Origin: Antarctobacter sediminis
GTDB lineage: Bacteria; Pseudomonadota; Alphaproteobacteria; Rhodobacterales; Rhodobacteraceae
Reading direction: 5' to 3'
Assembly: GCF_019218285.1 (NCBI RefSeq)
Contig: NZ_JAHUZG010000001.1
Coordinates: 496,001-560,000, forward strand
DNA length: 64,000 nt
The position numbers and the translations under genes are program-made. Below are positions 1 to 64,000 of the stretch, in pieces (the first letter of the stretch is position 1; each line of letters opens with the position of its first letter). The notes beneath the pieces were generated by a model. It saw only the letters and a program-made list of their open reading frames with translations. It was not told where the DNA came from and searched no databases.

Positions 1-930
1 ACATCCGCCTATGTTGCCGCCTTGCAGGCCGCCGAGGCGAGTCAATCCGTCGATGACGCGACGCGCGAGCGGCACGGTTTGGGCACACTGTCGAACCCGG
101 TATTTGCCGAGATGTACCGCCGCCCCGCGACCGCCGCCGGGGGCGGTTTGCTGGCCGCAGAACTGGTGACGCATGGGGGCGTGGTCTACAATCCCGGAGG
201 CGGGCAACATCACGGGCTGCCGGACCGGGCGGCGGGCTTTTGCTATCTGAACGAACCGGTTTTGACGATTCGCCGCCTGCTGGACATGGGGCTGTCTCGC
301 GTGGCCTACGTGGACATAGACGCGCATCACTGTGACGGGGTCGAGGCGGGCTTTTCGGGCGAGCCCCGGGTGCGGATGATCTCGGTACATGAAGCGCGCC
401 GCTGGCCTTTCACCGGGACATTGCAAGAGACTGCTGGCGGGACGGCCTTCAACCTGCCTGTGGCGCGGGGCTTTAACGATACGGAGTTCACCATGGTGCT
501 ACAGGAGCTCGTCCTGCCTGCGGTCGCCGACTTCCGGCCCGACGCCATCTATCTGCAATGCGGGGCGGATGCCTTGGCCGAAGATCCGCTGGCGCGGCTG
601 GCCCTGTCGAACCGCTGTCATGTGGCTGCGGTACGTGCCCTGCGGGATCTTGCGCCGCGCCTGATCGTGTCGGGTGGGGGCGGCTACAACCCGTGGAGCG
701 TGGCGCGATGCTGGACCGCAGTCTGGGGCGAACTCGCCAGAGAGCCGGTTCCCGAACGGCTGCCGCGGCAAGCCGAAACCCTGATGCGTGGCCTGACGTG
801 GCACCGCAAGGCCCAGCCAGCTGAGACGCTGCTGACCAGTCTGCTGGACGCTCCCCGCAACGGTCCGGTATCGCGGGATCTGCGCGCGGACCTGTCGGTG
901 CTGAGGGCGCGTTTGCAGCGCACCCTGTAA
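1..930 (+). CDS. Histone deacetylase family protein (AcuC/class II HDAC-like), 5' truncated
   Basis: The reading frame is open from the first base, so the true start lies outside the window; a TTG at 22 is internal. The product is a zinc-dependent deacetylase of the arginase/HDAC fold. Visible family signatures are the HH pair in GGGQHHG, the metal-binding DIDAHHCDG segment, and the late GGGGYNPWSVAR loop. In bacteria such enzymes remove acetyl groups from small amines or from protein lysines. The substrate cannot be told from sequence. The gene is followed on the opposite strand by tRNA-Gly, so it probably ends a transcription unit that begins upstream of the window. Confidence 0.85.
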   Translation, partial: TSAYVAALQAAEASQSVDDATRERHGLGTLSNPVFAEMYRRPATAAGGGLLAAELVTHGGVVYNPGGGQHHGLPDRAAGFCYLNEPVLTIRRLLDMGLSRVAYVDIDAHHCDGVEAGFSGEPRVRMISVHEARRWPFTGTLQETAGGTAFNLPVARGFNDTEFTMVLQELVLPAVADFRPDAIYLQCGADALAEDPLARLALSNRCHVAAVRALRDLAPRLIVSGGGGYNPWSVARCWTAVWGELAREPVPERLPRQAETLMRGLTWHRKAQPAETLLTSLLDAPRNGPVSRDLRADLSVLRARLQRTL

Positions 931-955
931 CAGTCTGGGATTTCGTGAAAATTTC

Positions 956-1029
956 TGGAGCGGGTAGCGGGAATCGAACCCGCGCGTTCAGCTTGGGAAG
1001 CTGACAGGCTACCATTACATCATACCCGC
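956..1029 (-). tRNA. tRNA-Gly (anticodon CCC)
   Basis: The minus strand folds as a complete 74-nt tRNA. The acceptor stem is GCGGGTA (1023-1029) paired with 960-966. The T-arm carries GGTTCGATTCC, and the anticodon stem TCAGC/GCTGA encloses the loop TTCCCAA. The anticodon is CCC at 995-997, reading GGG glycine codons. The discriminator is T at 959 and the CCA end is encoded in the genome at 956-958. No second tRNA is adjacent. Confidence 0.95.
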
Positions 1030-1146
1030 CGCGAGCTGCATCGGTATCTTAGCTGCCCCCGCGCGTCAAGGGTGCGCGCGTGGTGACTTTCGCCCTTGGC
1101 GCGCCTGCGCTAAGCCTTGCAAAACACAATGAAGGGGGAGAGGACG

Positions 1147-2277
1147 ATGACGCTTCAATTGCCTGCCGGGGGCACGTTCGTGGGGCGCGCTTGGCGTCCG
1201 GACATCGGACCTGCCGTGGTCGTGCGCCGGGGGGATCATCTGGTCGATATTACCAGCAGCAAAGTGCCGACCATGCAGGCACTCTTGGAACTGGACGACC
1301 CGGCGGGTTTCGCAAATGGGGCCGAGGGTCCGGTACTCGGGGCGCTACAAGATGTCGCCAAACCCTCTGCCGACGGTCTGCGCTTGATGGCGCCATGCGA
1401 TTTGCAACCGGTCAAAGCCTGCGGGGTGACTTTCGTTTCCTCGATGCTGGAACGGGTGATTGAAGAACAGGCCAAGGGCGATCCGGCGCGGGCCGAGGCT
1501 ATCCGCGAACGGTGCGCCGCGATCCTTGGCGAAAGCCTGCGTGCTGTGCAGCCCGGTTCGGAAAAGGCGGGGCAGCTCAAGGAAGTGCTGATCGCCGATG
1601 GCGTCTGGTCGCAATACCTTGAGGTTGGGATCGGCCCCTATGCCGAGGTGTTTTCCAAGGCGCAGCCCATGTCCGCCGTGGGCTTTGGCGCCGAGGTCGG
1701 GCTGCATCCGGTTTCGACATGGAACAACCCGGAACCGGAGATCGTGCTGGCGTGTGACAGCACCGGGCGCGTACGGGGCGCGACTTTGGGCAATGACGTG
1801 AACCTGCGCGATGTCGAGGGCCGTTCAGCGCTGTTGCTGGGCAAGGCCAAGGACAACAATGCCTCTTGTGCGGTCGGGCCGATGTTGCGGCTGTTCGATG
1901 ACAGCTATGGCATCGACGATGTACGTCAGGCCGAGCTGACGCTGACCGTAACTGGTGAGGATGGTTATGTCCTGAACGGGCGCAGCAGCATGTCCCAGAT
2001 CAGCCGCGATCCGCTTGACCTCGTTTCGCAGACTTTCGGGGCGCATCATCAGTATCCGGACGGCTTCTTTCTGATGCTGGGTACGCTTTTTGCCCCGACA
2101 GAGGATCGTGACCATCCCGGCGAAGGCTTTACCCACAAGCTGGGCGATGTTGTCGAGATATCCGAACCATCGCTTGGGCTGTTGCGGAACACCGTGCGCC
2201 TGTCGACGGAATGCGCGCCTTGGGTCTTTGGCACCAGCGCCCTGATGCGCAACCTCGCGGGGCGGGGCCTGTTGTAA
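1147..2277 (+). CDS. Fumarylacetoacetate hydrolase (FAH) family protein
   Basis: A 376-residue cytosolic enzyme of the FAH superfamily, metal-dependent hydrolases, decarboxylases or dehydratases acting on 2-oxo or 1,3-dioxo acids. The C-terminal half has the fold's typical blocks: NPEPEIV near residue 200, then GNDVNLRDVEGRS, and a SMSQISRDP segment. It is longer than minimal FAH-domain proteins (about 280 aa) because of an N-terminal domain, as in roseobacter proteins related to sugar-acid dehydratases. I chose the ATG at 1147 because a GGGGGAGAGG ribosome site sits just upstream; an in-frame TTG at 1117 has no such site. The exact substrate is unknown. Confidence 0.8.
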   Translation: MTLQLPAGGTFVGRAWRPDIGPAVVVRRGDHLVDITSSKVPTMQALLELDDPAGFANGAEGPVLGALQDVAKPSADGLRLMAPCDLQPVKACGVTFVSSMLERVIEEQAKGDPARAEAIRERCAAILGESLRAVQPGSEKAGQLKEVLIADGVWSQYLEVGIGPYAEVFSKAQPMSAVGFGAEVGLHPVSTWNNPEPEIVLACDSTGRVRGATLGNDVNLRDVEGRSALLLGKAKDNNASCAVGPMLRLFDDSYGIDDVRQAELTLTVTGEDGYVLNGRSSMSQISRDPLDLVSQTFGAHHQYPDGFFLMLGTLFAPTEDRDHPGEGFTHKLGDVVEISEPSLGLLRNTVRLSTECAPWVFGTSALMRNLAGRGLL

Positions 2278-2328
2278 TCGAATGCTCCGGGGCCATCATT
2301 CCGGCCCCGGAGCCTGTCGCGGCTCGGC

Positions 2329-4371
2329 TCAGGCCCGCTTGCGCCGACGACGCCCGCCGGGCTTGTCATCGCCACCGGTGTTAAAGCTCACGTCCGGCAG
2401 GTTAACGATCTTGCCCAGTTCCGGGAACGGATCCGTGGCATGCGGGATCGCGTTGGCGTTTACGAAATGCTCTTGGAACTTGGGTTCGATGGCGGTCTCG
2501 ACCTTCGTGATCTCGCGGACCACCCGCTCGATTTCGCGCCGGGCACCAAGGTTGCACAGGGCGATACGGGCACCGGTGCCGGCGGCATTGCCCGCGCTGG
2601 TGACTTTCTCCAGCGGCACGTCGGGGATCATGCCCAGCACCATGGCGTGCAGCGGCGAGATATGCGCCCCAAAGGCACCGGCCAGCACCACGCGATCCAC
2701 CTTGTCCACGCTGCGCGTGTCCATAAGCAGGCGGGCGCCGGCATAAAGCGCCGATTTCGCCAATTGGATCGCGCGGATGTCACCTTGGGTCACGGTGATG
2801 CGGGGCCCGCCCTCGGCGGTGCCATCGTGAACCAGATAGCTGAACGTGCGGCCTTCGGGTTGGCAGCGGTCGGTGCCTGTTTTATCCGGCCCGCCAATCA
2901 GCCCCGAGGGATCCAGAAGGCCCGCGATGCGCATTTCGGCCACCGCTTCGATGATGCCCGAACCGCAAATGCCCGTGATGCCGGTTGCGGCGGTTTCCGT
3001 CCAAAAGCCGTCTTCGTCCGACCATTTGTCACAACCGATGACGCGGAACCGGGGTTCCTTGGTTTCGGGATCAATGCGGATCGCCTCGATCGCGCCGGGG
3101 GCGGCCCGTTGGCCAGAGCTGATCTGCGCGCCTTCAAAGGCGGGCCCGGTCGGGGAGGAACAGGCCAGCACGCGGCTGGTATCGCCCAGAAGGATCTCGG
3201 CGTTTGTCCCGACATCAACAATAAGCGCCAAGTCTTTGGATTTTCCGGGTTCTTCGCTTAGGGCGACGGCGGCGGCATCGGCCCCGACATGGCCCGCGAT
3301 GCACGGCAATACATAGATCTGCGCGGCCTGCGGCAGCGTCTTCAACTGGAGGTCACGCGCCGTCAGTGTAACGGCGTTCGAGGTCGCAAGTGCAAAGGGA
3401 GCCTGTCCCAGTTCCACCGGATCAATGCCCAGAAGCAGATGATGCATCACCGGGTTACAGACAAAGACGGTTTCAAGGATCAGCGCCGGGTCGATCCCGG
3501 CCTCGGCGGCGATTTCCTTGGCAAGCGTGTCGATGGCCTCGCGCACGGCACGGGTCATTTCCGCGTCACCGCCGGGGTTCATCATGGAATAGGACACCCG
3601 GCTCATCAGGTCTTCGCCAAAGCGGATCTGCGGGTTCATGATGCCCGAAGAGGCGACCACCTCGCCGGTGTCGAGGTTCGTCAGATGTGCGGCGACGGTG
3701 GTCGACCCAAGGTCAATGGCAAGCCCATAGATCCCGGCCTCATGCAGACCTGGCCATGCCGCCACAAGCCGGGGCACTGCGTCTTGATCGTCTTTGTGCA
3801 AGGCAACGGTAATTTTCCACTGGCCCTTGCGCAGGATGGGTTGCAACCGGGCAAGTGTGGAAAACTCTGTGGATATTTTGGGGATATCCCATTGCGCCGC
3901 CAGAGCCTGCTCGACGCGCTCCAGATCCCCGGTCGGTTCGTGCATGTCGGGTTCCTGCACCTCGACATAATACAGCCGCGTGGCGGGATCCATTTCGATC
4001 ACGCGGGCCGAGGCCGCCTTGCGCACCACCTGGCGGTGGACCTGGCTTTCGGGTGGAACGTCGATGACGACATCCTGCTGAACCGTGGCCTGACAGCCAA
4101 GACGCCGGCCCGTTTTCAGACCGCGCACCCTGTCATAACGCTCTTCAACGGCGTTCCATTTGGACAGGGCATCCTCGGCCACGGTGACGCCGTGTTTGGG
4201 GAAATCGCCGTACGAAGGTGTAATCTGGCACTTCGAACAGATGCCGCGCCCGCCGCAAACGCTGTCGAGGTCGACGCCCAACTGGCGGGCGGCGGTCAGA
4301 ACTGGGGTGCCCACGGGAAAGCGCCCACGCTTGCCCGAGGGGGTGAAGATCACGAGAGGGTCTTTGGACAT
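2329..4371 (-). CDS. Ferredoxin/ASKHA-domain corrinoid protein activator (RACE/RamA-like)
   Basis: A 680-residue protein beginning with a 2Fe-2S ferredoxin domain (residues 1-90; cysteine ligands in SVCGGRGICSKC and the later RLGCQ). An ASKHA-fold ATPase domain follows (DUF4445-type; GLAIDLGSTTVAAHL near 220, then DVGTNAEI and GICGSGIIEAVAEM). Members of this family reactivate cobalamin-binding proteins by ATP-driven reduction of Co(II) to Co(I) in methyltransferase systems. It ends with a basic tail (RRRRKRA). No corrinoid protein is adjacent, but an MttB-family methyltransferase lies 20 kb away, and bluB under a B12 riboswitch is 2.6 kb away. The specific partner is inferred, not shown. Confidence 0.85.
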   Translation of the reverse strand: MSKDPLVIFTPSGKRGRFPVGTPVLTAARQLGVDLDSVCGGRGICSKCQITPSYGDFPKHGVTVAEDALSKWNAVEERYDRVRGLKTGRRLGCQATVQQDVVIDVPPESQVHRQVVRKAASARVIEMDPATRLYYVEVQEPDMHEPTGDLERVEQALAAQWDIPKISTEFSTLARLQPILRKGQWKITVALHKDDQDAVPRLVAAWPGLHEAGIYGLAIDLGSTTVAAHLTNLDTGEVVASSGIMNPQIRFGEDLMSRVSYSMMNPGGDAEMTRAVREAIDTLAKEIAAEAGIDPALILETVFVCNPVMHHLLLGIDPVELGQAPFALATSNAVTLTARDLQLKTLPQAAQIYVLPCIAGHVGADAAAVALSEEPGKSKDLALIVDVGTNAEILLGDTSRVLACSSPTGPAFEGAQISSGQRAAPGAIEAIRIDPETKEPRFRVIGCDKWSDEDGFWTETAATGITGICGSGIIEAVAEMRIAGLLDPSGLIGGPDKTGTDRCQPEGRTFSYLVHDGTAEGGPRITVTQGDIRAIQLAKSALYAGARLLMDTRSVDKVDRVVLAGAFGAHISPLHAMVLGMIPDVPLEKVTSAGNAAGTGARIALCNLGARREIERVVREITKVETAIEPKFQEHFVNANAIPHATDPFPELGKIVNLPDVSFNTGGDDKPGGRRRRKRA

Positions 4372-4430
4372 GCTATGCTCCTGCCGATTGGCGGGACCAT
4401 AGCGTTTGCACGCGCGAGGAAAAGCCGTAG

Positions 4431-4476
4431 CGCGTCAGGATGCGGCCGGAAAACGGCACGCGGCAGTCCTGACGCG
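4431..4476 (-). terminator. Long inverted repeat, possible terminator of the CoA-transferase gene
   Basis: A perfect 10-bp inverted repeat (CGCGTCAGGA at 4431-4440, TCCTGACGCG at 4467-4476) has an inner TGC/GCA pairing and lies just beyond the stop of the minus-strand CoA-transferase gene. A TTTT run occurs on the minus strand about ten bases further on, so a rho-independent terminator is possible but not typical. Confidence 0.35.
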
Positions 4477-4498
4477 ACCCGAAGCTGGCAAAAGCCGG

Positions 4499-5647
4499 TT
4501 ACAACCCGTCCAGCCAGCGCAGGATTTCGCCACGGTTGCCGTCCAGATCGGGCGCGGGCGCACGCGAGGTCGGATCGGGCGCATCCGTCATCTTGATCGG
4601 GTTGCCGGCGGCCTTGTAGGCTTGCCGCCCGTTCTTGTCCAAGACATCGACCACCATGTTGCGCGCAAGGATCTGCGGATCCTTGAGCACCTGCGCCACA
4701 TCCTGAATCGGGCCGGTGGGGATCCCCGCCGCCGCCAGCCGCGAGATCCAGTAGGCGCGGGTATTTTCTAGTGTAACTGCCTCGATCAACCGTTTGAGAA
4801 GGCGCGCATTTTCGCATCTGGCCGGATTGGTGGCAAATCGCGGATCGTCCGAGATCGGCAAGTTCAGCGCGATGCAGAGTTTTTCGAACAACCGGTCATT
4901 CCCGGCAGCGATCACGAACAGACCGTCGCTGGCATGGAAGGTTTCGAACGGTGTGATCGAAGGATGCCGCGCGCCCGATGGCCCCGGGGCCTTGCCGGTG
5001 ACAGTGGTCAGGGCCACCGCGTGTTCAAGGATGGCCAACTGGCTGTCCAGCATGGCCACGTCGATCTTGCGCCCCAGTCCGGAACGGTCACGGTCCAGCA
5101 ATGCGGCAAGAATGCCCTGCGACAGGAACATGCCCGCCACGATATCGCCGATCGAGGCCCCGACGCGCACCGGCTCGCGGTCTTTTTCGCCAGTGATCGA
5201 CATGACGCCGCCGCGTGCCTGCACCACCATGTCATAGGCCGGACGTTTCGAATCCGGTCCCGAATGGCCAAAGCCGGAGACCGCGCCGTAAACCAGACGC
5301 GGAAAGGCGGCGTGCAGGTCTTCCCAGCCATAGCCGAGCCGTTCCATTACGCCGGGACGGAAATTTTCGACGATGACATCGGCCCGCGCCAGCAGACGCT
5401 CAAAGATTTGCCGGTCGGCGTCGGCCTTGAGGTTCAGCGAGATGCTTTTCTTGCCATGGTTGATAGCCGCGAAATAGGCGGATTTGCCATCCTTGAAGGG
5501 GGGGAAGGCCCGTGTGTCATCACCGGAACCGGGCGGTTCCACCTTGATAACCTGCGCGCCCATATCCGCCAGCGTCATGGTGCAGAACGGCCCGGCAAGG
5601 ACATGGGTCAGATCGAGAATCACGTATCCGGCTAGGGGGGCGGTCAT
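4499..5647 (-). CDS. CaiB/BaiF (class III) CoA-transferase
   Basis: A 382-residue family III CoA-transferase, which moves CoA between carboxylic acids through aspartyl anhydride intermediates. The N-terminus (ILDLTHVLAGPFCTM, then GAQVIKVEPPGSGDDTR) and the VIVENFRPGVMERLGYG block are diagnostic. The likely catalytic aspartate lies in AYDMVVQARGG. Length is normal for the family (about 380-420). The start ATG at 5647 has AGGA upstream. It is transcribed in the same direction as the SpeB-family gene before it (89-bp gap) and the activator after it (127-bp gap holding an inverted repeat). The acyl substrate cannot be deduced. Confidence 0.88.
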   Translation of the reverse strand: MTAPLAGYVILDLTHVLAGPFCTMTLADMGAQVIKVEPPGSGDDTRAFPPFKDGKSAYFAAINHGKKSISLNLKADADRQIFERLLARADVIVENFRPGVMERLGYGWEDLHAAFPRLVYGAVSGFGHSGPDSKRPAYDMVVQARGGVMSITGEKDREPVRVGASIGDIVAGMFLSQGILAALLDRDRSGLGRKIDVAMLDSQLAILEHAVALTTVTGKAPGPSGARHPSITPFETFHASDGLFVIAAGNDRLFEKLCIALNLPISDDPRFATNPARCENARLLKRLIEAVTLENTRAYWISRLAAAGIPTGPIQDVAQVLKDPQILARNMVVDVLDKNGRQAYKAAGNPIKMTDAPDPTSRAPAPDLDGNRGEILRWLDGL

Positions 5648-5736
5648 GGGCGGGTCCTGTAGGGGTTGTCATGTGCTCTGCACCACAGAAGCGTGACAGC
5701 GTCGTGACGGCAAGGGTTGGTTTCCGGGGCGGCGGT

Positions 5737-9614
<3,878 letters not shown>

Positions 9615-9641
9615 ACGGGTTTAGGGTTGGGGACGGGACTC

Positions 9642-9662
9642 GGCCCCCTTTTCAAGGGGGCC
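9642..9662. terminator. Hairpin between convergent guaB and udh, possible bidirectional terminator
   Basis: A perfect nine-bp inverted repeat (GGCCCCCTT/AAGGGGGCC, loop TTC) sits between the stops of guaB and the minus-strand uronate dehydrogenase gene. Neither strand has a U-tract after it, so the terminator call is tentative. Confidence 0.45.
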
Positions 9663-9717
9663 ATCGCCCGCCCGCCAACCCTTTGCCCGCCGGTCACCGC
9701 CGGGTTTGGCTATGCTG

Positions 9718-10530
9718 TCAGTCTTCGTGGATGCCGTCAGCGGTAAAGGCACCGCCTTGGTAAACCACGTCCGGCGCATCTGCGGGAAAGCGGGACTGGC
9801 TGGCGTCGAGCTTGTCGCGAAACACTTCGGAATTGTCCTGCGGGCGCCAGCCCAGCCAGGCGATTTTCGTATTATCCCACCAGACCGTGTCATTGTCAGA
9901 GACGCCATAGATCACCGGGCAGCCAAGCCGCGGCGCGTCAAAGACCTTTTCGATCAGCATGGCGAAATCGCCATAAGACATCCATGACGACAGCATCCGG
10001 TGGGATTTCGGCTCGTCAAACGAAGAGCCGATGCGCACCACCGCGGTTTCTTGTCCGAACTTGTTCCAATAGGCCGAGGCCATCATCTCGCCAAAGACCT
10101 TGGACACGCCGTAAAGCCCGTCGGGCTGGGGATAGACCGTATTGTCGATGACCTGATCCTGCCGGTAAAACCCCACCGCGTGGTTGGACGAGGCAAAGAC
10201 GATACGGGGCTTGCCGTGTTTTCGGGCGGCCTCGTAAAGGTTGTAGACGCCTTCGATATTGGCGTTGCGGATTACCTCCCATGTGCCTTCGATGGATTTG
10301 CCACCGAAATGAACGATGCCGTCACAGCCCTCGACCAAGGCCTCGACCGCCTGTTTGTCGGCAAGATCGCAGGGCATGATTTCCTCATGCGGCGCGGCAT
10401 CTTCCATATCGGCTACGTCTGACAACCGGATCGTCCTGGCCAGATGGGTCAACCGGCTGCGCATGGCTTGGCCAAGTCCGCCGGCGGCACCGGTAATCAG
10501 CAGTCGGTTCAGTTTGGAATCGGTGTGCAT
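9718..10530 (-). CDS. udh: NAD-dependent uronate dehydrogenase-like SDR
   Basis: A 270-residue extended short-chain dehydrogenase. It has the NAD-binding TGAAGGLGQ at the N-terminus, CDGIVHFGGKS, NIEGVYNLYEAARKHG, FASSNHAVGFY and the catalytic YGVSK. The whole pattern, including LGCPVIYGVSDND and WWDN, closely matches Agrobacterium-type uronate dehydrogenase, which oxidises glucuronate or galacturonate to the aldarolactone. I placed the start at ATG 10530 (ACAGGA upstream); a TTG nine codons earlier overlaps the preceding gene. It follows the SMP-30 lactonase by 23 bp in one operon, a natural partner that opens the lactone. Confidence 0.85.
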   Translation of the reverse strand: MHTDSKLNRLLITGAAGGLGQAMRSRLTHLARTIRLSDVADMEDAAPHEEIMPCDLADKQAVEALVEGCDGIVHFGGKSIEGTWEVIRNANIEGVYNLYEAARKHGKPRIVFASSNHAVGFYRQDQVIDNTVYPQPDGLYGVSKVFGEMMASAYWNKFGQETAVVRIGSSFDEPKSHRMLSSWMSYGDFAMLIEKVFDAPRLGCPVIYGVSDNDTVWWDNTKIAWLGWRPQDNSEVFRDKLDASQSRFPADAPDVVYQGGAFTADGIHED

Positions 10531-10553
10531 GATTGGTCCTGTCTGTTCCTGTC

Positions 10554-11444
10554 TCAACCGGCGAAGCGCGCCTGGGGCACGCCCTGAACGCCAAGGCCCG
10601 TGATCGCGAATAGCCCGCCGGCCTGCGGCTGATGGGCGTGTGGGTCCATATCCTCGCCGCCGATCGTGGTCAGGTAGAGCACGTCAAGGTTGGGGCCGCC
10701 GAACATGGGCCGCGAAGGTTTTTCCACCGGCAGGTCGATGGTCATGTCCAGCTTGCCGGCTGGCGTGATCCGGTACAGTTGCCAGCCGCCGACACCGGCC
10801 TGCCAGTAACAGCCATCCGCATCCACCGTCCCGCCATCGGGCCGACCGCGTACCGCGTGGGTGTCGAAAAACACCCTTGGCGCGCCGGGGGTTCCACTAT
10901 CGAGATCATAGTCGCATTCCCAGATGGTGCGGATGTGCGGGGCGCTGTCCGAGAAATACATCTTGTCCCCGTCAGGCGAAAAGCTCAGCCCGTTGCAGGT
11001 GTAAATGCCGTCGCGCCACGCGGTGACCGACAGATCCGGGTCCAGCCGGTAAAAGGTGCCCGAGGGCGGCAGGCTGAGATCGCGCGGGTCACGCATCGTG
11101 CCAGCCCAGAAACGGCCCGCCGGGTCGGTCTGGCCATCGTTGAAACGGTTGTGGGGCAGGTGGGATTCGGGGTCGTTGATCGGGGTCAGCGCGCCGCTGT
11201 CCCAGTCCATCAGTTTGAATCCGGAATAGGTGGCCAGCACCAGCCCGCCGCCCTCGCGCAGGGCGAAACTGCCGATCTTTTCACCAATCTCGCGGGTTTC
11301 AGTGTATCCCGATGTGGGGTCGGTGCAATGGATCAGACCCGCCGGAATATCCACCCACCACAGCCGTTCGGTCCGGACATCCCAGACAAGTCCCTCGCCG
11401 ATGCCGCTCTGGCTGTCGACGAGACAGTCGATTTCTATGCCCAC
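10554..11444 (-). CDS. SMP-30/gluconolactonase family lactonase
   Basis: A 296-residue six-bladed beta-propeller of the SMP-30 (regucalcin/gluconolactonase) family, calcium- or zinc-dependent sugar lactonases. Metal-site blocks are GIGEGLVWD, NRFNDGQTDPAGRFWAGTM and CNGLSFSPDG with SDS. I chose the GTG at 11444, which follows a strong GGGAGGAGC site; the open frame reaches 11504 but lacks a better signal. Gene order, lactonase then uronate dehydrogenase, points to hydrolysis of galactaro- or glucarolactone made by that dehydrogenase. Confidence 0.85.
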   Translation of the reverse strand: MGIEIDCLVDSQSGIGEGLVWDVRTERLWWVDIPAGLIHCTDPTSGYTETREIGEKIGSFALREGGGLVLATYSGFKLMDWDSGALTPINDPESHLPHNRFNDGQTDPAGRFWAGTMRDPRDLSLPPSGTFYRLDPDLSVTAWRDGIYTCNGLSFSPDGDKMYFSDSAPHIRTIWECDYDLDSGTPGAPRVFFDTHAVRGRPDGGTVDADGCYWQAGVGGWQLYRITPAGKLDMTIDLPVEKPSRPMFGGPNLDVLYLTTIGGEDMDPHAHQPQAGGLFAITGLGVQGVPQARFAG

Positions 11445-11555
11445 GGGGGCTCCTCCCTTTGCTTTGTTGAGCGCTAACATGGGGCAAGGCGCGGGTCTCG
11501 TCAAAGGACTCGTGCTGGGGTAGGCAGGGCCTGCAACACCACCGGAGAGCCGACC

Positions 11556-12716
11556 ATGACCCCCGCCGCCCGCGCACAGGCCGCCATCGAGCTATTGGAC
11601 CAGATCGCAGCCGGGAAACCGGCAGAGCAGGCTCTGACAAGCTGGGGGCGGGCGTCGCGCTATGCCGGGTCAAAGGATCGAGCTGCGGTGCGCGACCTTG
11701 TGTTCGACGTGTTGCGCTGCTGGCGGTCCTCGGCGGTGGCCGGCGGTGGAGAAAGCGGGCGCGCGCGCCTTTTGGGCGCGTTGCGGCTCCGCGGTGAAGA
11801 TCCGGATACGGTGTTCACCGGTCTGGGACATGCGCCATCGCCCCTGAGCACCGAGGAACAGGCCGCCGGACGCCCTTTGGACGTGAACGAGGCGATGGAC
11901 CTGCCCGACTGGCTGGCCGAACGGTTCCGTAAGAGCCTTGATGACCGGGCGGAAAGCACCGCAGAGGCGTTGCGCCACCGGGCGGATGTGTTTTTGCGGG
12001 TCAATCTGCTGCGCGGGGATTTGGGCGCGGCCATAGCGCAACTAGCAGGCGAAGGGATTGCGGCAGAACCGCATGAGCTGTCTCCGACGGCACTGCGGGT
12101 TACGGAAGGCGCGCGCAAGGTCAATCGGAGCCACGCCTATACCCAAGGTTTGGTGGAATTGCAGGATGCGGCCAGTCAGGCGGTGGTCGACCTGATGCCG
12201 CTGTCCGCTGGTCAGTCGGTGCTGGATTTTTGTGCTGGGGGCGGCGGCAAGGCGCTTGCCATGGCTGCCCGGATGCAGGGCGGCCCGGTTTTTGCCCATG
12301 ATGCTGCCCCTCGGCGTATGGTCGATCTGCCTGCCCGCGCGGCGCGGGCGGGGGCCGATATCCGCCTTGTTCACGACCCGCGCGGTCCTTTCGACCTTGT
12401 TCTGTGCGATGTTCCCTGTTCCGGCAGCGGTTCATGGCGTCGCGCGCCGGAAGGCAAATGGCGCCTCACGGAAGATCGGCTGGCAGAGCTGTGTCGCATT
12501 CAGGCCGAGATCATGGATCAGGCCAGCCAGATGGTGGCGCCCGGCGGTGTCTTGGGGTTTGCCACCTGTTCGGTCCTGCATGAAGAAAATGCCGATCAGG
12601 TCTCGGCGTTTCTTGACCGGACCCCGGGATGGAAGATCGAGGCGCAGCGCCAATGGCTTCCTTCCGATGGCGGCGACGGGTTCTTTGCTGCGGTCCTGCG
12701 TCGCGGAGATGATTGA
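11556..12716 (+). CDS. RsmB-family 16S rRNA (cytosine-C5) methyltransferase
   Basis: A 386-residue AdoMet-dependent RNA m5C methyltransferase. An N-terminal NusB-like helical domain (about residues 1-120) precedes the Rossmann domain with VLDFCAGGGGKALAMA. The paired cysteine motifs follow: DVPCSGSGSWRR (motif IV) and FATCSVLHEEN (motif VI, nucleophile). It resembles RsmB, which methylates C967 in E. coli, but the alphaproteobacterial paralogues make the exact site uncertain. A 69-bp gap containing a CtrA-type box separates it from cckA. Confidence 0.87.
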   Translation: MTPAARAQAAIELLDQIAAGKPAEQALTSWGRASRYAGSKDRAAVRDLVFDVLRCWRSSAVAGGGESGRARLLGALRLRGEDPDTVFTGLGHAPSPLSTEEQAAGRPLDVNEAMDLPDWLAERFRKSLDDRAESTAEALRHRADVFLRVNLLRGDLGAAIAQLAGEGIAAEPHELSPTALRVTEGARKVNRSHAYTQGLVELQDAASQAVVDLMPLSAGQSVLDFCAGGGGKALAMAARMQGGPVFAHDAAPRRMVDLPARAARAGADIRLVHDPRGPFDLVLCDVPCSGSGSWRRAPEGKWRLTEDRLAELCRIQAEIMDQASQMVAPGGVLGFATCSVLHEENADQVSAFLDRTPGWKIEAQRQWLPSDGGDGFFAAVLRRGDD

Positions 12717-12748
12717 TCATACAACTTTGACGCGAACCCGCACGACGG

Positions 12749-12763
12749 TTAACGTGGCTTTAA
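12749..12763 (+). promoter_or_regulatory. Perfect CtrA-type box (TTAA-N7-TTAA) upstream of cckA
   Basis: TTAA at 12749-12752 and TTAA at 12760-12763 are separated by exactly seven bases and end 22 bp before the cckA ATG. This matches the alphaproteobacterial CtrA consensus on both half sites. In this GC-rich sequence a chance match is unlikely but possible. Confidence 0.65.
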
Positions 12764-12785
12764 CGATGCAGGCTGGCAATATGAC

Positions 12786-15110
12786 ATGAACCGAATCGAG
12801 AGCCCGGGGGACGGTGTGGAGGCGGCAGTTGACATTGCGCAAAAGCGGCAAAGTGCTTTGACACCGATATTCGGTGCGGCCGCATTGGTTGTTCTGGCCA
12901 CCCTTTCCTTGCTGATCTCTCAATTCGCCACCATCCGGGCGGTCGAGGTGGTCGCGCTGGCAGCAACCGGGGCCTTTGGATGCCTTGCCATGGCATGGCT
13001 GATCATCGACAGGATCTCGGGCGGGCGCAGCAAGCGCCGGATCGCCATGTTGGCCGATTTCATCGAAACGGAACCGGCCTTTTGCTTTCTGACCGACGGG
13101 GACGGAGGGGTTCAACGCAGCAACCGTTCGGCGAGAGAGCGGTTCACGGTCGCGGATGACAGCCATCTGTCGGCGCTCCTGCGCGATGTCTTTGCCAGTT
13201 CCGAGGGCATCATCTATCGCCTGCAACAAAGGGCGTTGCGCGATGGGGCCGCGGTCGAGGACGTCACCAGCCATTCCGAAGGGTATCGGATCTATGTGCG
13301 TGCCTTTCGCCCGGACCTGATGCTTTGGCGGCTGGAAAACGAATCTCAGCGGGCCGGGGGGCGCACCCGGGCCGATCTGTCGGTGATTTCGCTGGGGCGC
13401 AACGGGGCGGTCTTGTACATGAACCCGGTGGCGCGCGACCTTGTCGGCCAGCGGGTGAAACGTCTGGATGACATCTTTGCCGATCTGCCTCTGCGGCCCG
13501 GCGGCGTACACTGCCTCAAAGGCGCCCACGCGGGGCAAAGCGTTCTTGTCCACAGTTCGGACATCGGCGGCGGGCGGCAGGAACTGGTCCTGTCGCCCAT
13601 CGCCGAGGATTCGGGCCGGCAGGACCTGATGGGCAGCTTTGACGGGCTGCCCGTGCCGTTGCTCAAGGTGTCTCCGGCCGGGCAGGTCCTTCGCGCGAAC
13701 CCCGAGGCGCGGCGCTTGCTGAATCTGGGGCAGGGCGAACCGGGTCATGTGGCCGAACACATGGAAGGGTTGGGACGGGCGATCAAGGACTGGCTGCAAG
13801 AGGCCGCGGATGGCAGGGGCCTGCACCGTTCAGAATTCCTGCGGCTGACACGCGCCGACCGCGAGGTATTTGTGCAGGTGACACTGAACCGGGTGATCGA
13901 CGATGGCGAAACGGCGCTGATCGCGGTGCTGAATGACGCAACCGAGCTAAAGACCCTCGAAGCCCAGTTCGTCCAAAGCCAGAAGATGCAGGCCATCGGC
14001 CAGTTGGCGGGCGGAGTTGCTCATGATTTCAATAATTTGCTGACCGCCATTTCCGGCCATTGCGACCTGTTGCTGTTGCGGCATGATCAGGGTGATCCGG
14101 ATTACGGCGACCTTGTGCAGATCAATCAGAATGCCAACCGCGCCGCTGCGCTGGTGGGGCAGTTGCTGGCTTTCTCACGCAAGCAAACCATGCAGCCCGA
14201 GGTCATGGACCTGCGCGACACGCTGTCCGATCTGGCGCATCTGCTGAATCGTCTGGTGGGCGAAAAGGTTCGTCTGACACTGAAACATGATCCGGTTCTG
14301 CCACCGGTGCGCGGGGATCGCAGGCAGTTGGAACAGGTCATGATGAACCTCGTCGTCAACGCGCGCGATGCCATGCCCGAAGGCGGCGAGATCGTGGTTG
14401 AAACGGAACGCCGTGAATTGAACGAACCGCTGACCCGTGACAGGGCCGTCGTTGCGCCGGGCACCTATGTGGCGGTGCGTGTCACCGATGAAGGCATCGG
14501 GATCCCGCAGGACAAGCTGCAAAAGGTCTTTGAGCCTTTCTTTACCACCAAACGCACCGGCGAGGGCACGGGCCTTGGGCTGTCGACGGTCTATGGCATC
14601 GTCAAGCAGACCGGCGGATTCATCTTTGTCGACAGTGTTGTGGGGCAGGGCACGTGTTTCACATTGCTGTTCCCGGCTTTCGAAACGCCGAAACAGGAAG
14701 AAGTGAAGGTCGAACAGAAAGAAGCCAAGAAACTGCCGGAACAGGGATCCGGCGTGGTTCTTCTGGTCGAGGACGAGGCCCCGGTGCGCGCCTTTGCCGC
14801 CCGCGCCCTGCGACTGCGCGGCTACACCGTGATCGAAGCGGAGACGGCCGAAGATGCCTTGGAAACGCTGGATGACGCCGATCTGGCGGTGGATATTTTT
14901 GTCACCGATGTGGTGATGCCGGGCATGGACGGGCCGACATGGGTCCGCAAGGCTCGCGAACGTCGCCCCGACACGCGCGTGGTTTTTGTGTCCGGTTACG
15001 CCGAGGATGCATTTGGCGAAGGCAGCGAAGAAATCCCGAACTCGGTTTTCCTGCCCAAGCCGTTCTCGCTGTCTGATCTGACGGAAACCGTTCACCAGCA
15101 ATTGAACTGA
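12786..15110 (+). CDS. cckA: Hybrid sensor histidine kinase CckA
   Basis: A 774-residue membrane kinase at the top of the CckA-ChpT-CtrA phosphorelay. Two membrane helices (about residues 25-45 and 50-72) are followed by PAS-like regions (about 90-200 and 270-390). The HisKA motif LAGGVAHDFNNLL has its phospho-histidine at 413, and the HATPase N, G1 and G2 boxes follow (NLVVNARDAMPEGG, GIGIPQ, GTGLGLSTVYG). A receiver domain carries the phospho-aspartate at 708 in VTDVVMPGMDG. Domain order and length match CckA. In roseobacters this relay controls motility, gene transfer agents and related traits. The ATG at 12786 lies directly after the CtrA-type box. Confidence 0.95.
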   Translation: MNRIESPGDGVEAAVDIAQKRQSALTPIFGAAALVVLATLSLLISQFATIRAVEVVALAATGAFGCLAMAWLIIDRISGGRSKRRIAMLADFIETEPAFCFLTDGDGGVQRSNRSARERFTVADDSHLSALLRDVFASSEGIIYRLQQRALRDGAAVEDVTSHSEGYRIYVRAFRPDLMLWRLENESQRAGGRTRADLSVISLGRNGAVLYMNPVARDLVGQRVKRLDDIFADLPLRPGGVHCLKGAHAGQSVLVHSSDIGGGRQELVLSPIAEDSGRQDLMGSFDGLPVPLLKVSPAGQVLRANPEARRLLNLGQGEPGHVAEHMEGLGRAIKDWLQEAADGRGLHRSEFLRLTRADREVFVQVTLNRVIDDGETALIAVLNDATELKTLEAQFVQSQKMQAIGQLAGGVAHDFNNLLTAISGHCDLLLLRHDQGDPDYGDLVQINQNANRAAALVGQLLAFSRKQTMQPEVMDLRDTLSDLAHLLNRLVGEKVRLTLKHDPVLPPVRGDRRQLEQVMMNLVVNARDAMPEGGEIVVETERRELNEPLTRDRAVVAPGTYVAVRVTDEGIGIPQDKLQKVFEPFFTTKRTGEGTGLGLSTVYGIVKQTGGFIFVDSVVGQGTCFTLLFPAFETPKQEEVKVEQKEAKKLPEQGSGVVLLVEDEAPVRAFAARALRLRGYTVIEAETAEDALETLDDADLAVDIFVTDVVMPGMDGPTWVRKARERRPDTRVVFVSGYAEDAFGEGSEEIPNSVFLPKPFSLSDLTETVHQQLN

Positions 15111-15120
15111 GCGGCTGGTC

Positions 15121-15711
15121 CTAACGGGCCTTTTCCCATGTCTCGAAATCCGCCGCGCATTTGCGGTGCAGTTTGGCCGCGATGTCAGGGGACAACGTCA
15201 GGTCCTTCCGGGGCGACACATTGGCCTGCGGAATCTCCAGCCGGGTTTGCAGGCGATCCTCCAGAAAGCGGACTAGGTCGGGCTGGTTTTCGTATTTGAA
15301 CAGATACTGGACCGACACGCCATTGGGCCGCGGCTCGACGAACTTGGCCTGACTTCCCACATTGGCAAAGGGCGGCCGTTCGCCGCGCGTATAGGCATCA
15401 CAGAAAGCGTCAAAGCTGACCCCCTTGGTCGAGGTCGGCTTGCCGTCCAGAAAGTCTCGTTGCCGGTAGCGATACCATGATCCCAGCCAATCGACCGGTT
15501 CGCGGATAACGGCCAAAAGCTCCATCTCGCCCCCTTGTTTTTCAAACATGGGGCGGAAGAAACGGTTGTAGCGATAGACCGGCGCGTGTTTGAGCTCTGG
15601 CGGATCCGAAACCACCATGGATGCCACCGGGCCAAACGCCCGCGCAAAGGCCGACGTACCGGTCTTGGGGACCGCCAACATCACCAAACGCGCTTTCCAG
15701 AACACGAGCAT
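15121..15711 (-). CDS. Small sulfotransferase-family protein
   Basis: A 196-residue protein with the PAPS-binding P-loop-like MLAVPKTGTSAFARAF at its N-terminus and VIREPVDWLGSWYRYR as the 3'-phosphate-binding block. Both are typical of the Stf0/heparan-type sulfotransferase fold. It is short compared with most (250-300 aa) but appears complete. Some roseobacter relatives are annotated only as sulfotransferase family. It stands alone on the minus strand, converging on cckA and diverging from recA. The acceptor is unknown. Confidence 0.72.
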   Translation of the reverse strand: MLVFWKARLVMLAVPKTGTSAFARAFGPVASMVVSDPPELKHAPVYRYNRFFRPMFEKQGGEMELLAVIREPVDWLGSWYRYRQRDFLDGKPTSTKGVSFDAFCDAYTRGERPPFANVGSQAKFVEPRPNGVSVQYLFKYENQPDLVRFLEDRLQTRLEIPQANVSPRKDLTLSPDIAAKLHRKCAADFETWEKAR

Positions 15712-15788
15712 TCAAATTGTTCCTGTTTTGTAAACCTTGCCTTAACCGTCCCGCGCCAAGCTGACCAGAGAAAGATTTAACTTGAACT

Positions 15789-15803
15789 GTTCTCGTTTTG
15801 ATC
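15789..15803 (+). promoter_or_regulatory. SOS (LexA) operator of recA
   Basis: GTTC at 15789-15792, seven bases, then GATC at 15800-15803 reproduces the Rhodobacter SOS box GTTC-N7-GATC. It lies 79 bp before the recA start, a normal operator distance. A wider TGTTCTC (15788-15794)/GAGAACA (15814-15820) inverted repeat overlaps it. Confidence 0.8.
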
Positions 15804-15881
15804 TCATTAAGTTGAGAACAAGAGGTAAACGAAAGCAGCGATTGCCGCGCTCCCCGGCATATGGAATAAGGATCGAAACGC

Positions 15882-16949
15882 ATGGCAACGGCAGATCTTC
15901 TGAGTATGGACAACAAGCGTAAGGCCGAAAAGCAAAAGGCCCTGGACAGCGCGCTGGCCCAGATCGAACGACAGTTCGGCAAGGGCTCGATCATGAAACT
16001 GGGTGGTGACAACCCGATCAAGGACATCGAGGCAACCTCGACCGGATCGCTTGGTCTGGATATCGCGCTGGGGATTGGCGGCCTGCCAAAGGGGCGGATC
16101 ATCGAGATCTACGGCCCGGAAAGCTCGGGTAAGACGACGCTGACGCTGCATTGTGTGGCGGAAGAGCAGAAAAAGGGCGGTGTCTGCGCCTTTGTCGATG
16201 CCGAACATGCGCTGGATCCGCAATACGCCAAGAAACTGGGTGTGGACCTTGATGAACTGCTGATCTCGCAGCCCGATACCGGGGAACAGGCGCTGGAAAT
16301 CACCGATACGCTGGTGCGTTCGGGGGCCGTCAGCATGGTTGTGGTCGACTCGGTTGCGGCGCTGACGCCGAAATCCGAACTCGAAGGCGACATGGGGGAT
16401 TCGAACGTTGGCGTTCAGGCCCGTCTGATGAGCCAGGCAATGCGGAAGCTGACCGGTTCCATCAGCCGGTCGAACTGTATGGTGATCTTCATCAACCAGA
16501 TCCGGATGAAGATCGGCGTGATGTTCGGTTCGCCCGAAACCACCACCGGGGGCAATGCGCTCAAGTTCTATTCTTCCGTGCGGCTCGACATTCGTCGTAT
16601 CGGCTCGATCAAGGACCGGGACGAGGTCGTGGGCAACCAGACCAAGGTCAAGGTCGTCAAGAACAAGGTGGCGCCGCCGTTCAAGCAGGTCGAATTCGAC
16701 ATCATGTATGGCGAAGGCATCTCGAAAATGGGCGAGCTGCTGGATCTTGGTGTGAAGGCAGGCGTGGTCGATAAATCCGGGTCGTGGTTCAGCTATGGTG
16801 ATGAACGCATTGGCCAAGGCCGTGAAAACGCCAAGAATTATTTGCGCGAAAACTCTCGTGTCGCGCTTGAGATCGAGGACAAGATCCGCGCCGCGCACGG
16901 GTTGGATTTCGATATGCCAGAGGATGATCCGGAACTGACCGAGGACTGA
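15882..16949 (+). CDS. recA: Recombinase RecA
   Basis: A 355-residue DNA-dependent ATPase that forms filaments on single-stranded DNA for strand exchange and induces LexA cleavage. Walker A is GPESSGKTT. The MAW region, the [18 protein letters not shown] Walker B stretch, the L2 region around [28 protein letters not shown] and an acidic C-terminus ([10 protein letters not shown]) are all present. Length is typical. Expression is expected to be LexA-controlled through the upstream box. A hairpin follows the stop. Confidence 0.99.
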
Positions 16950-16973
16950 TCCCGGTTGGAATGGAACCAAATG

Positions 16974-17001
16974 CGGGCGTCCCATTGGGGCGCCCGTTTG
17001 C
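16974..17001 (+). terminator. Probable rho-independent terminator of recA
   Basis: CGGGCGTCCC at 16974-16983 and GGGGCGCCCG at 16987-16996 form a ten-bp stem (one G-T pair) with loop ATT. TTTGCGTTT follows, 24 bp beyond the recA stop. Confidence 0.7.
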
Positions 17002-17115
17002 GTTTCCCGGGCCTTGCGGTGCGGGTTGGCGCAAAACGGGGTCTTCGCGGCTGTGGACACTCGCGGACGGCGCAGATACATCTTCGCCGATCACTCGCCC
17101 GCGAAGAGACCCGAT

Positions 17116-19794
17116 ATGGCCAGCCTGAACGACATCCGCTCGACCTTTCTCAACTATTTTGAAAAGCAGGGTCACCAGATCGTGCCCTCCAGCCCGCTGG
17201 TGCCGCGCAACGACCCGACGCTGATGTTCGTCAACTCGGGCATGGTGCAGTTCAAGAACTGCTTTACCGGCGTCGAAAAGCGCGACTATGTCCGGGCGAC
17301 CACCGCGCAAAAATGCGTGCGTGCCGGCGGCAAGCACAATGACCTCGACAATGTGGGTTACACCGCCCGCCACCACACCTTCTTTGAGATGCTGGGGAAC
17401 TTTTCCTTCGGCGATTATTTCAAGACCGAGGCCATCCCCTTTGCATGGGAAGTGGTGACAAAGGAATTCGGGATCGACCCGACGCGGCTTTTGACCACGG
17501 TTTATCATACCGACGACGAAGCCTTTGAGATCTGGAAAAAGGTCGGCGTACCCGAGGACCGGATCATCCGGATCGCGACCTCTGACAACTTCTGGCAGAT
17601 GGGGCCGACCGGCCCCTGTGGCCCCTGCACCGAGATTTTCTACGATCACGGCGATCACATCTGGGGCGGTCCTCCGGGATCGGCCGAGGAGGACGGCGAC
17701 CGGTTCATCGAGATCTGGAACGTGGTCTTCATGCAGAACGAACAGTTCGAAGACGGCTCGATGAAGGCGTTGGACATGCAGTCGATCGACACCGGCATGG
17801 GGCTGGAACGGATTGGTGCGCTGTTGCAGGGCAAACACGACAACTATGACACCGACCTGATGCGCAGCCTGATCGAGGCCAGCGCCGACGCGACCAGCGT
17901 CGATCCCGACGGGCCGGGCAAGATGCATCACCGGGTCATCGCGGATCACCTGCGGTCGACCTCTTTCCTGATTGCTGATGGCGTTATGCCGTCCAACGAC
18001 GGGCGCGGCTACGTGCTGCGGCGGATCATGCGTCGTGCCATGCGCCATGCGCATTTGCTGGGCGCGCAGGATCCGCTGATGTACCGGCTTGTGCCAGCGC
18101 TGGTTCGCCAGATGGGCGCGGCTTACCCCGAGCTTGGTCAGGCGCAGGCGCTGATCGAAGAGACGCTGAAATCGGAGGAAACGCGCTTCAAGGCGACGCT
18201 GGACCGCGGTCTGAAACTGCTGGACGACGAATTGGCTGGCCTGGACGAGGGCGCGCCTTTGCCGGGTGCGGCGGCGTTCAAGCTCTATGACACCTATGGA
18301 TTCCCGCTGGACCTGACGCAGGATGCGCTGCGCGAGAAATCGCGTGAGGTTGATGTCGAAGGCTTCGACGCCGCCATGGCCGAACAAAAGGCCCGCGCCC
18401 GCGCGGCATGGTCCGGATCGGGCGAAGCGGCGGATGCGACTGTCTGGTTCGACATCGCCGATCAGCATGGCGCGACCGATTTCCTTGGTTATGACACCGA
18501 AACCGCCGAAGGTCAGGTTTTGGCCCTGGTGGCTGAAGGGGCCGAGGTTGATCGGCTGGAAGCGGGTCAAAGTGGATGGGTCATTCTGAACCAGACGCCG
18601 TTCTATGGCGAATCTGGCGGTCAGGTGGGCGATACCGGCTGGCTGCGCCGCCTCGAAGACGAGGACGAAGGCGCCACCGTCAGCGATACGCAAAAGATGG
18701 CGGGCGGCAAGATCACGGCTCATCATGTCACCGTGGATCGCGGAACGCTGACCAAAGGGGACGCCCTGCAACTGGAGGTCGACCACGGACGCCGTTCGGC
18801 GATCCGCGCCAATCACTCGGCCACGCACCTGCTGCACGAGGCACTGCGCGAGGCGCTTGGCGATCACGTTGCACAGCGTGGCTCGTTGAACGCGCCGGAT
18901 CGGTTGCGGTTTGACTTCAGCCACTCCAAGGCGCTCAGTCTTGCGGAACTGCAAGCGGTCGAACGTGATGTGAACAGCTACATCCGCCAGAATGCCAAGG
19001 TCAGCACCCGGATCATGACGCCCGATGACGCGCGTGAAATCGGTGCTCAGGCCTTGTTTGGCGAGAAATACGGCGACGAAGTGCGGGTCGTGTCCATGGG
19101 GGTCCAGAGCGGTTCGGGCAAGGGCACCGACGGACAGACCTATTCGATCGAACTTTGCGGTGGCACCCATGTGCAGCAGACCGGTGATATCGGTTTGTTC
19201 GTGGCGCTTGGCGACAGCGCCTCCAGCGCGGGTGTCCGGCGGATCGAAGCCCTGACCGGCGCGGCGGCCTTTGACTATCTCAGCCAGCAGGATCATCGAC
19301 TGGCCGAAGTGGCCGGTGCGCTCAAGGCGACGGCCGCCGATGTGCCCGCGCGGGTCAAGGCACTGTTGGAGGATCGCAAAAAGCTGGAAGCCGAAGTGGC
19401 GCAGCTGCGTCGTGAACTGGCCATGGCCGGCGGTGCCGGGCAGGGCGGCGGTGCAGAAGCCCGCGAAATCAACGGCGTAAAGCTGGTGGCACAGGTGCTA
19501 AGCGGCGTTACGGGCAAGGACCTGCCGCCGCTGATCGACGAGCACAAGGGCCGGATCGGTTCGGGCGCGGTGCTGCTGATTGCGGATGCGGGCGGCAAGG
19601 CGGCGGTTGCCGCCGGCGTGACCGATGACCTCAAGGACAGCCTCTCGGCCGTGGATCTCGTCAAGGCGGCGGTTGCGGAGTTGGGCGGCAAAGGCGGCGG
19701 TGGCCGTCCGGACATGGCGCAGGGCGGTGGCCCCAGCGCCGAAAATGCCGAGGCCGCGATCAAGGCCGCCGAAGCCGTTATCGGAGGAAAATGA
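17116..19794 (+). CDS. alaS: Alanine-tRNA ligase
   Basis: An 892-residue class II synthetase charging tRNA-Ala. It shows the catalytic-core motifs ([48 protein letters not shown]). The editing domain has its zinc-binding HSATHLLH and CGGTHV, and a C-Ala domain follows a coiled-coil stretch (about 760-780). I selected the ATG at 17116 ([11 protein letters not shown]), since that is the conserved start; the open frame extends 34 codons upstream without homology. The stop overlaps the Shine-Dalgarno zone of the next gene, so the downstream DUF1330 gene is probably cotranscribed. Confidence 0.98.
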
Positions 19795-19795
19795 C

Positions 19796-20083
19796 ATGCC
19801 TGCACTCTGGATTGCCCACGTGACCGTAAGCGATGCCGAAGCCTATGGGAAATACGCGGAATTGGCCGGTCCGGCCATCGCGGCCCATGGCGGTACATTC
19901 ATCGCGCGCGGCGGTCGCTATGTTCAGCTTGAAGGAAAAGAGCGGCCTCGAAACGTTGTGGCGCGCTTCCCTTCGGTCGAGTCGGCGGTGGAGTGCTATC
20001 ACTCTGACGCGTACCAAGAGGCGCTGAACCATGCGCGCGGCGCATCCGAGCGCGAACTTTTGGTGGTCGAGATCACCGAGTGA
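19796..20083 (+). CDS. DUF1330 domain protein
   Basis: A 95-residue dimeric alpha-beta barrel (ferredoxin-like) protein of the DUF1330 family. The signature is YGKYAELAGPAIAAHGG followed by FPSVESAVECYHSDAYQEAL. Its biochemical role is not established. The ATG at 19796 lies two bases past the alaS stop, with CGGAGGAAA inside the alaS end as the ribosome site. The stop overlaps the following MOSC gene in GTGA, so alaS-DUF1330-MOSC look like one unit. Confidence 0.85.
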   Translation: MPALWIAHVTVSDAEAYGKYAELAGPAIAAHGGTFIARGGRYVQLEGKERPRNVVARFPSVESAVECYHSDAYQEALNHARGASERELLVVEITE

Positions 20084-20550
20084 GATCTTTGGCCGAGCTG
20101 CGCCGGTCCTTTGCGGGACCGGGGCGGCTGGACTGGATCGGCCTGCGACCTGCTCGCAAGGCTGATCTGATCGCCGTCGACAACGCGGTGGTCGGATTGG
20201 ACGGTCTGGCCGGAGATCACGGTCGCCCCGGCAAACGGGCGGTGACGCTGATTCAGGCTGAACACTTGCCAGTCATTGCTGCATTGGTCGGTCGCGGGAC
20301 GCTTGCGCCCGAAGTGCTGCGCCGAAATCTCGTGGTGTCCGGCATCAACCTGACGGCACTTCGGGAATTTGGCCTGAGGATCGGAGAGCTTCGACTGAAA
20401 TTCGAATGCCCCTGTGCGCCTTGTTCCCGAATGGAAGATCTGTTGGGCCCCGGCGGCTATGTCGCGATGCGTGGGCATGGGGGCTGGTGTTGTTCCGTTA
20501 CGGAACCCGGCGAAATCCGCCTTGCGGATCCGGTGCTGCCCGATTATTGA
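20080..20550 (+). CDS. MOSC domain protein
   Basis: A 156-residue stand-alone MOSC domain, related to the molybdenum-cofactor sulfurase C-terminal domain and YiiM-type proteins. It contains GLAGDHG, LIQAEHLPVIAAL, RRNLVVSGINL and a cysteine-rich FECPCAPCSRME segment, as expected for sulfur or cofactor handling. The GTG start at 20080 overlaps the previous stop by four bases. Substrate is unknown; proteins like this may reduce N-hydroxylated bases or carry sulfur. Confidence 0.82.
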   Translation: MRSLAELRRSFAGPGRLDWIGLRPARKADLIAVDNAVVGLDGLAGDHGRPGKRAVTLIQAEHLPVIAALVGRGTLAPEVLRRNLVVSGINLTALREFGLRIGELRLKFECPCAPCSRMEDLLGPGGYVAMRGHGGWCCSVTEPGEIRLADPVLPDY

Positions 20551-20904
20551 TGCCTCATAGGCATCTTTTCGCCCGCAGAACTGCCGACTTGGGCGGTCTC
20601 CTGCCGCAAAACTTTCCCGCACTTTTTGAATCAGAGTGATTCGTGCGACATTCCGTCCAAGCCTTTGTCGATGGGTGGATTTTTTTCGATATCGTGAATT
20701 GTTCCCGGATTGGAAATCGAAGACAACGGTCCAAAGCTCTGGACCGTTGCAAAACTATGGCACCTCCACAACAGAATCGCTGATTTGGGCAGGAAAATCG
20801 GGGCTTAACTCGAATTTGCTCCGCCAAGTCAGGAATTCCTGTCGCGCCGTCGCGATTTTCTTGGCTAGAGTTTGGATACCTTCAATTTTCTTGGGAGAAA
20901 GATC
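20551..20904. promoter_or_regulatory. 354-bp intergenic region with hairpin and palindrome
   Basis: This AT-richer gap before the small secreted-protein gene contains a perfect ten-bp stem (CAACGGTCCA at 20724-20733, TGGACCGTTG at 20740-20749, loop AAGCTC). It also has a 12-bp palindrome CAGGAATTCCTG at 20830-20841, placed 63 bp before the start codon where an operator could lie. No convincing gene is visible in either direction. The hairpin lacks a U-tract on the plus strand. Confidence 0.5.
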
Positions 20905-21171
20905 ATGAAAAAAGTTCTTGCCGGCGCACTCATCGCAGCCGCTTTCGCAGCACCCGCCATGGCCTGGGAAGGCAAGGTTGTCGCTTGCTACGACAAGGTC
21001 TGGGTGCCGGCCAAATATGAATACACGCACAAGCTGATCATGGCGGCCCACACCGAGTGGGAATACAAGAACGGCCAGATGATCAAGGTCCACTACCCGG
21101 CCGTCTACAAAGAGTCCAAGCATATGGTGAAGGCAGGCCATTACGTGGCCAAGAAAGCCGCCTGCAAATAA
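20905..21171 (+). CDS. Small secreted protein of unknown function
   Basis: An 88-residue protein with a clear signal peptide (MKKVLAGALIAAAFAAPAMA, cleavage before WEG). The 68-residue mature part is rich in lysine, tyrosine and histidine and has two cysteines, one near each end (VVACYDK and AACK), which may form a disulfide. I recognise no domain. The start at ATG 20905 follows GGGAGAAAG. The gene is monocistronic, with a regulatory-looking leader and a strong terminator, which suggests it is well expressed. Confidence 0.75.
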   Translation: MKKVLAGALIAAAFAAPAMAWEGKVVACYDKVWVPAKYEYTHKLIMAAHTEWEYKNGQMIKVHYPAVYKESKHMVKAGHYVAKKAACK

Positions 21172-21191
21172 TCGGCAGAGACACTCATGAG

Positions 21192-21224
21192 AAAGGCGCG
21201 GGGACTGCCACCCCGCGCCTTTTT
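21192..21224 (+). terminator. Strong rho-independent terminator
   Basis: AAAGGCGCGGGG (21192-21203) pairs with CCCCGCGCCTTT (21211-21222) around loop ACTGCCA, and the T run continues to 21224. It ends the small secreted-protein transcript. Confidence 0.9.
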
Positions 21225-21319
21225 CATTTCGGTTCGGCGGAAGAGGCACCTTTATTCAAAGGAGATCCGCCTTTCCTGACACCCGGCCGGACAATTATGG
21301 TCTGGCCGGGGTCCGTTCA

Positions 21320-23137
21320 TCAGGCGCCGCGTGCTGCGCGCTTGCGTTCGTGCGGGTCGAGATGCCGTTTGCGTAGACGGATCGCGTTGGGCGTCACTTC
21401 GACCAGTTCGTCGTCATTGATATAGGCGATGGCCTCTTCAAGGCTCAGCGTTATCGGCGTGGTCAGACGCACCGCTTCGTCCGAGCCCGAGGCCCGCACG
21501 TTGGTCAGCTTCTTGCCCTTCAGCGGGTTGACCTCCAGGTCATTCTCGCGCGAATGCTCGCCAATGATCATGCCCGTGTAAACAGGGGCCTGCGCGCCGA
21601 TCATCATCTTGCCGCGGTCTTCGAGGTTCCACAGCGCATAGGCCACGGCCTCGCCGTTTTCCATCGAGATCAGAACGCCCGCGCGGCGGCCCGGGATGGC
21701 GCCTTTGTGCGGGGTCCAGCCGTGGAAAACACGGTTCAGAACACCGGTGCCGCGCGTGTCGGTCAGGAATTCGCCGTGATAACCGATCAACCCGCGCGAG
21801 GGCACATGCGCGATGATCCGGGTCTTGCCGGCACCCGCCGGACGCATTTCCACCAGTTCACCCTTGCGCGCGCCGGTCAACTTTTCGATGACCGAGCCCG
21901 AGTATTCGTCGTCCACGTCAATCGTGGCCTCTTCGACGGGCTCCAGCATCTGGCCGTCTTCTTCGCGCATGATCACCTGCGGACGCGAAATCGACAGCTC
22001 AAAGCCTTCGCGGCGCATGTTTTCGATCAGCACGCCCATCTGAAGTTCGCCGCGGCCGGAAACCTCAAAGGCCTCGCCTCCGGGGGTGTCCTTGATGCGG
22101 ATCGCCACGTTGGTTTCGGCCTCTTTATACAGTCGGTCACGGATGACGCGGGACTGCACCTTTTTGCCGTCGCGACCGGCCAGCGGGCTGTCGTTGATGC
22201 CGAAGGTCACGGTGATGGTCGGCGGATCGATCGGCTGCGCTTCAAGCGGTTCGTCCACGGCCAGCGCACAGATGGTGTCGGCCACGGTCGTCTTGGTCAT
22301 ACCGGCAAGGCTGACAATGTCGCCTGCTTCGGCTTCGTCGATGTCCTGCTGTTGCAGACCCCGGAATGCCTGAATCTTGGTCACGCGGAACTGTTCGATC
22401 TTTTGCCCCACGCGCGAGATTGACTGAACCGTCTGGCCCACCTTGCAACGGCCGGATTCGACACGACCGGTCAACATGCGACCCACGAAGGGGTCGGACC
22501 CCAGCGTGACGGCCAGCATGCGGAAATCGTCGTCCCGCTTCTTGACCTGCGCGGGGGCGGGCACGTGGTTCACGATGAGGTTGAACAGCGCGTCAAGGTT
22601 CTTGCGCGGTCCGTCCAGCTCGGCGTCACACCAGCCGCTGCGGCCCGAGGCATAGAGATGCGGGAAGTCCAGCTGGTCCTCGTTGGCATCAAGGTTCGAG
22701 AACAGGTCGAACACTTCGTCCAGCGCGCGATCCGGTTCGGCGTCGGGTTTGTCGACCTTGTTCAGCACGACGATGGGACGCAGGCCCAGTGCCAGCGCCT
22801 TGGAGGTCACGAACTTGGTCTGGGGCATCGGCCCTTCGGCCGCGTCCACCAGCAGTACGACGCCATCGACCATCGACAGGATGCGTTCCACCTCGGCGCC
22901 AAAGTCGGCGTGGCCGGGGGTGTCGACGATGTTGATCCGCGTGCCTTTCCATTCGACCGAAGTCGCCTTGGCAAGGATCGTGATCCCGCGTTCGCGTTCA
23001 AGATCGTTCGAGTCCATTGCCCGTTCGGCCACGGCCTGATTGGCGCGAAATGCGCCGGATTGCTTCAGCAGCTCGTCCACCAGTGTCGTCTTGCCGTGGT
23101 CGACGTGAGCAATGATCGCGACGTTGCGCAATTCCAT
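21320..23137 (-). CDS. typA: Ribosome-associated GTPase TypA/BipA
   Basis: A 605-residue translational GTPase. G-domain motifs are [29 protein letters not shown] and [10 protein letters not shown]-Tu domain II-like, EF-G III/V-like and BipA-specific C-terminal regions follow. BipA acts on ribosome assembly and on stress or low-temperature growth. Length matches the family (about 605-610). It is transcribed alone; upstream lies a 312-bp divergent region shared with an outer-membrane protein gene. Confidence 0.97.
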
Positions 23138-23449
23138 GAGACGGTTCCTTTGTCCGGAGTTGGCGCGGAACTAGCCGGGTAAAGGCAAAAAGACCAGAGC
23201 CAATGTGCCGCAAGCCTGTTGCAAGAGGGGAACGGGTCACGCCTGCGAGAGCCAGAGAGGGAACCGGCAAGGCTTTGCCGGGTGCAGGGCAGGGCTCGGC
23301 GGGCTTTGGCCGTTGACGCCCGGGCAGGCGGTTCAGGGCGGAACAACATGCGGTCTGCTCCGTTGAAACCGCATCACGGGTCGTTACTTGCGGCCCAGAC
23401 ATGACGCGCTGCGCAGATGCAGCGTACGGAACCAGAAAAGGAGACAGTC
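23138..23449. promoter_or_regulatory. Divergent intergenic region between typA and the OMP gene
   Basis: The 312-bp gap has no convincing gene. It holds several hairpins: CCGGCAA/TTGCCGG at 23264-23281, ATGCGGT/ACCGCAT at 23348-23374, and CGCTGC/GCAGCG at 23407-23424, close to the barrel-protein start. The last lies in the probable mRNA leader and could affect stability or translation. Promoter elements could not be assigned. Confidence 0.45.
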
Positions 23450-24040
23450 ATGAAATCGAGCATCTTTACCGTGATCGCCGCAACCACGGCTTTTGGCGCC
23501 GCTCCTGTCCTTGCGGGCAGCATCGACAACACGCCGGTTGATCCGGTGCTTGTTCCGGCCGCCCCGGTCGCACCTGCCGCGCCGGTGACGGGCGACTGGA
23601 CCGGTCCCTACGCCGGTTTCAGCTATGGCAACATGAACACCCAGACTGGCGGCACCAGCAATAACGGCGGCGTATTCGGGGTCTATGGTGGTTATGACTA
23701 TGACTTCGGCAAATACGTGCTGGGTGGCGAATTCGAATACCAGGACGGCAACGACTATTCGATCAACGGCGTGGACGTTGACAACGTGATGCGGCTGAAG
23801 GGTCGTGCCGGTGTCGATTTCGGCCAGACGCTGGTCTACGGCACCGCCGGTGTGGCGCGCATCGATTCCTCGATCGGTGATGCGACCGGTCCGGTCGGCG
23901 GCGTTGGTGTCGAATACAAGGTCAACGACCGCTTCTCGATCGGTGGTGAAGCGCTGGCGCATCGTTTCGAAGATGTCGGCAATACCGGTGTCGATCTCGA
24001 CGCGCAGACCTATTCGTTGCGGGCAACCTTCCGCTTCTGA
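23450..24040 (+). CDS. Outer-membrane beta-barrel protein (OmpA-like porin fold)
   Basis: A 196-residue protein with a signal peptide (ending APVLAG), a proline/alanine-rich linker (VPAAPVAPAAPV), then a small eight-stranded barrel. Alternating aromatic strands are seen in WTGPYAGFSYG, GVYGGYDYDFG, YVLGGEFEYQ and VYGTAGVARI. It ends in the classic C-terminal phenylalanine signature SLRATFRF recognised by the Bam machinery. It resembles the Omp25/Omp31-like small porins of alphaproteobacteria. The ATG at 23450 follows AAAGGAGA. A strong terminator follows. Confidence 0.85.
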   Translation: MKSSIFTVIAATTAFGAAPVLAGSIDNTPVDPVLVPAAPVAPAAPVTGDWTGPYAGFSYGNMNTQTGGTSNNGGVFGVYGGYDYDFGKYVLGGEFEYQDGNDYSINGVDVDNVMRLKGRAGVDFGQTLVYGTAGVARIDSSIGDATGPVGGVGVEYKVNDRFSIGGEALAHRFEDVGNTGVDLDAQTYSLRATFRF

Positions 24041-24069
24041 TCTTCCCCCACAAGAGAGCGGAAGGAATG

Positions 24070-24102
24070 GCCCCCCGGAGCGTGCTCCGGGGGGCTTTTT
24101 CT
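24070..24102 (+). terminator. Strong rho-independent terminator after the OMP gene
   Basis: GCCCCCCGGAGC (24070-24081) and GCTCCGGGGGGC (24084-24095) form a twelve-base perfect inverted repeat, followed by TTTTTCTT. Confidence 0.9.
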
Positions 24103-24115
24103 TATTGGGGCCGGA

Positions 24116-24445
24116 TCAGTGAACCGAGCTTTTGGAGAACAGGTGGATCACCAGGATGCCCGCGATGATCAGCGCCAGCCCCAACACGCCTGCAAGGTCC
24201 AGCCGCTGTCCGAAGAGGACGATGCCGATGACCGCGATAAAGACGATCCCAAGCCCGGACCAGATGGCATAGGCGATGCCCACCGGGAAATACTTCAAGG
24301 CGATGCCCAGCAGGTAGAAGGCCGCCCCATATGCCACGATAACGATCAGCGTGGGGCCAAGCTTGCTGAACTGCTGGCTGGCCTGCAACGCGGTGGTGCC
24401 GATGGTTTCGGCAAGGATCGCGCAGGCGAGGATAAGATAAGGCAT
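24116..24445 (-). CDS. Small multidrug resistance (SMR/EmrE-type) transporter
   Basis: A 109-residue inner-membrane protein with four predicted helices, the size of EmrE. The essential glutamate of helix 1 is at residue 13 in CAILAETIGTTALQ, and the helix 3 block GIAYAIWSGLGIVFIAVIG is typical. Members exchange protons for cationic drugs or guanidinium; the Gdx versus Qac type cannot be decided by eye. The ATG at 24445 has GGAG upstream on the minus strand; the longer open frame has an unrelated N-terminal extension that I rejected. Confidence 0.9.
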   Translation of the reverse strand: MPYLILACAILAETIGTTALQASQQFSKLGPTLIVIVAYGAAFYLLGIALKYFPVGIAYAIWSGLGIVFIAVIGIVLFGQRLDLAGVLGLALIIAGILVIHLFSKSSVH

Positions 24446-24523
24446 GAGGGGACTCCGGTAACTGTCGGGGCAGGGGTAAAGCCGGGGGAACGCCGGGGCA
24501 AGCAAGTGACCGGTGCGGGCAGG

Positions 24524-24551
24524 AAAAAGGCCCCGGACCAGAACCGGGGCC
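24524..24551 (-). terminator. Rho-independent terminator of the mttB-like gene
   Basis: On the minus strand GGCCCCGG (24544-24551) and CCGGGGCC (24529-24536) form an eight-bp stem with a seven-base loop, followed by TTTTTCC. It lies 23 bp past the stop of the methyltransferase gene. Confidence 0.8.
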
Positions 24552-24573
24552 TGTCCTTGTTGGGTGATGCGGC

Positions 24574-26112
24574 TCAGCGCGGCAAGTGGATCGGGAACCT
24601 GTCGCGGATGGCTGCGTCCAGCGCCGGATTGAATTGCGACGCGGCCGGGACGGAGAGGATCTGATCCTTGCGGGCGGTGGCCTTTTGGATCAGGTCGGGT
24701 TTGCCTTTCTCTTCCCATTCGCGGGGAGAGGACCGGTCGCCGAAAACCGGGTAGACATGGTCGCGCTGCATCCGGCCAAGGGTTTCATCCGTCCCAAGGT
24801 AGTGGCCCGGCCCCTTCAGGCAGACCTCGCGCATCTGGTCCAGCGCCAGCGTTGTGTCATCCACCTCGATCCCGCGCACACAGCGCAGCGCCTGACCGAT
24901 CAGGTCATCCGCAAGGATCAGGCTTTCGTGGCAGAACCCCAGCAAAGAGGCATGCATGCCCGCGGCTTCGTAAACCATGTTGGCCCCGGACAGGCCCGCC
25001 ATAACGTTCGAGCACATCTGTTCCCAACCGGCCTGCATGTCCGGCAGCTTGGAGTCTGAGGCGCCGCCCGCAGTTCCGCCGGGCAGGCCGTAAAAATCGT
25101 GCATCTGCGCGCAGCCAGAACTCAGCAGGGCCTGTTCGCCCGATCCCACCGACATGGCCCCGGTGCGCAGATCCAGCCCAAAGGGCCAGGTTCCAAAGAT
25201 CGCCGGATGCCCCGGGGACATGGCGTTGACATAGACAACCCCGGCAAGGCATTCGGCCACCGCCTGAACGATAGCCCCTGCCACGGTCGACGGGGCTGTG
25301 GCCCCGGCCATGCCGGCGCTCAACAGAAGGACAGGCATCCCGGCACGAATGCAGGATTCCATCGTTTCGCAGCTTTCGGTGGCGAATTTCATCGGCGGGA
25401 CAACGAAACAGTTCGAATTGGACACAAAGGGCCGCGCCCGCCATGCCGCTTCGCCGCCTGCGATCATGTGCAGCAGTTCGATACAATCCGCCACGTAGGC
25501 CGGGTCCGAAAAGGAGGTGCCAATATGTTTCGTGGTGCCGGAACAGCAGGCATAAACGGTGTTCAGGTCCATTTCGCGGTTGTTGGTGATGTCGCGCGCC
25601 ACCATCGGGCGCTGAAGGAAATGCACATTGTCCAGCACATGGGTGATCCGCGCCGCGTCATGCAGATCTTGCAGGGTGCTTTCCCGGTAGCTGCGGCCTT
25701 CGACATCGACCATGTGAACCGCTGCGCCGGCGGTCCCATAGTGAACCCGCTGCCCCGATAGATCGAGATCAAAGCGCGGGTCGCGGCCGGTCAGGGTGAT
25801 CTTGCGCGCGGCCTTGGCCAGCATATCCTCGACCAATGCGCGAGAGAACCGCAGGCGGCCATCTTCGCCCAGGGTCGCGCCGGCCTTTGTCATGATCTCG
25901 ATACCGGACGGAGGCGCATCGGCAAGGCCGATCTCCTCCAGAGCGGTTAGCGCGGCCTCGTGGATGCGCTGGACCTGCGCATCGGTCAGGGGGCGGTAGT
26001 TGCCGCCGCTCATCCCGGCACGGATGGGGCGGACGTCTTCGGAAAGGGCGGTGTTACGTGCGGCGACGCGGGCGGCGCGGCCTCCGCTGCGGCGGGTCAT
26101 GGGGGCAGTCAT
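24574..26112 (-). CDS. Trimethylamine/glycine-betaine methyltransferase family protein (non-pyrrolysine MttB)
   Basis: A 512-residue TIM-barrel methyltransferase of the MttB superfamily. It transfers a methyl group from a quaternary amine to a corrinoid protein. Recognisable blocks are VHYGTAGAAVHMVD, FVSNSNCFVVPPMKFA, AVAECLAGVVYVNAMSPG and MHDFYGLPGGTAGGASDSK. The frame has no in-frame amber codon, so it lacks pyrrolysine and belongs with MtgB-type enzymes acting on betaines or related compounds. No corrinoid protein, tetrahydrofolate methyltransferase or activator is adjacent; an activator gene lies at 2329-4371. Substrate is undetermined. Confidence 0.87.
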   Translation of the reverse strand: MTAPMTRRSGGRAARVAARNTALSEDVRPIRAGMSGGNYRPLTDAQVQRIHEAALTALEEIGLADAPPSGIEIMTKAGATLGEDGRLRFSRALVEDMLAKAARKITLTGRDPRFDLDLSGQRVHYGTAGAAVHMVDVEGRSYRESTLQDLHDAARITHVLDNVHFLQRPMVARDITNNREMDLNTVYACCSGTTKHIGTSFSDPAYVADCIELLHMIAGGEAAWRARPFVSNSNCFVVPPMKFATESCETMESCIRAGMPVLLLSAGMAGATAPSTVAGAIVQAVAECLAGVVYVNAMSPGHPAIFGTWPFGLDLRTGAMSVGSGEQALLSSGCAQMHDFYGLPGGTAGGASDSKLPDMQAGWEQMCSNVMAGLSGANMVYEAAGMHASLLGFCHESLILADDLIGQALRCVRGIEVDDTTLALDQMREVCLKGPGHYLGTDETLGRMQRDHVYPVFGDRSSPREWEEKGKPDLIQKATARKDQILSVPAASQFNPALDAAIRDRFPIHLPR

Positions 26113-26411
26113 CTCTGGGACTCCGGAACAGGTGGACGTGGGAACTCAGGCTGTCGGCGGGTGTTCCGGGCGGCCGCGCGCGGCCCGGCCACGGCGTGCG
26201 CCGATCTGCAGCAGGATCCGGGAAATGACCGCGTGTTCCACATTCATGACGATCAGCGTGGCGGCGGGAACCGGCGCTGTCTGTACCGAAAACGACGCGG
26301 TGTCGTTTTTGGTCCGGGGAGAGAATACTTTCAATTTTACCGAAGGTTAATCGCGCGTAAATGCCCCGTGCCTAGTCTCCGGGCACGCGAACCAACACCG
26401 GAGATCATCCA
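26113..26411. promoter_or_regulatory. Divergent intergenic region with CtrA-like half sites
   Basis: This 299-bp gap between the methyltransferase and the Cache-like gene contains TTTA-N7-TTAA-N7-TAAA in series (26336-26339, 26347-26350, 26358-26361), each step spaced like a CtrA box. Each pair has one mismatch from the consensus. The region is AT-richer than its flanks. No gene is visible. Confidence 0.4.
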
Positions 26412-26981
26412 ATGACCCGCAATTTTCTTTTGACGGCGGCCTTTGTCGCCACTGCCTCCATGGCCGGGGCGGTCGAACCCCACGCGGCGATGCAGGCCTA
26501 TGTCGACAGCGATATCATGACATGGGCGCATGAGGCGGTCATCGTAGACGCAATTGCCGCCCAGAACGCGCAGACCGCCGGGTATGACGCCGCGCGGATC
26601 GAGTCGCTGGACCAGACATGGCGGGCCGAGGTGGGCACCGGCTCGGACCTCGTGGATGGCGTCTTGATGAACGCGGCCGCCGATTTCCTGCGGACCCGGA
26701 TCGAGGCGAGCGGCGGCATGATCACCGAGGTCTTTATCATGGATGCCCATGGTCTGAACGTGGCGGCATCCGGTGCCACCTCGGACTACTGGCAGGGCGA
26801 TGAGGCGAAGTTTCAGGAAACCTTCCCCAAGGGGGCCGGGGCCGTGCATTTCGGCGAGGTCGAGTTCGATGAATCCAGCCAGACCTACCAGGCGCAGATT
26901 TCGATTACGATCACCGATCCGGCCAGCGGCGCGCCCATCGGCGCGATGACGATCGGGATTGATGCCGAAGCGTTGATGTAA
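26412..26981 (+). CDS. Secreted Cache/PDC-like sensor domain protein
   Basis: A 189-residue protein with a signal peptide ([20 protein letters not shown]) and a single PDC/Cache-like domain. The block [29 protein letters not shown], ending with [20 protein letters not shown], is typical of extracytoplasmic ligand-sensing domains. There is no membrane anchor or output domain. It is 43 bp upstream of a chemoreceptor gene on the same strand, so it may act as a periplasmic ligand-binding partner for that receptor. Ligand unknown. Confidence 0.78.
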
Positions 26982-27024
26982 GGCGCGGGCAGGGCGAAGA
27001 GGCAAACAGGCAAGGGGCGCGAGC

Positions 27025-28767
27025 ATGACACAGGACAGCGGCAAGGCGAAATCGGGGGCGGGTCTGCATTCGGTCTTCGTCAGATGTGCGGCAATCATGG
27101 CGGTCACGACGATCGTGGTGGCGGCAGTGTTGTCGATACAGGCGACCCGGTTGATCCACGGTCTCGCGGTCAAAGGCGTTGTGGGCCAGGCCGTCCGTAC
27201 CGTGGAAATGAGCGCCGATGCCTTGGTCAAGCCGATCCGCTTCAAAGCTCTGCCAAAACTGGAAGAAGAGGTCTCGGCCGCGATGGATGCGGCCGGGAAC
27301 AGCGGGCTTGGCATCCTTGTCCTGAATGCCGAAGGCGAACGGCTTGCTGCGCGGGGCGAAGACCCGGTCGTTCTGGACCAGATTCAGGCGCTGGCGGCGT
27401 CGGTTCTGTCCAGCGGAACCCGGCAAAACACGCATGACGGGCTGTGGTTGGCCGAACCGGTCATGGCCGGGGCCGATGGTCCGGTGATCGGTGTGCTGGC
27501 CATGGCCTGGAACGCGGATGCGGCGCTGGCCGCGGTGCGGTCGGATGTGATTGTCATGATCCTGACCGCAGCGGGCGTTTTTGTTGCCATGCTGCTGGCG
27601 ACCTTGGTCCTGTTGCAACGCAGCCTCGGACGCCCGCTTGCCAATGTGACACAGGCGGTGAACCGCATTTCACGCGGCGATTATGACACGGGCATCGGAA
27701 TGGCCGGGCGACGCGACGAATTCGGGACAATTGCCGCCCATATGGAGGAACTGATCGTCGCCCTCCGGGATGCACGCGACGCCCAGGAGGCCCGCAGCCG
27801 TGACATGGAGCACCAGGTCGAGATGGTGCGCCATCTGGGGACGGCGCTGGACCTGCTGGCCGATGGCGTATTGAACCGTGAAATCGACGCAGAGTTCCCC
27901 GAGGAATATGCCGCGCTGCGGACCAACTACAACCGCGCCATCGCCAGCCTGAGGCGCGTGGTCGACGATGTCTCGATAAGCGCGGGCAGCCTTCTGGACA
28001 ATGCCAACCAGATCGCCTCGGCCTCGGATGACCTGTCGCGGCGGACCGAAACGCAGGCCGCGACGCTGGAGCAATCGGCGGCGGCATTGGAGGAACTGCT
28101 CAGCAGCGTCAGCGCCGCGGCGGAAAACGCCCGTAGCGCCGATGAACAGGTGCGCCTGACGCGCGAGATCGCTGAACGCAACGGCGAGGTGATGAAGTCC
28201 GCGATCGAGGCCATGGGGGCGATTGAAAAATCCTCGGATGAGATCGGCGCCATCACCAATGTGATCGACGACATCGCCTTTCAGACCAACCTGCTTGCGC
28301 TCAACGCCGGGGTCGAGGCCGCGCGCGCAGGTGAATCCGGCAAAGGCTTTGCCGTGGTCGCCACCGAGGTGCGCGGTCTGGCCCAGCGCAGCGCCGCCGC
28401 GGCCCAGCAGATCAAGGACCTGATCTCGGGCGCGGGGGAGCAGGTGACCAGCGGTGTCAAACTGGTCGAAGAGGCGGGCGATGCCCTTGGCGATGTCCTG
28501 AGCCGGGTGGCAGAGGTTTCGACTATGGTCAGCGGGATCGCCAACAGCGCCGGCGAACAGGCGCAGGGCCTGCAGGAAATCAACGTCGGGGTGTCGAACC
28601 TCGACCGGGTCACCCAGCAGAATGCCGCCATGGTCGAAGAGGCCACTGCCTCGGCCCATATGATGCGCAGCGACGCCGGCGCTCTCAGCGAAACGGTGGG
28701 CCGTTTTTCGACCGGAACGGATAAGGCAGCGGCCCAGCCTGCCGAGCTTCGGGCCAAGGTCGCCTGA
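27025..28767 (+). CDS. Methyl-accepting chemotaxis protein
   Basis: A 580-residue chemoreceptor. Membrane helix 1 is at about residues 15-38, a roughly 135-residue periplasmic domain follows, and helix 2 is at about 173-197. HAMP follows (about 198-250), then a coiled-coil signalling domain whose tip [22 protein letters not shown] contacts CheA and CheW. The extreme C-terminus has no recognisable CheR-tethering pentapeptide. It follows the secreted Cache-like protein in an apparent operon. No che genes are in the window, so the kinase lies elsewhere. Confidence 0.94.
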
Positions 28768-28774
28768 CCCGGAA

Positions 28775-28797
28775 ACGCCCCGGCCAACCCGGGGCGT
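28775..28797 (+). terminator. Hairpin after the chemoreceptor gene
   Basis: ACGCCCCGG and CCGGGGCGT form a nine-bp stem with a five-base loop, eight bases beyond the stop. Only a weak T run follows. Confidence 0.55.
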
Positions 28798-29013
28798 CCT
28801 TGGGCATTCGGCGGTTCCGGAACCGATGGGAAACCCGGCAGCGTTGTGCATCTGTCCCGGAAACCAGCCCAAAATTTGTGCATTTGCCCAAGTCTGTCAC
28901 CCGCTTGCGGCATTGCCGGGCGGAATGGGCTTTGACCGACGCTGCGGCTTTACTTCCTTTCCTGCGGGCGCTTGTCTGATCGGACAAGCACAACCGGGAC
29001 AGACAGGAACACC

Positions 29014-32000
29014 ATGGCGATCACGGCGAGCATCCGGCATCTTACGCATTACAAATACGACCGTCCGGTCACGCTATCGCCACAGATCATTCGTTTGCGC
29101 CCGGCCCCCCACAGCCGGACCCGAGTGATCAGCCATTCACTCAAGGTGGAACCGGCGGGGCATTTCGTGAACCACCAGCAGGACATCTATGGCAACTGGA
29201 TGGCCCGTTTCGTCTTTCCCGAACCGGTGACCGAATTCCGGGTCGAGGTCGATCTTGTCGCGGATATGACCGTTTACAACCCGTTCGATTTCTTCGTCGA
29301 TGAGGTCGCCCGCGAATGGCCCTTCGAGTACCCCGAAGAAATCGCCGAGGACCTTGCCGTCTATCGCAAGACAGAGCCGCTGACGCCCTTGCTAAGGAAA
29401 TGGGTCGCCAGCGTTCCGCGCAAAAAACAGGTCACCATCGACATGCTGGTGGACCTCAACCGCCGCTTGGAACAGGACGTCGAATACCTGATCCGGATGG
29501 AACCCGGGGTTCAGGCACCAGAAGAAACACTGGAAAAGAAATCCGGGTCCTGCCGCGACAGCAGTTGGCTGTTGATCCATATCCTCCGGCACTTGGGGTT
29601 TGCGGCGCGTTTTGTCTCGGGCTACCTGATCCAGCTGAAACCGGATCTGGAGGCGCTGGATGGGCCTTCGGGCACGGATCATGACTTCACCGATCTGCAC
29701 GCATGGTGCGAGGTCTACCTGCCCGGCGCGGGCTGGGTTGGGCTGGACCCGACCAGCGGGCTTTTGACCGGCGAAAGCCATATCCCGCTCGCCGCCACGC
29801 CCCATTATAGCAACGCCGCGCCCATCGTTGGCGGCTTTAGCGGGCATAAGGACACCGAGACCGAATTCGATTTCGCGATGGAGGTGCATCGCGTCGCTGA
29901 ACACCCGCGCATCACCAAACCCTTCTCGGAAGACAGCTGGGACGCGCTGGATGCGCTTGGTCGCAAGGTCGATGCCGAGATCAAAGCGCAGGACATGCGC
30001 CTGACCATGGGCGGTGAGCCGACCTTTGTATCCATCGATGATTTCGAAAGCGCCGAGTGGAACACCGGAGCCGTCGGACCACAGAAACGCGCGCTGGCCG
30101 ATGACCTGATCCGTCGCTTGCGGGATCGTTTCGCTCCCGGCGGTTTCCTGCATTTCGGACAGGGCAAGTGGTATCCCGGCGAAACCCTGCCGCGCTGGAC
30201 GTTTTCGTTGTACTGGCGGCGCGATGGCAAGCCGATCTGGAAGAACCTTGACCTGGTGGCGAGGGAAACCGCCAAGGGTGCCACCGCCGAGGATGCCGAA
30301 ACGTTCATGACAGGGTTCGCCAAGGCGCTGGATATCGGAACGGAATACGTCCAACCCGCCTTCGAAGACCCGGCGGTCTGGATCCTGAAAGAGGCCGAAC
30401 TGCCGGAAAACGTCACGCCCGAGGATTCCCGCCTCAAAGACCCCGAAGCACGGGCCCGCATTGCTCGTGTCTTTGAACGCGGGCTGGACCGGCCCGCCGG
30501 GTTCATCCTGCCGATCCAGCGTTGGCAGTCGCGGGCCTTTGGGCGCAACTGGCGATCGGAGCGCTGGCGCACGCGGCGCGGCCATCTGTTCCTGATCCCG
30601 GGCGACAGCCCCGTCGGGTTCCGCCTGCCTCTGGGCACGTTGCCGTATGTCAGCCCCTCGGCCTATCCCTATGTCTATCCGACAGATCCGACAGTGCCTG
30701 TCGAGGATCTGCCGGAGTATCATCAGATGGATGAAAAGCGGCAGGCGCTGTTCGCGGAACTGCGCAAGATCGCGCAGGAAGAGCGCGCGGTACTGCCCGA
30801 AACCACGCCGGGCCGGGAACAGCCGGTCACGCGGCTGCGCGCAGATGAACCGGCAGAGGCCCAGCGCGAACAGGCGGTGACACCGGAGGGCGGCGTGGTG
30901 CGCACGGCCATCGCGGTCGAACCGCGCGATGGCAAGCTGTGCATCTTTATGCCGCCGGTCGAGGCGCTGGAGGATTACCTCGAACTGATTTCAACCGCGG
31001 AACAGACGGCCGAGGCGCTGGATCTGCCGCTGCATATCGAAGGCTATACGCCGCCGCATGACTCGCGACTGAACGTCATCAAGGTCGCGCCCGATCCCGG
31101 CGTGATCGAGGTGAACGTGCATCCTGCCTCCAGCTGGGAGGAATGCGTCGACATCACCAGCGCCGTCTACGAGGAAGCCCGCCAATGCCGCCTTGGCGCG
31201 GACAAGTTCATGATCGACGGCAAACATACCGGCACCGGGGGCGGCAACCATGTGGTTGTCGGCGGGGCGACGACCATGGACTCGCCCTTCCTCCGGCGGC
31301 CGGACCTGTTGCGGTCACTGATCCTGTACATGCAGCGGCATCCGTCGCTGAGCTATCTGTTCTCGGGCACCTTCATAGGTCCGACCAGTCAGGCCCCGCG
31401 GATTGACGAGGCGCGCCACGATACCCTGTATGAACTGGAAATCGCGCTGTCGCAGATTCCCGATCCGTCCGAAGGTGAACCGCCGCAACCGTGGCTGGTG
31501 GACCGCCTGCTGCGCAACATCCTGATCGACGTGACGGGCAACACCCACCGCGCCGAAATCTGCATCGACAAGCTTTATTCGCCGGACGGCCCGACCGGGC
31601 GGCTTGGCCTGGTGGAATTCCGCGGGTTCGAGATGCCGCCCGACGCAAGGATGAGCCTTGCGCAGCAGGTTCTGTTGCGGGCGCTGCTGGTGCGGCTGTG
31701 GAAATCCCCGGTCAAGGGGCAGCCGGTGCGCTGGGGCACCACGCTGCATGACCGGTTCATGCTGCCTGAGTTTGTCTGGCAGGATTTTCTTGATGTTCTG
31801 CGCGACCTCAAGGAGCACGGGTTCGACCTGCGTCCCGAATGGTACGAGGCGCAGCGCGAATTCCGCTTTCCCTTTGCAGGCGAGATCGAGGTCGAGGATG
31901 TCCACCTTGAGGTGCGGCAGGCGCTGGAGCCGTGGCATGTGCTTGGTGAACGCGGTGCCATTGGCGGGACCGTGCGTTATACGGACAGTTCCGTGGAACG

Positions 32001-32415
32001 GATGCAGGTGCAACTGACGGCGCTGGACCCTAGCCGTTATGTCGTCTGCTGCAACCAGCGGCAGGTGCCGCTGCATGCCACCGGGACCAGCGGGCGCAAG
32101 GTGGGCGGCGTGCGGTTCAAGGCATGGCAACCGGCCGAGGCCTTGCATCCTGTGCTGCCGGTCAATGCGCCATTGATCTTCGATATCTTTGACACCTGGT
32201 CGGGGCGTGCCATCGGCGGGTGCACCTATCATGTGGCGCACCCCGGCGGGCGCAGCTATGATACCTTCCCGGTCAATACGAACGAAGCGGATGCCCGCCG
32301 CCTGGCGCGGTTCCAGAAATGGGGGCACACGCCCGGAACCTACTGGCCGGCTACTGAAAACCCGCACCCGGAGTTCCCGATGACCCTGGATCTGCGCCGC
32401 GCGCCCTGGATCTGA
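29014..32415 (+). CDS. Transglutaminase-DUF2126 fusion protein
   Basis: A 1133-residue cytosolic protein. An N-terminal bacterial transglutaminase-associated beta domain (about 1-100) precedes a transglutaminase-like core with catalytic Cys180 (GSCRDSS), His229 (DLHAWCEVY) and Asp245 (LDPTSG). A very large DUF2126 region (about 330-1130) follows. This architecture occurs in clusters with ATP-grasp/alpha-E proteins proposed to build or modify peptides. The ATG at 29014 begins the conserved [13 protein letters not shown]; the open frame starts 14 codons earlier. Two bases separate it from the next gene, a tight operon. Confidence 0.9.
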
Positions 32416-32417
32416 CA

Positions 32418-34817
32418 ATGGCCGAGACCGGCGCCGCCGATGCGGCGCGCAAGGCGCCGCTTGACTTCTACCAGCCACTCGACGGAGTGGCGGATGAACT
32501 GCTGCGCCCGGATGGGAGCCTGCGCCCGGTCTGGCAACCTATGATCGACCACCTGGCCGGGCGCGCCACCGAACAGGTGGCGCAGGATTTTGCGCGCGGT
32601 GATCTCTATCTACAGGACGCAGGTGTCTATTACCGGCAGTACACCGGTGATGAATCCACCATGCGTGGTTGGCCGCTGAGCCATATTCCCGTCATCATAG
32701 GCGAGTCCGAATGGAACGGATTGGCCGAAGGCATCGCTCAGCGGGCCGAACTGTTGGAACGCACCATGGCCGACCTTTATGGTCCGGCCGATCTGGTGCG
32801 GCGGGGCATCCTGCCGCCGCAACTGATCGCGCGCAACGCGGAATGGCTGCGTCCTCTGGTCGGTGTGAAACCGCGTTCGGATCATTTCCTGCATTTCCTT
32901 GCCTTCGAGATAGGCCGCTCGCCCGATGGCAGCTGGTTGGTGCTGGGCGACCGGGCACAGGCTCCCTCCGGGGCGGGTTTTGCGCTGGAAAACCGGATGG
33001 CCACGCAACGGGTGTTCACCGACCTTTATACCGAGGCCAATGTACACCGGTTGGCTGGGTTCTTTCGCACCTTTCGTGACCGGCTGACCCAATTGCGCGG
33101 CCCCGAACAGGGGCAGGTCGCCATCCTGACCCCGGGCCAGCACACGGATACCTATTTCGAACACGCCTATATTGCCCGCTACCTTGGGTTCCTGCTGCTG
33201 GAATCCGAGGATCTGGTCAGCGTCGACGGCAAGCTGATGGTGCGCACGATCAACGGCTTGGAACCGGTCAGCGTTCTTTGGCGCAGGCTGGATTCGCGTT
33301 TTGCCGATCCTCTGGAACTGGACGAAAGCTCGGCCTTGGGGACGCCCGGAATGGTCGGCACCCTGCGGTCCGGGGCTGTGACCATGCTCAATTGTCTTGG
33401 CTCCGGGGTTTTGGAGGCGCGCGCGCTGATGGCCTTTATGCCGCGCATCGCCGAGGCGCTGCTGGGCGAGCCGCTGAAGCTGCCGAATATCGCAACATGG
33501 TGGTGCGGTCAGGCCAGCGAACGCGCCTATGTCAGCGAAAACCTCGAGCGCATGATGATCGGCCCCGCGCTGTCGACGCATCTGCCCTTTGATATCGACA
33601 GTTCGACCGCACTTGGCGGGCGTTTCCGTGACAGCGCGCGCGGCCCGGTGCGTGAGTGGCTGGACAAGAACGGCGGCGCGCTGGTCGGGCAAGAGGCCGT
33701 AACCCTGTCGACCACGCCTGCGATGATCGACGGCAAGCTGTTGCCACGCCCCATGGTGGTTCGCGTCTTTGCCGCTCGCACGGCCGAGGGCTGGACCGTC
33801 ATGCCGGGGGGATATGCGCGTATCGGGCGGACCAATGATCCCACCGCACTGGCGATGCAGAATGGCGGCTCGGTCGCCGATGTCTGGGTGGTCAGCGATA
33901 CGCCGGTCGAAGTCGATACACTGTCGGGGCAACAGCCCGGGCCGTTCATCCGGCGCATGCCGGGGCGGCTTCCGTCACGGGCGGCGGACAACCTGTTTTG
34001 GCTGGGCCGTTATGTCGAACGGGCGGATTTCACGGCACGGACCCTGCGGGCCTATCACCTGCGGCTGGAGGACAATGGCGGCACGCCGATGCCGGTCTTC
34101 GATCAGCTTGGCCGCTTTCTCGAGGGGCGCGGGCTGTATCTGGCGCAACCCATGCCGGACCTTTTCCTGAGCCTGCTGGACAGCGCGCGGGGCTGTGCGT
34201 CAAAGGTGCGCGACCGGTTCTCTGACGATGGGTGGTACGCGCTGGACGAGCTTGAGGCGGCGGCCCGCGATCTGGCCGGGGTGGTTGCGCCGGGGGATGT
34301 CACGGGCCGTGCCCTCAGCCAGCTTTTGCGCAAGCTGGCCGGGTTCGCCGGTCTGGTGAATGACAATATGTTCCGCTTTTCCGGCTGGCGCTTTATGACC
34401 ATGGGCCGTGCGCTGGAACGCGGGGTCCAGATCTCGGACCTGCTGTCGGTCTTTGCCGCCAGTGGCGTTCCGCAAGGCAGCCTTGATGCCGCGCTGGAAA
34501 TCGGTGACAGCGTAATGACCCACCGGCGGCGCTATTCGGTGCAGACAAACCGGAACACGGTGATCGACCTCTTGGCGCTGGACCCGGAAAACCCGAGATC
34601 GGTGATCTATCAGGCGGCGGTGCTGCGGGACCAGCAGGGGAAATTGCCCCGGCGGACCAAAACCAGCCAACTGACTGTCGTGGGCCGCCGAATCCTGCGG
34701 GTTCATACCGAATTGTCGGTCCTGACACCCGAGGAACTGGACAGCGCGGCGCTGGCGAAACTGGCCGATGATCTTCAGGCGGTCTCGGACGCCATCCACA
34801 CGGAATACATGGGGTAG
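32418..34817 (+). CDS. Circularly permuted ATP-grasp type 2 and alpha-E domain fusion
   Basis: A 799-residue protein with two modules. Residues about 80-480 are a circularly permuted ATP-grasp (QDAGVYYRQY, HIPVIIGESEWNGL, ILTPGQHTDTYFEHAY, GRTNDPTALAMQNGGSVADVWV). Residues about 510-795 are a helical alpha-E domain (RAADNLFWLGRYVERADFTARTLR). These are often two separate genes and are fused here. ATP-grasp proteins of this class are predicted amide or peptide-bond ligases working with transglutaminase-fold enzymes. It begins two bases after the upstream stop and ends four bases before the next start. Confidence 0.9.
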   Translation: MAETGAADAARKAPLDFYQPLDGVADELLRPDGSLRPVWQPMIDHLAGRATEQVAQDFARGDLYLQDAGVYYRQYTGDESTMRGWPLSHIPVIIGESEWNGLAEGIAQRAELLERTMADLYGPADLVRRGILPPQLIARNAEWLRPLVGVKPRSDHFLHFLAFEIGRSPDGSWLVLGDRAQAPSGAGFALENRMATQRVFTDLYTEANVHRLAGFFRTFRDRLTQLRGPEQGQVAILTPGQHTDTYFEHAYIARYLGFLLLESEDLVSVDGKLMVRTINGLEPVSVLWRRLDSRFADPLELDESSALGTPGMVGTLRSGAVTMLNCLGSGVLEARALMAFMPRIAEALLGEPLKLPNIATWWCGQASERAYVSENLERMMIGPALSTHLPFDIDSSTALGGRFRDSARGPVREWLDKNGGALVGQEAVTLSTTPAMIDGKLLPRPMVVRVFAARTAEGWTVMPGGYARIGRTNDPTALAMQNGGSVADVWVVSDTPVEVDTLSGQQPGPFIRRMPGRLPSRAADNLFWLGRYVERADFTARTLRAYHLRLEDNGGTPMPVFDQLGRFLEGRGLYLAQPMPDLFLSLLDSARGCASKVRDRFSDDGWYALDELEAAARDLAGVVAPGDVTGRALSQLLRKLAGFAGLVNDNMFRFSGWRFMTMGRALERGVQISDLLSVFAASGVPQGSLDAALEIGDSVMTHRRRYSVQTNRNTVIDLLALDPENPRSVIYQAAVLRDQQGKLPRRTKTSQLTVVGRRILRVHTELSVLTPEELDSAALAKLADDLQAVSDAIHTEYMG

Positions 34818-34821
34818 CGGC

Positions 34822-35739
34822 ATGCTCTACGATGTCACCTTGGCTGTCCGCTATGCCTACAACCAATCCGCGGCGGCGGCGCGGATGCATCTGCGTATGA
34901 TGCCCGGAAGCGGTCCGGCGCAGCGTTTGGTTTCGGGCCTGCTGGAGGCCGATCCCATGCCCGGATTCCGGCGTGACCGGATCGATTTCTTTGGCAATGC
35001 CCTGACTGAAATCGCCTATGACACACCCATTGACGAGGTGAGCTTTCGCTTCAGCGGGCGGATCCGCCGCAATGAGTTGCCACAGGAACTGGACCTGTCC
35101 TGTGCGCTGAGCGACATGCGCCGGGAACTGGCCGAGGTGGCCTCGTTGTCATCGGATGCGCCGCATCATTTCCTTGGCGCTTCAGATCGTGTGGTGCCGG
35201 TGCCGTCGATCACGGCCTTTGCACGCGGGATCACGCGGCCGGATCAGCCTGTCCTGTCGGTGGTTCAGTTGATCTCACGCGCGTTGCATCAAGAGATCAC
35301 CTTTGATGCCACGGCCACCGATGTGACCACCGATCCGGCCGAGGCCTTTGCCAACCGTCGGGGCGTCTGTCAGGACATCAGTCACATTATGATTGCCGCC
35401 TTGCGCGGCATCGGCGTTCCGGCGGGCTATGTCTCGGGATTCTTGCGGACCGAACCCCCGGAAGGTCAGCCAAGGCTGGCCGGAGCGGATGCCATGCATG
35501 CCTGGGTGCGGGCCTGGTGCGGGTCCGAGATGGGCTGGATTGAGATCGATCCCACCAATGACATGCGGGTGGGCGCCGATCATATCAGCGTGGCGCACGG
35601 CCGGGACTATGCCGATGTGGCGCCGGTCAAGGGGTCGTTGCGCAGCTCGGGTCTGCACAGCACGGCGCATAGTGTCGACGTGGTCCCGGTTTCGGATCGC
35701 GGTCCGGCCGAGTCCGCAGGGCGCAGCACGACCGACTGA
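34822..35739 (+). CDS. Transglutaminase-like cysteine protease/amidase
   Basis: A 305-residue protein with the bacterial transglutaminase N-terminal domain and a transglutaminase core. The catalytic residues are Cys183 (RRGVCQDISH), His226 (DAMHAWVRAW) and Asp243 (IEIDPTNDM). Such proteins may hydrolyse or transfer amide bonds of peptides made by neighbouring ATP-grasp ligases. The ATG at 34822 follows GGGGTAGCGGC in the tail of the preceding gene. The Anbu-type proteasome gene often found next in related clusters is absent; a convergent gene begins instead. Confidence 0.9.
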   Translation: MLYDVTLAVRYAYNQSAAAARMHLRMMPGSGPAQRLVSGLLEADPMPGFRRDRIDFFGNALTEIAYDTPIDEVSFRFSGRIRRNELPQELDLSCALSDMRRELAEVASLSSDAPHHFLGASDRVVPVPSITAFARGITRPDQPVLSVVQLISRALHQEITFDATATDVTTDPAEAFANRRGVCQDISHIMIAALRGIGVPAGYVSGFLRTEPPEGQPRLAGADAMHAWVRAWCGSEMGWIEIDPTNDMRVGADHISVAHGRDYADVAPVKGSLRSSGLHSTAHSVDVVPVSDRGPAESAGRSTTD

Positions 35740-35754
35740 GCGCCAAGGCCCGGA

Positions 35755-38700
35755 TCAACGGAAAGGCGGAGCATACATCAGGCCGCCGTCCAGCCAAATG
35801 CGGTTTTGCGCGCGCTCGATGTTCAGCCCGCTGCCCGCGCCGAAATGGCGTTCGTAGATCTCGCCATAGTTTCCGACGGCAAGGATCGCCTGCAAGGCCC
35901 AGTCTTTGGGCAGATCCATCATCGGGCCAAGATCGGCTTCGACCCCCAGAAGCCGCCGGGTTTCGGGATTGAAAGAGCGAAGCCCCGCATCGACATTCAA
36001 CTGTGTCAGGCCCAGTTCCTCTGCAGCGATCAGCGCAAAGATCGTCCAGTTCACAAAGTCGCGGAAGTTCTCGTTGCCCGGCATGACGGGACGGATCGGG
36101 ACAACCGGGGATTCGACCTCCTGAAAGATTTCATAGCGCGACCGGTCGCGCCCGGCCGAGGCCAGCCCGGCGGCCAGCCGACCGGCATCGCCCACAACGC
36201 CGCCGCATTTCCCCTGGCTCATTGCCTGCATCCCCGAAATGGCATCGGCCACCGGAACAAGCGTCGAATCCTCTGATCCGAACAGGTGGCGGGCGAAAAG
36301 GCGGGAGTGCCCCGAAACCAGCGCACAGATCGGCAATCCCGATTGTTTCAGTGTATCCTCATGGCTGCCCTTGGGCAGGATCGCCCCGTAAAGAGGGTAC
36401 ATCAGCGGAACGCCACGGATGCTGCCGGCCTGAAGGTCGCCGCTCAGGTCATTGCTGAGCGCGGTGGGGATGATGTCCGCCCGTTCGTCGGCAAGCATTT
36501 TGGCCCAGTCGTCATCCGCGCCGATCACATAGTCGACGCGATCGGAATCCTTGAAGATGGCGGCCGCCAATGCGCGACATATGTCAGGCGCGAAACCCAC
36601 GCGGCGGCCTTGTTGAAGGCTGCTATAGGGGGGCAGCGCGTCATGCACTCCGCAGCGCAGGGTTCCGCGCTGACGGATCTCTCGCACCGAGATTGAACTC
36701 GTGCGCAGGCGACCGGCGCGGCGGTTGTCCGTGGGAACGTTGGTCAGGAAACTCACCGGGTGCAGGCCGCCGGCATTGGACGTGAGGTTGAGCCCAAGCG
36801 GCAGACCAAGTTCCTCCGACAGGTTGCGTTCGAATATCTCTGTATAATTGCCGGTCGCTGCGGTGATCCGCAGCATCAGGTCATCGGGCAGGTTGAAGGC
36901 CCGTCCGCCCAATGCCACCGTGCCAAGATCTGCGCCATCCGGTTCGTTTTGCAGGTAATCCACGATTTCCGGGATGGTATCCTTCTGCAACTCCATCTGT
37001 TCGGACAGAAGAAGGGCCTGGATCACGCCGCTGACCAGATGTGTCCATTGCGGGTCGCCGTGACGGACCAGCGGTCCCAAGGGTTCTTTCGAGATGATTT
37101 CCGGCAAGATGATGTGATCGCCCGGGGCACCGAAGCCGCGGCGCATCACGGCCAGACCGGTGGCATCGCCGGTCAACACATCGCAGGCCCCGGCCAGGTA
37201 CTGCTGTTCGGCTTCGGCCATATTTGCAACGGGCTGCGGTTCATAGATCATGCCGTTGGCGCGGAAATACTCGGCAACCGCCAGTTCCGAACTCGTGCCG
37301 GTACGGAGACAGACGACGGCACCGTCCAGATTGGTGGCCCGGTCAATACCCAGAGAGCGAGGTGCCATGAAACCCTGACCATCGAAATAGGTGATGCCGG
37401 GGTAATCGAACTTCAGGTCCACGTCGCGGCTGAACGTCCAGCTTGTATTGCGCGACAGGATGTCGATTTCGCCCGAAGCCAGCGCGACAAACCGGTTTCG
37501 CGCGCCAAGCGGCACGAATTGCACCGCGTTAGCATCATCCAGAACCGCCGCCGCCACGGCGCGACAGACATCCACGTCCAGACCTTGCCATTGGCCAAGA
37601 TTGTCGGCGAAGGAAAAGCCGGGCAGGCCGGTGCTGACACCGCAGACAAGATAGCCGCGCGCGATCACGTCCGCCTGTGTCCGGCCACCGTTTCGGGCCA
37701 TGGTCTCCAGCTCGGCGCGGGTGATCGGAGCCATGAGCTTGGACGGCGGGGAAACCAGCGGCGTGGGATCGGCAAAACTTGCCGATACCGGAGCTTTGGG
37801 TTTGGGCGCGGGTTTCGTTGCAACCGGTTCAGATGTTTTCGGTGTCGTTGACCGCAGACGGGTCAGAACCTCGGCGGCTTTGGTCGCGGCAGCGCGGCCG
37901 ACATGTGCGCGGGTGATCTGTTCCAAAGCGGCGATCTGGGCCGTGCGATCTGCCAGTAGCAAGGCATTGGTCAGCGCCGTATTGGCTGCGGTTTCCGCGT
38001 CACGCAGGGCGGATTCCGCCTCGAACAGGGCCAGTTGCACCTGAAACCCGAAGGCGGTTCCGTCAAATTCGCTCAACAGGGAGCGGAGCGCGTCAAGGTC
38101 TCCATCTGCCTTGGCTCGGTCCAGCCGGGTCTGCGCCTGTGCATCGCGGTCGCGGCTGGCAAGGTCGCTTTCCAACCGGCTGGCGGCGGCCAGCGCCTTG
38201 TCGGCGGCATCGGTTCCGGCGAACTGGCTGATGACGCCGCGCAGGGCCGAGATCCGGGAGCGAAGGTCGGCGGTCAGCAGTGCATCGGACAGCGCCTGCG
38301 CCGCCTGCGTTTCCCGTGCGCTTGTGCTGTCCCCGGCCAGCCGGTCCAATGCCATGGTCGCCTTGGCCGCGGCTTCGCTGTTCGGGAAACGGTCGATGAC
38401 GCGGCGCAGGGCCTCGGCCTGTCGGGTTGGATCAAATATCAGCAACGCGTCGGTCAGCGCGCTGGTGGCCGCATCGCCGCCGCCGCCCGCTGCCTCGGGC
38501 GTCACGATCTCGAACCCGAGGTCCAGTGCCTGATTTATCAGCGCAATTTTGTGGCCGCTGTTGAAACTGTCGCCAGAGGGGCGCAACCCGCCCTGATTGT
38601 GTAGAGCCACCACTGCCAGCGTGCGGGCATCCAGCAGCAGAGAGCCAGAAGACCCCCCCGTGCTTTCGCAGCTGTGCCGCAGAGGTGAGCGTTCGGGCGG

Positions 38701-39387
38701 AATTTCGGCCTGACGCCGGTGCACCTGACAGGTGCCGGTGGAATATTGCTGAGGTTCGCCAGCAGGGTGGTGGATCATCCGCAGTTCCTGAAAGGGATCC
38801 ACGCTGGGCATCATCTTCATCGGGACATGGCCGCCAAGGTCGCCGTTCGGATCACCGCCGATAACCTGAAGCACCATGGCATCCAGCTTTTTGTCCAATT
38901 TCAGTTCGCGCGGGGACACAAGATAGGTGCGCACCGCACCCGTGTCGTCCTTGGAGGTATAATTGAAATTGACCCGTGCCTCGCGGACAATGCTGAACCC
39001 GGCGCGCACCAGATCGGGATCGTAGAAACAATGCACGTTGGTCAACAGCCGGTTGTCCGGCAAGAGCGTGGCCGTGCAATTGCCCAGAAACGGGCTGTTC
39101 AACGTAAAAGTGCGACCGCCGCGCGTGATCTCGCGGGGTTTGCCATCGGGGGTGACAAGGCAGGTTTGCAAGCGACCGATGTGCCGCGCCACCTTCTTTA
39201 CGTCCGACGGCGCGCGGTTGATCGATAACCAGAAGCCGCGCTTTTGTTCGCCGTCCACCACCATCGACTGGAAAGCCGAGCTTTGTGCGTCGATTTCAAA
39301 GCCGAAACCGCAGTCCGCGAGGCCCTGCGCCTGTGCGGACGGCGCAAGGCCGATAGCAAGGCAAAAGGCGGGAATCCATCTTGGCAC
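35755..39387 (-). CDS. Secreted serine protease fused to helical repeats and two tandem amino-acid-binding (AapJ-like) domains
   Basis: A 1210-residue exported protein with an architecture I do not recognise. The signal peptide (MPRWIPAFCLAIGLAPSAQA) is followed by a V8/trypsin-like protease (about 25-290) with His119 (LLTNVHCF), Asp169 (KKLDAMVLQ) and Ser247 (TGGSSGSLL). Four degenerate helical repeats of roughly 45-60 residues fill 305-545. Two family 3 solute-binding domains follow, about 565-870 (LVCGVSTGLPGFSF, GLDVDVCRAVAAAV) and about 895-1210 (TLRCGVHDALPPYS, ending GGLMYAPPFR). Both keep the NYxEI(F/Y)ER C-terminal block of AapJ. I chose the GTG at 39387, after GGGGAGAG, because it gives the signal peptide. 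No transporter permease is nearby. Confidence 0.85.
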   Translation of the reverse strand: MPRWIPAFCLAIGLAPSAQAQGLADCGFGFEIDAQSSAFQSMVVDGEQKRGFWLSINRAPSDVKKVARHIGRLQTCLVTPDGKPREITRGGRTFTLNSPFLGNCTATLLPDNRLLTNVHCFYDPDLVRAGFSIVREARVNFNYTSKDDTGAVRTYLVSPRELKLDKKLDAMVLQVIGGDPNGDLGGHVPMKMMPSVDPFQELRMIHHPAGEPQQYSTGTCQVHRRQAEIPPERSPLRHSCESTGGSSGSLLLDARTLAVVALHNQGGLRPSGDSFNSGHKIALINQALDLGFEIVTPEAAGGGGDAATSALTDALLIFDPTRQAEALRRVIDRFPNSEAAAKATMALDRLAGDSTSARETQAAQALSDALLTADLRSRISALRGVISQFAGTDAADKALAAASRLESDLASRDRDAQAQTRLDRAKADGDLDALRSLLSEFDGTAFGFQVQLALFEAESALRDAETAANTALTNALLLADRTAQIAALEQITRAHVGRAAATKAAEVLTRLRSTTPKTSEPVATKPAPKPKAPVSASFADPTPLVSPPSKLMAPITRAELETMARNGGRTQADVIARGYLVCGVSTGLPGFSFADNLGQWQGLDVDVCRAVAAAVLDDANAVQFVPLGARNRFVALASGEIDILSRNTSWTFSRDVDLKFDYPGITYFDGQGFMAPRSLGIDRATNLDGAVVCLRTGTSSELAVAEYFRANGMIYEPQPVANMAEAEQQYLAGACDVLTGDATGLAVMRRGFGAPGDHIILPEIISKEPLGPLVRHGDPQWTHLVSGVIQALLLSEQMELQKDTIPEIVDYLQNEPDGADLGTVALGGRAFNLPDDLMLRITAATGNYTEIFERNLSEELGLPLGLNLTSNAGGLHPVSFLTNVPTDNRRAGRLRTSSISVREIRQRGTLRCGVHDALPPYSSLQQGRRVGFAPDICRALAAAIFKDSDRVDYVIGADDDWAKMLADERADIIPTALSNDLSGDLQAGSIRGVPLMYPLYGAILPKGSHEDTLKQSGLPICALVSGHSRLFARHLFGSEDSTLVPVADAISGMQAMSQGKCGGVVGDAGRLAAGLASAGRDRSRYEIFQEVESPVVPIRPVMPGNENFRDFVNWTIFALIAAEELGLTQLNVDAGLRSFNPETRRLLGVEADLGPMMDLPKDWALQAILAVGNYGEIYERHFGAGSGLNIERAQNRIWLDGGLMYAPPFR

Positions 39388-39556
39388 GGGCGCTCTCCCC
39401 TGGTCCTGTCGCTGCGTCAGTCTGGCATGGCGACCGCCAATCGGGCAAGCGCGCAGGCCGCTTGGGGCCGGGCAAAGGGCAGGGCGCGGGCGTCGCGGCT
39501 GGTTTGCGGCGGCGGTTCTGCATAGGCTTGGCCCGAACCGAAGGCGGAGAACAGGC

Positions 39557-41347
39557 ATGAGCTTTACCACACGGCCGGAACTGACCGGCACCTTTGGCAT
39601 GGTGACGTCGACCCATTGGCTGGCCAGCGCGGCGGGCATGAAGATGCTCGAGGCGGGCGGCAATGCCTTTGACGCTGCCGTGGCGGCGGGGATGGTGCTG
39701 ACAGTGGTCGAACCGCATCTGAACGGGTTGTTGGGGGATATGCCCGCGCTGGTCTGGCCGGCCGGGACCGACGCGCCGGTGATGATCTGCGGTCAGGGCA
39801 CGGCACCGGCCGCCGCGACCGTGGCACATTACCGGGCCGAGGGGCTGGACCTGATCCCCGGATCCGGCCTGTTGGCGACCGTGATCCCCGGCGCGTTCGA
39901 TGCGTGGATGGTGATGCTGCGCGACCATGGCCAGATGGAATTGCGCGATGTGCTGGCCCCGGCGATCCACTATGCCGGGGCAGGCCATCCGATCCTTGCC
40001 CGCGCCGCCGGGGTGATCGCCGACCATGCCGATCTGTTTCGCAAGGAATGGCCCAGTTCAGCAAGGGTCTGGCTGCCGGGTGATGCACCGCCGCCTCCGG
40101 GCGGCCTGTTTCGGAACCCCGACCTTGCCGCGACACTGACCCGGTTCTGCGACGAAGGCGCGGGCCCGGCTAGCCGCGAGGCACGGATCGACGCGGCGCG
40201 GCGCGCCTTTTACAGCGGGTTCGTGGCCGAGGCTATCGACGACTACCTGCGCGATGCTTGCGTCATGGATGGCACGGGGCAGCGGCGGCGCGGTGTTCTG
40301 ACCGGTGCGGACATGGCCGCATGGCAGGCCACCACCGAACCCGCACTGGCGGGCGAATATCACGGCTGGCGGGTCTGGAAAGGGGGTTTCTGGACACAGG
40401 GGCCGGCGTTGCTGCAATGCCTGAACATCCTGCGGCACACCGGAATAGAGGCCACCGGCCCGCGCGAGGCCGAGTTCCTGCACCTTGTTGTCGAGGCGAT
40501 GAAACTGGGGTTTGCCGACCGCGAGGCCTATTACGGCGATCCGCTGCACGCAGCGATCCCCGGCGAGCGGTTGTTGTCCGACAGCTATGCCGGGGAGCGT
40601 GCCGCGCTGATCGGCCCTTGGGCATCGCTGGAACAGCGCCCGGGGCGGGTGCCGGGTCTGGAGCATCTGGCCGACGCTTTCGTGGCACGCGCCGCCCGGG
40701 CGACGCCCAAGGGCACAGGCGCAGGCGGCGGCGAACCCACGATGGCCCATCTGCACCCCAGCGAAGGCGATACGGTGCATCTGGACGTGGTGGACCGCTG
40801 GGGCAATATGGTGTCGGCCACGCCATCTGGCGGCTGGTTGCAATCCAACCCGGTGATTCCGGGGCTGGGTGTGCCGCTGAACAGCCGCGCGCAGATGTTT
40901 TGGCTGGACGAAGGTTTGCCAACCACGCTGGCACCGGGCCGGCGCCCGCGAACCACCCTGACCCCGTCCATGGCGCGCGCGCCGGACGGCACGCGGCTGG
41001 CCTTTGGGACGCCCGGAGGTGACAGTCAGGACCAGTGGCAACTGATCCTGCTATTGCACCTTGTCCACCATGGGATGTCCCTGCAAGAGTCCATCGACGC
41101 GCCTCTGGTCCTGTCCGGACACCTGCAATCAAGCTTTTATCCCCGCGCGGCCGATCCGGGCGCCTTGCTGGCGGAGCCGGGCTTTGACCCCGGCACGATC
41201 CAGACCCTGCGTGCCCGGGGCCATCGCGTAACCGAGGCAGAGCCGTGGTCTCTGGGACGTCTGACGGCGGCGGCGCAGGGGCCGGATGGCATCCTGCGCG
41301 CGGCGGCCACGCCAAGGTTGATGCAAGCTTACGCAGTGGGGCGTTGA
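39557..41347 (+). CDS. Gamma-glutamyltransferase family Ntn-hydrolase
   Basis: A 596-residue GGT-family proenzyme. The N-terminal MVTSTHWLASAAGMKMLEAGGNAFDAAVAAG block and the autocleavage threonine at residue 406 (GDTVHLDVVDRWGNMVS) identify it. The cleaved threonine would be the nucleophile, as in E. coli GGT, where TTHYSVVD aligns. GPSxx and TTLTPSMA-like blocks follow. No signal peptide is evident, so it is probably cytosolic, unlike periplasmic GGT. Some relatives hydrolyse cephalosporin side chains or D-amino-acid amides rather than glutathione. ATG 39557 follows GGCGGAGAA. It is divergent from the protease-fusion gene across 169 bp. Confidence 0.88.
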   Translation: MSFTTRPELTGTFGMVTSTHWLASAAGMKMLEAGGNAFDAAVAAGMVLTVVEPHLNGLLGDMPALVWPAGTDAPVMICGQGTAPAAATVAHYRAEGLDLIPGSGLLATVIPGAFDAWMVMLRDHGQMELRDVLAPAIHYAGAGHPILARAAGVIADHADLFRKEWPSSARVWLPGDAPPPPGGLFRNPDLAATLTRFCDEGAGPASREARIDAARRAFYSGFVAEAIDDYLRDACVMDGTGQRRRGVLTGADMAAWQATTEPALAGEYHGWRVWKGGFWTQGPALLQCLNILRHTGIEATGPREAEFLHLVVEAMKLGFADREAYYGDPLHAAIPGERLLSDSYAGERAALIGPWASLEQRPGRVPGLEHLADAFVARAARATPKGTGAGGGEPTMAHLHPSEGDTVHLDVVDRWGNMVSATPSGGWLQSNPVIPGLGVPLNSRAQMFWLDEGLPTTLAPGRRPRTTLTPSMARAPDGTRLAFGTPGGDSQDQWQLILLLHLVHHGMSLQESIDAPLVLSGHLQSSFYPRAADPGALLAEPGFDPGTIQTLRARGHRVTEAEPWSLGRLTAAAQGPDGILRAAATPRLMQAYAVGR

Positions 41348-41396
41348 TCGGTGTCTCAGCCTGGCTATGGTGCGGCTGACAGCCGGAGACAACAAC

Positions 41397-43214
41397 ATGC
41401 CCCTGATACGGAGCGCGGAAGATATTGCCGCGGTCGAGGCTGCCGGCCTTGACCGTTTCCTGCCGCACAAGACGCCGTTCGATCTGATCCGCGCAGCACG
41501 GGACCGGGATCCGCAGGCGGTTGCGATCCGCTATCTCTGCGATCCTATAGATCCGGCGCGGGAAGTTGTCCTCAGCTACGATGCCGTCGTAACGCGGATC
41601 TTGCAGGCGGCGCGGGTGTTTCGCGATCTGGGTGTCGGTCCCGAGGATGCGGTGGGCCTGATGGTGCCCAATTCTCCGGGCGCGCAAGTGGCGCTATGGG
41701 GGGCGGAACTGGCCGGTCGGGTCTGTCCGATCAACCCGATGCTGCGGCCAGACCACATTGCCGAATTGCTGCGCGCCTCGGGCTGCAAGCTGGCGCTGGT
41801 TCTGGGGGAAAACGACGAACTGCCGCTGTGGGAGCAGATCGTCCCGGCATTGCGCTCCGAGGGTGTTTCGATCCCGTTGCTGGATTGCGAAGGCGCGCAG
41901 GCTTCTGTTGGTACCGACGGGTGTTTCGAGACCCTGTGCCAAGCGGCCGCGCCGCTGGATGTGCCCGATGGCGGTGATCCGGGCTGCATCGCGGCCTTGT
42001 TTCACACCGGCGGCACAACCGGCGCGCCCAAACTGGTCCGGCACAGCCGCTTGAATCAGGCGCATGTCGGACGCTCTTGTGCGTTGATGTATGATCTTGG
42101 CCCGGACGACCGGCTTGTGAACGGCTTTCCACTGTTCCACGTGGCCGGTGCCTTTGTCTACGGGCTGTCGACACTGTCGGCGGGGGCGCAACAGGTGATC
42201 CCCGGACGTTTGGGGATGCGCAACCGCGCCTTTGTCCGCTCGATCTGGCAACAGGTCGAACGGTTGGGGATCACGGTGATCGGCGGGGTGCCGACCGTGA
42301 TCAGCGCCCTGAATGCGGTCCCGCTGGAGGGAGAGATCGCGTCGTTGCGGTTGCTGCTCAGCGGTGGGTCGCCCTTGCCGGCGGAACTGGCGCAGGCTTT
42401 CGAGGACCGGACCGGCGTGCCGGTGCGCAATATCCTTGGCATGACGGAATCGGCGGGCTGTATCGCGGTCGAGCCTTTCCACGGCCCGCGTACCGAAGGC
42501 TGTTGCGGGTTGGCCTTGCCATTCGTCGAGGTGGAAACCATCGACCCCGATGACCGCCCGTTGACGCCGCAGCCGCGTGGGCAAGAGGGGCTTCTTGCCG
42601 TGCGCGGTCCCAATATCTCGCCCGGCTACAGCAACCCTGCCATCGGGCGCGACACGTTCCCCGGCAATGGCTGGTTGATCAGTGGGGATCTGGGCCGGGT
42701 GGACGGTGACGGGCGCATCTACGTTTCCGGCCGCGCCAAGGATGTCATCATGCGCGGCGCACATAATATCGACCCGCAGGCAGTCGAAGAAGTCTTTCTG
42801 ACCCATCCGGCGGTGGCCACCGCGGCGGCCATCGGAATGCCGGACGGATATGCCGGGGAATTGCCGGTGGTCTTTTTGCAACTGGAGACCGGGGCCCATG
42901 TGCGGATGGACGAACTCAAGGGCCACGCGCGGGCGCGGATCCCGGAACCTGCGGCCTTTCCCAAGCGGATCGAGATTCTGGACCAGATCCCGCTGACGCC
43001 CATCGGCAAGATCTACAAACCGGCCCTGCGTCGGATAGCCTGTCGCTGGGCGTTGGTAAGGGCGGCGGAAAAGGCAGGATTTGTCCTGCCCGATCACGAT
43101 ATCGAAGTGAACGAAGACCTGTTCTGCCGCGTCAGGCTGGCCGAAGAACTTGAACCGCGCTTTCGCGAGGCGGTGCGCGGCATGTCGATCGATCTGACGG
43201 TCATCACCTACTAG
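41397..43214 (+). CDS. AMP-dependent acyl-CoA synthetase
   Basis: A 605-residue ANL-superfamily ligase that activates a carboxylic acid as acyl-AMP and then acyl-CoA. The phosphate loop is HTGGTTGAPKLV, the hinge is SGDLGRVDGDGRIYVSGRAKDVI, and the catalytic lysine sits in PLTPIGKIYKP. About 55 residues follow that block, a longer tail than usual. The ATG at 41397 follows CGGAGACAAC; the open frame begins ten codons earlier. It lies 49 bp after the GGT-family gene and is probably cotranscribed. The acid it activates is not evident from sequence. Confidence 0.88.
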   Translation: MPLIRSAEDIAAVEAAGLDRFLPHKTPFDLIRAARDRDPQAVAIRYLCDPIDPAREVVLSYDAVVTRILQAARVFRDLGVGPEDAVGLMVPNSPGAQVALWGAELAGRVCPINPMLRPDHIAELLRASGCKLALVLGENDELPLWEQIVPALRSEGVSIPLLDCEGAQASVGTDGCFETLCQAAAPLDVPDGGDPGCIAALFHTGGTTGAPKLVRHSRLNQAHVGRSCALMYDLGPDDRLVNGFPLFHVAGAFVYGLSTLSAGAQQVIPGRLGMRNRAFVRSIWQQVERLGITVIGGVPTVISALNAVPLEGEIASLRLLLSGGSPLPAELAQAFEDRTGVPVRNILGMTESAGCIAVEPFHGPRTEGCCGLALPFVEVETIDPDDRPLTPQPRGQEGLLAVRGPNISPGYSNPAIGRDTFPGNGWLISGDLGRVDGDGRIYVSGRAKDVIMRGAHNIDPQAVEEVFLTHPAVATAAAIGMPDGYAGELPVVFLQLETGAHVRMDELKGHARARIPEPAAFPKRIEILDQIPLTPIGKIYKPALRRIACRWALVRAAEKAGFVLPDHDIEVNEDLFCRVRLAEELEPRFREAVRGMSIDLTVITY

Positions 43215-43260
43215 GAGGTGACGTGCGGGCGAAGGGCCGGGAAGGCCCCGCGCCATGGTC

Positions 43261-44670
43261 TCAGGGCTTGGCCGCCGCGATCAGTTCGGAGAGGTCGGCC
43301 AAGTCCTCCAAACCATCGGCCAGCGCGATAATTCGGTCCTGTTTGGCGGCGGACAGGACGGCATCGGCGCAATCGCGGAACTTGCCGCACAACTCGTGCC
43401 AGCTCAGCGGGTTCAAAGGACCGCCGCGGTAATGTTCTGCGGAGCGCTGGGTGAACCTGCGCCCGTCACGAGTCTCCACGTCGATGTCAAAGACGATCTT
43501 GTCTTTTCCCAGCGCCGCAATCTCCGGGTCGATCATGGCGTCTACCCGTTTTTGCATGTCCTGACAGGGGGCCGAGGCAACGAATTCGTCCGAGAACTCG
43601 GACAGCCCGGCCTTTCGGCGCAGGATCATGGCGGCCATCTGGAAGGGCACGCAGAACTTGCCTTCCAGCGCGGTGGTTGCATGGGCGATGCGCAGCGGGC
43701 CGGGGTGGATCACGTTGGGACCGGTGCGAACACGCACCTGCGCCACATCATCGGGCGACAGGTCATGATCGCTGACCAGCTTGCCCATGGCATCCATGCC
43801 GGGATGGCCGACCACCCCCGAAGGGTAGGGTTTGACCGAGGTGCCCGGTTCTAGGATGGCAAATGGCGCGCCCAGCCGTCCCTGAATACGGTCAGCGACA
43901 AACCCTCCGCCGAAGGCTTCGAAAAAGCCACGCCCGCCTTCCAGCGCGTTCACGGGCCCGTCGAATCCAAGGCTGGCCAGTTGCGCGGCGGTGACACCGG
44001 TTTCCGAAGACCGGCCCATGTTCAGCGGCTTGGACATTGTGCCATGATTGACACCCAGACCGGCAGACATGGTGGCGGCAATGGCCAGCGCATTGCGCGT
44101 TTGCTCGTGGGTCAGTTGCATCAATTTACAGGCCGCGACGACAGAGCCAAAGACCCCGATGGTGCCACTGGAATGAAAGCCGCGCCCGCCTGCGAAATGA
44201 TCCGGGTGGATCGCTTCGGCGATCTTCACCTCGACCTCGAACCCCAGAACAAAGGCCGCGAGGAAATCTTTGCCGGAGACCCTGCGGTCTTGGCCAATGG
44301 CCAGCGCAGCGCAGAGCGGTGGCATGGTCGGGTGGATCAGAACGGACCGGTCCTTTTCCAGCGACAGCGCCGTGTCGTCGTAATCCAGCGCGTGACCTGC
44401 TATGCCGTTGGCCAAAGCCGCCAGATGCACCGGGGCGGACAGGCTGCCGGCGCCAAGGGTCGTTGCCACGCCCCTTCCGTCCACGCTGGCAACATATTCC
44501 CGGGCAATCCGCGCGCAGGGTTCGTCTGATCCGGCGATCATCACAGCGATCCCGTCAAGGATGCAGCGGCGGGCTGCCTCCACCGCCTCGGCGGGCAGGT
44601 CGTCAAAGCCGGTCCGGGTGACGAATTCGGCAATTTGCCGGGTGACACCGGCGCGGGTTTCGACGTTCAT
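43261..44670 (-). CDS. MmgE/PrpD family protein (downstream copy)
   Basis: A 469-residue member of the MmgE/PrpD fold, which includes 2-methylcitrate dehydratase, cis-aconitate decarboxylase and iminodisuccinate epimerase. Family blocks are RRCILDGIAVMIAGS, NGIAGHALDYDD, GFHSSGTIGVFGSVVAACKLM and KPYPSGVVGHPGMDAM. It is the second gene of a tail-to-head pair: its ATG at 44670 overlaps the stop of the upstream paralogue in ATGA, so translation is coupled. It ends 46 bp from the convergent acyl-CoA synthetase. Reaction unknown. Confidence 0.87.
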   Translation of the reverse strand: MNVETRAGVTRQIAEFVTRTGFDDLPAEAVEAARRCILDGIAVMIAGSDEPCARIAREYVASVDGRGVATTLGAGSLSAPVHLAALANGIAGHALDYDDTALSLEKDRSVLIHPTMPPLCAALAIGQDRRVSGKDFLAAFVLGFEVEVKIAEAIHPDHFAGGRGFHSSGTIGVFGSVVAACKLMQLTHEQTRNALAIAATMSAGLGVNHGTMSKPLNMGRSSETGVTAAQLASLGFDGPVNALEGGRGFFEAFGGGFVADRIQGRLGAPFAILEPGTSVKPYPSGVVGHPGMDAMGKLVSDHDLSPDDVAQVRVRTGPNVIHPGPLRIAHATTALEGKFCVPFQMAAMILRRKAGLSEFSDEFVASAPCQDMQKRVDAMIDPEIAALGKDKIVFDIDVETRDGRRFTQRSAEHYRGGPLNPLSWHELCGKFRDCADAVLSAAKQDRIIALADGLEDLADLSELIAAAKP

Positions 44671-46052
44671 GCTTGGCTCCGCAGGTTGGTCGGTGAGGCG
44701 ACAGGCGCGCGCTGGCAAGCGGCGACAAGGTCGGTCATCTGGAAATCTTCGTTCAGGCACAGGGCGATCAGGCGCGCCCCGCCGTCGGCCAGGATTGGGC
44801 CAAGGATGTCGGCGGCTTTTGCCGCAACCTCCTTGGCGGTCATCGGGTCGTCCGGGGTGCCACGCACGACACGTGCGTGGTGCCGCCGTTCTTCGCCATC
44901 GGCCATGCGGACGTGGACGATTGATTGGCGTTCTGGGCGCGCGTGGGTCAGTTCCTCGTCCGAAACGAGCCGGATCTTTCGGCGCATGGCGCGAACCTCG
45001 GGATCCTGCATCAGGGTATGGTCGTGCGAGGCCGCAAAACTGACATGGCCCCGCAGGGTCGCCAATGCCACCAGATGCTGCGCGCAGACCGCGGGCATGT
45101 GCCGGTCATCGACCACGTGAATGCGGTTCGACGGCAGGTGCACGACGATCTCGGCCACCTTGTCGACGGCGGTTGGCTGGCCGCCAAAGACCTCCCCCAC
45201 GGCATCCAGAACCGTTTGCAAGGGTGAACCGACGGACCATTTCTTGATCGTCGAACGGGCGATTTCGTACCGCTCGCCCAAAGCCTCGGTCAGTTTCCCG
45301 GGCGCGGGGGTCTCTGCGTAAGCGGCAAGATAGCCGTTCTGCCCGGTCATGGGCAGGTCCGGGGCCGTCATGCCCGCCTCGGCCAGAAGGGCGGCAAAAA
45401 CCCCGTTGCGGGCGCTTTTGGCACCGAAATCAAAGGATTTCTCGACGTGGTCGGGATCGCGGTTCCAATAGGACAGCCCCGAGGTTTGTTGCACGGTGAA
45501 GGACAGCAAAGCCTCGGCCTGTTGGGTGTTCAGCCCTGCCAGCGCTCCGGCTGCCGCCGCCGCGCCGAACAACGTGCCAAAGGCATGGGTCGAAAACACC
45601 GTGGTCTTGGGGCTGCTAAAGCCCAGCGCCATGGTGGACCGAGCGCCGATATCATAGCCCAAAGCGATGGCCCGCAGCAGGTCGCTGCCGTCGGCCCCCC
45701 GGCCTTCGGCCATGGCAATCGCGGCTGGCACGATCCCACAGCCGGGATGGAAGCGGCCCCAGATATGGCTGTCATCGGTTTCATCCGCATGGGCCGCCAT
45801 GGCATTGGCAAAGGCTGCCTGTTCGATGCTCGTTCGACTTTGGCTGCCCAGAAGGGTTGCCGGTCCCGGGGCTTGCGCGGTCTCTGCGAACCGGTAGCCA
45901 AAGACCCCGGCGGGCAAGTCGCGCCCCGAGAGGATGGCCGCCAGCGTGTCCAGCAGGTGCAAGCGTGTCCGGGCCTCGACCGGTTCAGGCAGGGGTGTGG
46001 CGCAGGCGCCGGCGATATGGCGCGCAAGGGCGCTTTCGGGACTGTTTGTCAT
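44667..46052 (-). CDS. MmgE/PrpD family protein (upstream copy)
   Basis: A 461-residue MmgE/PrpD-fold protein with HLLDTLAAILSGRDLP, ANAMAAHADETDDSH, GRFHPGCGIVPAAIAMAEG and SYWNRDPDHVEKSFDFGAKSARNG. It is clearly divergent from its neighbour, so the two are not a recent duplication and may form a heteromer or catalyse successive steps. I took ATG 46052 as start; upstream open frame overlaps the permease gene. It begins 11 bp after the TctA-TctB stop, so the pair probably belongs to the tricarboxylate transport operon. Confidence 0.87.
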   Translation of the reverse strand: MTNSPESALARHIAGACATPLPEPVEARTRLHLLDTLAAILSGRDLPAGVFGYRFAETAQAPGPATLLGSQSRTSIEQAAFANAMAAHADETDDSHIWGRFHPGCGIVPAAIAMAEGRGADGSDLLRAIALGYDIGARSTMALGFSSPKTTVFSTHAFGTLFGAAAAAGALAGLNTQQAEALLSFTVQQTSGLSYWNRDPDHVEKSFDFGAKSARNGVFAALLAEAGMTAPDLPMTGQNGYLAAYAETPAPGKLTEALGERYEIARSTIKKWSVGSPLQTVLDAVGEVFGGQPTAVDKVAEIVVHLPSNRIHVVDDRHMPAVCAQHLVALATLRGHVSFAASHDHTLMQDPEVRAMRRKIRLVSDEELTHARPERQSIVHVRMADGEERRHHARVVRGTPDDPMTAKEVAAKAADILGPILADGGARLIALCLNEDFQMTDLVAACQRAPVASPTNLRSQA

Positions 46053-46063
46053 GGTCACCACTT

Positions 46064-48046
46064 TCACTGGAGAGGCCAGGGGAGCGTCACGCCTGCCTGC
46101 GATTGCAAGAAGCCAAGCGGATAGCGCAGGGTCAGCTGGTCCGAGAGGATACCGAGAAAGAGGATGAAGCCGGCGGCGCCCAGCGCGGCGTATAGCGGTT
46201 TCACCTCGGCCCGGCGCCAAAGGAACAGGAAGATGAACAGGCCGATGCCCAACACGTATCCCACCAGCGCCGCCAGCAGCAGCATGCCCAGCAGCATCGC
46301 AAGGAAGAACTCGGCAGAGGGCTTTGCCTCGTCCACCGCGCCCGCGCCATGTTCGGCGTCAAAAAAGCTGGGCCCGGGCGTGCGGCGCAGTGCCATGTTC
46401 AGACCCAGCGGGATCAGGCAGGCCAGCGCGACACAGGCCGCCACGGTGGGATAGAGGCCGGTCAGCTGGTTGTAGGACTGCGCATCCCACAGGACATACA
46501 GGGCAAAGGCCGTGATGATGCCGAAAAAAGCCCATTGCGGTCCGGTGCGCCGCGGCGTGAAGGGCGAGTCCTCGGTCATAGGGCCGGGGTGGGTTTCCTT
46601 GTAGAACACCGCCGCCGCTACCGAAAGCAGGGTCAGGATCAAAAGCACGATCACCACGGGGCGTTGCAGGAAGGATGCGCCGTACAGGGCCACGGTCTGA
46701 TAGACCGAGGATTCAACGCGCTCGGCCAGAACGAAACCGATCAGCAGCGCCGGGCGCGGCCAGCCAAAGCGCTTCATATAGACGCCCAGCAGGCTCAGCA
46801 GGAAAAGCGCGATCAGGTCGCCCCAGCTTCGGGTTGCCTGAAAGGCGGCAAAAAAGATGATCCCCAGCATGAAAGGTGCCAGCAGGACGTAGCGGATCGT
46901 TGTCAGCTTGGCGATCTGCGGTGACAAGGCAAAGGCAATGCCCGCTCCAAAGATATTGGCCAGAGCGATGGACCAGATGATGACATAGACGAGGTCGAGG
47001 TTGTCAGTCACCATCTCGACGCCGGGGTCGATGCCGATGATGACAAGGCCGCCCAGCAGGATTGCCATCGACCCGGACCCGGGAATGCCCAGCAGCAGGG
47101 TCGGAACCAGCGCGCCGCCTTCCTTGGCGTTGTTGGCGCTTTCCGGGGCGATCACGCCGCGCACATCACCGGTGCCATAGCGTTCCTTGTTCTTGGTGGT
47201 CTGTACCGCGTGGCCATAGGCGATCCAGTCGACCACACTGCCGCCCAGACCGGGCAGGGCACCCACGATGCAGCCGACCACGGCACAGCGCAGCGACAGC
47301 CACCAGTTCGCGGCCCAGTCGCGCACGCCCTGCATCCATCCGGATCCCAGCTTGCCGCTTTCGGAAATGGTGGACTGTCGGCGTAACAGGTCGATGATTT
47401 CCGGCGTGGCGAACATGGCAAGACCGACGATCACCAGCGGCAGAGGATCAATCAGGTAATCGGTGCCGAAGGTGGCGCGTTGTACGCCCGACAGCGGGGC
47501 CGCGCCCAGCGATCCCAGCAGCAGGCCCAGCGCACAGGCCGCAAGACCTTTCCAGATGTTGATGCCGGTCAGGATGCCGACCATGGACAGCGCCAGCACA
47601 ACCAACATGAACTGTTCGCCAAAGCCGATGGACAGGATGATCGGACGGGCCGCAAAGACCGCGAAGGAAAGGACAAAGGCGCCGAAGATCCCGCCAAAGA
47701 GCGACGATACAAAGGCCGCCGACAGGGCGCGTGTGCCTTCGCCGCGTTTGGACATGGGAAAGCCGTCCAGCACCGTGGCCTGCGAGCCTGAGGTGCCGGG
47801 TATGCCCATCAGGACAGATGGAAACGTGTCGGATGTGGTGGTTACGGCGGTCAGGCCGATCATCATCGCAAGGGCTGAACTGGGCTCCATCCCGAAGACA
47901 AAGGGCAGAAGCAGGGCAAGCCCCGCGGTGCCGCCCAGGCCGGGCAGGATACCGACCGCAAGGCCGACAACCACGCCCGCGATCAGGGCAAGGAGCGTCG
48001 ACAGGGTCGTAAGCTGTCCAAGTGCGTTAATGGCTGCATCAAGCAT
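46064..48046 (-). CDS. Fused TctA-TctB tripartite tricarboxylate transporter permease
   Basis: A 660-residue membrane protein. Residues about 1-500 form the large TctA permease (VGILPGLGGTAGLALLLPFVFGM, GIPGTSGSQATVLDGFPM, LGIPGSGSMAILLGG). Residues about 505-655 form the four-helix TctB-like small subunit (TAFALYVLWDAQSYNQLTGLYP, ending in LGFLQSQAGVTLPWPLQ). The two are usually separate genes, and the fusion explains the lack of tctB. With the binding protein upstream it imports di- or tricarboxylates using an ion gradient. The ATG at 48046 has only a weak ribosome site. Confidence 0.9.
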   Translation of the reverse strand: MLDAAINALGQLTTLSTLLALIAGVVVGLAVGILPGLGGTAGLALLLPFVFGMEPSSALAMMIGLTAVTTTSDTFPSVLMGIPGTSGSQATVLDGFPMSKRGEGTRALSAAFVSSLFGGIFGAFVLSFAVFAARPIILSIGFGEQFMLVVLALSMVGILTGINIWKGLAACALGLLLGSLGAAPLSGVQRATFGTDYLIDPLPLVIVGLAMFATPEIIDLLRRQSTISESGKLGSGWMQGVRDWAANWWLSLRCAVVGCIVGALPGLGGSVVDWIAYGHAVQTTKNKERYGTGDVRGVIAPESANNAKEGGALVPTLLLGIPGSGSMAILLGGLVIIGIDPGVEMVTDNLDLVYVIIWSIALANIFGAGIAFALSPQIAKLTTIRYVLLAPFMLGIIFFAAFQATRSWGDLIALFLLSLLGVYMKRFGWPRPALLIGFVLAERVESSVYQTVALYGASFLQRPVVIVLLILTLLSVAAAVFYKETHPGPMTEDSPFTPRRTGPQWAFFGIITAFALYVLWDAQSYNQLTGLYPTVAACVALACLIPLGLNMALRRTPGPSFFDAEHGAGAVDEAKPSAEFFLAMLLGMLLLAALVGYVLGIGLFIFLFLWRRAEVKPLYAALGAAGFILFLGILSDQLTLRYPLGFLQSQAGVTLPWPLQ

Positions 48047-48101
48047 AAAGGGTCACCCCGGCTGAGAACGTCGGCGAAAAGGGTTCGACGATGGGAAAAG
48101 G

Positions 48102-48136
48102 GGGAAAACGTGCCGGGGCTGCGGAGGCCCCGGCAC
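48102..48136 (-). terminator. Hairpin between tctC and tctAB (partial terminator/stabiliser)
   Basis: A perfect ten-bp stem (GTGCCGGGGC at 48127-48136 and its complement at 48110-48119, read on the minus strand) with a seven-base loop is followed by GTTTTCCCCCTTTT. It lies between the binding-protein stop and the permease start, a common place for a leaky terminator that keeps binding-protein levels higher. Confidence 0.75.
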
Positions 48137-48154
48137 AAGGTTCATGCGCGACGG

Positions 48155-49249
48155 TCAGTCGAGCTTGGAGTCGTAGTTTTCTTTCAGGAAGGTATTGGCC
48201 CAGGCGCGGACCTCCGGCGACATCGAGGTGCCGACGGCAATGGCGCGCTGGGTTGCGGCGCCGAAGTTCACCGGCATCGACCCGATTTCACGCGGAAGCT
48301 TGTCCGCTACCGCCGGGTCGGCCACGGTCTTGCGCATCGCTTCGACGTAGACGTCGCGGATTTCGTCCGGGGTGCCCGGCGGCAGCATGACCGCCTTCGA
48401 GATCATGACCTTGGCGTTCATCAGGTTCTGTTGCAGGTCATATCCCAGGCCGCTGGGTTTCTCGCCAAGGGCGGCCTCGTAGAACTCGGGGAAGGTCGGG
48501 ACATCGGGCAGGTCGGGGTCTCGCAGCAGGGTGCCGTCCTCGTCGATCACACCGTAGGTCCAGACCGGCACGACCTTGGCGTCATCCTTGAAGTCCTTGA
48601 GATAGGACCGGGTATTGTCGGTGTTCATGTTCATCTCGCCGCGCAGGAAGGCCGCTTCGGCGTCGGAGGAACTGAGGCCAAAGATCACCCGTGCGTCGAT
48701 GCCCAGCAGGTTCATCGCCACAAGATCCAGCATTTCCGCCGAAATCGGAGTTTCCAGCCCGAAACGAATGTTCGCGCCTTTCATTCCGTCGAAGTCCTCG
48801 GTTGCGTCATGGCCGTTGCCCTTGGCGCCGATCTGTTTCGAAATGCCGAACATCGTGGCCCCGCGGGCAAAGCCGGAGACTGCAACCCATTCATTGGGAT
48901 CGTACTTGGCGACCGAGGCCCCCAACAGCGCGGGCAGAAAGGTCGAGGTCGACGCCATGATCAGCGTGGTGCCATCCGCGGGCGCATTGGCGTGGAAATC
49001 GTTTGAGGCGGTGACCGATCCGCCACCGGGTTTGTTCAGCACGATGATGTCGGGATTGCCGGGCAGGTTTTCCGACAGTTTCGCCGCAAGAACACGGGTC
49101 AGCCGGTCGGTGCCGCCGCCTTCGCGAAAGCCGACCACCCAAGTGACGGTCTTGCCTTCTAGGGTAAACTCCTCTGCCACCGCGGCGGCGGGGCTGATCA
49201 TGGCGGCCGCGGCAAGGCCAAGGGTCAGTCTTCGGGTGAATTTCAGCAC
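48155..49249 (-). CDS. Tripartite tricarboxylate transporter substrate-binding protein (TctC/Bug family)
   Basis: A 364-residue periplasmic binding protein of the Bug family. Starting at GTG 49249 (after GGGAGG) gives a signal peptide, VLKFTRRLTLGLAAAAMISPAAAVAEE. The mature part has VTWVVGFREGGGTDRLTRVLA and VLNKPGGGSVTASNDF in the ligand-binding lobe. Bug proteins bind carboxylates and related compounds for the TctAB permease encoded next. Ligand unproven; tricarballylate or citrate is plausible because tcuAB is 2 kb away. Confidence 0.88.
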   Translation of the reverse strand: MLKFTRRLTLGLAAAAMISPAAAVAEEFTLEGKTVTWVVGFREGGGTDRLTRVLAAKLSENLPGNPDIIVLNKPGGGSVTASNDFHANAPADGTTLIMASTSTFLPALLGASVAKYDPNEWVAVSGFARGATMFGISKQIGAKGNGHDATEDFDGMKGANIRFGLETPISAEMLDLVAMNLLGIDARVIFGLSSSDAEAAFLRGEMNMNTDNTRSYLKDFKDDAKVVPVWTYGVIDEDGTLLRDPDLPDVPTFPEFYEAALGEKPSGLGYDLQQNLMNAKVMISKAVMLPPGTPDEIRDVYVEAMRKTVADPAVADKLPREIGSMPVNFGAATQRAIAVGTSMSPEVRAWANTFLKENYDSKLD

Positions 49250-49395
49250 GTCGGTGTCCTCCCAAGAGATAGGCAAACGCTCCTCTACGTTTGCCGGTGC
49301 TATTTCCGTGACGCAAATGCTGACAAACTTTGGTTTCTGACACAAACTCAAAGAAATCATTGATTGTTGACCTTCTCTCATGAATAAGAGGCGTC
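49250..49395. promoter_or_regulatory. Divergent LysR/tctC control region
   Basis: Between the LysR gene and the transport operon are AATCATTGATT, an 11-bp palindrome at 49355-49365 fitting the LysR T-N11-A pattern, and a CTGACAAACT/CTGACACAAACT direct repeat starting at 49320 and 49337. These are candidate operators for the adjacent regulator. Confidence 0.45.
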
Positions 49396-50328
49396 ATGCG
49401 GATCAAGCTGGATGACTTGCAGGCTTTTGTCGCGGTTGCCGAATTCGGCAGTTTTGCGCGTGCCTCGGATGAGTTGAACATCACCCAGTCGGCCTTGTCG
49501 CGGCGGCTGAAGAAATTGGAAGAGGCCCTTGGCGCGCGGTTACTGGATCGCACGACACGGCAGGTTTCCGTTTCAGTGGTGGGGGCAGAGTTCCTGCCAG
49601 AGGCCATGCGCATCGTGGCAGAGGTCAATCGCTCGCTCAGCGATATAACCGACCTCATCAAGGTCCGCACGGGCACTGTCAGCATTGCCAGCAACATGAC
49701 GATCTCGGACACGCTGCTGCCCGAGATCCTTTCGGCATTCAAAAAGCGCCACCCGAATGTGCGTGTCCGGGTCAGTGAAAGTTCCAGTCCCGCCGCGCTG
49801 GAACGGGTGCTGCACCGGGAATCCGAACTGGCCGTAGCGCAATTCGGCGAAGGTCATCCAGAGTTGGAATTCGAGCCGCTGTTCGAGGACCGTTTCGTTT
49901 TGATCAGCCACCGGGATCACCCGATCGCAGGCCGCAAGGGGCTGACATGGAAAGACCTGTCTGATCACAATTTCATCCGGATGCGGGCGGGCAGCGGGAC
50001 GACGAACCTGCTGCAACGGTCGCTGGGCGAAGATATCCGGCATCTTTCGGGGGATATCGAAGTGGGTCATTTCAACGCGCTTTTGGCCATGGTCGGCAAA
50101 AACCTGGGCCTGTCCGCGATCCCGACGCTGGTTCAGCTGAAAAGGGTCGATCTGGACATTGTCGCCACTCCGGTGTCGGACCCGGTCATCAGCCGTCAAC
50201 TGGGTATAGTGACATATCGGGGCCGGTCGCTGTCTCCGGCGGGCGAGGCTTTGCGACAGACCTGCCGCGAGGTGCTGCGGGAAACCGTCCCTTCAATCCT
50301 TGGCAAGATCTCGGCACGGCGCGGTTAG
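49396..50328 (+). CDS. LysR-family transcriptional regulator (transport operon side)
   Basis: A 310-residue LTTR. The N-terminal helix-turn-helix is LQAFVAVAEFGSFARASDELNITQSALSRRLKKLEEALG; an effector-binding domain with the substrate-binding fold follows. The divergent arrangement with tctC-tctAB-MmgE/PrpD suggests it controls that operon in response to a carboxylate. The stop overlaps the stop of the convergent LysR gene by four bases. Confidence 0.9.
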   Translation: MRIKLDDLQAFVAVAEFGSFARASDELNITQSALSRRLKKLEEALGARLLDRTTRQVSVSVVGAEFLPEAMRIVAEVNRSLSDITDLIKVRTGTVSIASNMTISDTLLPEILSAFKKRHPNVRVRVSESSSPAALERVLHRESELAVAQFGEGHPELEFEPLFEDRFVLISHRDHPIAGRKGLTWKDLSDHNFIRMRAGSGTTNLLQRSLGEDIRHLSGDIEVGHFNALLAMVGKNLGLSAIPTLVQLKRVDLDIVATPVSDPVISRQLGIVTYRGRSLSPAGEALRQTCREVLRETVPSILGKISARRG

Positions 50329-51239
50329 TCGCTGGAAACGCGGACGGCGGCGATGGCCCGTTTCAGTGCAGCGGCCTGCGGCGTGTCCTTTTGTCCGATC
50401 CGTGTCAGCAATCCGATGGGGCGGGCGACGTCGGGGCCGTTCACAGGACGCCAGCAGACATTGTCCGACGACGTACCGTCCAGCGCCAGCCGGGGCAGGG
50501 GCGCAATGCCAATGCCCCGGGATACCAATTCCAGCGCCGTTGAGGTGCGCCCGACCTCAAAGGTCCAGCGCACGGGTGTGCGGCTCCGCGCCAGCGCCTC
50601 GTCGATCAACAGCCGGTTGCCGGTGCCGCGTGCGGGCAGGATCAGCGGTTCGGATGCCAGATCCGGCCATGTCAGCTTGGTCCGGTGTCCCAACGGGTGA
50701 TCCGCGGGCAGGGCCAGCACCATGGGTTCGTTGAACAGCAAGGTGAATTCAGTCACCGGTTCCAGCATCGGAATCGAACACAGGCCAAAATCCGCCTCGC
50801 CCTGTGCCACGGCTTCGGCCACCTCGTTGGCGGCAAGGTCCAGCAGGCGGATTCGTGCGGTTTGACCGGCGACACGAAAGGCATGGATCGCCGGGCTGAC
50901 CAGCGCCCCGATCACGGTGGGGATCGTGGCCAGCGTCACGGTTTGCGCCCGTTGATGGGCAAATGCGGCGCTTTCGTCGCGCAAGGCCAGCGTGGTTTCC
51001 TGCGCGTCCTGCAAGATCGCTTCGGCGCGCAGTTGCAGGCGCTTGGCCGCAAGGGTCGGGCGCACTTCGCGCGTGGTGCGTTCGAAAAGCTGGGTGCCCA
51101 GCGCCTCTTCGAGCTTTTGCACCCGCCGCGTGACCGAGGATTGAGAGAGGTTGAGTCTCTCTGACGCAAGGTGAAACGATCCTGTTTCCTTGACGGCCAG
51201 AAAGGCTTCGAGATCGAGAAAGTCGAAATTGATCCGCAT
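50325..51239 (-). CDS. tcuR: LysR-family regulator of tcuAB (TcuR-like)
   Basis: A 304-residue LTTR with the HTH block LDLEAFLAVKETGSFHLASERLNLSQSSVTRRVQKLEEALG and an effector domain. It is divergently oriented to tcuAB with an 81-bp gap holding a 15-bp palindromic T-N11-A candidate. Salmonella uses the same arrangement: tcuR adjacent to the tricarballylate oxidation genes. The symbol rests on location rather than sequence alone. Confidence 0.78.
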   Translation of the reverse strand: MRINFDFLDLEAFLAVKETGSFHLASERLNLSQSSVTRRVQKLEEALGTQLFERTTREVRPTLAAKRLQLRAEAILQDAQETTLALRDESAAFAHQRAQTVTLATIPTVIGALVSPAIHAFRVAGQTARIRLLDLAANEVAEAVAQGEADFGLCSIPMLEPVTEFTLLFNEPMVLALPADHPLGHRTKLTWPDLASEPLILPARGTGNRLLIDEALARSRTPVRWTFEVGRTSTALELVSRGIGIAPLPRLALDGTSSDNVCWRPVNGPDVARPIGLLTRIGQKDTPQAAALKRAIAAVRVSSD

Positions 51240-51265
51240 ATCGCATCAATTACAGGAAAAGCTGC

Positions 51266-51280
51266 ATTGGTCAAATCAAT
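51266..51280. promoter_or_regulatory. Candidate LysR operator between tcuR and tcuA
   Basis: ATTG-N7-CAAT at 51266-51280 is a palindromic-ended 15-mer containing T-N11-A. It lies 41 bp before the tcuA start and 27 bp from the LysR start. Confidence 0.55.
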
Positions 51281-51320
51281 CCGTGCTTGCTATCCGGTCT
51301 GCCAAACTCAGGAGGGGTTC

Positions 51321-52706
51321 ATGCAGAGCGATCCGGATATCGTTGTCATCGGTGGCGGCAACGCCGCCCTATGCGCGGCCATCACCGCGGCAGAGGCCGG
51401 GGCGCGCGTCCTGATCCTCGAAACCGCGCCGAAGCCTTACCGGGGCGGCAATTCCCGCCACACGCGGAACTTTCGTTGTATGCACTCCGGGCCGCTTGGA
51501 CCGTTGGTGGACAGCTATAGCGAGGATGAATATTTCGCCGATCTGCTGAAGGTGACGGGCGGCAAGACGGATGAACATCTGGCCCGACTTGCAATCCGAA
51601 CCTCGGAGGAATGCCTGCCGTGGATGGAGGCACATGGCGTCCGGTTTCAACCTTCTCTGTCCGGCACCCTGTCGCTGGCGCGGACCAATGCCTTTTTCCT
51701 TGGTGGCGGCAAGGGACTTGTAAACGCCTATTACCGCACCGCCGAGGCGCTTGGCGTCGAGGTTCTGTACGAGGCCGCCGTCACCCATCTGGAAATGGAG
51801 GGTGACAAGGTCACGCGGGTGGATTTTACCCATGAGGGCGCTGCGAAAAGCTTGTCACCGACATCGGTGGTTGTGGCTTCGGGCGGGTTTCAGGCGGATA
51901 CCGACTGGTTGGCGCGGGCCTGGGGGCCGGCAGCCAAGAATTTTCTGATCCGGGGCACCCCCTACAATCGCGGTGTCGTTCTGGCCGACCTTCTGGATCA
52001 GGGCGTCGAACAGGTCGGCGACCCGACGCAATGCCACGCTGTTGCCATTGACGGGCGCGCGCCCAAGTTTGACGGGGGTATCGTCACCCGGCTGGATTGC
52101 GTGCCTTTCTCTATCGTCGTGAACAAGGACGCAGAACGGTTCTATGACGAAGGCGAAGACGTCTGGCCCAAGCGTTATGCGATCTGGGGCCGATTGGTGG
52201 CGGCGCAGCCGGATCAGGTTGGCTATGTGATCATTGACGCCAAATCGCTGAAACTGTTCATGCCCTCTGTTTTTCCCCCGATCGAGGCGGACAGCATCGA
52301 AGGGCTGGCCGACAAGATGGGTCTGCCCGGCGACAAGTTGCGCGCGACGGTCGATGCCTTCAACGCCGCCTGCGGTGATACCTCGGGGTTTCATCCGACG
52401 GAATTGGATGGCGTTGCGACCACCGGGATCACGCCGCCCAAGACAAACTGGGCACGCCCCATCACTGAGCCACCGTTCTATGGCTATTCGCTGCGCACCG
52501 GCGTGACCTTTACCTATCTCGGGCTGAAGGTGGACGAAAACGCCCAGTGCAGCATCGGCAACCGCCCGGTCAGCAACCTGTGGGCGGCGGGGGAAACCAT
52601 GGCCGGGTCGATCCTTGGCCAAGGCTATCTGGCGGGCTTTGGCATGACCATCGGCACCGTCTTTGGACGTATCGCAGGCAAGGAGGCCGCAGCCCATGCA
52701 AACTGA
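51321..52706 (+). CDS. tcuA: FAD-dependent tricarballylate dehydrogenase TcuA
   Basis: A 461-residue flavoprotein of the fumarate-reductase/succinate-dehydrogenase A family. It has the FAD-binding IVVIGGGNAALCAAI, PYRGGNSRHTRNFR near residue 50, and the late NRPVSNLWAAGETMAGSILGQGYLAGFG block that closes around the flavin. It oxidises tricarballylate to cis-aconitate, passing electrons to TcuB. The ATG at 51321 follows AGGAGGGG. The neighbouring TcuB gene makes the assignment stronger than homology to generic flavoproteins would. Confidence 0.9.
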   Translation: MQSDPDIVVIGGGNAALCAAITAAEAGARVLILETAPKPYRGGNSRHTRNFRCMHSGPLGPLVDSYSEDEYFADLLKVTGGKTDEHLARLAIRTSEECLPWMEAHGVRFQPSLSGTLSLARTNAFFLGGGKGLVNAYYRTAEALGVEVLYEAAVTHLEMEGDKVTRVDFTHEGAAKSLSPTSVVVASGGFQADTDWLARAWGPAAKNFLIRGTPYNRGVVLADLLDQGVEQVGDPTQCHAVAIDGRAPKFDGGIVTRLDCVPFSIVVNKDAERFYDEGEDVWPKRYAIWGRLVAAQPDQVGYVIIDAKSLKLFMPSVFPPIEADSIEGLADKMGLPGDKLRATVDAFNAACGDTSGFHPTELDGVATTGITPPKTNWARPITEPPFYGYSLRTGVTFTYLGLKVDENAQCSIGNRPVSNLWAAGETMAGSILGQGYLAGFGMTIGTVFGRIAGKEAAAHAN

Positions 52707-53808
52707 TTTCATACAGGAAGCCCGCCGCCAGGCCGAAATCTGCAATGCATGCCGCTATTGCGAAGGCTATTGTTCGGTCTTTCCGGCATTGCACCGGGAA
52801 CGTGCCTTTTCCGATGGCGACATCACGCAGTTGGCCAATCTCTGTCACAACTGCCGGGGCTGCTATTACGCCTGCCAATATACTGCCCCCCATGAGTTCG
52901 ATCTGAACCTGCCCAAGGCTCTGGCCGAGGTCCGTCAGGCCAGTTGGCAGGAACATGCGTGGCCACGGGGCTTTGCGGCCCTGTTCGACCGCAGCGGCGT
53001 CCTGATGGCGGCCGGGTTGATCCTTGGGTTCGCGCTGATCTTTGCGCTGGCACAGGCGATGCGCCCGGAAACCGGCGAGGGCTTTTATGCCTATATGTCC
53101 CACGGTTTGATGGTGACGATCTTTGCCCCCGCCTTTTTGCTGCCGCTCTTTGCGCTGGCAATTTCCCTGCGTGGGTACTGGCGGACAGTCGGCGGACAGG
53201 AGTTTCGGCTGGGTGATCTGTGGGAAGCGATGAAATCCGCGGGCCGGATGAAGAACCTCCAAGGCGGGCACGGCGATGGCTGCAACTTTGAGGATGAAGA
53301 CCGGTTTTCACATGCGCGGCGGCATTTCCATCAGGCGGTGCTTTTCGGTTTCCTGCTGTGCTTTGCGTCGACCTCCAGCGGGACGGTGCTGCACTATGTT
53401 TTTGGTCTCGAAGCGCCTTACGGGTTCTTCAGCCTGCCCAAGCTGCTTGGCGTTCCGGGGGGACTTCTTTTGTGCCTCGGCACCGCCGGTCTGGCTTGGC
53501 TCAAGACCAAGGCCGACCCGCAACTGGGGGCGCCCAAGGCTTGGGGGGGCGAGATGGCCTTTGTGCTGTTGCTGTTCACTGTCGGTGCCAGCGGGCTGAT
53601 CCTCTATGCCGCGACGGGTACAGCGGCTGTGGGCTGGCTCTTGCCGCTGCATCTGGGGGCGGTTCTGACCTTTTTCCTGCTGACCCCGTTTTCCAAGATG
53701 GCGCATGGGTTCTACCGGATGGCGGCATTGACCAAAGAGGCAAGCGTCACCCGGGCAAACCGCGCGCCCAGCCTTGCCGGCGCAACCGGTCAGGCGAACC
53801 GCAGCTAA
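52696..53808 (+). CDS. tcuB: Tricarballylate utilisation 4Fe-4S protein TcuB
   Basis: A 370-residue membrane electron-transfer protein. Two N-terminal iron-sulfur cysteine clusters (CNACRYCEGYCSVF and LCHNCRGCYYACQY) are followed by about five or six membrane helices resembling a heme-b cytochrome (for example AAGLILGFALIFALAQAM, TIFAPAFLLPLFALAIS). TcuB reoxidises the TcuA flavin and passes electrons to the quinone pool. The start at 52696 overlaps the tcuA end by 11 bases, so expression is coupled. Confidence 0.92.
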   Translation: MQTDFIQEARRQAEICNACRYCEGYCSVFPALHRERAFSDGDITQLANLCHNCRGCYYACQYTAPHEFDLNLPKALAEVRQASWQEHAWPRGFAALFDRSGVLMAAGLILGFALIFALAQAMRPETGEGFYAYMSHGLMVTIFAPAFLLPLFALAISLRGYWRTVGGQEFRLGDLWEAMKSAGRMKNLQGGHGDGCNFEDEDRFSHARRHFHQAVLFGFLLCFASTSSGTVLHYVFGLEAPYGFFSLPKLLGVPGGLLLCLGTAGLAWLKTKADPQLGAPKAWGGEMAFVLLLFTVGASGLILYAATGTAAVGWLLPLHLGAVLTFFLLTPFSKMAHGFYRMAALTKEASVTRANRAPSLAGATGQANRS

Positions 53809-53849
53809 CACAGGCCCACGGTCCGGCATCGGGTTAGATCATTGGTAAG

Positions 53850-53885
53850 CGCCCGGACACGATCGCCCGTGTTCGGGCGTTCTGT
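53850..53885 (+). terminator. Terminator-like hairpin after tcuB
   Basis: CGCCCGGACACG (53850-53861) and CGTGTTCGGGCG (53868-53879) form a twelve-bp stem with one G-T pair and a six-base loop, followed by TTCTGTT. It lies 41 bp beyond the tcuB stop. Confidence 0.65.
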
Positions 53886-54008
53886 TGCCAATTTGAACTT
53901 GAATCTTCGGGTTCTGTCACGGGCCAGACGGCGGGAAAGAGGATTTGGCAACCTTCGGCGGGGTAAAACATGCGGGTGACGTGCTGCATTTATCCGAAGG
54001 GAAAACTC

Positions 54009-54224
54009 ATGGATCTCATGCTTGAAACGGCTGACGGCGCTCCGATCACCGCGGCCGACCTGCAAACGGAAAAGGTTGTGCTTCAGATGGGCCAGAATGT
54101 TCTGGCGCTGACGGAGCGTGGCGTGACCTTCAAAGGGGACGCGGATCAGGCCGCCCGGATGTTCTTTGCCGCGCTGGCGCGGGAAAACGTCAACGCGATG
54201 CGGACCGGCCCGAACAGGCTTTAA
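54009..54224 (+). CDS. Small hypothetical protein, 71 residues
   Basis: A short acidic to neutral protein (MDLMLETADGAPITAADLQTE at its start) with no signal peptide or membrane helix. No family is recognised. It begins at ATG 54009, with an AAGGGAAAAC ribosome site, after a 200-bp gap and terminator, so it has its own promoter. Its last four bases overlap the convergent sulfatase gene. Coding is likely but not certain. Confidence 0.55.
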   Translation: MDLMLETADGAPITAADLQTEKVVLQMGQNVLALTERGVTFKGDADQAARMFFAALARENVNAMRTGPNRL

Positions 54225-55669
54225 CAGCGCGGGGCAAGGGCGCGGATCCGATGTGACAACAACCGCGCCTGAAGTCTGGCCACCTCCCCGGGTCGCTCCG
54301 GGGCTAGGTCAAACCGGCAATCCGGATCCGTCCCGACATCGAACAACATCGCATCGTGCCCCGATGCGAAATGCACCAACCGCTGGCCGTCTGTTTCGAA
54401 GGCCACGGCGCGGCACTGGTCCGAGCACCGTCCCCAGGTGGTTTCGAACCGGCCATCGGCCTCGACCGCGCCCAGTTCCAGTTCGACCATGACTGCGGCC
54501 TCTGGCCTTTCATCCGGGCCGAGCAGGTCACGGCCCTGCATCTGTGCCGGAGGTTGACCGCCAAGCGCGGCCAAAACGGTGGGCGATACGTCGATGGATT
54601 CCGTCGGGCTGTCGACGGTGCCGGGCGCGACCTCGGGGTGCGCGATCATCAGGGGCACATGCGACGCAGGCCGGAACGGCACTTGTTTGCCCCATAGGCC
54701 GAGGTCGCCCAGCATTTCGCCATGATCGGCGGTCAGCAGGATCATTGTGTCCTCGCGCTGTCCGCTGCTGTCCAGCCAGTCAAGCAAGCGGCCGATGTGA
54801 TGATCCACCTCGGCAGCAAGGCCCAGATATGTGGCGCGGGTCTGGGCGATCTGGTCCGCGGTCAGACGGGACAGTGCGCCGTCAAACCCCCAGAACATCC
54901 CCGGCATCACCGGACCTGCATGGAACGCGTCAAAGAACGGATGGTCAAAGCCGCGCGCCACGGGTGTGGGCATCTTTGCGGGATCGGCCAGCGCGTGCCA
55001 CGGCGCGGGGGCGACAAAGGGGGGATGCGGGCGGATATAGGTCAACATAGCTGACCACGGTCGGGCTTTGCGAACGTCCAGTTGGGCAATCGCCTGATCG
55101 GTGAGAAAGGCGGTGTCGCTGTTTTCGGCGCGGTACAGCGCGGGGTTGCCGGGTCGGCCTTCTTGCGGACGGTAAAGACAATCGAAACCGGGGCTGTCCG
55201 CGTCGGGCACATCATACCCGCGCGCGCGCAGATGCGCGAGCCAGGTCCAGGCCTCTTCGCGCATCTCAAGCGCCTCGGTGATGCCGGTGATCGGCGCGGT
55301 ATAAGAACGGTGCGCCGGATCGTTAGGATGCAATCCGCGCGGGTCCGGTTGAATGTCCGTATAGCCGAACAACAGCAGCTCGCGCCCAAGGCGGCGCAGT
55401 TCGGTTGCAAGGTTGGGAATATCCGCCGCAAGGGGCGTGCCATTGTGAACCGCGCGGTGGCTCATGGCATATTGCCCGGTCAGCAGGCTGGCCCGCGCAG
55501 GGCCGCAGGGCAGGGTAACGGTGTGGTGGTTGCGAAACCACAATGCCTGATCGGACAGTTGGCGCAGGTTGGGCAGCGCCACGCAATCGGCCAGAGGACC
55601 AGTCAACAGATCGGCGCGGAACTGGTCGATCACGATCATCAAGAGATTGCGCGGCGGCTGTCCGGTCAT
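54221..55669 (-). CDS. Sulfatase-family hydrolase, possibly phosphonate-ester-acting
   Basis: A 482-residue formylglycine-dependent hydrolase of the alkaline phosphatase superfamily. Metal-site blocks are IVIDQFRAD near the N-terminus and LLTADHGEMLGDLG around residue 315. The modification site CGPARASLLTG has the formylglycine precursor at Cys55. No signal peptide is visible, so it is cytosolic. Cytosolic members of this group include phosphonate monoester hydrolases. Location at the end of a phosphonate operon, three bases after phnX, favours hydrolysis of a phosphonate ester over a sulfate ester. Confidence 0.82.
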   Translation of the reverse strand: MTGQPPRNLLMIVIDQFRADLLTGPLADCVALPNLRQLSDQALWFRNHHTVTLPCGPARASLLTGQYAMSHRAVHNGTPLAADIPNLATELRRLGRELLLFGYTDIQPDPRGLHPNDPAHRSYTAPITGITEALEMREEAWTWLAHLRARGYDVPDADSPGFDCLYRPQEGRPGNPALYRAENSDTAFLTDQAIAQLDVRKARPWSAMLTYIRPHPPFVAPAPWHALADPAKMPTPVARGFDHPFFDAFHAGPVMPGMFWGFDGALSRLTADQIAQTRATYLGLAAEVDHHIGRLLDWLDSSGQREDTMILLTADHGEMLGDLGLWGKQVPFRPASHVPLMIAHPEVAPGTVDSPTESIDVSPTVLAALGGQPPAQMQGRDLLGPDERPEAAVMVELELGAVEADGRFETTWGRCSDQCRAVAFETDGQRLVHFASGHDAMLFDVGTDPDCRFDLAPERPGEVARLQARLLSHRIRALAPRC

Positions 55670-55672
55670 GAG

Positions 55673-56458
55673 TCAGACCCCGGCGTCAAGTTGGCGCAGC
55701 AGCGCGGGCAGGTCGGCCACCGTGTCGATCACGTGGTCGGCACCGGCCTCCTTCAGGATCGCGGTCGCATGGGCGCGCAACGCGGCGATTTCGGCATCGG
55801 GGAGCGCGGCGAGTTGCTCGGGGGTCTTGCCCACGGCGTTCCCCGACATGGCGACACCCACGGTCAGACAGCCTGCGGCCACACCCTCTTTGATGCCCGG
55901 TTCGGTGTCATCGACCTTGATGATCGCGGCGGGCGGATACGCCACGAGATCGACCATGCATTTATACATGCCCAAGGGGCCGGGGCGGCCTTCGGGCAGA
56001 TCGTCGGAACAAACAAGATTGTCGGGTTCATACCCCTGCGCCGCGGCCACGGGCAGCACCCGCTCCATGATCGAGCGCGTGTAGCCGGTGGTCGACCCGA
56101 TCTTGAGCCCCATGCCGCGCAGGTCGTCGATGGCTTCCTTGGCACCTGGCACAAGCTGGGCATAATCGGCGGCCACGTCTTCGTTCATCGGAACAAAGAT
56201 CTCATACACCTTGTCGACATCCGCATCGGTGGGTTTCGCGCCGTGTTTCGCTTCCCATTGGGCGGCGATTTCAGGCATCTGCATCATGGTGTTGATGTGG
56301 TCCCATTTGGGCGCGCCCATCGGTGCACGCGCCTGTTCGATGCTCGCCTCGATGCCGAATTTCTCAAAGGCTTTTACGAAGACGCCCATCGGCGCGAAGG
56401 ATCCGAAATCGACAGTTGTGCCCGCCCAGTCGAAGACAGCTGCTTTGAACTTGCTCAT
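55673..56458 (-). CDS. phnX: Phosphonoacetaldehyde hydrolase
   Basis: A 261-residue HAD-superfamily enzyme that splits phosphonoacetaldehyde into acetaldehyde and phosphate. The nucleophile is Asp10 in VFDWAGTTVDFG. The Schiff-base lysine is Lys51 in PMGAPKWDHI, matching the PhnX cap motif, and HAD motifs III and IV lie around GSTTGYTRSIME and IIKVDDTEPGI. It follows phnW by 18 bp. Together they turn aminoethylphosphonate into acetaldehyde and phosphate. Confidence 0.96.
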   Translation of the reverse strand: MSKFKAAVFDWAGTTVDFGSFAPMGVFVKAFEKFGIEASIEQARAPMGAPKWDHINTMMQMPEIAAQWEAKHGAKPTDADVDKVYEIFVPMNEDVAADYAQLVPGAKEAIDDLRGMGLKIGSTTGYTRSIMERVLPVAAAQGYEPDNLVCSDDLPEGRPGPLGMYKCMVDLVAYPPAAIIKVDDTEPGIKEGVAAGCLTVGVAMSGNAVGKTPEQLAALPDAEIAALRAHATAILKEAGADHVIDTVADLPALLRQLDAGV

Positions 56459-56476
56459 TTTTGTATCCTTTTCTTA

Positions 56477-57658
56477 TCAGGCGGCGTCGGTCTGGCGTTC
56501 GGCCAGATCCGAGTGGGAAGGGGCGGCAGAGGTCACCCCCATTTCGGTCAGGACTTCGCCGGCGTTGGTCACGACCGATTGCATGACATGGGAATCCACC
56601 TGACCGATATGGCCGATCCGAAAGCTTTCGGCGCGGGTCAGCTTGCCGGGGTACAGGATGAAGCCGCGGTTCTTCATCCGGTCGTAAAAGGTGGGGAAGT
56701 GAAAGCCCGGATCCGTGGGGCAGAAGAAGGTGGTGATGATCGGCGACAGCCAGTTATCCTTTAGCAACGTCACGAAGCCCAAGTTGCGCATGCCCTGGAC
56801 CAGTGTGTCGCGATTGGCGGCATAACGCGCGCCCCGCGCTGCCACGCCGCCTTCGGCCTCATGGGCGCGCAACGCCTCGATAAAGGCGGCGACGACATGG
56901 GTCGGGGGGGTAAAGCGCCATTGCCCGGTTTTCTCCATCGTGGCCCATTGCGCGTGCAGGTCCAGTGCCAGCGAATGGCTGTTGCCCTCGGACGCCCGCA
57001 AGGCACCCTTGCGAGCGATGACAAAACCAAAGCCGGGCACGCCTTCGATGCATTTGTTGGCGGAGCTCACCAGCGCCTGAAACGGCGTGACGTGGGGATC
57101 GACCGGAACCGCGCCAAAGGCCGACATGCTGTCGATCAGCAATTCGCGGCCCGCCGCAGCCGTCGCATCGGCGATTTCCTGAAGCGGGTTGAGAATGCCC
57201 GAAGAGGTCTCGCAATGGATGGCCAGCACATGGGTGATGGCGGGATCATCTGCCAGTGCCTCGGCCACCTGATGGCCGCGCGGGGGCAGGTAATCGCCCA
57301 TATCGATCACCGCATGGTCGCGCCCGAGGATGCGCAGGGTCTGGACCGCGCGTTTCCCGTAGGCGCCGTTGCACAGGGCCAGAACCTTGCCGTCGCGGGG
57401 AACAAAACTGCCGAGCATGGCCTCGACCAGGTAGGATCCGCTGCCTTGCATGGGCACGCAGTCATAGCTGTCCTGCCCCGCCCCCAAGAGACCCAGCAGG
57501 CGGGCCCGCAGCTCTGCCGTCATGGCACGGAAATCGCCGTCCCAACTGCCCCAATCGCGCAGCATCGCCTGTTTGACGGCAAATGAGGTGGTCAGGGGAC
57601 CGGGGGTCAATAGGTAGGGTTCGCCCAACTGCGGGGCGGGCAAGGGAGCGTGGGTCAT
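56477..57658 (-). CDS. phnW: 2-aminoethylphosphonate-pyruvate transaminase
   Basis: A 393-residue class V PLP aminotransferase that moves the amino group of 2-aminoethylphosphonate to pyruvate, giving phosphonoacetaldehyde. It has LLTPGPLTTSFAVKQAMLRDWGSWD at the N-terminus and the PLP-binding Lys202 in SSANKCIEG. The ATG at 57658 gives the conserved start; the longer frame overlaps the ATPase gene and was rejected. It lies 29 bp after the ABC ATPase gene in the same operon. Confidence 0.96.
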   Translation of the reverse strand: MTHAPLPAPQLGEPYLLTPGPLTTSFAVKQAMLRDWGSWDGDFRAMTAELRARLLGLLGAGQDSYDCVPMQGSGSYLVEAMLGSFVPRDGKVLALCNGAYGKRAVQTLRILGRDHAVIDMGDYLPPRGHQVAEALADDPAITHVLAIHCETSSGILNPLQEIADATAAAGRELLIDSMSAFGAVPVDPHVTPFQALVSSANKCIEGVPGFGFVIARKGALRASEGNSHSLALDLHAQWATMEKTGQWRFTPPTHVVAAFIEALRAHEAEGGVAARGARYAANRDTLVQGMRNLGFVTLLKDNWLSPIITTFFCPTDPGFHFPTFYDRMKNRGFILYPGKLTRAESFRIGHIGQVDSHVMQSVVTNAGEVLTEMGVTSAAPSHSDLAERQTDAA

Positions 57659-57687
57659 GATGCGGACTCTTTTTCTGGGACGTTGGG

Positions 57688-58821
57688 TCAGGCCGGTTCG
57701 GCGCGGTTCAGGTTCGGGCGCGCAAAGTCGAACTCTTCTGCAAAGTGGCAGGCGACAAAATGATCCTCGGCCACTTCGCGCCAGTCGGGTTCGTGGCGGC
57801 GGCAGGCGTCGCGGGCAAAAGGGCAACGGGTGTGAAACCGGCAGCCGGAGGGCGCCCCAAGCGGGTTCGGAATTTCGCCAGTCAGGCGGATCGGGTCGTA
57901 ATCCACATCCGGATCGGCCAGCGGGATCGCCGACAAAAGCGCATGCGTGTAGGGGTGGCGCGGCCCAAAGAACAGCTTTTCGGTCGGCGCGTATTCGACG
58001 AATTTGCCGACATACATCACCGCGACGCGATGACTGATCTGGGCGACCACTGACAGGTCATGCGCGATGAACAGGAACGAAACGCCCATCTCGTCCTGTA
58101 GATCCTTCAGCAGGTTCACGATCTCGGCCTGAATCGAGACATCCAGCGCCGAAACGCTTTCGTCGCAGACCACGAATTCGGGTTTGGACACCAGCGCGCG
58201 GGCGATGCAGATCCGCTGACGCTGACCGCCGGAAAAGGCATGGGGGAAGCGGCGCAGGTGTTCGAGGTTCAGCTTGCAGCGCGCCGCGATCTCGCGCACC
58301 CGGGCGTCGATCTGGGCGCGGTTGGTCATCAGGCCCGAGGCGACCAGCGGTTCGGCGATAATGTCGCGCACGGTCATCCGCGGGTTGAGGCTGCTGTACG
58401 GGTCCTGAAACACAAGGCTCATGCGTGGGCGGAACGCGCGCAATGCCTCTCCGCCCAAGGAATGTACCGGCACGCCACCCTCGTGAAAGGCCATCTGCAT
58501 GGCCGGACGCACCCGGCGCAGGTCTTCGCCCTTGGCATGGGCAAGGTCGATGTCGCCGCGCTGCGAATGGAACAGCACCTCCCCGTCGGTAGGGTCTATC
58601 GCGCGCAGGATGGCGCGGCCGACGGTGGTCTTTCCCGAACCGCTTTCGCCCACAAGCCCCACCGTTTCACCGCGGTTGATGGCAAAGCTGACATCATCGA
58701 CGGCGCGCAGCATCTGGACTTCGGTCCGGAACAGTTTTTTCGATTTGACCGGGAAATGGACCGAAAGGTTGTGAACCTCGATCAGCTTGTCGTCGTCGGT
58801 CCGGGGCGCATCAAGGCTCAT
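57688..58821 (-). CDS. Peptide-type ABC transporter ATPase (OppF/DppF)
   Basis: A 377-residue ATPase with Walker [13 protein letters not shown], the signature [14 protein letters not shown], Walker [13 protein letters not shown] and the oligopeptide-type C-terminal cysteine motif ([16 protein letters not shown]). It is longer than usual because of an N-terminal linker and insertion ([16 protein letters not shown]). ATG 58821 overlaps the upstream ATPase stop by four bases. It works with the DppD-like subunit as a heterodimer. Confidence 0.95.
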
Positions 58822-59828
58822 GCCGCGCTTCTCCCTTCTTCGTCGTGCAGCCAGCAGCGCAGGCTGCGGCCGGGCAGGCTCTCTACCTCGCGTGGAGGTT
58901 TCGTATCGCACAGGCCCGTGATCTTCTGGGCGCAGCGGGTGTGAAAGGGGCAACCGGCGGGCCGGGCATTGGGCGAGGGGATGTCTCCGGGCACCGGCGA
59001 CAGGCGCGTGTGCAGCCGATCCAGCGAGGGGATCGCCGCAAGCAGGCCCTTCGTATAGGGGTGCTGGGGATTGCGGATCACGTCGCGCGCGGGGCCGCGT
59101 TCGACGATTGTGCCAAGGTACATGACCGCCACGTCATCGGCGATCTGCGCGATCACCCCAAGGTCATGGGTGATGAAGATCATACCCATGCCGAGTTCGC
59201 GCTGAAGGTCGCGCATCAGGTCCAGCACCTGCGCCTGAATGGTCACGTCAAGGGCGGTGGTCGGCTCATCCGCGATCAGCAGGGCCGGACCGGCAGAGAG
59301 CGTCAGCGCGATCATCGCGCGCTGACGCATCCCGCCGGACAGTTCGTGGGGATATTGATCGACGCGGGCCTCTGCGTTGGAGATGCCAACCTTGTTCAGC
59401 ATCTCGATGGCAAAGGCACGGGCCTGCCGGCGGGTCATGTCGCGATGCAGGCGGATCGCCTCCATCATCTGGTTTCCAATGGTATAGACAGGCGAGAAAC
59501 TGGCCATCGGTTCCTGAAAGATCATGCCGATTTCACCGCCGCGCAGGCGTCGGATGGTCTCGCCGCTGTCTGGCAGTTTCTCGATCTCGACGGTCTGGCC
59601 CGCCTTGTTGGTATAGTGCATCCGGGTGTCCGCCCCGAGGCTTGCAGTGCGGGGCAGAAGCCGCATCAACGCCTTTGTGGAAACGGATTTGCCAGATCCG
59701 CTTTCCCCCACAAGGCCAAGGGTGCGCCCCTTTTCGACGCTGAAACTGACGCTCTGCACCGGCGTCACGGTGCCTTCGTCGGTGCGAAAGGAAATCGACA
59801 GGTTTTCGACGGTCAACATGCGGGACAT
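58818..59828 (-). CDS. Peptide-type ABC transporter ATPase (OppD/DppD)
   Basis: A 336-residue ATPase: Walker A GESGSGKSVSTKALMRLL, signature LSGGMRQRAMIALTLS, Walker B LLIADEPTTALDVTIQAQ, and the C-terminal CPFHTRCAQKI peptide-family motif. The start at ATG 59828 overlaps the permease stop in TGATG. A longer open frame continuing upstream lies inside the permease gene and is spurious. Confidence 0.95.
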   Translation of the reverse strand: MSRMLTVENLSISFRTDEGTVTPVQSVSFSVEKGRTLGLVGESGSGKSVSTKALMRLLPRTASLGADTRMHYTNKAGQTVEIEKLPDSGETIRRLRGGEIGMIFQEPMASFSPVYTIGNQMMEAIRLHRDMTRRQARAFAIEMLNKVGISNAEARVDQYPHELSGGMRQRAMIALTLSAGPALLIADEPTTALDVTIQAQVLDLMRDLQRELGMGMIFITHDLGVIAQIADDVAVMYLGTIVERGPARDVIRNPQHPYTKGLLAAIPSLDRLHTRLSPVPGDIPSPNARPAGCPFHTRCAQKITGLCDTKPPREVESLPGRSLRCWLHDEEGRSAA

Positions 59829-60985
59829 CACTTGGCCTCGGAATAGGGGTCGGCGGCATCGCGCAGACCGTCGCCAATCACGGTAAAGGCCAGCACGGCC
59901 AGAACGACAAACCCGGCGGGAATGAACAGCCATGGCGTCTGTTCGATGGCGCGGACCGATTGTGCCTGTTGCAGCAGAACGCCCCACGAGACCGAGGGGG
60001 GCCGCAGGCCCAGACCGACAAAGCTCAGTGCCGTTTCCGACAGGATCATGTAGGGAAAAGAGATCACCAGATCGACGATGATGAAGCTGGTAAAGCTTGG
60101 CAGCATGTGCTGGGTGATGATGCGGCGCGGGCGCGCGCCGGCCAGCCGCGCGGCCACAACGTAATCCTCGTGCCGTATCGACAGCAGTTGTGACCGGATG
60201 CGCCGCGCCAGCGTGGGCCAGCCGAACAGGCCAAGGATCAGCGTCATGGCAAAATAGACCTGCGTGGTCGACCATTCCTTGGGCATGGCCGCGGCAAGCC
60301 CCATGTACAGCGGGATGATGGGCACCACGCGGATGACTTCGGTCACGCGCTGGATCACATTGTCGATCAGCCCGCCGAAATAACCGGCGATCCCGCCGAT
60401 GGCCAGCGCCAGCACGAAAGAGATCAGCACTCCCAGAACGCCGATCGACAGTGAGGTGCGGGTGGCATAGATCGTCCGGCTGAACACGTCGCGGCCCAGA
60501 TCGTCCGTGCCCCAGAAATGGATTTTCCGGGCCGGGTCGTCGAGGCCGATGAGGTGGCGGTCGGTCGGGATCAGGCCCAGAATCCTGACCGTCTCGCCTT
60601 TGACAAACAGCGAAAGGTAATGGCGGGTATCGGGGTCCGGCACGGTCAGCGCGCGCAGGGTGACGGGGTCCCGTTCGGTCTTGGTGCCATTGACGAAGGG
60701 GCGCAAGCTGCACCCGTTGTCGTCGCAGAACCTTGGGATCTGCGGCGGCCCTTCGATGTATTTCGTGTCGCGCGTCACCGGACCATAAGGGGCCACGAAT
60801 TCGGCAAAGATCCCGGCCAGCGCCATGAGCCCAAGGATCATTGCGGCGACCATGGCTGCGCGGTGACGACGAAAGCGCCACCAGATCAGCGTCCACTGAG
60901 AGGCCGAATAGTATTTCAGCAGGCGTTGGCGTTCTTTCTCGGCTTCCTTAGACAGCATCTGCCCGGGATTGGTCATGTCGGTCAT
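59828..60985 (-). CDS. Peptide-type ABC transporter permease (OppC/DppC)
   Basis: A 385-residue inner-membrane permease. An N-terminal cytoplasmic stretch (about 1-40) is followed by a first helix (AAMVAAMILGLMALAGIFAEF). A long periplasmic insertion (about 65-145) comes before the conserved permease core (LGTDDLGRDVFSR-type block, EAA loop around VVAARLAGARPRRIITQHMLPS). The insertion is larger than in standard DppC and may shape specificity. Confidence 0.93.
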   Translation of the reverse strand: MTDMTNPGQMLSKEAEKERQRLLKYYSASQWTLIWWRFRRHRAAMVAAMILGLMALAGIFAEFVAPYGPVTRDTKYIEGPPQIPRFCDDNGCSLRPFVNGTKTERDPVTLRALTVPDPDTRHYLSLFVKGETVRILGLIPTDRHLIGLDDPARKIHFWGTDDLGRDVFSRTIYATRTSLSIGVLGVLISFVLALAIGGIAGYFGGLIDNVIQRVTEVIRVVPIIPLYMGLAAAMPKEWSTTQVYFAMTLILGLFGWPTLARRIRSQLLSIRHEDYVVAARLAGARPRRIITQHMLPSFTSFIIVDLVISFPYMILSETALSFVGLGLRPPSVSWGVLLQQAQSVRAIEQTPWLFIPAGFVVLAVLAFTVIGDGLRDAADPYSEAK

Positions 60986-60988
60986 GGC

Positions 60989-61981
60989 TCAGGCCCCCAG
61001 CTTGATGCGCGGGTCCAGCCACGCGAGAAGTAGATCGGACAGGAAGTTCATGAAAACGATGGCGAAGGTCAGCAGCAAAAGGATCGCGCCGGCCACGTTC
61101 ATGTCGAGGTCGAGATAGGCCTTGAGCAGCAGTTCACCCAGCTCTGTCAGGCCCAGCACCACGGCGACGATGGGCAGTTCGGAAAAGATCCGGTTCACGT
61201 CGAACCCGATGGTCGACACGATGGGATTCACCGCCAACCGTGCGGGGTATTTGATCAGAAGCCGCCCTTCCGGCACGCCGCGTGCGCGTGCGGCAGTGAC
61301 CGAGAGCTTGTTCAGCTCGTCCGACATGGTCGCCCGCACGGTCTGGATCTGGTAGGCAACCGCGCTCCATGCCAGCACCACGGCAGGCAGCCAGAGGTGT
61401 TTCAGCATGTCCCAAAGCCGCGCCAGCGACCACGGTGCATCGCGGTACTCGGCCGAAAACAAACCGCCAATGTCCGAGCCGAACCAGCGGTTTGCGAAAT
61501 ACAGCATCACCAGCGCCAGCAGGAAATTGGGCAGTGCAAGGCCGAGATAAGAGAATATCGTCAGCCCGTAATCCACCATCGACCCACGCCGAACGGCGGC
61601 ATAGATGCCGATCGGAATCGAGATCAGGTAGGTCAGGATCAGCGTGGCGAACAGGATCCCCGTGGTCAGCCAGACCTTGTCCCCGATGACCTTGACCACC
61701 GAGGTTTCAAACGCAAAGGCCTGTCCGAAATCTCCGCGCAGAACGATGCCGCCGATCCAGTCGACATACCGCAGCACCATGGGTTTATCGAGCCCCAGAT
61801 CCTCGCGGATGGCCTGAACGTCGGCGTCGGTCACATTGACCCCGGTGCCGGAATACTTCCGAAAGGCGTACCGGTCGGCGTAATCGCCCGGAGGGATTTC
61901 CATGATGATGAAAACCATCATCGAAACCAGCAGCATGGTGATGGCCATGCCAACCAGCCGTTCCAGCGTGAAACGCAGCAT
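60989..61981 (-). CDS. Peptide-type ABC transporter permease (OppB/DppB)
   Basis: A 330-residue inner-membrane permease with six helices. It has the N-terminal LERLVGMAITMLLVSMMVFIIMEIPPGDYA, the core around GDFGQAFAFETSV and the EAA loop SVTAARARGVPEGRLLIKYP. It heterodimerises with the OppC-like subunit, whose start lies three bases downstream. Both are dedicated to the binding protein encoded first in the operon. Confidence 0.94.
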   Translation of the reverse strand: MLRFTLERLVGMAITMLLVSMMVFIIMEIPPGDYADRYAFRKYSGTGVNVTDADVQAIREDLGLDKPMVLRYVDWIGGIVLRGDFGQAFAFETSVVKVIGDKVWLTTGILFATLILTYLISIPIGIYAAVRRGSMVDYGLTIFSYLGLALPNFLLALVMLYFANRWFGSDIGGLFSAEYRDAPWSLARLWDMLKHLWLPAVVLAWSAVAYQIQTVRATMSDELNKLSVTAARARGVPEGRLLIKYPARLAVNPIVSTIGFDVNRIFSELPIVAVVLGLTELGELLLKAYLDLDMNVAGAILLLLTFAIVFMNFLSDLLLAWLDPRIKLGA

Positions 61982-62066
61982 CTCGGCCTCTTGCGAAGGT
62001 GGGTTGCGGTCAGGCGATTGCAGGTGGTGCGCCTTGCACCACGTGGAAACGCCCGATCAGGGGGGA

Positions 62067-62087
62067 CCGGGGCAGATGCCGCCCCGG
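62067..62087 (-). terminator. Hairpin between binding-protein and permease genes
   Basis: On the minus strand CCGGGGC and GCCCCGG form a seven-bp stem with loop GGCATCT, 17 bp past the binding-protein stop. A second small stem (GTGGTGC/GCACCAC) lies at about 62023-62041. Such hairpins often protect the abundant binding-protein mRNA. Confidence 0.5.
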
Positions 62088-62103
62088 CCCGGATGTCAGG
62101 CGC

Positions 62104-64000
62104 TTACTGCTCCAGCCACCACTGCGAAGGGCGGTAGGGGTAGGTCCAGTAAAAGTCGTAGGTCTTCGACTTGATCGGCTTCACGTTTTGCAGGTCGTTG
62201 CGATACAGGAAGGGCGCTACGATGTCGCCGACGGTGCCGATCTTGAGCATGTTGTCGGTGTGGATCTTTGTGATCTCGGCACCGATCTTGTTGCTTTCGT
62301 CGGACCCGAAAGAGACCTGGATGAACTGTTCGGACAGGTCCCACAGTTTCTTGATGTCGGCCGGCGGCTCAATGCCTTCGGCGCCGCCCGAGGTTTTCCA
62401 CGCGGCCCAGCCAAAACCGGTGCCCGGGTTGAAGTAGTCACCGAAGGGCGGGACAAAAACCGTGACATCCTGCGAAATGGTCGGACCGGCGTTGCCGTCA
62501 TATTTCCACGTGGTCACGTCCAGGTCGTTGTTATTGCCCGAGGCGCGGTATTCGTCCGAAGTGACTTCCTTGACGTCGACGCGGACACCAACGGCGGTCC
62601 AGTAGTCGCGCACCAGTTCCATCATCTTCACCGGCACACCCTGCGAGGAATAGACCAGCCGAACGACCAGCGGCTTGCCATCGGGACGCTCCAGCGTGCC
62701 GTCGCCATCTGCGTCTTTCAGGCCCATCTCGGCCAGCAGGGCCTTGGCGGCTTGGGGATCATAGGCGATGTCGCGGTTCAGGGTCTCTTGGTCGATGAAG
62801 GCCACCGTCTTGGGTTCCGCCGGAACGCCCTGCATCGGGGTGCCCTGACCGAGGTAGACGATCTCGTTGATCTCGTCGCGGTTCATGGCCAGCGACATGG
62901 CACGGTTAAACCGCACATCGTTGAAGATCTGCCGCAGCACGTCGTCCTGGTGTGTGCGGTTGAAAGAGAAAAAGACGTTTTCGCCCAGCGTCGGCGCGAA
63001 CTGGATCGTGTAGCCGCCCTTGGCCTCGTTTTCTTTCAACAACGGGAAGTCTTCGAGAAAGACAGCCTGCTGTTTCCAGACCACTTCGCCGTTCATGATC
63101 TTGAGGTTCTGAACCTCCTTGTCGGCGACATAGGATTCCCAGATCTCGTTGATGTAGGGCAGTTGCTGACCCTTGGTGTCGACCTGGTGGAAGTAGGGGT
63201 TCGCGACCAGCTTGCGGCCTTCGGCGCTTTCCTCGACAACGATGTGGCTTTCCAGCGTCGGCAGCACTGCGCGGCCGATCCGGGCGGCCTTGTCGGCGTC
63301 TTTCAGCAGCGGCGAGGGCACGTCTTTCCAGTCCGAGCCGCCATAGTAGAAATCGACGGCGGCGGCCGCGTTCTCGAAACCGTATTCGGCGGCCAGCGCC
63401 TCGGCGTCGGCATTGTACTTGGGCATGAACTGGCCAAGGAAATGCTTGGGCTGGAACGGCTGGCCGAAATCCACGGCAAAGCGGTTCAGGATGCCCGGCG
63501 TGGGCACGGGAAAGATGAACTTGATGGTGGTTTCGTCAACGACCTCGGTCACGATCTTTTCGCCAGCGAACAGCCAGCGGTCCGGGGTCTTGGCGTAGAC
63601 ATCGGGATTGTAGACGATGTCGTTCATCCAGAAATCGACGTCTGCGGCGGTAAAGGGCGCGCCGTCCGACCATTTGTGCCCTTTGCGCAGGGTGATGGTC
63701 AGCTGGGTATAGTCGTCGTTCCACGCCCATGCCTTGGCGATGTTCGGCACCACGGTCTGAAGATCGTCCGAATAGCGCACAAAGTTCACGTGACGGATCG
63801 ACAGCAGGTCAGATGTGCCGGACTCCGTGCCCTTGGACAGGCCGGTGATGGTGCCTCCGTAAAGGCCGATGCGTTCATAGGGCATCACGACCAGCGGCTC
63901 GGCGGGCAGACGTTCGGCCACCGGCGGTAGATCGGCGTTGCCAAGAATGCGTGCGTTCAGATCGGCAATGGCGGGGTTCTGCGAAAAGCTGAGCTGGCAG
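62104..64000 (-). CDS. Peptide-type ABC transporter substrate-binding protein (SBP family 5), 5' truncated
   Basis: The frame is open to the window edge, so the first part, including any signal peptide, is missing. At least 631 residues are present, larger than typical DppA (about 535). Family 5 blocks include YSDDLQTVVPNIAKAWAWNDD, TITLRKGHKWSDGAPFTAADV, FNRAMSLAMNRDEINEI and GLKDADGDGTLERPDGKPL. Proteins of this size in the family often carry sugars, oligosaccharides or conjugates rather than dipeptides. With phnW and phnX in the operon, the ligand may be an aminoethylphosphonate conjugate. Confidence 0.9.
   Translation of the reverse strand, partial: CQLSFSQNPAIADLNARILGNADLPPVAERLPAEPLVVMPYERIGLYGGTITGLSKGTESGTSDLLSIRHVNFVRYSDDLQTVVPNIAKAWAWNDDYTQLTITLRKGHKWSDGAPFTAADVDFWMNDIVYNPDVYAKTPDRWLFAGEKIVTEVVDETTIKFIFPVPTPGILNRFAVDFGQPFQPKHFLGQFMPKYNADAEALAAEYGFENAAAAVDFYYGGSDWKDVPSPLLKDADKAARIGRAVLPTLESHIVVEESAEGRKLVANPYFHQVDTKGQQLPYINEIWESYVADKEVQNLKIMNGEVVWKQQAVFLEDFPLLKENEAKGGYTIQFAPTLGENVFFSFNRTHQDDVLRQIFNDVRFNRAMSLAMNRDEINEIVYLGQGTPMQGVPAEPKTVAFIDQETLNRDIAYDPQAAKALLAEMGLKDADGDGTLERPDGKPLVVRLVYSSQGVPVKMMELVRDYWTAVGVRVDVKEVTSDEYRASGNNNDLDVTTWKYDGNAGPTISQDVTVFVPPFGDYFNPGTGFGWAAWKTSGGAEGIEPPADIKKLWDLSEQFIQVSFGSDESNKIGAEITKIHTDNMLKIGTVGDIVAPFLYRNDLQNVKPIKSKTYDFYWTYPYRPSQWWLEQ

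What the first reader, a model, noticed from the sequence alone, without database searches (positions are those of the whole stretch)
35755..39387. Secreted protease fused to two amino-acid-binding domains: possible ligand-gated periplasmic protease
One 1210-residue polypeptide joins a signal peptide, a V8/trypsin-like protease with intact triad (His119, Asp169, Ser247), about four helical repeats, and two consecutive AapJ-like solute-binding domains. AapJ domains normally feed the AapQMP permeases, and no permease is next to this gene. Seen: the domain order and catalytic residues. Known: SBP domains close on ligand; V8-like proteases can be allosterically gated. Inferred: the tandem binding domains sense amino acids or peptide ends and gate the protease, or they capture products released by it. 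I know of no described protein with this layout.
Basis: partly seen in the sequence, partly recalled or inferred. Interest (0 to 1): 0.82.

Follow-up and report, generated by a model that had tools for sequence, protein, structure and literature searches.

The report
Secreted protease with swappable binding modules
A marine bacterium makes a secreted protein-cutting enzyme joined to two nutrient-binding domains, and its close relatives carry nearly the same enzyme with quite different binding parts attached, which suggests that this enzyme family works by plugging one cutting unit into interchangeable recognition parts.

Summary
Confirmed, with corrections. The gene lies on the minus strand (39387 to 35755, GTG start): signal peptide, chymotrypsin/V8-fold protease with intact triad, helical-repeat linker, two AapJ/BztA-type solute-binding domains (SBPs). 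It is no artefact: Maliponia aquimaris carries the same full layout. The bigger finding is that the protease is constant and the C-terminal module is exchanged. Among 18 close family members the modules are tandem or single SBP_bac_3, SBP_bac_8, PDZ, Sel1, SH3, beta-helix, or unrecognised. Between two Mameliella species about 90% identical in DNA on both sides (lepB/acpS locus), homology stops in the helical linker and resumes just after the stop codon. Between Antarctobacter heliothermus and its nearest relative the SBP core alone is a divergent allele (dS 1.40 against 0.20 for the protease). SBPs of two families were recruited, so at least twice. SBP1 keeps the amino-acid-pocket motif here and in Maliponia; SBP2 and the single-SBP orthologs lost it. 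Best reading: a secreted, perhaps Glu-cleaving endopeptidase aimed or controlled by an exchangeable recognition module. Ligand gating is possible for SBP1 but does not define the family. Constant peptidases with variable C-termini are known from intracellular conflict systems; no secreted SBP version appeared in the searches made.

The parts
35755..39387 (-). whole gene, 1210 aa, GTG start, stop included
   Evidence: full-length ortholog L088
39328..39387 (-). signal peptide, residues 1-20 (AQA/Q cleavage site by inspection; no predictor run)
   Evidence: sequence
38488..39324 (-). protease domain, residues 22-300; six cysteines conserved 21 of 21
   Evidence: Pfam Trypsin_2; AF2; Cys count; chymotrypsin-fold hits, V8 1qy6 among them
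39031..39033 (-). catalytic His119
38881..38883 (-). catalytic Asp169
38647..38649 (-). catalytic Ser247
38587..38610 (-). VALHNQGG, holding His263 (~His213) and Gly266 (~216) of a glutamyl-endopeptidase-type S1 pocket; Ser242 is ~190
37849..38478 (-). helical-repeat linker, residues 304-513; module breakpoints fall in this region in relatives
   Evidence: AF2; breakpoints in L077/L076/L097
37732..37839 (-). low-confidence Pro/Lys-rich hinge, residues 517-552
   Evidence: AF2 pLDDT under 50
36793..37731 (-). SBP1 (AapJ/BztA type), residues 553-865
37423..37455 (-). SBP1 pocket motif SRNTSWTFSRD, residues 645-655 (free relatives: ARNTTWTFSRD)
35758..36699 (-). SBP2, residues 897-1210, pocket motif lost (PTALSNDLSGD at 974-984)

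Best explanation
A secreted or periplasmic serine endopeptidase with one constant catalytic half and an exchangeable C-terminal recognition module. SHOWN by sequence: constant protease, helical linker, module replaced as a block at fixed chromosomal sites, SBP modules recruited from two SBP families (so at least twice). INFERRED: (1) export to an oxidising compartment (signal peptide, six invariant cysteines); (2) cleavage after Glu (Ser/Thr190 and His213 kept); (3) the module decides what the protease binds, where it sits or when it acts; in this copy SBP1 binds an acidic amino acid or a glutamyl peptide, while SBP2 serves as a structural or partner-binding domain; (4) module exchange lets the same protease be re-aimed between close relatives. 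Recognition by the module is the committed mechanism; whether it works by tethering/targeting or by conformational gating is left open, tethering being slightly favoured because modules without known moving parts (Sel1, SH3, beta-helix) sit on the same protease.
For: Triad, S/T190, H213 and six Cys in 21 of 21. Modules differ within the family: SBP_bac_3 x2 and x1, SBP_bac_8, PDZ, Sel1, SH3, beta-helix. L077/L076 share 89-92% DNA up to the linker and from within 15 bases after the stop, with no blast match in between; L097 likewise against L077 at 76-86%. L080/L079: protease dS 0.31, beta-helix against a degenerate AapJ. L074/L075: dS protease 0.20 (95% 0.14-0.28), SBP core 1.40 (1.02-2.11), last 41 codons 0.26, next gene 0.41: intragenic replacement. 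Tree of 18 proteases: the SBP label needs 3 changes. SBP1 motif kept in window and Maliponia. No full-length BztB-type match in G000. L077/L078 SBP_bac_8 module dN/dS about 0.1. A family member on conjugative plasmid pKUB257 offers a route for exchange.
Against: No protease activity, ligand, partner or location has been measured. The AF2 domain arrangement is not determined (pTM 0.42). SBP2 dN/dS of 0.70 between window and Maliponia (dS near saturation) would also fit weak constraint. Foldseek ranks FAM111A and Deg2 above Esp and V8, so Glu specificity rests on a few residues. The three changes of the SBP label could be one gain and two losses on the tree alone; only the SBP_bac_3/SBP_bac_8 difference shows two separate recruitments. 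The pocket motif is imperfectly diagnostic: the genus's own free AapJ-like proteins lack its Arg too. In L079 about 1.4 kb lies between the gene and acpS and was not examined.
Confidence: 0.6

Rival explanations
1. Ligand-gated protease: amino acid or glutamyl-peptide closure of SBP1 switches the protease, SBP2 acting as a relay, as tandem Venus-flytrap domains do in BvgS/EvgS and PDZ domains do in DegS (the DegS precedent is recalled).
For: SBP1 pocket motif kept in both tandem members; Foldseek finds the tandem-SBP sensors BvgS 4q0c and EvgS 9ilw; in BvgS one VFT is closed without ligand (PMC4352136 passages); DegS and AlgW are among the fold hits of the protease half.
Against: Siblings with a related protease carry beta-helix, Sel1 or SH3 modules; the single-SBP orthologs lost the motif; a 36-residue low-confidence hinge separates linker and SBP1, poor for strain transmission.
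Confidence: 0.2
2. Product capture: a Glu-type protease holds Glu/Gln/peptides that it releases, for uptake.
For: S1 pocket residues of Glu-cleaving enzymes beside a BztA-type SBP; the closest solved structure, 4z9n, holds glutathione; a gamma-glutamyltransferase-family gene lies next door.
Against: No full-length match in this genome to the permease-like gene that follows bztA in related genomes; S/T190 and H213 are the same in members with other modules.
Confidence: 0.08
3. Conflict or decoy role: modules are degenerate copies of periplasmic proteins that phages, toxins or rivals engage; binding of the intruder brings or triggers the protease.
For: Localised hypervariability and module exchange; pocket-motif loss in SBP2 and in the single SBPs, a degenerate AapJ remnant in L079; published parallel of constant peptidase plus variable effectors, in several systems inactive copies of cellular enzymes (PMC7159879).
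Against: [quoted passage not shown] PADLOC gives no match for the window protein and L012, and only weak RT-Protease/PtuA matches for L077 and L039 (4 proteins); no immunity or partner gene was seen to move with the module; SBP1 and the SBP_bac_8 module look constrained.
Confidence: 0.12
4. Accidental read-through fusion with little selected function for the SBPs.
For: SBP2 dN/dS 0.70; the single-SBP orthologs lack SBP2 and the pocket motif.
Against: Open frame over about 1.9 kb of SBP in two genera; SBP2s of both pair at 100/99 (bootstrap not settled), so the tandem predates their split or was transferred whole; SBP1 motif retained.
Confidence: 0.08

Closest known systems
Constant-peptidase / variable-C-terminus conflict systems (EACC1 'System 4', PMC7159879; section 33 and part 1 of section 35 read, other passages seen)
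   Same: Constant peptidase at the N-terminus, many alternative C-terminal domains, periplasmic-binding-protein domains among them
   Different: There: caspase, with a partner EACC1 gene, cytoplasmic or membrane-bound; here: secreted trypsin-fold enzyme, no such partner seen next to the window gene
Glutamyl endopeptidases / V8 type (PMC5508998, passages seen)
   Same: Fold, triad, Ser/Thr190, His213, Gly216 in 16 of 21
   Different: Known ones, as recalled, are small stand-alone enzymes without an SBP or helical linker
AapJ / BztA amino-acid SBPs (4z9n, Brucella ovis, glutathione bound)
   Same: Both lobes and the C-terminal extension; SBP1 pocket motif
   Different: Fused to a protease, in tandem, no cognate permease found, SBP2 motif lost
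BvgS/EvgS tandem Venus-flytrap sensors; GlnPQ SBD1-SBD2
   Same: Two SBP_bac_3-type domains in tandem
   Different: Output there is a kinase or a transporter; here a protease on the same chain
DegS/AlgW (HtrA) proteases
   Same: Periplasmic chymotrypsin-fold protease with a C-terminal recognition domain (recalled); a PDZ module occurs in L076
   Different: The module here is an SBP
Polymorphic toxins (PMC3482391, listing and start of abstract seen only)
   Same: Constant N-terminus, swapped C-terminus
   Different: The constant part is the enzyme; no toxin-like C-terminus recognised and no co-swapped immunity gene seen

Membership tests
Glutamyl endopeptidase (V8-type S1) | His-Asp-Ser triad in a chymotrypsin fold | tested here: met
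   21 of 21; fold hits 1qy6, 6tya
Glutamyl endopeptidase (V8-type S1) | Ser/Thr190 and His213 in S1 (PMC5508998) | tested here: met
   21 of 21 by alignment; Gly216 in 16 of 21
Glutamyl endopeptidase (V8-type S1) | Cleavage after Glu | not testable with these tools
   needs an assay
AapJ/BztA SBP (SBP_bac_3) | Pfam SBP_bac_3 above cut-off | tested here: met
   71.5 bits, two stretches
AapJ/BztA SBP (SBP_bac_3) | Pocket signature of free family members | tested here: inconclusive
   SBP1 kept, SBP2 lost; that the motif binds ligand is recalled
AapJ/BztA SBP (SBP_bac_3) | Works with an ABC permease | tested here: not met
   none among the neighbours identified; no full-length BztB-type match in G000
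Polymorphic toxin system | Toxin domain at the variable C-terminus | tested here: not met
   recognised modules are SBP, PDZ, Sel1, SH3, beta-helix; 2 of 18 unrecognised
Polymorphic toxin system | Immunity gene exchanged with the C-terminus | tested here: inconclusive
   acpS or the MFS gene follows closely in the exchange pairs L076/L077/L097 and L074/L075; the 1.4 kb behind L079 was not examined
EACC1 System 4 | Caspase plus 5' EACC1 gene | tested here: not met
   Trypsin_2; upstream neighbour is a divergent GGT-family gene
EACC1 System 4 | Highly variable C-terminal domains | tested here: met
BvgS-type VFT sensor | Transmembrane helix and kinase output | tested here: not met
   no kinase family matched; no transmembrane predictor was run

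The most novel reading that the evidence does not exclude
A secreted counterpart of the constant-peptidase conflict systems: roseobacters keep one periplasmic protease and continually swap onto it degenerate copies of their own envelope proteins (AapJ, PotD-like and other modules) as decoys or sensors of phages, toxins or competitors, the protease being the effector. The tandem SBP of this window would be one such bait.
Probability: 0.12. Interest if true: 0.85.

Novelty: new variant of a known kind. Interest (0 to 1): 0.62.

Why it matters
It shows solute-binding proteins of two families being recruited as C-terminal modules of a secreted protease, and gives natural same-locus exchanges between close species in which protease and flanks are well conserved and only the module changes. 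That makes the question 'what does the module do for a protease' directly testable by comparing neighbours, and it extends the constant-peptidase/variable-module theme to an exported enzyme.

Tried and rejected
Artefact or frameshift: rejected (same layout in L088). Longer upstream start at 39663 (1302 aa): rejected; the GTG at 39387 has a ribosome-site-like stretch and opens the signal peptide. G080, a 715-aa frame over an AapJ, looked like a second fusion: it is a chance open frame ahead of an ordinary bztA-like gene. Viral contigs with the protease alignment: none of 13 pattern matches confirmed. PADLOC: 4 proteins, no match for the window protein and L012, weak ones for L077 and L039. Functional link to neighbours: the GGT-family gene is found in part in L074 (109 of 596 residues) and in L075 up to the end of the fetched stretch (411 of 596, about 7.5 kb from the gene), not in L088; the nearest transglutaminase gene was found in none of 19 loci. 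SBP tree: long branches, bootstrap not settled; only the SBP2 pairing is leaned on. L011 carries no Pfam module; my script label 'propeller' is by eye only, as are the 'PDZ' of L012 and the PG-binding tail of L039; L090's PG-binding match and L097's PDZ match are below cut-off. Literature: none of the titles and abstract starts listed describes a protease-SBP fusion of this kind (searches listed 10 of 18 and 6 of 10; the library is open-access papers only). A search for Trypsin_2 plus SBP fusions across all bacteria could not be made; the distribution rests, the family and class ones being samples.
Full report
THE OBSERVATION. The finding is real but on the minus strand: 39387 to 35755, GTG start, 1210 aa, no stop or frameshift. 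Pfam gives Trypsin_2 at 105-262 and two SBP_bac_3 stretches above cut-off; NCBIfam gives only sub-cut-off models. The closest solved structure by sequence is 4z9n, titled a periplasmic binding protein from Brucella ovis with glutathione bound. AlphaFold2 gives mostly confident protease, helical linker and SBP domains but no domain arrangement (mean pLDDT 79.3, pTM 0.42); a protease-plus-linker model reaches pLDDT 88.2. That half matches chymotrypsin-fold proteases: FAM111A and Deg2 first, then Esp (6tya), V8 (1qy6) and DegS.

IT IS NOT AN ARTEFACT. Maliponia aquimaris (L088) has the same full layout in 1104 aa, protease 81% identical, both SBPs.

THE FAMILY. A profile of 13 protease domains found 36 loci in GTDB genomes, of which 14 (L088-L101) are at 40% identity or more and carry roseobacter or Rhodobacteraceae/alphaproteobacterial MAG titles, except one titled Enemella evansiae; the other 22 (27-36%) were not analysed, except that L102 was an alignment row. 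In samples, 10 of 394 genomes of the window's family matched at 1e-40, and 1 of 385 genomes of the class at 1e-30, the window's own. Triad, Ser/Thr190, His213 and six cysteines are present in 21 of 21 rows aligned, window included; the family is thus predicted active, exported and perhaps Glu-cleaving, by the criteria in PMC5508998 (passages).

CONSTANT PROTEASE, VARIABLE MODULE. Over the 18 rows of the protease tree the C-terminal modules are: SBP types 7 (window and L088 tandem SBP_bac_3; L074 and L075 single SBP_bac_3; L077 and L078 SBP_bac_8; L079 no Pfam match but a degenerate AapJ by hhalign, probability 97), beta-helix 4 (L012, L013, L080, L097), Sel1 3 (L039, L090, L099), PDZ 1 (L076, one match above and one just below cut-off), SH3 1 (L010), no match 2 (L011, L101). 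The L077 module matches a spermidine/putrescine-binding protein at 221 bits. Among more distant proteases, L041 has a beta-propeller (L177 only below cut-off) and L178 Sel1 with PG-binding. The own genome has 16 Trypsin_2 matches; of seven scanned six carry Sel1, PG-binding, beta-helix, SH3 or beta-propeller behind the protease and one a PG-binding domain ahead of it.

EXCHANGE AT FIXED SITES. Of 19 loci searched, 11 (9 distinct stretches, since L080/L100 and L087/L093 repeat each other) have lepB near the gene, and 8 of these (7 distinct) also acpS on the other side, close by except in L079, where about 1.4 kb intervene. L077 (M. alba) against L076 (Mameliella sp. MMSF_3455): 91.7% and 89.4% DNA identity up to the linker, no blast match through the module, 91.7% again from within 15 bases after the stop codon. 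L097 shows the same pattern against L077 at 76-86%. L080 and L079: protease dS 0.31, beta-helix against AapJ remnant. At the other locus (MFS gene downstream), L074 and L075: protease dS 0.20 (95% 0.14-0.28), linker 0.32, SBP core 1.40 (1.02-2.11), last 41 codons 0.26, MFS gene 0.41, next gene 0.37; nucleotide identity 91-94% in the protease, 58-68% in the SBP core, 79-95% downstream. A synonymous divergence seven times that of the protease and over three times that of the next gene, confined to the SBP core, is what replacement by a divergent allele gives and is not expected from relaxed selection. In contrast the SBP_bac_8 module of L077/L078 is conserved (dN/dS about 0.1). The own genome has acpS and lepB side by side without the protease gene (read by eye). 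A family member (55.6% identical protease; its Trypsin_2 score is below cut-off) sits on the conjugative plasmid pKUB257 of M. alba KU6B. SBPs of two families show at least two recruitments; the tree's three changes of the SBP label would make three if the L079 remnant is separate, but could be gain and loss.

THE SBPs HERE. Of 166 columns invariant in 25 free bztA-like proteins, SBP1 keeps 120 (window) and 110 (Maliponia), SBP2 68 and 69, the single SBPs of L074 and L075 92 and 82. The motif ARNTTWTFSRD of free members (five shown) is kept in both SBP1s (SRNTSWTFSRD, ARNTSWTLSRD) and lost in both SBP2s and both single SBPs. That this stretch lines the amino-acid pocket is recalled, not tested. 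Against over-reading it: the free AapJ-like protein of the window's own genus also lacks its Arg (6 of 6 rows). In related genomes bztA lies by ATP12 (24 of 25 loci) and, in the three loci read by eye, is followed by a permease-like gene (named from recall, not scanned); in 6 of 6 genomes of the window's genus a diverged bztA-like gene lies at the same site with a sixA-like gene beside it, and in the window's genome no permease is seen there by eye. Searching that permease: no full-length match in five of the six genus genomes, a 32% one in G299. Of eight other genomes it is present in six, absent in G025 and in G325, which I take for Maliponia from its frame lengths. Loss of this transporter is thus shared by most of the clade and is not tied to carrying the fusion.

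MECHANISM. Shown: a constant protease with block exchange of the C-terminal module. Inferred: the module sets target, place or timing. For this copy SBP1 may bind an acidic amino acid or glutamyl peptide. A decoy role is the boldest reading not excluded, in the light of PMC7159879 (section 33 and part 1 of section 35 read; passages).

COMPARISON AND NOVELTY. Constant peptidase plus variable C-terminus is a published theme for cytoplasmic or membrane-bound caspase systems, PBP domains included. What seems new is an exported trypsin-fold version with SBPs of two families recruited and with same-locus exchanges between close species. The literature searches listed no description; they cover open-access papers only.

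Noticed in passing
window 39.7-41.3 kb, + strand: Divergent neighbour is a gamma-glutamyltransferase-family gene (TIGR00066 235 bits, below the 358-bit equivalog cut-off); the nearest solved SBP (4z9n) holds glutathione. Found in part beside L074 and about 7.5 kb from the gene in L075, not in L088.
   Followed up: partly
window 28972-35739, + strand: Gene cluster converging on the protease gene: transglutaminase (34768) and circularly permuted ATP-grasp/alpha-E (32418) by Pfam; the 28972 gene not scanned.
   Followed up: no
L080 around 4976 (same as L100): Antarctobacter heliothermus copy at lepB/acpS has an in-frame stop directly ahead of the mature protease, so its signal peptide appears cut off; probably a broken gene.
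   Followed up: partly
L082 5291-6424: The window's genome keeps a diverged bztA-like gene next to ATP12/HAD genes, with no permease seen beside it, where related genomes have bztA followed by a permease-like gene.
   Followed up: partly
L040 659-6850 (own genome C1, about 830.7-836.8 kb): Two further long trypsin-fold proteases in tandem, one with a large beta-helix, one with PG-binding and weak Sel1, and a third Trypsin_2 match beside them.
   Followed up: no
L125 5929-8001 (plasmid pKUB257): Family member with Sel1 module on a conjugative plasmid, annotated 'SEL1-like repeat protein', about 2.7 kb from the gene annotated as type IV conjugative transfer protein, with the relaxase gene beyond it.
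   Followed up: partly
L092 / L010: Record titled Enemella evansiae (an actinobacterium, recalled) encodes a protease 71% identical to the roseobacter family, and the genome of equal contig length (G002) is placed in the window's family by the genome search; the record title is probably wrong.
   Followed up: no
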